A DNA stretch of 38,853 nucleotides, taken from an uncultured Wohlfahrtiimonas sp. GTDB taxonomy: Bacteria; Pseudomonadota; Gammaproteobacteria; Cardiobacteriales; Wohlfahrtiimonadaceae. Below are positions 1 to 38,853 of the stretch, piece by piece (positions within the stretch are counted from its first letter, which is position 1; every line of letters begins with the position of its first letter). The notes beneath the pieces were generated by a model. The model did not search any database, was not told where the DNA came from, and worked only from the letters and a program-made list of their open reading frames with translations. The stretch covers positions 1-38,853 of the forward strand of contig CANRJX010000007.1 of assembly GCA_947631095.1 (NCBI GenBank), given 5' to 3'. Made by a program: the position numbers and the translations under genes.

Positions 1-1005
1 TGGGTATTAAAAGTTGTACCTGAAATGGGTGCTGGCTGGTGTCCTCCTGGTATTTTAGGTATTGGCATCGGCGGTACAGCTGAAGAAGCAATGTTAATGG
101 CTAAAAAATCCTTGATGGAACCAATTGATATCCAAGACTTAATGGCACGTGGCGCACAAACACGCGCTGAAGAAGTTCGCTTAGAACTCTATGAAAAAGT
201 GAATGCTTTAGGTATAGGCGCTCAAGGCTTGGGTGGTTTAACAACAGTATTAGACATTAAAATATTGGAGTGCCCTACTCACGCAGCTAACTTACCTGTT
301 GCGATGATTCCTAACTGTGCGGCAACGCGCCATGTTCATTTCACATTAGATGGCTCTGGCCCTGCAAAATTAACTCCACCGAGCTTAGACATCTGGCCTG
401 AAATTACGAATACAAATAACTCAGGTAAAAAAGTTAATCTTGATACATTAACCAAAGAAGAAATCGCTGAATGGAAACCTGGTGATACTTTATTATTGTC
501 AGGCAAGATCTATACTGGTCGCGATGCTGCTCATAAACGCATGGTTGATATGTTAAACAGAGGCGAAGAGCTACCAGTTGACCTTAAAAATAAAATGATC
601 TACTACGTTGGCCCTGTTGATCCTATCAATGATGAAGTGGTTGGTCCTGCCGGTCCAACGACAGCCACTCGCATGGATAAATTTACGCGTCAAATCCTTG
701 AATCTACTGGCCTACTTGGCATGATCGGCAAAGCTGAACGTGGCAATATTGCAATCGAAGCCATTAAAGATAATGAAGCAGTTTATCTGATGGCAGTTGG
801 CGGTGCAGCTTATCTTGTTTCTAAAGCGATCAAAGCATCAAAAGTTGTTGCTTTTGAAGACTTAGGCATGGAAGCCATTTATGAATTTACAGTAGAAGAT
901 ATGCCTGTGACTGTAGCAGTCGATACACAAGGTCAATCAGTGCATAAAACTGAGCCTGTAAAATGGCAAGCTAAAATTGGTAAAATTCCTGTTATTACCC
1001 AATAA
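1..1005 (+). CDS. Class I fumarate hydratase (fused alpha/beta type), C-terminal part, truncated at the window start
   Basis: Open frame runs from base 1 (WVLKVVPEMGAGWCPPGILGIGIGGTAEEA...); CPPGxxGIGIGGT and HVHFTLDGSGPA motifs of fumarase class I; ends TAA at 1005. Confidence 0.9.
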   Translation, partial: WVLKVVPEMGAGWCPPGILGIGIGGTAEEAMLMAKKSLMEPIDIQDLMARGAQTRAEEVRLELYEKVNALGIGAQGLGGLTTVLDIKILECPTHAANLPVAMIPNCAATRHVHFTLDGSGPAKLTPPSLDIWPEITNTNNSGKKVNLDTLTKEEIAEWKPGDTLLLSGKIYTGRDAAHKRMVDMLNRGEELPVDLKNKMIYYVGPVDPINDEVVGPAGPTTATRMDKFTRQILESTGLLGMIGKAERGNIAIEAIKDNEAVYLMAVGGAAYLVSKAIKASKVVAFEDLGMEAIYEFTVEDMPVTVAVDTQGQSVHKTEPVKWQAKIGKIPVITQ

Positions 1006-1034
1006 AACAAAAATATACTAAAGTAAATTAATCG

Positions 1035-1064
1035 AATCCCCAATCACATCATTGGGGATTTTTA
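1035..1064 (+). terminator. Rho-independent terminator of the fumarase gene
   Basis: AATCCCCAAT-CACATC-ATTGGGGATT followed by TTTTA. Confidence 0.85.
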
Positions 1065-1080
1065 TTGTCCAGAATTCAAT

Positions 1081-1106
1081 AAAAAAGCCGCTAAAATAGC
1101 GGCTTT
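1081..1106 (-). terminator. Terminator of the dat-ddc operon
   Basis: AAAGCCGCTA-AAA-TAGCGGCTTT hairpin just downstream of the minus-strand ddc, with a T-run on that strand. Confidence 0.75.
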
Positions 1107-1120
1107 AAACATTAGCTGAA

Positions 1121-2566
1121 TTAGCAATCCAACAGCTTTTCAATTGTTTTAAACATTTGTTCCACATGTTCAAAACGAGTCAATGGATTCAACAATGTTA
1201 ATTTTAATGTCACAATACCTGAACGACGAGTGACACCTAAGTTTGCATGGCCTTCATCAAACAATAACTGTGCAATATAACGATGAATCTTTGTACTATC
1301 TCTGCCTTTTAGTGCAGACTCTTTAATCCTAAATAGTACACTCGCCAACTGCGTAGAGTTGACTAATTCAAAATGCTCAGATGATTCTACAAATGCAGCC
1401 ACTTGTTGCGCTAAATCAATAGAGTAATCCACCATATCGCCATACTGATCAGCACCAATACTTCTAAAACTCATCCACAACTTCAACGCATCAAAACGTC
1501 TTGTTGTTTGGATGGATTTACTCACCAAGTTAGGCACGCCTTCCAACTCATCTTCAACAGGATTCAAGTAATCATCATGACGACGAATCAACTCATAATT
1601 TTTACCATCTCTCAATACAAAAGCGCCACAACTGATGGTTTGTAAGAATTGTTTGTGAAAATCAAGCGCAATAGAATCTGCCAATTCCATTCCCTCTAAT
1701 CTTTCACGATACTTATGTGAGAATAATAGAATCCCACCCCAAGCAGCATCCACATGCAGCCAAACATTGTATTGTTTTGCTAATGCAGAAATCCCAACCA
1801 TATCATCAATCGCGCCAGTATCAGTTGTGCCTGCTGTTGCAACAATTGCAATTGCTTTTAAACCTTTTGCTTCTAAATCAGCCAAATTTTCTGCTAATTT
1901 TTCTACAATGATGCGACCACCATTATCACAAGGCACTGTCACCACTGCATCTTCTTCAAAACCTAATAACAGTGCTGATTGCTGAACTGAAAAGTGAGCT
2001 TGTTCTGAACAGATGATGACCAATGAGTTTTTAGCAAACTGTGGATACTGTTTCAAAGTATATTCACGGGCTAATAGCAATCCCATAAAATTACTTTGCG
2101 TGCCACCGCTTGTAAAAATACCCGCATCACCTTCAGGATAACCGATCACACGACGCAATTCAGTGACAATACGTTCTTCAAACAATGTTGCCGAAGGACT
2201 TTGATCCCATGAATCCATCGATTGATTCGATACATTGATCAACACTTCCGCCAATTGCGATGCTAAAGTTGTCGGACAATGCAAATGCGCCGAGCATAAA
2301 GGATGATGAACTTGTAAAGCATGTTTTAAAAAGTATTCATTCGCTTCTTGCAGTGCTTGCTGATCTCCAACTCCTTGCTTTGGCATCATTTCGATGTTTT
2401 TCAATTGAGCACGTAAAGTTTCAATCGGAATACCATCAAACATTTCACCTGAATCTAGCCAATCAGCAGCAACATCAATCGCTTCTTTCATCAAAGCGCG
2501 GTATTGATCCGCGCCTTCTTTACCTGTTGAGGTAACACCCAAGGTAATATCAGTTTTCATCGCCAT
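1121..2566 (-). CDS. ddc: PLP-dependent L-2,4-diaminobutyrate decarboxylase
   Basis: Group II decarboxylase features (HxHCPTTLASQLAEVLIN, SGGTQSNFMGLLLARE, HVDAAWGG, DFHKQF); 3 nt downstream of a diaminobutyrate aminotransferase. Confidence 0.88.
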   Translation of the reverse strand: MAMKTDITLGVTSTGKEGADQYRALMKEAIDVAADWLDSGEMFDGIPIETLRAQLKNIEMMPKQGVGDQQALQEANEYFLKHALQVHHPLCSAHLHCPTTLASQLAEVLINVSNQSMDSWDQSPSATLFEERIVTELRRVIGYPEGDAGIFTSGGTQSNFMGLLLAREYTLKQYPQFAKNSLVIICSEQAHFSVQQSALLLGFEEDAVVTVPCDNGGRIIVEKLAENLADLEAKGLKAIAIVATAGTTDTGAIDDMVGISALAKQYNVWLHVDAAWGGILLFSHKYRERLEGMELADSIALDFHKQFLQTISCGAFVLRDGKNYELIRRHDDYLNPVEDELEGVPNLVSKSIQTTRRFDALKLWMSFRSIGADQYGDMVDYSIDLAQQVAAFVESSEHFELVNSTQLASVLFRIKESALKGRDSTKIHRYIAQLLFDEGHANLGVTRRSGIVTLKLTLLNPLTRFEHVEQMFKTIEKLLDC

Positions 2567-2569
2567 TCC

Positions 2570-3919
2570 TTATTGAGTGATCGCTTTTAAAGCTGCATCT
2601 AAACGTTCAAGAATCAAGTCAACTTCATCTAAAGACAAAGTTAATGGCGGTAAAAATCGTAATACACAGCCATGACGCCCGCCTCTTTCTGCAATTAAAC
2701 CCGCTTTGAAACAAGCTTGTTGCAATGCTACTGATAATTCAGGTGCATAAGGTAAGCTGCCTAAATGATCTTTTTGACCTTTAGAATCAACAATTTCAAT
2801 CCCCAACATTAAACCACGGCCACGAACTTCACCAATGCAAGGATAAGTTTGCTGTAATTTCAACAAACCTGCTTTTAAAGCAGTACCTGATACATTCACA
2901 TTCTCTTGGACACCGTGCTTAGTGATCATTTCTAATGTTACTAAGCCTGTTGCCATGCCCAATTGGTTTCCACGGAATGTTCCTGTGTGAGCACCGGGTA
3001 ACCATAAATCAAATTCTGCACGATAAGCCACCAACGCCATTGGTAAACCACCACCAATTGCTTTAGACATGACGATCATATCTGGTACGATGCCTGATTC
3101 ATCAAACGCAAAGAATTGACCACTGCGACCAATACCAGCTTGAACTTCATCCAAAATTAAAATAATGCCTAAACGCTTTGTCACTTCACGTACACGTTGC
3201 AACCATTTCGCTGGTGCAGGAATTACACCACCTTCGCCTTGGATTGCTTCCAAGATTACAGCTGCTGGTTTTACGATGCCACTTTCAACGTCATCCAACA
3301 TTCTTTCGAACAAGTTTGCCAATGCTTCTTCACCCTGCTCTGCACCGATACCTAATGGACAACGGTAAGCATAAGGATAAGGCATGAACTGAACATAAGG
3401 CATCAATCCACCAATAGGATTTTTTGCACCCAAATTCCCTGTTGCACTTAATGTGCCATTTGTCATGCCGTGGTAACCACCTGTAAAACTAATAATGGTC
3501 GAACGGCCTGTCACTGTTTTTGCTAATTTGAAAGCTGCTTCATTCGCATCTGCACCCGTTGGGCCACAGAATTGAATTCTCCAATCACTTGCACTACCCG
3601 GCAAAAGATTAAGAACAGTTTCAGAAAATTGATCTTTTAAAGGCGTCGTCAAATCGAGCGTGTGTAACGGAAGTTCGCTCTCTAAAACATCTTTAATTGA
3701 TTGAATAATTTTAGGGTGATTATGCCCTAATGCTAATGTGCCTGCGCCTGCGAGACAATCTAGATACCTTTTTCCTTCAACATCTTCCAACCATGAGCCT
3801 TGCGCTTTTTTGATTGAAATCGGAAATTTTCTAGGATAACTTCGTGCGTTTGATTCGAAGCTTGCTTGTCGATCTACATAATATTGATTATCTAATGAAG
3901 ATAATGGTGTTGTTCCCAT
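2570..3919 (-). CDS. dat: Diaminobutyrate--2-oxoglutarate transaminase
   Basis: Class III aminotransferase ([36 protein letters not shown]); adjacent to ddc. Confidence 0.88.
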
Positions 3920-4687
3920 GTCAAACCCTCTGTTAAAAAAGTTCTACTGTGGTAATAAAAGCACGCATTGGATTGAATTATAACTATCCACCTAATGATA
4001 CATTACGCTCAGATTTACTTAGCTCATAAATCTAATTTTGATTCAATTTTCTTTGTTCTTTTAATCTAACAGTAATTGTTAAGCTATCAATGCCAAGATA
4101 CTTACAACATTATGTTGTTATATCTAGTGGCCCTCCGTTAATAAAAATAAGTGTCAATTTGTCTAGGACAAATTAGCGGCGTATTCTGCATCATAAATTT
4201 ATCGTTGGCAATAACTGAATAAAAACGAATCAAAGAGTTAAGCGATATTTTTTCGGGCAAAAATAAGCTTTAATTAAATATGCAACACATTGATTTAAGA
4301 ATTGAATTAATTTTTAAAAACCATCAATACAATCATAAAAATACATTTGTTTACCAAAACATACAAAATTCAAATTTACAAAAAAATCATCTATATTTAG
4401 CTAATTAGCAGTAAATATTTAAAAATATGCCAAAATATTCAAATAATATATTTATTAAATCCACCAAAAAACATCATTAGTTTTTTAAATCACTGTTAAA
4501 AAGAAGCAATAAATGCTCAAATTAATCATCCAATCACACTAAAAAATTTTGAAATTTAAACAAACCACAGAATATTTTTAAGCATAAATATGATTGTGCT
4601 TCACCGATCTTTTGCATACACTTTGAATCAGCATATGACGAATGATCCAATAACTATAAATTTCATAACTTTTATAAGGTGATAACA

Positions 4688-5644
4688 ATGAGTAAAAAAG
4701 TCATTTTAGATACAGATCCTGGGATTGATGATGCAATGGCAATCATATTTGCACATGAACATAAAGATATTGATTTAATAGGCATTACTACAGTTTTTGG
4801 TAATGCAACCATCGAAACTACAACAAATAATGCTCTGCATCTTAAGCGTAAATTTGGGCTGTCTGCAGATATTGCGATGGGCGCAGCATCACCGCTTAAA
4901 ATCATTGCAAGAGATCCAGCTGCCATTGTGCATGGTAATAATGGACTGGGCGACATTGACATTCCACAAGAAGACTTTGGCACATTAAATAATCATAATG
5001 CGTATGATTACATCATTGAACAAATCCATGCAAATCCACATGAAATCACATTGATTGCAGTTGGCCCTCTCACTAACTTAGCCTTAGCCGTACAAAAAGA
5101 TCCATCAATTACAGGCTTAGTCAAAGAAGTGATTATTATGGGTGGAGCTTTTGGTCATCATGGTCATACAGGCAATGTTTCCCCGTTTGCAGAAGCGAAC
5201 ATTATTGATGATCCGCATGCAGCTGACATCGTTTTTACATCTCCATGGCCAGTGACAGTTGTCGGTTTAGACGTAACAAAATTATCTGTTATGGATGGCA
5301 ATTACATTGCAAAAATCGCAAAATCATCAGAAAAATATGGCGAATTTCTTGGCCAAATTACTCCTTTTTATGCCAACTTCCATAAAAAAGCATTCAATAT
5401 GGATGGCTTTCATGTACATGATTATTCCGCCCTTGCTTATGCAGTGGATCCATCACTATTTACCACTAAACGCGGAAATATCAGGGTTGTCACAGAAGGA
5501 CCTGCAATTGGACACACCATGTTTAAAGATAATCCTCGTATTTTCCCAATGGATGAGTGGAGCAATCAACCAAAACAAAACATCTGCATAGATGTTAATA
5601 GCGAAGCACTACTTGAGCTATATTTTAAAACCATCTCAGCTTAA
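4688..5644 (+). CDS. Inosine/uridine-preferring nucleoside hydrolase
   Basis: N-terminal ILDTDPGIDDAMAI and IMGGAFGHHGHTGNVSPFAEANIIDDPHAA. ATG at 4688 preceded by AAGGTG; the ORF-track start at 4679 is a GTG overlapping this SD. Confidence 0.92.
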   Translation: MSKKVILDTDPGIDDAMAIIFAHEHKDIDLIGITTVFGNATIETTTNNALHLKRKFGLSADIAMGAASPLKIIARDPAAIVHGNNGLGDIDIPQEDFGTLNNHNAYDYIIEQIHANPHEITLIAVGPLTNLALAVQKDPSITGLVKEVIIMGGAFGHHGHTGNVSPFAEANIIDDPHAADIVFTSPWPVTVVGLDVTKLSVMDGNYIAKIAKSSEKYGEFLGQITPFYANFHKKAFNMDGFHVHDYSALAYAVDPSLFTTKRGNIRVVTEGPAIGHTMFKDNPRIFPMDEWSNQPKQNICIDVNSEALLELYFKTISA

Positions 5645-5650
5645 ACACAC

Positions 5651-5680
5651 AAAGACCGCTAATATTCAGCGGTCTTTTTC
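5651..5680 (+). terminator. Rho-independent terminator after the nucleoside hydrolase
   Basis: AAAGACCGCT-AATATTC-AGCGGTCTTT + TTC. Confidence 0.85.
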
Positions 5681-5849
5681 TATCCATGAAATTTCAATCT
5701 TTTAATGTATTTAGCTCAATATTTTAAATATTTCATATTTTAATCTAGCCACATGAAATTTTATTCATGCAAAACATATATGTTTTAATAGAAAAACTCT
5801 TGTATTATCAATGTTCACCGCAATAATATTTAATTTCTCGCTCAATACA

Positions 5850-5883
5850 TGAATTAAATTCATTGTTCAATGAATTCAAATCA
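5850..5883 (+). promoter_or_regulatory. Tandem MetR-like binding sites upstream of mesX
   Basis: TGAATTAAATTCA (5850-5862, exact TGAA-N5-TTCA) and TGAATTCAAATCA (5871-5883, one mismatch), phased by 21 bp; possible -10 TATAAC at 5908-5913. Confidence 0.55.
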
Positions 5884-5965
5884 TTTTTATTCATGATTTG
5901 ATTTAGGTATAACTTCTCTAATTCATAAATTCAAGCTTTAACGCAAAGATTAGGGGCAAATCACC

Positions 5966-6946
5966 ATGAGTAAACAATTTACATATTCGCTGAAAAGTAT
6001 TCGTTTTGATGAAAATTATCATCCATCTAATAATACGCGCTTAACAACAAATTTTGCCAACTTGGCACGCGGTGAAAGCCGCCAAGAAAACTTGCGTAAT
6101 ACTTTAAAAATGATGAACGAACGCTTTAATAGCTTAGCGAATTGGGATAATCCTAAAGGTGATCGTTATTCTATTGAATTAGAAATTGTTTCTGTCGGTA
6201 TGGACATTGGTAATAGCGGTGATGCTTTCCCGATCATTGAAGTTTTGAAAACAAATATCGTTGATCATACTACCAATAAACGCATTCAAGGAATTGTGGG
6301 CAACAGTTTTTCATCGTATGTCCGTGATTATGATTTCAGCGTTCTACTGTTAGAACACAACAAAGATAAAGAAACATTCAGTATCCCTGAAAATTTTGGT
6401 GATTTACATGGCAATCTCTATAAAGATTTTGTTAGCTCTGAGACATTTAAACAGCATTTTAATACACAACCTGTGATCTGTTTAAGCGTGGCGAGTAATA
6501 AAGTCTATCATCGCACGACAAATACTCACCCTATTTTGGGCTCTGAGTATGTGCTGAATGAATTCTCTTCAACTGACCAATATTTTGCAAAAATGGGATT
6601 AAGAGTGCGTTACTTCATGCCGCCAAATAGCGTTGCACCATTAGCATTTTACTTCAGTGGTGATCTTTTGAATGATTACACAAACCTAGAATTAATCAGT
6701 ACGATCAGCACAATGGAAACATTCCAAAAAATCTATCGTCCTGAAATTTATAATGCAAATGCTGTTGCCGGTGAAGTTTATCAACCAAGCTTACAAAATG
6801 AAAACTTCTCATTAACACGCATTGTTTATGACCGAGCTGAACGCACTCAATTGGCTATCGAACAAGGCAAGTTCACTGAGGAGCATTTCATTAAGCCTTA
6901 CCAAAATATTCTTGCATCATTATCTACCAACAATCTCGCTATTTAA
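5966..6946 (+). CDS. mesX: DUF1852 protein, MesX-like accessory of folate-independent methionine synthase
   Basis: Full-length 326 aa resembling DUF1852, directly upstream of a short MetE-like protein. Confidence 0.82.
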   Translation: MSKQFTYSLKSIRFDENYHPSNNTRLTTNFANLARGESRQENLRNTLKMMNERFNSLANWDNPKGDRYSIELEIVSVGMDIGNSGDAFPIIEVLKTNIVDHTTNKRIQGIVGNSFSSYVRDYDFSVLLLEHNKDKETFSIPENFGDLHGNLYKDFVSSETFKQHFNTQPVICLSVASNKVYHRTTNTHPILGSEYVLNEFSSTDQYFAKMGLRVRYFMPPNSVAPLAFYFSGDLLNDYTNLELISTISTMETFQKIYRPEIYNANAVAGEVYQPSLQNENFSLTRIVYDRAERTQLAIEQGKFTEEHFIKPYQNILASLSTNNLAI

Positions 6947-6972
6947 TTTACCTAGGATAAAAATTACCGATT

Positions 6973-8001
6973 ATGAAAAAATTATTACCCACTTCAACTG
7001 CTGGCAGCTTACCAAAACCATCTTGGCTCGCAGAACCTGAAAAATTATGGTCACCTTGGAAATTAGAGGGTGAACAACTGTTAGATGGCAAACGTGATGC
7101 GCTCTTGTTATCACTTCAAGAACAATTGCATGCAGGCATTGATATTGTGAGTGATGGTGAACAAACACGCCAACATTTCGTCACAACATTCATCGAGCAT
7201 TTAGATGGCGTAGATTTTGAAAAACGCGAAATCATGAAAATCCGTGATCGTTACGAAGCAAGTGTACCATCAGTTGTGGGTGCTGTTTCTCGCCCTAAAT
7301 CTGTATTTGTCGAAGATGCTAAATTTTTGCGCTCTCAAACAGATCAACCAATTAAATGGGCTTTACCTGGACCTATGACTATGATTGATACTTTGTATGA
7401 TGGTCATTACAAAAGCCGTGAAAAATTGGCGTGGGAATTTGCAAAAATTCTAAATCAAGAAGCACTAGAATTAGAAGCCGCAGGCGTTGATATCATTCAA
7501 TTTGACGAGCCTGCATTCAACGTTTTCTTTGATGAAGTGAATGATTGGGGTATTCCAACATTAGAAAGAGCCATCGAAGGCTTAAAATGCCAAACAGCTG
7601 TGCATATTTGCTACGGTTATGGCATTAAAGCAAACACTGATTGGAAGAAAACATTGGGCTCAGAATGGCGTCAATATGAAGAGTCATTCCCTAAATTACA
7701 AAAATCTAAATTAGATATCATCTCTTTAGAGTGTCAAAATTCACACGTTCCAATGGATTTAATCGAACTAATTCGTGGTAAAAAAGTGATGGTGGGTGCA
7801 ATTGATGTCGCCACTCATCAAATTGAAACTGCTGAAGAAGTGGCAGATACATTGCGTAAAGCATTGCAATTTGTTGATGCTGAAAACCTTTATCCTTCAA
7901 CAAACTGTGGCATGGCACCATTGCCGCGCAATGTTGCCAAAGGTAAATTACATGCATTAAGTGCTGGTGCTGCAATTGTTCGCGCTGAACTTGAATCATA
8001 A
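6973..8001 (+). CDS. mesD: MetE C-terminal-like methionine synthase of the MesD type
   Basis: 342 aa, MetE catalytic-domain-like only (LLPTSTAGSLPKPSWLAEPE, DGEQTRQHFVTTF, QFDEPAF, HICYGYG, LYPSTNCGMAPLPRNVAKGKL), no N-terminal MetE half; 26 nt after mesX. Confidence 0.85.
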   Translation: MKKLLPTSTAGSLPKPSWLAEPEKLWSPWKLEGEQLLDGKRDALLLSLQEQLHAGIDIVSDGEQTRQHFVTTFIEHLDGVDFEKREIMKIRDRYEASVPSVVGAVSRPKSVFVEDAKFLRSQTDQPIKWALPGPMTMIDTLYDGHYKSREKLAWEFAKILNQEALELEAAGVDIIQFDEPAFNVFFDEVNDWGIPTLERAIEGLKCQTAVHICYGYGIKANTDWKKTLGSEWRQYEESFPKLQKSKLDIISLECQNSHVPMDLIELIRGKKVMVGAIDVATHQIETAEEVADTLRKALQFVDAENLYPSTNCGMAPLPRNVAKGKLHALSAGAAIVRAELES

Positions 8002-8021
8002 GTACTATAAATTTAATGAAC

Positions 8022-8048
8022 AAAAAGCCCCTTTATTGGGGCTTTTTT
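8022..8048. terminator. Bidirectional terminator between mesD and the HEAT-like gene
   Basis: AAAAAGCCCC-TTTATT-GGGGCTTTTTT. Confidence 0.85.
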
Positions 8049-8053
8049 ACATA

Positions 8054-8803
8054 CTACAACTGTTTTGGCAATTGCTTGATTTGTACTGTTAGCCAACCTT
8101 TAAACAATACATTTTTTTGATATTTATACAAATCATACTCTTCAGGATAAATCGCACGAAACTTAGATTCAAAGCGATCATAAGAAAAATCTTCATGCAA
8201 AGAGCTCGCCACTTCCATCAATTTTTCTTTTAGATCTTTATCCACAAACATTGGCGCTTTTCTTGGGCGACTAATGTCATATCCAAAAATTTGTAAACGA
8301 TTATAAGCAGCTTCTCTCACATCATTCACAGGATCTGTTTTCATGATAGACAAAAATTCATCAATCACTTCCTTGCACTTATATTTACCCAACTTTTTAA
8401 TCGCATCAACTCTGCGTTCGTAGCTACTACGATCTTGTAATTTTTTCATCAAAGCATCAAAATCAGGTGGAACACCTTCCGTAAAGAGTGGTTTTGGTGC
8501 ATTCAATACATCCAACATGCCATTTAAATCTTCGCCTTTTTTATAACGCGAACGAATAATTTTTGCAGCATTTAATACATACTGAAAAGGCTTAGCCATC
8601 GGTGGTGTATTACCTTTTTTAACTAAGCTTTGATACTCGTTATAACGCTCTTCAACTCTCTTCCAATCTTCTGGATATTTCTTTCTAAATGCCAGAATGA
8701 ACTCATCATCAGAAGCATCTTTATCCATGCCCAATAAGACATCAATCACTTTTTTATCTTTATCAGGAATTACAACCCCTTTAGATAACCGCTTCTTTCC
8801 CAT
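8054..8803 (-). CDS. HEAT-repeat-like hypothetical protein
   Basis: Intact 249 aa ORF; central KLGKYKCKEVIDEFLSIMKTDPVNDVREAAYNRLQIFG resembles a HEAT/PBS repeat; function not recognised. Confidence 0.7.
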   Translation of the reverse strand: MGKKRLSKGVVIPDKDKKVIDVLLGMDKDASDDEFILAFRKKYPEDWKRVEERYNEYQSLVKKGNTPPMAKPFQYVLNAAKIIRSRYKKGEDLNGMLDVLNAPKPLFTEGVPPDFDALMKKLQDRSSYERRVDAIKKLGKYKCKEVIDEFLSIMKTDPVNDVREAAYNRLQIFGYDISRPRKAPMFVDKDLKEKLMEVASSLHEDFSYDRFESKFRAIYPEEYDLYKYQKNVLFKGWLTVQIKQLPKQL

Positions 8804-8936
8804 ATTCGCCTCGTATTTACAATATAAAAAAATTTTGCCAATACAATAAAGATCAACATAAACATTTGCACGACATTATAGATACTTTTGAAAATCATGC
8901 CTCTAATTCATTTCAATCTTCATATAAAGCCAATCA

Positions 8937-10307
8937 TTACCCCAAAGATTTAAAAGCATCAATCGCCCGCACTCTACTGCTTTTTAAATCTACAATCGCA
9001 TTTTTTTGTGCTTTTAGGATCTTTTTATTATCCAAGCGTGCCAATTCAGGACACCATTTGCGAATAAAATCACCATTTGGATCAAATCGTTCAGATTGAG
9101 TCTCAGGGTTAAATACTCGAAAATATGGCACAGCATCTGTTCCTGTCGAAGCTGACCATTGCCAACCGCCATTATTGGCAGCAAAATCACCATCGATTAA
9201 GTTTTGCATAAACCATGCTTCACCTTTGCGCCAATCAATCAATAAGTTTTTTGTTAGAAACATTGCTGTAATCATGCGCCCACGATTGTGCATCCAACCT
9301 GTCGCTTTAAGTTGTCGCATAAAAGCATCAACAATTGGAATACCTGTTTTACCGTTTTTCCATGCTTCAAAATCTGATTCACTATCACGCCACAGAATAT
9401 TTTCTGTTTTTTCTATAAAAGCTCGATTCTTAGACACTCGTGGAAAGTTCCACATAATGTGGCTATAAAACTCGCGCCAATAAAGCTCATTCATCCAAGT
9501 TAAAATGCCTTCATGCCCTGTATGATAATCGCCTTCATTTAAAATTAAAGCTTCTTTCAATAATGCCTTCACAGATACAATCCCCAAAGCAAGATAAGGA
9601 GATAAACGGCTAGTGCCATCTAATGATGGAATATCTCGATTGATATGATATTTATAAATATCTTCTTTTAAAAAGCTCTGAAGAATTTCAAATGCAGCAT
9701 TTTCACCTGCTTTATAGGTTAAATTATCAAAGGCTTCATAAGGATTCGTTGAAACATCATCACTTTCAATGTCTAATTTCGTTTGAGTTGGTATATCAGA
9801 ATAATTTTCAAAATAAGTGTATTGCAACACATCGATTAAACGCTTTTTAAAAGCTGTAAACACTTTATAAGGTTGGTTTTCACCATTGAGTATGGAACCT
9901 AACTTAACTAAATAATTATCATAATAATGATGAATATTAAGATTTTTTTGCTTTAAATGTCGATAAACTGCACGATCTCTCTCAACCTCATTCACACCCA
10001 CTTCATGATTAAAATAAAGCGATGAAATGTTATGCGCCACCATCAATTGTTCAATACTTTCAGGAATTTCCGTCCAAGCATCCACAGCAACCACTTTTAA
10101 AGGAATGTTTTTTTTACTCAAGGCCTCTTTCAGTTCTTGTAGATTACGCCACATAAATGCTAATTTTAACTTAGCATCATTATGTTGCTCCCAATCATTT
10201 GGCGAAACCACAAAGAGCGCTATCGTTTGACCATGATGAATCGCATTGTACAAAGCTTCATTATCATGAATGCGTAAATCAGATCGAAACCACATTAAAG
10301 ATCGCAT
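8937..10307 (-). CDS. phrB: Deoxyribodipyrimidine photo-lyase (class I CPD type)
   Basis: MWFRSDLRIHDNEAL N-terminus; WMNELYWREFYSHIMWNFPRV, TGWMHNRGRMITAMFLTKNLLIDWRKGE, DGDFAANNGGWQWSASTGTDAVPYFRVFNP. Confidence 0.95.
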   Translation of the reverse strand: MRSLMWFRSDLRIHDNEALYNAIHHGQTIALFVVSPNDWEQHNDAKLKLAFMWRNLQELKEALSKKNIPLKVVAVDAWTEIPESIEQLMVAHNISSLYFNHEVGVNEVERDRAVYRHLKQKNLNIHHYYDNYLVKLGSILNGENQPYKVFTAFKKRLIDVLQYTYFENYSDIPTQTKLDIESDDVSTNPYEAFDNLTYKAGENAAFEILQSFLKEDIYKYHINRDIPSLDGTSRLSPYLALGIVSVKALLKEALILNEGDYHTGHEGILTWMNELYWREFYSHIMWNFPRVSKNRAFIEKTENILWRDSESDFEAWKNGKTGIPIVDAFMRQLKATGWMHNRGRMITAMFLTKNLLIDWRKGEAWFMQNLIDGDFAANNGGWQWSASTGTDAVPYFRVFNPETQSERFDPNGDFIRKWCPELARLDNKKILKAQKNAIVDLKSSRVRAIDAFKSLG

Positions 10308-10445
10308 AAAACCTCAGATTTTGATTAGTTATAAAATATGTGAGGCATTATATATTACCTTTACGATAAGGATTCTACGATGATAAAAAAAAGGATCAAC
10401 AATTAATCCTTTTACTCTATTTAAGAATTTCTTCAAGCGCCTAAC

Positions 10446-12086
10446 TTATCCTTCATAGGGAATATACTGCCCTTCTGCTTCTTGAATAAAAGTGTTTTGA
10501 CGATAATCTTCATACTTTTGAATTAAATCTACTAATTTTTCAGGTTGCTCTGTGGCTAAATTTATTGTTTCTAATGGATCATTTTTAATGTTGAACAATA
10601 ACCACTCCCCCAACGTTGCTTTAGGATAAGTACTACTCAAACGTCGAATCTTCCAATCACCTTCTATATAAGCCGATTGATTATGCAATTCGACTGCAAA
10701 AGTATTGCGCAACTGCTCTCTTTTACCCTCTACTAAATTAGTTTTATGGCTAACTCCATAAAACTGTAAACGATCCTTTGGAATATTCACTTCAACATTA
10801 GTCAAGTCATACAATGTTGGTGCTAAATCATAGGCTGCAATATAGTTAGAACTCACCTCACCTTTTAAAGCAGGATTTAACATCGGTGCTTTTAAAATAA
10901 AATCGGTATTGATGCCGCCTTGTGCTGCAGTAGTTTTATGTAGCATTTGATAAGGTGCATTATTAACATTTGCCCAATTCGCACCAACAGATGCAAATGA
11001 GCCTTTGCGTCCTAAGTTTTCTATGCTGTCATCTACATGCATTAATCGCCAAAACTCTTCCTCATCATATAACTCTCTACCACCTGGATTTGCACCATTA
11101 TCCGTAACAAAAGCAACAATCGTATTATCATAACGACCAGTATCTTTTAATGTTTTTAAGACATCGCCAATTTGTTCATCCATAATTGCGATCATAGCTG
11201 CATAGACCTGCATTTTTCTGCTTTCTCTTAATTTTTCCTCATCAGATAATGCACCCCATGTTTCTGCTAACTTAAGATCAGGAATAGGAATTCCTTTAGC
11301 AATCAGTCCTTGATCTACCAAAGCTTTCATACGCGCTAAATAAACTGGTTCATATCCATCTTTATATTTATCTTTAAACTTTTCTATCCATTCATCTGGT
11401 GCCTGAATAGGATCATGTGGTGCCGTAAAAGCTAAATATGCAAAAATTGGCTGATCCTTTGGTGTTTCTTTGATCCACTGAGATAATTGTTGTGCGTAGA
11501 ATGTAGAAGAGTAAAAATCTTCAGGCGGCGTAACTTTTTCACCATCTAATGTGTAATATGTGTGGAATTTTTCTGGCGCACCTAACGGCATCATGTCTGC
11601 AAAATGGCTAGCACCACCGCCCATAAATGCATAAGCATGATTAAAACCACGATCTGTTGGTTTTGCACCATCTTTAAAACCGATATGCCATTTACCCGCC
11701 ATCAAAGTTTCATAGCCATTTTGTTGGAAGACTTCAGGCATCGTTTTAACCCGCTCAGTCAGCTGCATTTCATAACCAGGCTGACCTTCAGTGGAGTCAT
11801 ACCACCACATCCCTCCCATCCCTGCCTGATGATTAGTATTTCCTGTCATCAGCATAGAACGAGCAGGTGCAGACATTGGAGAGGTGTAATATTGATTAAA
11901 ACGTACACCTTCTTCTGCCAAAGTCTGTAAATTAGGTGTTGGTATTTCGCCACCAAATGGTGAAATATCTGAAAACCCCATATCATCAGCCACTATCAAT
12001 AATACATTAGGTTTAGTAAGCGCATCGTCAGCAAAACTATGTCCAAACAAAGAGACACACAATGTCGCTAAAGTTGTTTTTTTCAT
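10446..12086 (-). CDS. Periplasmic arylsulfatase, Ser-type (S-A-P-A-R active-site motif)
   Basis: Signal peptide MKKTTLATLCVSLFGHSFA; NVLLIVADDMGFSDISPFGGEIPTPNLQTLAEEG; SPMSAPARSMLMTG; GKWHIG. ATG at 12086 has better SD spacing than the ORF-track start at 12092. Confidence 0.9.
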   Translation of the reverse strand: MKKTTLATLCVSLFGHSFADDALTKPNVLLIVADDMGFSDISPFGGEIPTPNLQTLAEEGVRFNQYYTSPMSAPARSMLMTGNTNHQAGMGGMWWYDSTEGQPGYEMQLTERVKTMPEVFQQNGYETLMAGKWHIGFKDGAKPTDRGFNHAYAFMGGGASHFADMMPLGAPEKFHTYYTLDGEKVTPPEDFYSSTFYAQQLSQWIKETPKDQPIFAYLAFTAPHDPIQAPDEWIEKFKDKYKDGYEPVYLARMKALVDQGLIAKGIPIPDLKLAETWGALSDEEKLRESRKMQVYAAMIAIMDEQIGDVLKTLKDTGRYDNTIVAFVTDNGANPGGRELYDEEEFWRLMHVDDSIENLGRKGSFASVGANWANVNNAPYQMLHKTTAAQGGINTDFILKAPMLNPALKGEVSSNYIAAYDLAPTLYDLTNVEVNIPKDRLQFYGVSHKTNLVEGKREQLRNTFAVELHNQSAYIEGDWKIRRLSSTYPKATLGEWLLFNIKNDPLETINLATEQPEKLVDLIQKYEDYRQNTFIQEAEGQYIPYEG

Positions 12087-12114
12087 TCCCATATCCTCTC
12101 TATCTTTATAATCA

Positions 12115-13545
12115 TTAAACGTTGTTAATCAATTGAGCTAAGCGCTTTTGATACGATGGCAAGAACCGACTTAAAATAGAGGCATAGAAATACCCACAAA
12201 TCGCTGAACCAAATACCAATATTGGTACTAAATAGATCACTTTAGATTTAATTCCACTCAATACATCTAGATTCATTGTTACGATATACAACACAATCGA
12301 CATTAAAATGGACGCTAAAATAGGTGCGTAGAGAACTTTCCATTTTGGTAGCGCTAATTCCGGTCTTTTATTAAAAAAAGCGATCACAGCAATAGAAACA
12401 AAAATTTGCAACAATAAAATAGCCATCGTTGTAATCGCTGATCCCCATGTAAAAATATCAATCAAAGGATCCTGTCCTAATAAAGCCAACAATACGATCA
12501 TGGTAATCATAAAAACTGTCTGACAAACACTAGAAATATAGGGGGTTTGTTTTGTAGGATGTAAAACTGCTAATTTATTCCAAAACAGTCCATCACGTGA
12601 CATTACATAAAAATAACGAGCAATATTGTTATGAAAAGATTGGGTTGCTGCAAATAAACTTGTGATCAACAAAATATTAATAGTTAACACTGACCACTTG
12701 CCCAATGCTGACTCAGCTAACTGAAATACAAATAATTCAGGATTGGCTGCTACAGCTTCGCGAATATAATCAGAGCCATGAGCTTGAATTAATGCCCAGC
12801 TACAAAATGCAAAAAAACTTGTAATTAATAAAACAGCAATAATGGTTGCTAAAGGAATATTGCGTTCTGGATTTTTGCACTCTTCTGTGTAAATAGCGGT
12901 TGCTTCAAAGCCAATAAAAGCAGCCACTGAAAATACTAGCGCCATCCCAACATTGCCATCAAAAACAATACTTGGCATAAAAGGCTTCGCATCTAAAGCT
13001 CCTAAACTGCCTTGTTTAAAAACGATAACGCAAGCCACTAAAAGTGCAATACCAACTTCTAATAGCATTAAAATGCCTAAAATTTTACCGCCAATCTCAA
13101 TTCGCTCTACACCTAAGAAACAGACGAATAGCAACATGACAATCGTATAAATCCACCAAGGCAAGTCAAAACCCAAATATTCCACAAAAAATATTTGCGT
13201 AAATAAACCAAAAATTGCAGCAATAGCAATTTGAATGGAAGCATAAGCCAAGATTGCTAGTGATAATCCACTGACACCTAATTTACTGCCTAAACCAGCA
13301 GAAATATAAGCATAAAATGCACCTGAATTTTTAATATATTTACTCATGGTAATAAAACCGATAGCAAATAAAAGCAAAATCATTCCAGATAGTACATAAA
13401 TGCCTGATATACCAGCACCATTACCCTCTAATATAGCAACAGGCATCGCACCAATTAAGCCCGTTAACGGTGATGCAGCTGCAACAACAAAAAATACTAA
13501 TGATGCCAAACCTAAACTTCTTTTTGTTTGACCTTGAGACTCCAT
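12115..13545 (-). CDS. APC-superfamily amino acid/amine permease
   Basis: 12-TM-like hydrophobic protein; LASLVFFVVAAASPLTGLIGAMPVAI, AFIGFEATAIYTEECKNPERNIPLAT. 22-28 nt upstream of the sulfatase, so probably co-transcribed. Confidence 0.88.
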   Translation of the reverse strand: MESQGQTKRSLGLASLVFFVVAAASPLTGLIGAMPVAILEGNGAGISGIYVLSGMILLLFAIGFITMSKYIKNSGAFYAYISAGLGSKLGVSGLSLAILAYASIQIAIAAIFGLFTQIFFVEYLGFDLPWWIYTIVMLLFVCFLGVERIEIGGKILGILMLLEVGIALLVACVIVFKQGSLGALDAKPFMPSIVFDGNVGMALVFSVAAFIGFEATAIYTEECKNPERNIPLATIIAVLLITSFFAFCSWALIQAHGSDYIREAVAANPELFVFQLAESALGKWSVLTINILLITSLFAATQSFHNNIARYFYVMSRDGLFWNKLAVLHPTKQTPYISSVCQTVFMITMIVLLALLGQDPLIDIFTWGSAITTMAILLLQIFVSIAVIAFFNKRPELALPKWKVLYAPILASILMSIVLYIVTMNLDVLSGIKSKVIYLVPILVFGSAICGYFYASILSRFLPSYQKRLAQLINNV

Positions 13546-13579
13546 CCTACACCCCCATTCGTAGTCTTTATGTAATTAA

Positions 13580-13593
13580 ACTAATTTATTAGT
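13580..13593. promoter_or_regulatory. Candidate operator ACTAA-N4-TTAGT upstream of the APC permease
   Basis: ACTAATTTATTAGT, perfect 5+4+5 inverted repeat 34 nt upstream of the permease start; shared with two other promoters in the locus. Confidence 0.5.
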
Positions 13594-13648
13594 GAATTTC
13601 AGTATAGAGCGCATAAGAGAATGGGTAATAGAATAAATCGGAACATTA

Positions 13649-14500
13649 TTAGTTTCTAAAAGCAATTAATTCATCACCAATATGCAATTGATTTATATTA
13701 TCTTTTTCTTTAACCGTACGAATAAATATACTGGGAGTCTGTGCGGCAAATCGCTTAAATTCACGTAGGAAATGAGACTGATCTGCATAGCCTTCATCAG
13801 AAGCGAGATCAGTCAAACTGAGTCGATTATCTATAATCATACGTTGCATCACTCTTTGAAACCTAATAATAAGCGCATAACTCTTTGGAGATAAACCAAA
13901 ATTATCTACAAAAACCTTACTGATATAACGTGAAGAATATCCGGTATATTTTTCCAAATCACCAATGCGTATATCACCTTCACTTAAGGTAATTAAATCT
14001 CGAATTTGTAGCCCAAAAGAAGACAAATCACGATCCATATGATCATTAAAAAACCTTATAAAACAGCTAGATAAATCTTCTATATCATTTAACACACTCA
14101 GTTTTTGGATCAAATCGTGAGATTTCGAAAATAAATCATATAATGAATACTCAGAGTCGACTAAATTTTTAGGTTCAACATTCACAAATTTTGGAATGAA
14201 ACCTGGTTTAAAACGAACGCCAAAATATCGTTTACCTTTCTGTATTTCGACCAATCTTGCTGTCGTTGTTGTGCCACAAAGCCTGGCTTTAGAGTCATTA
14301 CCATCACATAAAAAAAGAATGTCGACACTGGCATCAGGAATGGCAAAAACCTGACCATCGGACAAATCTGCAGTAAAACTATAAAAATGAGAAATGCATG
14401 AATCATTCATAATTTTAATGTCGTAATTCAAACTTGTACTTAATGTAAAGTATGGCTGTATAGTCCGCACTTCTCTTGCTACTCTATCTACTTGAAACAT
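13649..14500 (-). CDS. AraC-family transcriptional regulator
   Basis: C-terminal AraC HTH (IGDLEKYTGYSSRYISKVFVDNFGLSPKSYALIIRFQRVMQRM...DLASDEGYADQSHFLREFKRFAAQTPSIF). ATG at 14500 has SD GAGG; the ORF track extends to 14533. Confidence 0.88.
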   Translation of the reverse strand: MFQVDRVAREVRTIQPYFTLSTSLNYDIKIMNDSCISHFYSFTADLSDGQVFAIPDASVDILFLCDGNDSKARLCGTTTTARLVEIQKGKRYFGVRFKPGFIPKFVNVEPKNLVDSEYSLYDLFSKSHDLIQKLSVLNDIEDLSSCFIRFFNDHMDRDLSSFGLQIRDLITLSEGDIRIGDLEKYTGYSSRYISKVFVDNFGLSPKSYALIIRFQRVMQRMIIDNRLSLTDLASDEGYADQSHFLREFKRFAAQTPSIFIRTVKEKDNINQLHIGDELIAFRN

Positions 14501-14563
14501 TATTAACCTCGACAAAAATGAGATAAAATTCAAAGATTTAATGATTTATCATCATATTTTTTT

Positions 14564-14577
14564 ACTAAGTTAGTAGT
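14564..14577. promoter_or_regulatory. Candidate operator (ACTAAGTTAGTAGT) in the araC / FAD-oxidoreductase divergent region
   Basis: Matches the ACTAA-N4-TTAGT pattern with one mismatch. Confidence 0.45.
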
Positions 14578-14737
14578 GATTAGTTTTGTGATTTTGTCAA
14601 GTTTTATAATTTTATATTTCATTCCAATAGATCATCAGATGTTCTGATTTATTCTATTTTATCCTACGCATATCTCTAACAATAAGAAGCACAACGAATT
14701 CATTACAAAATGAATCACTGAGGACGAGGATAAGCAA

Positions 14738-16039
14738 ATGAGCATAGAGATTGATACAGCCACCTACTACACGGCCACTAAAAAATATTTTATAAATTTC
14801 CCAGAACTTGAAGAAAATATTAATGTTGATGTTGTTGTAATTGGCGGTGGATTTACGGGGATTAATACATCATTAGAATTGGCAGAAAATGGCATTACCA
14901 GCATCGCTGTTTTAGAAGCGAAATATCTAGGATATGGTGGTACAGGGCGCAATGGTGGCCAGATCATGGCTGGTATTGGACATGATATTGAATGTTTAGA
15001 AAGCAGTGTTGGTAAAGAAGGTGTTAAAACCTTATTTGAAATTAGTAACTTAGGTTCACAGATTATTCAAGATCGTATCAAAAAATACGATATTGATGCT
15101 GATTTCAGACATGGATATGCTTATATGGCATTCAATAACCGCCAAACTAAGACCTTGCAATCATGGGAAAAAGATTTCAAATCGGTTGATCCTAATAGTG
15201 ATATTTATATGGTGTATGGCAACGATGTACAATCTGTAATTGGCTCCAAAGCTTATGAAAGTGGCTTAGTACATATGGGTGCTGGCCAAGTACACTCACT
15301 CAACCTCTTACTCGGCGAAGCAAAAGCACTCAGTTCTTATGGGGTAAAAATCTTTGAATATAGCCCTGCTCTAGAAGTAACTTATGGTGAAAAAATTGTT
15401 GTCCGTACCGCTAAAGGCACAGTTACCGCTAAAAAATTACTATGGGCTTGCGATAGTTTTTTAAACAAAATGGAACCTGAGTTACATAAAAAAACCATCA
15501 ACACTTTCGCTTATCAGATGATGACTGAGCCATTATCTGATGAATTAATAGAGCAAATCAGCCCTATTCGAGGTGCATATAGCGATATAAGACCCGTCAT
15601 TGATTATTACAGAGTCACCAATGAAAACCGTTTACTTTTTGGAAGCGCCACTTATTTTGTTGAACATACACCTAGTGATTTAAAAGCATACAACAGAAAA
15701 AATATGCTAAAGATATTCCCATATTTAGAGAAAGTTCACATTGATTTAGCATGGGGCGGACCAATGGCATGTAGTGCCAACCTATTCCCACAAATTGGTA
15801 GCTTACCCAATCATCCTAATGTTTTCTATTGCCAAGGTTATTCAGGCTTTGGTGTAACACCCAGTCATATTGTTTGTAAAGTATTAGCAGAAGGCATTCG
15901 AGAACAAAAAGGTCACTATGACCTATTTGCCCGAGTTAAACATAAATCCATCATTGGTAAAGATCTATTTAGACCATTTTTACTCACTGGTGCAAAATCT
16001 TTTCACCAACTTTCTGGCTATTTTAATGGCCGTCGCTAA
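14738..16039 (+). CDS. FAD-dependent amine oxidoreductase (PuuB/DAO-like)
   Basis: VDVVVIGGGFTGINTSLELAENG Rossmann motif, EAKYLGYGGTGRNGGQIMAGIG, C-terminal YCQGYSGFGVTPSHIVCKVLAEGI. Confidence 0.88.
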   Translation: MSIEIDTATYYTATKKYFINFPELEENINVDVVVIGGGFTGINTSLELAENGITSIAVLEAKYLGYGGTGRNGGQIMAGIGHDIECLESSVGKEGVKTLFEISNLGSQIIQDRIKKYDIDADFRHGYAYMAFNNRQTKTLQSWEKDFKSVDPNSDIYMVYGNDVQSVIGSKAYESGLVHMGAGQVHSLNLLLGEAKALSSYGVKIFEYSPALEVTYGEKIVVRTAKGTVTAKKLLWACDSFLNKMEPELHKKTINTFAYQMMTEPLSDELIEQISPIRGAYSDIRPVIDYYRVTNENRLLFGSATYFVEHTPSDLKAYNRKNMLKIFPYLEKVHIDLAWGGPMACSANLFPQIGSLPNHPNVFYCQGYSGFGVTPSHIVCKVLAEGIREQKGHYDLFARVKHKSIIGKDLFRPFLLTGAKSFHQLSGYFNGRR

Positions 16040-16058
16040 TTAATAAAGGAGCATAACC

Positions 16059-16418
16059 ATGCAAAAAATTAAAAAAAATGTACAGTTAAATGAACTTGAC
16101 AGCTGGGGCACTGTAGCTGATCTCGGATCAGAAATTCTAGAAGGCACTGGCAATGCTTATGGAAAATTTACTGTAGGCAATCCGGAATTGCCAATCAGCG
16201 GTGGTTACTTTGGTGTTGAAAAAAGTAAATTCCGTATGGTATATCCATTTACAGAACAAGCGGTGATCGTAACGGGACAAATTACCTTAACAAATGAAGA
16301 TACAGGTGAAAAATTTGTATTAAATGAAGGTGATAGCTGGATCGTTGAAAAAGGCACTAAAGTATTATGGGAAGTGCATAGCGATTTCTTTGTTAAGCAT
16401 TATTTATCTGCACTTTAA
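16059..16418 (+). CDS. Cupin-fold (DUF861-like) protein
   Basis: 119 aa single-domain cupin pattern (QAVIVTGQITLTNEDTGEKFVLNEGDSWIVEKGTKVLWEV); lies between the oxidase and ALDH genes. Confidence 0.82.
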   Translation: MQKIKKNVQLNELDSWGTVADLGSEILEGTGNAYGKFTVGNPELPISGGYFGVEKSKFRMVYPFTEQAVIVTGQITLTNEDTGEKFVLNEGDSWIVEKGTKVLWEVHSDFFVKHYLSAL

Positions 16419-16432
16419 AATAAATCATAGAT

Positions 16433-16462
16433 GCCCTATTAGCGCTTAAGAACTAATAGGGC
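16433..16462 (+). other. Perfect intercistronic hairpin between cupin and ALDH genes
   Basis: GCCCTATTAG-CGCTTAAGAA-CTAATAGGGC; 10-bp arms, 10-nt loop, no U-tract. Confidence 0.7.
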
Positions 16463-16479
16463 TTACAAAGGAGAACAGG

Positions 16480-17973
16480 ATGAGTGAAACACCAATTTTA
16501 CCAAGTGTAAGCGCATTTTTAAATCAACCATTGGCATCGTTTATTGATGGAAAAATCATCTCTGCTAAAGATCAGCCAACCATGGCGGTATATAACCCTG
16601 CAACAGGTGATGCTTTAACTGATGTTAAAATGTGTCAAATTTCTGACATGAATCTTGCTGTTGAAAATGCACATGCAGCATTTGAAGATCAACGCTGGTC
16701 TGGCATGCGCCCTGCTGACAGAGAAAAAGTACTGTATAAGTTGTCAGAATTACTGTTAGAACATGGTGAAACACTCGCACAATTAGAAACATTGAATCAA
16801 GGTAAATCCATTCATATTGCTCGTGCTGTTGAAGTTCAATCAACTGCTGAATACATTCGATATATTGCAGGCTGGTGTACTAAAATCACCGGGGATACTT
16901 TTGATGTTTCCATTGCTGTTCCTCCTAATACAAAACACACAGCCTTTACCAAAAAAGAACCGATTGGTGTTGTTGCAGCCATCGCTCCTTGGAACTTTCC
17001 ACTCGCAATCGCTGCATGGAAAAGCATTCCTGCGCTCGCAGCTGGTTGTTCAGTGGTTTTAAAACCTGCACATGAAACACCATTAACAGCTTTATATTTG
17101 GCACAACTGGCTATAGAAGCAGGAGTACCAGCAGGTGTATTCAATGTTTTAGTGGGTGCTGATGGTTCTGTTGGCCAAGCATTAGTAGAGCACCCATTAA
17201 TTAGAAAAGTAACGTTTACAGGCTCTACTGCTGTTGGAAAATTAGTCGGCAAAGCAGCTATTGAACATATGGCGCATTTTTCATTGGAATTGGGCGGTAA
17301 AAATCCAATGATCATTATGGATGATGTGGATATGCCTAAAATTATTAATGGCATCATGATGGGGTCATTCCTTAACAGTGGACAAGTATGCGCAGCTGCA
17401 TCACGAATTTATATTCATGAAAATATTTATCAAGCAGTCAAACATGAACTTAGCAAAGTAATTAAAAATCTCGTTATTGGCTCAGGTTTAGATGAAGCAA
17501 CACAAATACATCCTGTTACATCCTTGAAACAACAACAAAGCATCTTAGCACATCTTAATAAAGCAATTGAAGAAGGTGCAAATGTTATCTCTGCTGAGAT
17601 GCCCAATAAACAATCAGGCTATTTCGTTCCACCTACTTTAGTGACTGATATTACAATTGGTAGTCAAATTCTAAAACAAGAAGTCTTTGGCCCAGTAATC
17701 ACACTAGTACCATTTAAAACTGAAGATGAAGCAATACAATTGGCAAATGACTCGGAATATGGCCTCGCAGCGAGCTTGTGGACCAATAATTTATCACTTG
17801 CCATGAATATGATTCCCAAAATTAAATCAGGGACTGTTTGGGTGAATACACATATTCCACTAGATCCTGCAATGCCATTTGGCGGTGTTAAACAGTCTGG
17901 GATCGGTAGAGAATTTGGCAAAACTTCTGTTGAAAGTTTCACAGAAACAAAAACAATCTGTATCGCACATTAA
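16480..17973 (+). CDS. Aldehyde dehydrogenase, phenylacetaldehyde/gamma-glutamyl-aminobutyraldehyde dehydrogenase-like (FeaB/PuuC type)
   Basis: ALDH motifs FTGSTAVGK, LELGGKNPMIIMDD, NSGQVCAAASRI, EVFGPVITLVPF, PFGGVKQSGIGREFG. Confidence 0.93.
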   Translation: MSETPILPSVSAFLNQPLASFIDGKIISAKDQPTMAVYNPATGDALTDVKMCQISDMNLAVENAHAAFEDQRWSGMRPADREKVLYKLSELLLEHGETLAQLETLNQGKSIHIARAVEVQSTAEYIRYIAGWCTKITGDTFDVSIAVPPNTKHTAFTKKEPIGVVAAIAPWNFPLAIAAWKSIPALAAGCSVVLKPAHETPLTALYLAQLAIEAGVPAGVFNVLVGADGSVGQALVEHPLIRKVTFTGSTAVGKLVGKAAIEHMAHFSLELGGKNPMIIMDDVDMPKIINGIMMGSFLNSGQVCAAASRIYIHENIYQAVKHELSKVIKNLVIGSGLDEATQIHPVTSLKQQQSILAHLNKAIEEGANVISAEMPNKQSGYFVPPTLVTDITIGSQILKQEVFGPVITLVPFKTEDEAIQLANDSEYGLAASLWTNNLSLAMNMIPKIKSGTVWVNTHIPLDPAMPFGGVKQSGIGREFGKTSVESFTETKTICIAH

Positions 17974-17992
17974 TATTCAAAATCAGATTGTA

Positions 17993-18038
17993 ATTTAAAC
18001 ATTACACTCCCCCATTTAAGTCGCTTTAAATGGGGTTT
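17993..18038 (+). terminator. Terminator after ALDH; first copy of a duplicated element
   Basis: ATTTAAACATTACACTCCCCCATTTAAGTCGCTTTAAATGGGGTTT; near-identical copy at 20019-20067. Confidence 0.75.
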
Positions 18039-18262
18039 GAGTTGAACGAATTGCTTAAAGTATTTCACATATATTGGCTAATCACATAGCTCTGAACACT
18101 GAAATTCAAACTCTAAAATCTTTTCGGCTATATAGATTATAAATTATAAGATTTAAATGATTTCTCTCTAATTTCATAGCAACTATTACATTGAAATCAA
18201 TTATTTTCCAATTTATTCGAAATAAGTGGACAAATTAATTTTTTATTGAGACATTAAATATT

Positions 18263-18276
18263 ACTAACTTATTAGT
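18263..18276. promoter_or_regulatory. Candidate operator ACTAA-N4-TTAGT upstream of the GMC oxidoreductase
   Basis: ACTAACTTATTAGT, perfect 5+4+5 inverted repeat 74 nt upstream of the start codon. Confidence 0.5.
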
Positions 18277-18350
18277 TAAAAACCATTTAAATTCAAATAA
18301 TAGAAATATATAAAAATTTGCTACTTTGAAGTGGAATATAAGGAGAAATT

Positions 18351-19955
18351 ATGAGAGATAATTATGACTTTATTGTTGTTGGCGCAGGATCTGCTGGCTG
18401 TGTAATTGCTACGATGCTGATAGAACAGACCAATGCAACAGTTTTGTTAATTGAGGCAGGATCAAAAGATAAAACTATACACGCTAAAATACCAGCAAGT
18501 ATGCCATATATGATGGCAAATCATGTATGGGCTTACCAAACAGAACCTGAGCCATACTTAAACCAACGTCGTATGGAAATTCCACAAGGGAAAATTATAG
18601 GTGGTAGCAGTAGCGTAAATGGTATGGCATATATTCGCGGTATCCCAGAAGATTATAATGACTGGGCATATAAATATGGCTGTGCAGGATGGGATTATCA
18701 TAGTGTTTTAAAAGATTTCATTGCTTCGGAAAATAATGAGTCATTATCTGGAGAATTTCATGGAAGTTTAGGCCATCAACATGTTTCTGAAAATCGTTAT
18801 CGTCATCAATTAAGCCATACCTTTATCAAAGCTGGACAAGAATTAGGCTATGAATACACTAACGATTTTAATGGTGAAAATAAAAATAATGTTGTTGGTT
18901 TTTTTCAAACAACGACTCATAAAGGATATCGTGCAAGTACAGCTTATTCATGGCTAAATCGGGTAAGAAATAATTCTAGACTAACCATATTGACCGATTG
19001 TCTAATTGAAAAAATCTTAATTGAAAATAAAAAAGCAATCGGTGTATCTTATCAACAAAATGGCAATAAGATTAACGCTTATGCAAATCATGAAGTCATA
19101 TTGTCAAGTGGTGCTATCGGTTCACCTAAAATCTTGATGCTATCAGGTATTGGCGATCAAATAGAGTTAGAACAATTAGGAATTTCTGTCATTCATCATT
19201 CTCCAAAAGTAGGGAAAAACTTACAAGATCACCTTCATATTAATTTACGTGGATTATTAAAAGAACCTATCAGCATTATTTCTGAAAGTATGGGAATAAA
19301 GAAATTAAGGAATGGCTTACAATGGTTGTTTTTTAAAAATGGTATTGCAAGTTCCAATATATTAGAGGGATGTGGCTTCTTTGATATTGATGGAGATGGA
19401 CGTAGAGATACACAAATACATTCATTCCCTTTAATAGAAAATTTTGGCCGTACTAATGTCAAGAATGATGTTATTGAAGGTTTTACTTTAAAATTAGGGC
19501 AAGTTTATCCTGAGTCTAAAGGTAGTGTTACTCTTAAAAGCAATGACCCTACTGATCTACCTATTATTCGTGCAAATTATTTATCTGCTCCCCATGATCT
19601 TAAAGCGATGGTTGATGCCGTAAAATTTGGTTTAACTTTTTTTGATACACCCGCGATGAAAAATATCATCTCTGAAGTTATCGTTCCTGATTCAAGTATT
19701 CATAATGATGATAAAAAACTGGAAGAATTTGTCCGCAATGAATCATTAACAGTATTTCATCCTGTCGGCACATGTGGAATGGGACCTAACGAAGATGATG
19801 TATTAGATATTGATTTAAAGGTTAGAGGTATTGATTCTTTAAGAGTCATTGATAGCTCAATTTTCCCGCATATTGTGAGCGGTAATACAAATGCTGTTGT
19901 TATTATGGTTGCACATCGTGGAGCTAGGAATATTATAAAAGATTATTGTGCATAA
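18351..19955 (+). CDS. GMC-family FAD oxidoreductase (choline/alcohol dehydrogenase-like)
   Basis: DFIVVGAGSAGCVIATML, GKIIGGSSSVNGMAYIRG, SSGAIGSPKILMLSGIG, FHPVGTCGMG, SGNTNAVVIMVAHRGA. Confidence 0.92.
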   Translation: MRDNYDFIVVGAGSAGCVIATMLIEQTNATVLLIEAGSKDKTIHAKIPASMPYMMANHVWAYQTEPEPYLNQRRMEIPQGKIIGGSSSVNGMAYIRGIPEDYNDWAYKYGCAGWDYHSVLKDFIASENNESLSGEFHGSLGHQHVSENRYRHQLSHTFIKAGQELGYEYTNDFNGENKNNVVGFFQTTTHKGYRASTAYSWLNRVRNNSRLTILTDCLIEKILIENKKAIGVSYQQNGNKINAYANHEVILSSGAIGSPKILMLSGIGDQIELEQLGISVIHHSPKVGKNLQDHLHINLRGLLKEPISIISESMGIKKLRNGLQWLFFKNGIASSNILEGCGFFDIDGDGRRDTQIHSFPLIENFGRTNVKNDVIEGFTLKLGQVYPESKGSVTLKSNDPTDLPIIRANYLSAPHDLKAMVDAVKFGLTFFDTPAMKNIISEVIVPDSSIHNDDKKLEEFVRNESLTVFHPVGTCGMGPNEDDVLDIDLKVRGIDSLRVIDSSIFPHIVSGNTNAVVIMVAHRGARNIIKDYCA

Positions 19956-20018
19956 AACATAAATGGAACTTTTTTAACATACATCTATCTGTGGAAAATG
20001 TACATGTAGAATTTTCAA

Positions 20019-20067
20019 ATTTAAACATTACACTCCCCCCCATTTAAGTCGCTTTAAATGGGGGTTT
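20019..20067 (+). terminator. Terminator after GMC oxidoreductase; second copy of the duplicated element
   Basis: ATTTAAACATTACACTCCCCCCCATTTAAGTCGCTTTAAATGGGGGTTT. Confidence 0.75.
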
Positions 20068-20183
20068 CTTATTATCCCTAAAAGCCTTATGAGAAATTCA
20101 ATACACTTCATGATATGAGTAAAAATTTTCAATAATTCTATAGACTCTTAACAGCTTATAGACTATTATCTCATCCAATTGGT

Positions 20184-20200
20184 GATAATGATTATCATTC
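20184..20200 (+). promoter_or_regulatory. Fur box upstream of fbpA
   Basis: GATAATGATTATCATTC, close to the GATAATGATAATCATTATC consensus, 45 nt upstream of the fbpA ATG. Confidence 0.8.
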
Positions 20201-20245
20201 ATATATATCACTAACTTACGTTTGACAATTACTCATGGAGCAACA

Positions 20246-21235
20246 ATGTCTAAATTATTTACCTTATCACTATTGGCTTTAAGCATTTCACCTTTAGTAG
20301 CACAAGAATTAACAGTATATTCTTCTCGTGCCGAGCAATTATTGCAACCAGCCATTGCTAAATATAAAGAGCAAACAGGTGTAGATATTAAATTGGTCTC
20401 AGACAAAGAAGGTCCTTTAATGGAACGTATGCGTGCTGAAGGTAAAAACTCACCTGCAGATATATTAATCACTGTAGATGGTGGTAATTTATGGCAAGCA
20501 TCACAAATGGGTTTATTGCAACCAATTGAATCTACAGTTTTAGAAGAAAATATCCCCGCTCATCTTCGCGATGAAAATAATGAGTGGTTTGGCTTATCAG
20601 TACGCGCTAGAACAATTTTCTATAATAAAGATAAAGTTAATCCTGCTGATCTTTCTTCATATGAAGACTTAGCTGATCCAAAATGGAAGGGCAAATTATG
20701 CCTACGCACTTCTAAAAAAGTTTACAACCAATCTCTTGTGGCAATGTACATCACTGATATTGGTCCAGAAAAAACAGAAAACATGGTAAAAGGCTGGGTT
20801 AATAACTTAGCAACACAGCCATTTGCAGATGATACAGCACTTTTGGAAGCAATCGCAGCGGGTCAATGCGAAGTTGGCATTGCAAATACTTATTATTTTG
20901 GTCGCTTATTGAATCAAAAGCCTGAGTTGCCTGTGGAATTATTTTGGGCGGATCAAGAAAGCAATGGTACACATGTGAATGTTTCTGGTGCAGGCGTTGC
21001 CAAATATTCAAAAAATAAAGAAGAAGCACAAAAATTCATTGAGTGGTTATCAACTGATGATGCACAAAACCTATTCACTGATTTAAATTATGAGTTCCCT
21101 GCAAACTCAAAAGTTGCACCAAGCCCAGAAATCGCAAAATGGGGTGCATATAAACAAAATGTAATTAACGTATCGAATGCAGGCAGCAAACAAAAAGAAG
21201 CTGTCATCATTATGGATCGCGCTGGTTATCGTTAA
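20246..21235 (+). CDS. fbpA: Fe(3+) ABC transporter substrate-binding protein (FbpA/FutA type)
   Basis: Signal peptide [59 protein letters not shown] (YY iron-ligand motif). ORF-track start 20222 is a TTG. Confidence 0.9.
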
Positions 21236-21256
21236 TTGTCTATTTGATCAGTCAAT

Positions 21257-21290
21257 AAAAAGCCGCATGAGTTACTATGCGGCTTTTTTT
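21257..21290. terminator. Bidirectional terminator between convergent fbpA and fbpBC
   Basis: AAAAGCCGCAT-GAGTTACT-ATGCGGCTTTTTTT. Confidence 0.85.
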
Positions 21291-21291
21291 A

Positions 21292-22311
21292 TTAAAATGC
21301 GATCACCTCTCCAACATTCAATGTAATCGCTACATTTCCTTTGCGAATGCATGGCCAATCTGCAACAAGCTTTTCACCATTCATTAACTCAATATGATGC
21401 CGAATATGCTCCCCCTGAAAATCAGTCTGAACAACTTTTGCATTATGTGCAATATCTTCGCAGCACAAAACCTCATGAGTTCGCACTAATAGCTTAACTT
21501 CTGTCCCAATAGATAAACCATGTGGAACATCATAATAATGTTGCCCCAAAGCACTTTGCAAGACTGTTTCACTTTTGACAAATGCTTTAAGCCACTGCCC
21601 TTTTCCTAAAAATGAAGCCACTTTTTCATTACAAGGCTTATGAAATAAATTTTCAGGGCTATCCCACTGCTGTAAAACGCCATCAGATAAAATACCTATC
21701 TTATCTGAAAAAGCAAAAGCTTCTTGTTGATCATGTGTCACTAAAATTGCAGTAATGCCTTCAGCTTTTAACAAATTGCGAATCTCTTGTGCCAAACTTG
21801 TTCTTAAATCAGCATCTAAATTTGAAAAAGGTTCATCTAACAGCAACAGTTTTGGTTTTGGTGCTAATGCACGCGCAGTTGCAACTCTCTGTTGTTGCCC
21901 ACCTGATAATTGATGAGGATAGTAATCCCCATAAGATTCTAAATTAATGAGCGATAATAGCTCTTTAACACGTGCTTCTTTTGCGGCTTTACTCAATTTC
22001 GTAAGCCCAAAAGCAATATTATCTTTCACAGTTAAATGAGGAAATAAAGCATAATCTTGAAATACCATTCCTACCTGTCTTGCATGTGGTGGCAGCGAAG
22101 AATTTTCAGAAAATAATGTTTGATCATCCAATAAAATTTGACCGGAATCAGGAACTTCAAACCCCGCAATACTTCTCAAAACAGTTGTTTTACCACAACC
22201 AGAAGGGCCTAATAAACATGCTATTTCACCTTTAGCCAAAGATATGCTGAGCTGTTCAACTATTTTTCGTTGGCCAAAAGCGATCCGTAAATTATCTATA
22301 GCGAACCACAT
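21292..22311 (-). CDS. fbpC: Fe(3+) ABC transporter ATP-binding protein
   Basis: Walker A GPSGCGKTT, LSGGQQQRVATARALAPKPKLLLLDEPFSNLD; ATG at 22311 overlaps the permease stop as TAATG. The N-terminal 25 aa of the ORF-track entry is spurious. Confidence 0.92.
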   Translation of the reverse strand: MWFAIDNLRIAFGQRKIVEQLSISLAKGEIACLLGPSGCGKTTVLRSIAGFEVPDSGQILLDDQTLFSENSSLPPHARQVGMVFQDYALFPHLTVKDNIAFGLTKLSKAAKEARVKELLSLINLESYGDYYPHQLSGGQQQRVATARALAPKPKLLLLDEPFSNLDADLRTSLAQEIRNLLKAEGITAILVTHDQQEAFAFSDKIGILSDGVLQQWDSPENLFHKPCNEKVASFLGKGQWLKAFVKSETVLQSALGQHYYDVPHGLSIGTEVKLLVRTHEVLCCEDIAHNAKVVQTDFQGEHIRHHIELMNGEKLVADWPCIRKGNVAITLNVGEVIAF

Positions 22312-23936
22312 TACACTCTCTTCTCCTGTCGAGAAAACAATAAAACGGGAATTAACCCTGTTAACACGATCAATAAAGAAGGCCATGCTGCTAAACTGTA
22401 TTGACCTTCTGTTGTAAAGTTAAAAATTCTAACCGCCAAAGTATCCCATCCGAATGGACGGATCATCAGCATGATGGGCATTTCTTTCATAACATCGACA
22501 AAAACCATCAGCATTGCAATGCTTAATGCGCCTTTTAGCAAAGGCAAATGGATGGCTGTGACGAGAGATGCACCTGTTTTTCCCAAGCTTCTAGCAGCCT
22601 CTTCCTGTTGTGGTGAAATGCGCTCCAATCCTGACTCTATAGAAGAGAATGCAATCGCCATAAATCTTACAGCATATGCCAATATCAATACGCCCAATGT
22701 ACCTTTAATCCAGCCCATACTGCTTTCACTTAAACCAAACAGCTCAATCAACTGATTATCCAGCCATGCCACTGGTACAAAAATACCGACCGCTAAAATT
22801 GTTCCCGGAATGCCATACCCCAATGTTGCGATTTTGGTTAGCCATATACTTTGATTCGTTTTAATAAAGCGTTTAGACAAGGCCAAACCTAAAGCTGAGA
22901 TCATTACAAAAAAAGCAGCCAATAAAGCAATCACCAATGAGTGCATCGCATAGCTCCACAAATTCACATCAAATGCACTGCCCCATGTTTGATAAGCCCA
23001 TACAATTAACTGACCCACTGGCAAAATAAAAGCCATAATTAAAATAATACAGCAGTAAAAAGTCGCAAATATTGCTTGCCAACCCTTCAATTGAATGCGT
23101 AACTCTTGTTGCGATTTGCCTAGTTGAGTGAATCTTTTTTGTTTTCTGCTGTATTGCTCTATCAGTAATAATGCAAATACTATGATGATCATAATTGAAG
23201 CTAATTGCTTAGCGGTTTCAATTGAGAAGAATGAATACCATGCTTGATAAATTGCAGTAGTAAATGTATCAAAGTTAAAAATAGAGACCGTACCAAAATC
23301 GGCTAAAGTTTCCATTAATGCTAATAAAGTGCCACCTGCAATCCATGGTCTTGCCATCGGTAAGGCAATTTTAAAAAACGCCTGTACAGGATTCAAACCC
23401 AAACTTGCACCGACTTCTAATGATCTTTTGCCCATACTTGAAAATGCATTTCTAGCCAATAAATAGACATAAGGATAAAATGCCAAGCTCATCACCATGA
23501 CAACACCTGCAGCATTACGAATATCAGGCAAACCTTTAGATAAACCCCAACTATTTCGTAAATAAGTACTCATTGGACCACTGTATTCAAATAAGCCCAC
23601 TTGGCTAAATGCCATTACATAAGCGGGAATTCCAAGAGGTAACATTAATGCCCAAAAAAATATCTTCTGCCCAGGAAAGCGATAAATAGCAGTCAACCAC
23701 GCACTTGTTGTGCCCAAAATAAGTGTACCAATGCCTACGCCAATTAATAAAATAAAAGTATTGCTCAGCAGTGTAAGCATTCTAAATTCTAGTAAATGTG
23801 CCCATAATTCTTGATCAATATCTTGATAAGAGGACAAAATAACACCTATAGGTAGCAATATAATTGCCACCCAAAACCATTGCCACAACTTTCCTAACAA
23901 ATAACTCAAAATTACGACCCTATGCTTTAAGAGCAC
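22311..23936 (-). CDS. fbpB: Fe(3+) ABC transporter permease (fused two-domain)
   Basis: 541 aa, two permease domains with EAA-like motifs (EVGASLGLNPVQAFFKIALPMARPWI; EEAARSLGKTGASLVTAIHLPLLKG). The exact start (GTG at 23936) is uncertain. Confidence 0.9.
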   Translation of the reverse strand: MLLKHRVVILSYLLGKLWQWFWVAIILLPIGVILSSYQDIDQELWAHLLEFRMLTLLSNTFILLIGVGIGTLILGTTSAWLTAIYRFPGQKIFFWALMLPLGIPAYVMAFSQVGLFEYSGPMSTYLRNSWGLSKGLPDIRNAAGVVMVMSLAFYPYVYLLARNAFSSMGKRSLEVGASLGLNPVQAFFKIALPMARPWIAGGTLLALMETLADFGTVSIFNFDTFTTAIYQAWYSFFSIETAKQLASIMIIIVFALLLIEQYSRKQKRFTQLGKSQQELRIQLKGWQAIFATFYCCIILIMAFILPVGQLIVWAYQTWGSAFDVNLWSYAMHSLVIALLAAFFVMISALGLALSKRFIKTNQSIWLTKIATLGYGIPGTILAVGIFVPVAWLDNQLIELFGLSESSMGWIKGTLGVLILAYAVRFMAIAFSSIESGLERISPQQEEAARSLGKTGASLVTAIHLPLLKGALSIAMLMVFVDVMKEMPIMLMIRPFGWDTLAVRIFNFTTEGQYSLAAWPSLLIVLTGLIPVLLFSRQEKRV

Positions 23937-23972
23937 TTATTATCCATGAAAAGTGACAACTGTAAATTAAAA

Positions 23973-23990
23973 GATAATGATTATCAATTC
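23973..23990 (-). promoter_or_regulatory. Fur box upstream of fbpBC
   Basis: GATAATGATTATCAATTC, 36 nt upstream of the fbpB start. Confidence 0.75.
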
Positions 23991-24070
23991 TTCTCATAAT
24001 GAATCATTTCATTTCTTGATCATTTTCATCAATCACAAATTTTTTATTACAATTAAGCACATTAAATTTA

Positions 24071-24101
24071 AAAAAGCCTAATATTTTTTATTAGGCTTTT
24101 A
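24071..24101 (-). terminator. Terminator of the TRAP transporter operon
   Basis: AAAAGCCTAATA-TTTTT-TATTAGGCTTTT just 3' of dctM on the minus strand. Confidence 0.75.
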
Positions 24102-24136
24102 TTAACGTCCAACTGAATAATTAGCTTAACGAACGA

Positions 24137-25420
24137 TTATTTTGCATTCAATAACGTCGGCAACCCTAAAGAAATCGCTGGAATATATGTAATCAATATC
24201 AAGAAGAATAATAAAATCAACAACCATGGCGTTGCAGCTTTAATTGTTTTCGTAATTGGCATTCCAGTCACCGCGGATGTTACAAATAAGTTTAGTCCTA
24301 TCGGTGGCGTGATCAAGCCAATTTCCATATTCACAACCATAATGATGCCTAAATGAATAGGATCAATGCCTAATTCCATGGAAATCGGGAAGAAAATTGG
24401 TGCCAAAATCATGATGACTGCAGAAGGCTCCATAAAGCTACCTGCAATCAATAAAACAATATTCACAATGACTAAAAACATCCATGGTGATAAACCTTGT
24501 GAAATAACCCAAGATGCAATTGCTTGTGGAATCTGCTCTGTTGTTAATACATGTGCGAACAACATAGCATTCGCAATAATGAACATTAACATCACTGTCA
24601 TTTTCCCAGATTCCAACATGACTTTAGGAAAGTCACGAATCCTCATGTCTTTATAAATAAAGAGCGCAACTAATGCTGAATACACTGCTGCAACAGCTGC
24701 AGCTTCAGTAGGCGTATACATCCCAGAGTAAATACCACCTAGGATAATTACCATAAGCAACAAGCCCCAAACAGCACGTCTAAAAGATGTGATCCACTCT
24801 TTAAATGTTGCTCTTGGTTGTGCCGGGAATTTTTTAATTCGTGCAACGATATAAATCGCAACCATTAAAGCAACACCTAATAACAAACCAGGAACAATAC
24901 CTGCGATAAACATTTTACCAACTGATTGTTCAGTGGCTGCAGCATATACAACCATCACGATCGATGGCGGAATTAAAATCCCTAAAGTACCTGCATTACA
25001 AACGATCCCTGCACCAAATTCTTTCGGGTAACCAGACTTCACCATACCTGCAATTGCAATAGAGCCAACTGCCGCTACTGTAGCTGGACTAGAACCAGAC
25101 AATGCTGCAAACAGCATACATGCTAAAACTGCACCAATTGCCAAACCACCACGAATATGGCCAACACATGTATTAGCAAAATCTATCAAACGTCTCGCCA
25201 CACCACCAGTTGTCATGAATGCACCAGCAATCAAGAAAAATGGAATGGCCAATAATGTTGTATGTTCAGATGTTTCAAACATCTTGATAACCAAGCTTCT
25301 TGGGGAATCTGGGCTAAAAAACATAATCGTTAAAGCACTAGATAATCCAAGGGAAATTGCAACAGGTACACCAATCAGCATCAAAATAAGTAGCAATATG
25401 AATAAAAAAGCAATAGTCAT
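24137..25420 (-). CDS. dctM: TRAP transporter large permease (DctM)
   Basis: 427 aa; LMLIGVPVAISLGLSSALTI, IPFFLIAGAFMTTGGVARRLIDFA, GGLAIGAVLACMLFAALSGSSPATVAAVGSI, GLITPPIGLNLFV. Confidence 0.93.
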   Translation of the reverse strand: MTIAFLFILLLILMLIGVPVAISLGLSSALTIMFFSPDSPRSLVIKMFETSEHTTLLAIPFFLIAGAFMTTGGVARRLIDFANTCVGHIRGGLAIGAVLACMLFAALSGSSPATVAAVGSIAIAGMVKSGYPKEFGAGIVCNAGTLGILIPPSIVMVVYAAATEQSVGKMFIAGIVPGLLLGVALMVAIYIVARIKKFPAQPRATFKEWITSFRRAVWGLLLMVIILGGIYSGMYTPTEAAAVAAVYSALVALFIYKDMRIRDFPKVMLESGKMTVMLMFIIANAMLFAHVLTTEQIPQAIASWVISQGLSPWMFLVIVNIVLLIAGSFMEPSAVIMILAPIFFPISMELGIDPIHLGIIMVVNMEIGLITPPIGLNLFVTSAVTGMPITKTIKAATPWLLILLFFLILITYIPAISLGLPTLLNAK

Positions 25421-26100
25421 TAGATTGCTCCTTTTTCTTTAACATTTTTTGCATCTATATCTTCTAATGCTAAGGCATCTGCTGTTTCGTCAGCTAAGCC
25501 TAATGAGTTTTGTTCATGAGTCATGATGCGATAACCAATCTCTAAATAACGCCAAATTAATAATATGAAACCAATAGGAACGATGATGGTTATTTGCCAA
25601 CGCATAATTCCAAATCGATCTAGTCCTTCTGCCATAGTGCCTAAATTATAGAAGTTCAGAACCCAATCAATACTTGCATATAGCATAATGCCGCCATACG
25701 CCAAACATGCACCTAATCCGACATAAGCAGCAACGCGCTGCGCTGTTGTATTGAATGCTTTTACAAGTGCATCAACACCAATATGACCACCAACACGTAC
25801 GCCATACGACATACAAAAGAAAATCAACCAAGCAAAAGATGCTTTAGTAAACTCATTCGACCAACTGAATGAGCTTGCTAAATCCATCATATAGTCGCCG
25901 GCATCAAATAAAAATACTTCTAACTTAGACTCTTCTTCGCCTGCAATCCAATCGGCCAATTTATAAAATGGCATATAAAGGTTGTTCAGCATGGTGTAAA
26001 TAAATGTAACAAGTGTCATGGATGTGAGGATAAAGACCATCATAAAAATTTCAGTCTTTTGCCACAATTTATCCATGTAGCGATAAGCTTTAATAAACAT
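25420..26100 (-). CDS. dctQ: TRAP transporter small permease (DctQ)
   Basis: Position between DctP and DctM; ASFAWLIFFCMSYGVRVGGHIGVDALVKAF; stop overlaps the dctM start as TAATG. Confidence 0.88.
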   Translation of the reverse strand: MFIKAYRYMDKLWQKTEIFMMVFILTSMTLVTFIYTMLNNLYMPFYKLADWIAGEEESKLEVFLFDAGDYMMDLASSFSWSNEFTKASFAWLIFFCMSYGVRVGGHIGVDALVKAFNTTAQRVAAYVGLGACLAYGGIMLYASIDWVLNFYNLGTMAEGLDRFGIMRWQITIIVPIGFILLIWRYLEIGYRIMTHEQNSLGLADETADALALEDIDAKNVKEKGAI

Positions 26101-26204
26101 AGATTTCCTTTATGATTTAAAACGCAATCAACCCCTGATACTTTTCATATGAGGGGTTTTACTATTTCAACAACTAATATGTATTGCTAAAAATCATTTT
26201 TTAA

Positions 26205-27278
<1,074 letters not shown>

Positions 27279-27554
27279 TTATTATTTTTATTATCAGCCA
27301 ATATCGAAAGTGAATGTAGCACACAAAAATAAAAATACAAAAAAAATGATGATGAATTTTCAATCAAACATACTGTTTATCTATTATTTACAACAACTTA
27401 TATTAAACAAATAACTACAAAAAAATTACAATTATAATCATTTAAATAGTTATATATATATATAATCAGTATATTAATAAATCATTGATGACTATTTTGT
27501 ACTTACTATGATTTATTTTAAAATAAATACATTTATTTAAATAATTATATAAAA

Positions 27555-27584
27555 AATAAGAGCCATTATTAAATGGCTCTTATT
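27555..27584 (-). terminator. Terminator downstream of tsdA
   Basis: AATAAGAGCCATT-ATTA-AATGGCTCTTATT. Confidence 0.65.
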
Positions 27585-27624
27585 CTATATTTAAACAACT
27601 GTTAGATTTATAGTTGGCAGTATT

Positions 27625-28551
27625 TTATTGAACACCTTGACCTAAAACTTTACCATTCACTTCTACACCATATAAATTCACACCATCATTCTTATGGAAT
27701 TTTTCATATGTTTTTTCAACAGAGCCTTCTACTAAACGAGGATCTTGAGGGCGTTCATGACTATTCATAAATGCCGCAACATCCCATGCTTGTTGATCTG
27801 TCAATGTGTTACCTTTTCCTAAAGGCATATTTGTTTTGATAAAGTCAGCCGCTGTATTGATTCGATGCATACCAGCGCCCCAGTTAAATGAGTCTTTACC
27901 CCATAAAGGAGGGAATACATAATTATCTGCTACTTTTTGACCTTGACCATCAGATCCATGACAAATCGCACAGTTTTCTACATAAACCTTAGCACCATTT
28001 TCAATGCTGTAACCACCTTCAGGCTGAGGAACAGTAGGATATGCACGTCCTGGTAAAGAAACACCTGTTGGTGCATTTTTAGCCAACCAATATGAATAAG
28101 TGATCAAAGCCGTCATTGTTTCACTATCTGCAGGTGGCGGTGTACCATCCATACTGAATTGGAAACAACCTTGAATACGTTCTGCATAAGTATTCACTTT
28201 ATTATTTTTGCTACGATAAGCAGGATACATTGGATATGCGCCCCATAATGGAGAAGCATTCGCTAAACGGCCTTGATCCATATGACAGTTCACACAGTTC
28301 ATACCATTTCCAACAAATTCTGGCGCTTGATTCTTAGTATCAACGAAAATCGCATGACCTTTGCGGATCATATCACCAAATGCATTATCTGGAATGTCAG
28401 ATTCTGCAGGCGGTTGGTGATAAACAGTTGCTTCATCAACTGGCTTAATATTCACTAATTGAGATTGATCTTCCATTTTAATTGGCGCTTGAGCCATAGC
28501 AACTGAAGCATAACAAGCCGCGATCAAAGATGATAAAACAATTTTTTTCAT
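27625..28551 (-). CDS. tsdA: Diheme cytochrome c, thiosulfate dehydrogenase-like (TsdA)
   Basis: Signal peptide; two CXXCH motifs (CVNCH, CAICH); TsdA-like blocks NGMNCVNCH, YAERIQGCFQFSMDGTPP (conserved Cys), FPPLWGKDSFNWGAGMHRI, WDVAAFMNSHERPQDPR. Confidence 0.8.
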   Translation of the reverse strand: MKKIVLSSLIAACYASVAMAQAPIKMEDQSQLVNIKPVDEATVYHQPPAESDIPDNAFGDMIRKGHAIFVDTKNQAPEFVGNGMNCVNCHMDQGRLANASPLWGAYPMYPAYRSKNNKVNTYAERIQGCFQFSMDGTPPPADSETMTALITYSYWLAKNAPTGVSLPGRAYPTVPQPEGGYSIENGAKVYVENCAICHGSDGQGQKVADNYVFPPLWGKDSFNWGAGMHRINTAADFIKTNMPLGKGNTLTDQQAWDVAAFMNSHERPQDPRLVEGSVEKTYEKFHKNDGVNLYGVEVNGKVLGQGVQ

Positions 28552-28553
28552 GA

Positions 28554-29198
28554 TTATTCTCCTTGCTGTCCAATTGTTTCAAAATAAATCGCAACAGCTT
28601 TAGCCTGATCATCTGTTAATGATTTTGCAATGTGTCCCATTAAATCATTAGGATCATTTGTTCTTGTTCCATTTTTCCAAGCATTAATTTGATTCACGAT
28701 ATATGCAGAACTTTGACCAGCCAATCTTGGAAATGCTTCACCAACGCCAACACCACTTGGGCCATGACATGCAACACATTCTGGTATTTGTTTCGCCCAG
28801 TCACCTCTTAGTGCAATCTTACTACCTTCATCTGTAGGCGTTGCTGCACGTGTAATTAAAGGCACTTCTGTCACTGGTAACGATTCCATATACTCTGCAA
28901 CTGCTTCAATTTCTTCTTCACTCAAAGCACCCGCAATGCCATCCATAATTGCATGACTTCTTGTACCATCTTGGAAATCAAATAGCTGTTTTGATAAATA
29001 TCCTGCTGGCATTCCAGTAATATTTGGATACCCGGCTGCTGGTAATCCTTTACCTTCAGCACCATGACATGTAATACATGCTAATGCTTGTGGTTGGCTA
29101 CCACCTTTAGTATAAATATTTTCCCCTTCATCAGCTAAACCAACCAACGGTAAAGCCCCCAAAATAGCAATAAAGCTAATTTTCTTAAAATACTTCAT
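28554..29198 (-). CDS. tsdB: Diheme c4-type cytochrome, likely TsdB electron acceptor
   Basis: Two CXXCH motifs (CITCH, CVACH), signal peptide from MKYFKK; stop is 2 nt from the tsdA start. Confidence 0.75.
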   Translation of the reverse strand: MKYFKKISFIAILGALPLVGLADEGENIYTKGGSQPQALACITCHGAEGKGLPAAGYPNITGMPAGYLSKQLFDFQDGTRSHAIMDGIAGALSEEEIEAVAEYMESLPVTEVPLITRAATPTDEGSKIALRGDWAKQIPECVACHGPSGVGVGEAFPRLAGQSSAYIVNQINAWKNGTRTNDPNDLMGHIAKSLTDDQAKAVAIYFETIGQQGE

Positions 29199-29375
29199 TT
29201 CTCTTCCCCCTTTCAACAATAGAAGCGCACAAAAGGCTACCACATAAGTATGTTTTTTTTAATACCAAATGTTGATCACTTCCTAATCTCTTATAAAATT
29301 CACAAAAATACATATATTTTACTAATAATGCACTAAAAAAATAAAAAGCTGAAAAATATTTGATAAAAAACCATG

Positions 29376-29882
29376 TTATGCCTTCTTACGATTCCATGGC
29401 ATTTTTGACAAAAATATGCCTAAACCACAAAAACCTGTTAATCCCGCCATTAATAATCCCAGCGAAATAAACAAAATAATTAAACTAAACCAAGGTGAAA
29501 CAAAATAACTGAGTGATAATCCGAGCATCAATAATAACGAAATAGCCAACTGTACTTGCTGACTTAATGGCAATACTTTAGATGTGCTCAACACCGGATA
29601 AGATGATTTTTTCCAGCCATCAATCCCACCTTCTAAAATGAAGGCTTCTTTTGCGTTAACTCCTTGTAATATATCTTGAATAGACTTAGTTCTCATGCCT
29701 GATTTGCAATAAAAAACCACCTCTTTGTCTGCATAATCGTGCTGTGCTAAATCATCCGGTAAAACATTTTGAGCGCCTTCTATTTTTTCAAATGCAAATT
29801 CATCTTTCCCTCTGATATCAATAAATACAGTGTTATTATCAGAATATTTTGCAAATGCATCTTTAACCGTTAAAACTTTCAT
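29376..29882 (-). CDS. Membrane-anchored rhodanese (rhodanese + DUF2892, YgaP-like)
   Basis: Active-site CKSGMR, DIRGKDEFAFEKIEGAQNV, GGIDGWKKSSYPV; two C-terminal hydrophobic segments GLLMAGLTGFCGLGIFLSKMPWN. Confidence 0.88.
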   Translation of the reverse strand: MKVLTVKDAFAKYSDNNTVFIDIRGKDEFAFEKIEGAQNVLPDDLAQHDYADKEVVFYCKSGMRTKSIQDILQGVNAKEAFILEGGIDGWKKSSYPVLSTSKVLPLSQQVQLAISLLLMLGLSLSYFVSPWFSLIILFISLGLLMAGLTGFCGLGIFLSKMPWNRKKA

Positions 29883-30013
29883 CGCTTACTCCAGTACATA
29901 AAATTTCAGTGATTATAAATCATTTTTAAATTTAAATATTGATTCCCTCTACTCTAAGCAAGCTAAGCTGGATGTTTATTTTAAAATTATCAGTGTTAAA
30001 CACTCTAATTATT

Positions 30014-30886
30014 TCATTGGGTTTTAATAAATTGTATGACGTTCAATAAGTCAGGTGATAAGTATTTATTCTTATGGTGAACGATATTAAAATTTCTTAG
30101 ATATTGATCTTGCATATTCAATTGCACCAAATGCTCTTGATAAAAAGAGTGCTGAATACATTTTTTGGAAATCATTGTGATGCCTAGTTCTTTTAACACA
30201 CAAAGTAAAATTGCATCGAATGAATTTAAAGTAATCGAGTCAAAAGGATGATTAAAATGTGTCGCTAATTGTTGGTCAAAATATTGCCGACTCGCTGAAA
30301 GCGGTTCTCTTAAAATCCAACGTTGTTGATTAAGATCTTCATAATTTATTGATCGAAGCTTTGCTAAAGGATGATCGCGAGAAGCAATAATGACCATTTC
30401 ATCTTTCATCCAAAATTCATGCTGCAACGTTTGATCAATTGCGGAATTTTCTAATAGACCAATGTCTAGTTCAAATCGACTTAAAGCACTTTGAATAGTG
30501 TGTGAGTTTTCAATTAGAACTTCAGGCAACCAACCATATTGTGCTTCAAAATTTTTGAGTAAATTCGGTAAAAAAAATGATCCGATTGATTTAGTACAGC
30601 CAATTTTCAGATTGTGTAGTTTTGAATGTTGGCTGAATTCATTCTCTATAGTCTGCATTCTGCTTAATACTTCATCTGCCAATGGTATTAACTTTATTCC
30701 TGCATTATTGATTTGTAATCTTGAATTTCTACGATCAAAAACAGTCGTGCCAAGTTGTGCTTCTAACTCAGCAATGTTTTGCGATAACGCACCTTTTGTC
30801 ATATGAATAGACTTAGCAGCTTCAGTCATATTGCCATGTTTAACAATTGCCATGAATACTTTCATTTGTTTTAAAGTTAGATTCAT
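30014..30886 (-). CDS. LysR-family transcriptional regulator
   Basis: N-terminal HTH LTLKQMKVFMAIVKHGNMTEAAKSIHMTKGALSQNIAELEAQLGTTVFDR. Confidence 0.92.
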   Translation of the reverse strand: MNLTLKQMKVFMAIVKHGNMTEAAKSIHMTKGALSQNIAELEAQLGTTVFDRRNSRLQINNAGIKLIPLADEVLSRMQTIENEFSQHSKLHNLKIGCTKSIGSFFLPNLLKNFEAQYGWLPEVLIENSHTIQSALSRFELDIGLLENSAIDQTLQHEFWMKDEMVIIASRDHPLAKLRSINYEDLNQQRWILREPLSASRQYFDQQLATHFNHPFDSITLNSFDAILLCVLKELGITMISKKCIQHSFYQEHLVQLNMQDQYLRNFNIVHHKNKYLSPDLLNVIQFIKTQ

Positions 30887-30937
30887 TGTTTATTTTACCT
30901 AAACAGATTGTTTAATATAAATAGATATACTAAACAA
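30886..30937. promoter_or_regulatory. Array of four TTGTTTA/TAAACAA half-sites between LysR and the TDT transporter
   Basis: TTGTTTA(30886)-N7-TAAACA(30900) then TTGTTTA(30908)-N16-TAAACAA(30931). Confidence 0.55.
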
Positions 30938-30994
30938 TAAAGTAGCACTAAAATGACATCTGCACATAAATTAGGTTTGAAAGAGGATGATTAA

Positions 30995-31963
30995 ATGCGA
31001 AATTTGCATTATAAAATGAGAAGTTTACCAACGCCTTTGGGTGGTCTAGCATTAGGAATTGCAAGCTTGGGTTGGTGCTTAGAAAATGCTTTTCCTCTTC
31101 ATGGATATGCTCAAATCATTGGGGCTATTATTGCAATTTTAATGATTTTAGGACTACTAGGAAGATTCCTTTTACATCCTGATACTTTATTAGATGACTT
31201 AAAACATCCTGTTTTAGGGAGCATTTTGCCTACTTTTGCCATGACTAGCATGGTGATTGCAAAAATGCTCAGCCTGTATTTTGAATTATTAGGTACGGTC
31301 ATTTGGTTGGGCGCAATAGTTGTTCATGTTATATTTTTACTCACCTTTATTTATCATAGAGCAAGACAGTTTTCGCTTCACCATATTGTACCGAGTTGGT
31401 TCATTCCTCCGATTGGATTAATTGTTGCAGATGTAACCTGTCCAAGCCCTGAATATTATGGTCTTGCAATGATTTTATTGGTCATCAGTTTATTATGCTA
31501 TGCCTTTATGCTGCCTGTCGTTATCTACCGTTTGATTTTTATTACGGAAATTCCAGACGCAGCAAAACCCACAATTGCGATTTTAGCTGCTCCTGCCAGT
31601 TTATCTTTAGCTGGTTATTTAACAATTGTGCAAGAACCTTCATTATTAGTCATTTCAATTTTACTTGGAATCGCGCTATTAATGACCATAATTGTATATT
31701 GTGCATTATTTAAATTGCTAAGATTGCCATTTTCTCCTGGATTTGCAGCATTTACATTCCCATTAGTTATTGGTGCAACTGCATTATATAAACTGTCTGA
31801 TTTAGCCAAAACTCATGAGCTAACTTTAGCGATTGGAAATCAGTTAAGAATTTTAGCCAATATCGAGTTAGCAATTGCTACGGCGATGATTGTCTATGTT
31901 TGTTTTGCATTTGCTAAGTTTTATTGGCCTAAAAATGAGTTTAATGCATTAACTAAAAAGTAA
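30995..31963 (+). CDS. TDT-family (TehA/SLAC1-like) transporter
   Basis: ~10 hydrophobic segments; TPLGGLALGIASLGWCLE, VPSWFIPPIGLIVADVTCPSP, PGFAAFTFPLVIGATAL; ATG preceded by GAGGATG. Confidence 0.82.
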   Translation: MRNLHYKMRSLPTPLGGLALGIASLGWCLENAFPLHGYAQIIGAIIAILMILGLLGRFLLHPDTLLDDLKHPVLGSILPTFAMTSMVIAKMLSLYFELLGTVIWLGAIVVHVIFLLTFIYHRARQFSLHHIVPSWFIPPIGLIVADVTCPSPEYYGLAMILLVISLLCYAFMLPVVIYRLIFITEIPDAAKPTIAILAAPASLSLAGYLTIVQEPSLLVISILLGIALLMTIIVYCALFKLLRLPFSPGFAAFTFPLVIGATALYKLSDLAKTHELTLAIGNQLRILANIELAIATAMIVYVCFAFAKFYWPKNEFNALTKK

Positions 31964-31980
31964 TGGATACAAAAATAACA

Positions 31981-32016
31981 AAACCCAAAAATCATCATAT
32001 ATTTTTGGGTTTTTTT
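31981..32016. terminator. Terminator after the TDT gene / before the convergent ALDH
   Basis: AAACCCAAAAAT...ATTTTTGGGTTTTTTT. Confidence 0.8.
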
Positions 32017-32038
32017 AATTGGTTACAAAAAAATTAAA

Positions 32039-33517
32039 TTAGCTTGGGAACCAACCTGGAGATGCAGGCTGTAATCTAATGTTAATTTGTTTGACGGACT
32101 GAAAATCTTGTAATCCATAAGTCCCAAGACTATGCCCTATCCCACTTTGCTTATAACCACCCCAAGGTGCTTCAATAAATGTTGGGTGATAATCATTAAT
32201 CCAAGTAATACCTGAGCGAATTTTTTTAATCACTCGAAGTGCCTTTGATCCATCATTTGAAAATACTGCACCAGCCAAACCATAATTTGTTGAGTTAGCT
32301 AGGTCAATCGCCTCTTGCTCAGTTTTAAATTTTTGTATTGTCACAACAGGGCCAAAAATTTCTTCTTGCACAATTTTCATATCATTTTCAACATCAATAA
32401 ATATTGTTGGCGCTATGAAAAAGCCTTTAGATAACTCTCCGTCCATCAAACGTACACCACCAAATGCAACTTTGGCACCTTCTTTTTTGCCAATTTCGAT
32501 ATACTCTAATACACGATTCATTTGTGCTTCAGACACCAATGGCCCCATATGAGAATCTTTATCTAATCCTGGTCCAACCTTAATTTTGGCAACTTTTTCC
32601 ACCATCAATTTTACATAATCATCATAAATTGACTCTTCTACAAGGATTCGGCTTCCTGCAGAACACACTTGGCCAGTACCATAAAATATACCAAATAAAC
32701 CATAATCAACGGCTAAATCTAAATCCGTATCAGCAAACACAATATTTGGAGATTTACCACCCAGCTCAAGAGATACACGCTTCAAATTTGTTTCTGCTGA
32801 AGCTTTCATGATTTTTTTACCCACAGCTGTACTGCCTGTAAATGAAACTAAATCAATATCGTGACTTTCAGAGATGGTTTGACCAACCACATTGCCTTCG
32901 CCCATCACCATATTAATGGTGCCTTTTGGCAATCCTTCGACACTGTCTAAAATTTCAAATAAAACCATACAAGATAATGGCGTTAATTCCGCAGGTTTAA
33001 ATACAATAGAGTTACCTGCAGCCAATGCGGGAGCAATTTTCCATACACTCATTAATAATGGATAGTTCCAAGGGACAATTAATCCTGTTACACCAGCTGG
33101 TTCACGAACAATCATCGATTGATAATCTTCTGAAGCATTAAAAACCTCACCCTGATTACCACGAATTAAACCTGCATAATAACGGAATGTTGATGCTGCA
33201 TCTGCAACATCACCTTGTGCTTCTGCTAAAATCTTACCATTATCCAATGTATCTAAAGTTGCAAGCTCTTCAGCCCTTTCATCAATTTTATCGGCGATTT
33301 CATTTAAAACATCTGCACGTTGGCGAGTTGATAAATCTGCCCAAACACCACTTTCAAAATTTTCTTTAGCCACTTGAATTGCAGCAAGTGTTTGTTCTTT
33401 AGATGAATGAAAACCTTTACCAATCACTTCTTGATTAGCAGGATTAATGACAATATTTTCTTTACCAGAATCTGGTTTAACCCACTTGCCATTAATATAG
33501 TTTAAAATTTCTTTCAT
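32039..33517 (-). CDS. Aldehyde dehydrogenase (betaine/aminoaldehyde dehydrogenase-like)
   Basis: FTGSTAVGKKIM, LELGGKSPNIVFADTD, GTGQVCSAGSRI, EEIFGPVVTIQKF, APWGGYKQSGIGHSLG. Confidence 0.92.
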   Translation of the reverse strand: MKEILNYINGKWVKPDSGKENIVINPANQEVIGKGFHSSKEQTLAAIQVAKENFESGVWADLSTRQRADVLNEIADKIDERAEELATLDTLDNGKILAEAQGDVADAASTFRYYAGLIRGNQGEVFNASEDYQSMIVREPAGVTGLIVPWNYPLLMSVWKIAPALAAGNSIVFKPAELTPLSCMVLFEILDSVEGLPKGTINMVMGEGNVVGQTISESHDIDLVSFTGSTAVGKKIMKASAETNLKRVSLELGGKSPNIVFADTDLDLAVDYGLFGIFYGTGQVCSAGSRILVEESIYDDYVKLMVEKVAKIKVGPGLDKDSHMGPLVSEAQMNRVLEYIEIGKKEGAKVAFGGVRLMDGELSKGFFIAPTIFIDVENDMKIVQEEIFGPVVTIQKFKTEQEAIDLANSTNYGLAGAVFSNDGSKALRVIKKIRSGITWINDYHPTFIEAPWGGYKQSGIGHSLGTYGLQDFQSVKQINIRLQPASPGWFPS

Positions 33518-33615
33518 TATTGTAACTCTCCATTCCTTTATATTATTTGGTAAATTATTAAAGGTGACATAAGAGAAATTTGTAAGTCATTCCCTTATGT
33601 CCTAATAACTCAGAA

Positions 33616-34989
<1,374 letters not shown>

Positions 34990-35082
34990 TTATTTAACTT
35001 TACTTTAATAGTGGTTTTAAACCGAGGGTGAATTTCTAATATTGAGTATTAATATTTTTTGATCATGCAGAGATATCTTCAA

Positions 35083-36615
35083 TTAAACCGCTTCTTTATG
35101 ATGCATATCTTCTACAGTCAATGCGGGATTGGCATCAAACAATACGGATCCTGAGGTTGGCATATCAAATGGCTCATTCGTTCTTTCAGACTCTGGCACA
35201 CGAGCAATTTTAAAGCCTGTATATCCATAAATAATTGCAACAATAGGACTTAAAAATGCCAAGAATACATAAGGTGCATAATCAATTGTTGCAACACCTA
35301 ATGTTGTCGCCATAAATGCACCACACGTATTCCATGGTACTAATGAAGAGGTCATTGTCCCTGCATCTTCAACGGTTCGTGATAAATTCTTAAGTTCTAA
35401 ACCTTTATCTTTGTATGCTTGAACATACATACGACCTGGCAATAATATTGATAAATATTGATCACACGCGATGACATTAGCAGTAACAGAAGATGCAGCT
35501 GTAGTTGCTATTAAACTACCTGTTGAGCGAGCAAAACGAAGCAATGTTTGTACAATTGTTTCAAGCGATCCAGTTAACTCTAAAATACCGCCTAAACTCA
35601 TGGCTAACATAACCAAGCTTACAGTTGGCATCATATTTTCAATGCCACCATTGTTAAGCAAGTAATCAATTGTTTCGTGCCCAGTTGTTTTTTCAAACCC
35701 GACGATCATCATATTTAAGAGTGCTTCGATCGTTTCACCTTGTATGAATAAAGCAACTAATGCACCGAGCAATGATCCAATGATCAAACCAGGAATGGCT
35801 GGCATTTTAAACATAATCATGCCTAAAACTGTTATCGGTACTAAGATTAACCAAGGTGTAATGACAAAAATCTCATCAAGCTTTTGTTGTAATGTAGTAA
35901 TCCCTGAAAGATCTGTGACATCTGTTTTATTAAAAAACCCTAAAATCACAAATAAAATGATGGTTAATACCCAAGCAGGGATCGTTGTATATAACATGTA
36001 ACGAATATGTTCAAATAAATTAACCCCAATAATGCCAGGAGCCATATTTGTAGTTTCAGACAAAGGCGATAACTTATCCCCAAAATATGCACCTGAAATA
36101 ACAGCACCCGCAACCATCGCAGGGTTATAACCTAAAACAACGCCAACACCCATCACAGCGATGCCAACTGTACCGGCAGCAGTCCATGCATTGCCTGCTG
36201 TTAATGAAACCCCACTTGTAATGATGACCGCTAAAGGTAAAAACCAATCTGGCGAAATAATATCAAGCCCATAATAAATCATGGTTGGTACAATACCGCT
36301 TGCTAGCCATGTTGCTATTAATGTTCCCAAAATGATTAGAATTAATAATGCCTGCACAGATAACGCGACACCTGCTGTAATCGATTTCTGTATGTCCAAC
36401 CATGAGTAACCCAAACAAATAGCTATAATTCCAGCAACTACTGCGCTCATTAAAATTGGAATGTGCGGCTCTGAGTTATATAAAAAAATTCCAGTGAATA
36501 AAAAAATCATCATAAAGATAATCGGGATTAAGGCTACCTTCAAACTAGGCAACGGCTTATCACGCCTAATAAATGCTTCTTCAGCCTCAATATCATTACT
36601 TATACAATCTGCCAT
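35083..36615 (-). CDS. nhaC: NhaC-family Na+/H+ antiporter-like transporter
   Basis: TAGNAWTAAGTVGIAVMGVGVVLGY, GAYFGDKLSPLSETTNMAPGIIGV, VPWNTCGAFMATTLGV. ATG at 36615 has SD GGAGG; ORF-track start 36621 is GTG. Confidence 0.87.
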   Translation of the reverse strand: MADCISNDIEAEEAFIRRDKPLPSLKVALIPIIFMMIFLFTGIFLYNSEPHIPILMSAVVAGIIAICLGYSWLDIQKSITAGVALSVQALLILIILGTLIATWLASGIVPTMIYYGLDIISPDWFLPLAVIITSGVSLTAGNAWTAAGTVGIAVMGVGVVLGYNPAMVAGAVISGAYFGDKLSPLSETTNMAPGIIGVNLFEHIRYMLYTTIPAWVLTIILFVILGFFNKTDVTDLSGITTLQQKLDEIFVITPWLILVPITVLGMIMFKMPAIPGLIIGSLLGALVALFIQGETIEALLNMMIVGFEKTTGHETIDYLLNNGGIENMMPTVSLVMLAMSLGGILELTGSLETIVQTLLRFARSTGSLIATTAASSVTANVIACDQYLSILLPGRMYVQAYKDKGLELKNLSRTVEDAGTMTSSLVPWNTCGAFMATTLGVATIDYAPYVFLAFLSPIVAIIYGYTGFKIARVPESERTNEPFDMPTSGSVLFDANPALTVEDMHHKEAV

Positions 36616-36903
36616 GCACACTCCTCCATTGACACATTTCAGTCAATCAATATTTTATTTAATATTTTTTAAGTTGCTCTATGTCTATGGTGCGCTTTAA
36701 CGTTCAACATTTGCATAGAACAGAAACTGCATCACTACCTTTTTACTACTTATTTTTATTTCTCTATTTTTGCCATCTCCTCCCGATGGCTTAAAAACAA
36801 TATATACATGCCATAACTTTATTTGCAACACCCCATAAATCAACACCTACAAAGCATCTTTGAAATATATGAATTCACATACACCATGTATATCAGTTTT
36901 TTA

Positions 36904-36973
36904 TGATGAATTTATCATCAAAAATTTGTATAAAAAGTAGTTAAAAATAAATCAAATTTGCACAATATTTGAT
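36904..36973. promoter_or_regulatory. Two inverted repeats in the nhaC/TetR divergent intergenic region (candidate operators)
   Basis: TGATGA-ATTTA-TCATCA (36904-36920) and ATCAAAT-N9-ATTTGAT (36951-36973). Confidence 0.4.
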
Positions 36974-37201
36974 CAAAAAATCTATTTTTCATCTGAATAT
37001 TTGTATAAAAAATGATTGAATTTTTACTGATATTGCACCTACAAAAGAAAATATTTGTAAATATAAAACATGTTAGGTTATGAAAATTCATTCGAACCAA
37101 ATAGAGAAAATAGAATCAAATGTATTATTATTTGAAAGGTGCTAAATTAAGTTCTCACCTAAAATATATTATGATTAATTAAGAATAAGGAACTGCTTAG
37201 C

Positions 37202-37795
37202 ATGACAAAAACACCGAACAAACGCGAAAAAATGATGGAAGAAACACATAAAAAATTACTGAAAGCTGCGCGTAAATATTTTGGTGAATATGGCTATGCA
37301 AATACATCCATGGAAGCTTTTACAGCTAGTGTTGGACTAACACGAGGTGCTTTGTATCATCACTTTGGTAATAAAAAAGGATTATTTGCAGAAGTTGTCA
37401 TGGAAATTGACACTGAAGTCGATGAGCTTTTACAAGAAATTTCTAATCAAGAAACAGATCCTTGGCAAGCACTTTACAAACGCGGAATTGCTTATTTAAC
37501 ACATTCATTAGAACCCGAATTTCAACAGATATTACTAAAAGATGCTAAAGCGATTTTAGGCTCAGAGCTTATGAATATTCAAAGACGCAGCATGGACTCT
37601 GATATCGCACTCATTGAACAAGGGATACAACAAGGAATCATTAAACCTGCTAGTCCTCGCATACTTGCGATTATGTTAGATGGAAGTTTATTTGAATCTG
37701 CTTTCTGGATCGCAGAAGATAATCCTGAAATTCGACTGGCTGAAACTCTTGATGGATGGAGAATTTTATTAGAAGGCATTAAGTCATCCCAATAA
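37202..37795 (+). CDS. TetR/AcrR-family transcriptional regulator
   Basis: TetR HTH (LLKAARKYFGEYGYANTSMEAFTASVGLTRGALYHHFGNKKGLFAEV). Confidence 0.92.
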   Translation: MTKTPNKREKMMEETHKKLLKAARKYFGEYGYANTSMEAFTASVGLTRGALYHHFGNKKGLFAEVVMEIDTEVDELLQEISNQETDPWQALYKRGIAYLTHSLEPEFQQILLKDAKAILGSELMNIQRRSMDSDIALIEQGIQQGIIKPASPRILAIMLDGSLFESAFWIAEDNPEIRLAETLDGWRILLEGIKSSQ

Positions 37796-38468
37796 ATCGG
37801 TAACCTATACCAACTTCTGTAAGAAAATGCTCAGGATTGGTTGGATCATGCTCTAACTTCTGCCTGAGCTTTCTCATATAAATGCGTAGATATTGTGGTT
37901 CTTCAACAAAATTTGGCCCCCAAACTGCAACTAATAATTGGCGTTGAGTAGATACTTTCCCTTCATTACGAATCAACTCCAATAATAAGTTATATTCTAT
38001 CGGGGTAAGATGTACTTCCTCATCTTTTCTGCACACCAGCCGACTTTCAAAATAAATTGTATTTTGACCAAAACAGTACACATCTTGTTGAAGATTAGGT
38101 CGATATTGGCGCATATGTGCTCGAATCCTTGCCAATAACTCCGCGATTCCAAAAGGTTTTGTCATATAATCATTAGCACCTGCATCTAATACTTGAACTT
38201 TGCTACTTTCTTGATGCCTTGCTGTTAATACAATTACAGGTGAATTAGACCAGCTTCGATATGCCTGAATGAAATCTATACCATCACCATCCGTCAAGCC
38301 TAGATCTAAAATAACGCATGCAGGCTGATGTGCTTGAGCATCTATAATTGCCCTTTTAACAGAACTTGCTTCAAGCACTTGCCAATCTTCTTGCTCTAAA
38401 GTTTTACGAATCAAGTGCCGAATGGCATCATCATCTTCTATAATCAAGATTTTCCTAGTAACATTCAC
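37779..38468 (-). CDS. kdpE: OmpR-family response regulator, KdpE-like
   Basis: Receiver IIEDDDAIRHLIRKTLE..VILDLGLTDGDGIDFI..VLTARHQESSKVQVLDAGANDYMTKPFG; DNA-binding HLTPIEYNLLLELIRNEGKVSTQRQLLVAVWGPNFVEEPQYLRIYMRKLRQKLE. Confidence 0.88.
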   Translation of the reverse strand: MNVTRKILIIEDDDAIRHLIRKTLEQEDWQVLEASSVKRAIIDAQAHQPACVILDLGLTDGDGIDFIQAYRSWSNSPVIVLTARHQESSKVQVLDAGANDYMTKPFGIAELLARIRAHMRQYRPNLQQDVYCFGQNTIYFESRLVCRKDEEVHLTPIEYNLLLELIRNEGKVSTQRQLLVAVWGPNFVEEPQYLRIYMRKLRQKLEHDPTNPEHFLTEVGIGYRFIGMT

Positions 38469-38470
38469 GG

Positions 38471-38853
38471 CTAATCCTCTGTGTTGAACTTGATACTCTG
38501 TGAAATTGGCAGCGCCAATCTGAAAATAGCGCCTTGCTCATCATGCCTTGCTGCAACTTCAATTTTACCCTGATGCGCCTCCATAATCATTTGGACAATA
38601 CTAAGCCCTAGGCCAGAACCTGTTATTTTACCTTCTTTTTCTGCACGATAAAATTTCTGAAAAATAAAGGGGAGATCATCATGGCTAATGCCAATACCAT
38701 TATCAATAATTTCTACCCAAACATAGCCATCATTTTGATAAACACGAATATTAATTGTAAGATTTTCTAGGCTATATTTAATACTATTTTCAAGTAAATT
38801 ACTCACTGCATGACTAAATAGCACTGCATCAAACTGAATGATTGGTAAGTTAT
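38471..38853 (-). CDS. kdpD: KdpD-like sensor kinase, C-terminal ATPase domain, truncated at the window end
   Basis: Frame stays open to the window edge (..LPIIQFDAVLFSHAVSNLLENSIKYS); N box, DNGIGISHDDLPFIFQKFYRAE, GSGLGLSIVQMIMEAHQGKI; adjacent to kdpE. ORF-track GTG start at 38824 is an artefact of truncation. Confidence 0.85.
   Translation of the reverse strand, partial: NLPIIQFDAVLFSHAVSNLLENSIKYSLENLTINIRVYQNDGYVWVEIIDNGIGISHDDLPFIFQKFYRAEKEGKITGSGLGLSIVQMIMEAHQGKIEVAARHDEQGAIFRLALPISQSIKFNTED

Follow-up and report, generated by a model that had tools for sequence, protein, structure and literature searches.

Predicted HpaR-type operators in the promoters of an amine-utilization cluster from an uncultured Wohlfahrtiimonas sp.

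Among the described systems closest to the locus studied here is the monoamine regulon of Klebsiella aerogenes, reportedly the work of Murooka and co-workers. In Salmonella, a tyramine-induced oxidoreductase, SEN2971/STM3128, has been assayed (PMC8070173); judging from annotation and gene order, SEN2971 appears to be the same oxidoreductase as the homologue considered below. For 4-hydroxyphenylacetate (4-HPA) utilization, the binding site of the regulator HpaR was footprinted in Yersinia as TTAA-N4-TTAA, with one copy overlapping the -10 element of hpaG (PMC7180172), and by the account given in that paper the HpaR protein of E. coli W protects TTAA-N4-TTAA as well. In the 3,4-HPA catabolon of Pseudomonas putida U, as cited in the same source (PMC7180172), tyn is coupled to hpa and HpaR is described as the repressor of the meta operon.

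In this work, a comparative genomics approach was applied to a 38,853-nucleotide stretch of DNA from an uncultured Wohlfahrtiimonas sp., which as a whole is referred to as the window. By homology only, the window contains tyramine-type oxidation genes and an arylsulfatase, as in the Klebsiella monoamine regulon, and three of its promoter regions share a palindrome. A preliminary description had taken the palindrome as the mark of a single regulon, with the neighbouring AraC-family protein as the obvious candidate regulator. The explanation that accounts best for the whole, and that we hold to be very probable, is that the palindromes are HpaR operators, and that repression by HpaR and activation by the AraC-family protein would together control an upper pathway feeding 4-HPA.

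The amine cluster and its palindromes

The genes were assigned from Pfam and NCBIfam (Table 1). The oxidoreductase homologues at 63-64% identity belong to Salmonella, Klebsiella, Pantoea and Erwinia, and homologues of this oxidase adjoin hpa genes in Pantoea, Erwinia and Sphingobium. Taken as a set, the oxidase, cupin, aldehyde dehydrogenase, permease and sulfatase resemble the tyramine ("monoamine") clusters of Klebsiella and Salmonella, and the likely chemistry is the conversion of an aromatic amine to an aldehyde and then to 4-HPA; oxidation of tyramine itself is suggested by homology and by the hpa linkage. The active-site motif of the sulfatase, S-A-P-A-R, is of the serine type, for which a maturase of the anSME type would be required. 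Near-identical stretches, each approximately 40 bp long and containing a terminator-like hairpin (CCCCATTTAAGTCGCTTTAAATGGGG), follow both the aldehyde dehydrogenase gene (17994-18035) and the GMC gene (20020-20066), as if the latter had been added by duplication. After the GMC gene (20252-23936) come a gene for a solute-binding protein, which weakly resembles 2-aminoethylphosphonate and other solute-binding protein families, and two ABC transporter genes. In the host, an AraC-like regulator beside the HPA hydroxylase genes (L104:5357-6282) is apparently split into two frames.

Table 1. Genes and candidate regulatory elements of the window
Feature	Position	Strand	Remarks
Sulfatase	10446..12092	-	62%/42% (two pieces) to K. 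aerogenes arylsulfatase AtsA; 22 bp after permease
APC-type amino acid/amine permease	12115..13545	-	
Operator O1, predicted HpaR-type	13580..13593	.	ACTAATTTATTAGT, exact; ATG of permease 34 bp on
Candidate AraC box, permease promoter	13628..13641	-	CCGATTTATTCTAT, exact
AraC-family regulator	13649..14500	-	DUF6597 and HTH_18, both above cut-off
Operator O2, predicted HpaR-type	14564..14577	.	ACTAAGTTAGTAGT, one mismatch; araC/oxidase gap; 63 bp to araC ATG, 160 bp to oxidase ATG
Probable -35 of araC-direction promoter (inferred)	14590..14600	-	TTGACAAAATC; identical in G008, TTGACA also in G002
Candidate AraC box, oxidase promoter	14644..14657	+	CTGATTTATTCTAT, one mismatch; exact in G008
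FAD-dependent amine oxidoreductase, DAO family	14738..16039	+	63-64% to Enterobacterales homologues
EutQ-like cupin	16059..16418	+	
Aldehyde dehydrogenase	16480..17973	+	nearest is phenylacetaldehyde dehydrogenase StyD, below the model's cut-off
Weak AraC-box-like element before GMC	18208..18221	+	CCAATTTATTCGAA, three mismatches, uncertain
Operator O3, predicted HpaR-type	18263..18276	.	ACTAACTTATTAGT, exact; GMC ATG 74 bp on
GMC oxidoreductase	18351..19955	+	

On re-reading of the sequence, the three palindromes were found exactly as previously described, two of them perfect and one with a single mismatch, and all are intergenic and near start codons (Table 1). The 4-bp spacer and the TAA-N4-TTA core are exact in O1 and O3, and O2 is off by one base. 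O1 is located just downstream of the presumed permease -10 element, TATACT; the -10 elements were assigned by eye, and a promoter scan gave nothing above shuffled sequences. Two alternative readings of O2, as ACTAAgTTAGT (5+1+5) and as belonging to AraC-like direct repeats of TTAGT with 10-bp spacing, were dropped because neither is common to the other sites and the relatives. The Trp repressor, which has the half-site ACTA-N6-TAGT, was set aside as the palindrome binder once the link to hpa appeared.

Two exact copies occur in the window versus 0.06 expected per shuffled window, and at least two were obtained in 1 of 300 shuffles. In a post hoc test, in which the three gaps were shuffled and any half-site was allowed, exact 5+4+5 palindromes in two gaps, together with one within one mismatch in the third, were obtained in 1 of 3000 shuffles. 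The host assembly (G000) comprises 2.30 Mb and is 81.5% complete, so that some of its sites may be missing. All three matches of the pattern ACTAAnTTAnTAGT, which was fitted to the three window sites, fall in the window. Of the nine assembly matches of the looser pattern ACTAANNNNTTAGT, two are in the window, one is located approximately 50 bp upstream of hpaR, and four of the remaining six lie within open reading frames.

Distribution of the motif and its probable assignment to HpaR

In the related genome G008, the best palindromes lie inside an hpa region, which pointed to HpaR. The hpaR gene of the host (C28:2582-2965) is identified by model TIGR02337 with 138.6 bits versus a cut-off of 121.2. 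The cut-off is exceeded in 5 of the 18 genomes of the family (G000, G002, G003, G007 and G008), and no HpaR above it was found in the others. The consensus RCTAAYWTATTAGY was defined on hpa promoters at a stage when the window sites were already known, although each position is justified by hpa sites alone. It occurs in G000 at six places: O1 and O3 in the window, and four hpa promoters on other contigs, three of them on the hpa contig C28 (including C28:2504 before hpaR, where the palindrome is ACTAATATCTTAGT) and the fourth on C52, 26 bp upstream of hpaG (C52:9576). High frequency across the genome, which the preliminary description had named as evidence against a regulon, was thus not observed for the hpa-derived consensus. 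The three matches in G002 belong to the promoters of hpaG, an hpa transporter and the GMC orthologue, and both matches in G003 are in hpa. Two hpa promoters are matched in G007, along with one position inside an hpa gene, and two in G008, along with one inside an unrelated gene. In total, 15 of the 17 matches in the five HpaR-containing genomes fall in hpa, permease or GMC promoters. Of the two HpaR-lacking relatives scanned, G013 is without a match, and the two matches of G015 fall within unrelated genes, none in a promoter. In HpaR-containing genomes, palindromes are present at promoters of hpaR, hpaG, the hydroxylase and hpa transporters, and the hpaR/hpaG gaps of G002, G003, G007 and G008 contain them.

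The sites at the hpaR/hpaG promoters and the RCTAAYWTATTAGY scan make HpaR, encoded on another contig, the most likely identity of the "different factor" that had been allowed for previously, and the regulon most likely takes in the 4-hydroxyphenylacetate genes as well. The proposal of one regulon with a shared operator is retained, as a prediction, for the permease/sulfatase, araC/oxidase and GMC units, but not the role of AraC as its regulator.

A contig scan with the AraC protein as the query found no relative; a second scan, queried with the alignment of the oxidase, yielded four loci. Both relatives with the amine cluster, G008 and G002, keep a degenerate counterpart of O2 before the orthologous oxidase, each with a mismatch: ACAAACATATTAGTGAT in G008 and ACGAATATGTTAGTGAT in G002 (locus L063). 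In G002 the latter is situated in the permease/oxidase gap, yet this genome is without araC. The GMC orthologue of G002 is 68% identical to that of the window, and ACTAACTTATTAGC lies 54 bp before its start. Conservation in orthologous promoters, as previously proposed for checking, was therefore found in part: degenerate at the oxidase promoters and exact before the GMC orthologue, but with no palindrome seen in the permease gap of G008. The G008 amine cluster is itself decaying (L026:10836-11700 and 17318-19705), with an aldehyde dehydrogenase gene broken by a transposase gene and only fragments of the GMC gene; the place of the window sulfatase is occupied there by a deacetylase that shares 56% identity with K. 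aerogenes hdaH.

The site of the window's family, CTAA-N4-TTAG, has the same 4-4-4 layout as the footprinted HpaR site, with a half-site one base off. The TTAA half-site is not matched letter for letter, and CTAA is also found at the family's own hpaR/hpaG promoters. The palindromes of the hpaR/hpaG gap in Erwinia (ATTAACATATTAAT) and Klebsiella (GTTAATATATTAAT) both fit TTAA-N4-TTAA. The recognition helix reads ILSPS in the window's family versus ILRPS in Klebsiella and Erwinia and ILKPS in Acinetobacter; covariation of the CTAA or TTAA operator with the recognition-helix residue is suggestive only, given the few lineages. In A. baumannii, the oxidase/araC gap contains GTTAATATATTAAC, the sole RTTAAYATATTAAY match in the 4.09 Mb record, approximately 9 kb from hpaR. 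A single frame of 732 residues in an A. baumannii record (L070:163-2361) begins as an aldehyde dehydrogenase and ends as an HPA oxygenase, which suggests a fusion by deletion. The oxidase promoters of Erwinia and Pantoea lack the palindrome, and the wiring is therefore not general. We give even chances to a broader proposal, in which HpaR of this family would be a pathway-wide repressor gating both amine or conjugate entry and ring cleavage, the operator would have drifted from TTAA to CTAA along with the change of the helix residue from R/K to S, and Acinetobacter would have the same wiring with a TTAA operator. With both steps gated by HpaR, the pathway product 4-HPA would induce its own supply.

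The AraC regulator and alternative binders

Comparison of the gaps beside homologous araC genes revealed a second cis element, CCGATTTnTTCTAT, which is the probable AraC site. It is exact in seven araC-linked loci: the permease promoter of the window, the oxidase promoter of G008, and five Enterobacterales gaps (araC-permease or araC-aminotransferase). Genome-wide, exact copies number one in G000 and two in G008, the second of the latter (at 1286290) being inside an unrelated gene; none was found in G002, a genome without araC. By eye, a plausible -10 element follows CCGATTTnTTCTAT by about 20 bases in these promoters, a layout expected of an activator overlapping the -35 element. A class-wide search for the AraC protein gave distant homologues only, and the one in G176, beside a tyramine-oxidase-B-like gene, lacks both the palindrome and the AraC box.

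The local AraC/DUF6597 protein could itself be proposed to bind the ACTAA palindrome, as its gene is the only regulator gene adjoining the sites and is flanked by them. However, the element kept beside araC homologues is CCGATTTnTTCTAT, whereas the Enterobacterales loci are without the palindrome; G002 has the palindrome and neither araC nor an exact AraC box; and the hpa promoters of G002, G003 and G007, all lacking araC, carry the palindrome. We thus consider AraC binding to the palindrome very unlikely, and the regulator suggested previously is better assigned to its own element. A somewhat less remote alternative, still improbable, is that another dimeric regulator binds the hpa and amine promoters, either an unlinked MarR protein or the MarR-like domain fused to HPA reductase. 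Other MarR proteins are indeed present, and an HPA reductase whose C-terminal part is MarR-like, as recognized by reading, is encoded near sites in G000, G002 and G008. The sites, however, are found at the promoter of hpaR or of the adjacent hpaG, and have the layout of the footprinted HpaR operator, and promoter matches are absent from the two HpaR-lacking relatives G013 and G015.

The palindromes might finally be chance AT-rich inverted repeats, given that two-mismatch matches are not in excess within the window (28 versus 29.3 expected) and that further exact 5+4+5 copies lie inside genes. The post hoc shuffle test, the restriction of the hpa-derived consensus in G000 to hpa and amine promoters, and the site before the GMC orthologue in G002 strongly disfavour this explanation, which we rank as the least probable.

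Proposed regulation and comparison with described systems

In the model that we infer, HpaR would block transcription of three units (permease-sulfatase, araC and GMC) by binding to the core of each promoter or immediately downstream of it; through repression of araC, the oxidase operon would indirectly be kept low as well. As expected from HpaR of E. coli and A. baumannii, release would be brought about by 4-HPA or a product of the pathway. The AraC/DUF6597 protein, presumably sensing an amine or aldehyde, would activate the permease and oxidase promoters from CCGATTTnTTCTAT boxes overlapping the -35 elements. The permease may import an aromatic amine such as tyramine, and the sulfatase may free an aromatic amine from sulfate esters; the FAD oxidoreductase would form the aldehyde, the aldehyde dehydrogenase would convert it to 4-HPA, and the HpaR-controlled hpa genes would degrade the latter. 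More speculatively, an alcohol such as tyrosol may be the source from which the GMC enzyme supplies that aldehyde.

An anonymous palindrome is thereby turned into a testable regulon, in which one repressor would govern amine uptake and oxidation together with 4-HPA ring cleavage. The likely substrate, tyramine, bears on gut and food microbiology. Two cis elements at the same promoters are told apart, a candidate binding site is proposed for DUF6597 AraC regulators, a group so far uncharacterised, and a natural covariation of operator and recognition helix may be on offer.

Regulators of the DUF6597 type, 34-37% identical to that of the window, are found by tyramine oxidase subunit B clusters in Pantoea, Rahnella, Klebsiella and Chimaeribacter, with CCGATTTnTTCTAT exact before the permease; these clusters differ from the window in having another oxidase, and no ACTAA palindrome was seen in them. 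The S. Senftenberg tyramine locus shares the aldehyde dehydrogenase, FAD oxidoreductase (64% to the window), cupin and APC permease, but has a LuxR-type regulator nearby and no AraC. In the K. aerogenes monoamine regulon, the oxidoreductase, cupin, aldehyde dehydrogenase and APC permease are located beside a deacetylase, the annotated regulator MoaR and atsB-atsA. Identities to the window are 63% for the oxidase, 42% for the aldehyde dehydrogenase and 62%/42% for the sulfatase, and the Klebsiella permease gave no match to the window at E<=1e-20. In contrast to Klebsiella, no atsB was seen in the window, and its cluster has, in place of a MoaR-type regulator, the AraC/DUF6597 protein plus the predicted control by HpaR. 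The P. putida U catabolon likewise couples an aromatic-amine upper pathway to hpa, whereas a direct HpaR operator in amine genes is a prediction from the window. The operators of the hpa-meta operon in E. coli W and Yersinia pseudotuberculosis (PMC7180172) resemble the sites described here in the MarR-family HpaR, the 4-bp half-sites, the 4-bp spacer and the promoter-core position; in the window's genome, the half-site is CTAA instead of TTAA, and the predicted targets additionally include the amine uptake and oxidation cluster and the GMC enzyme.
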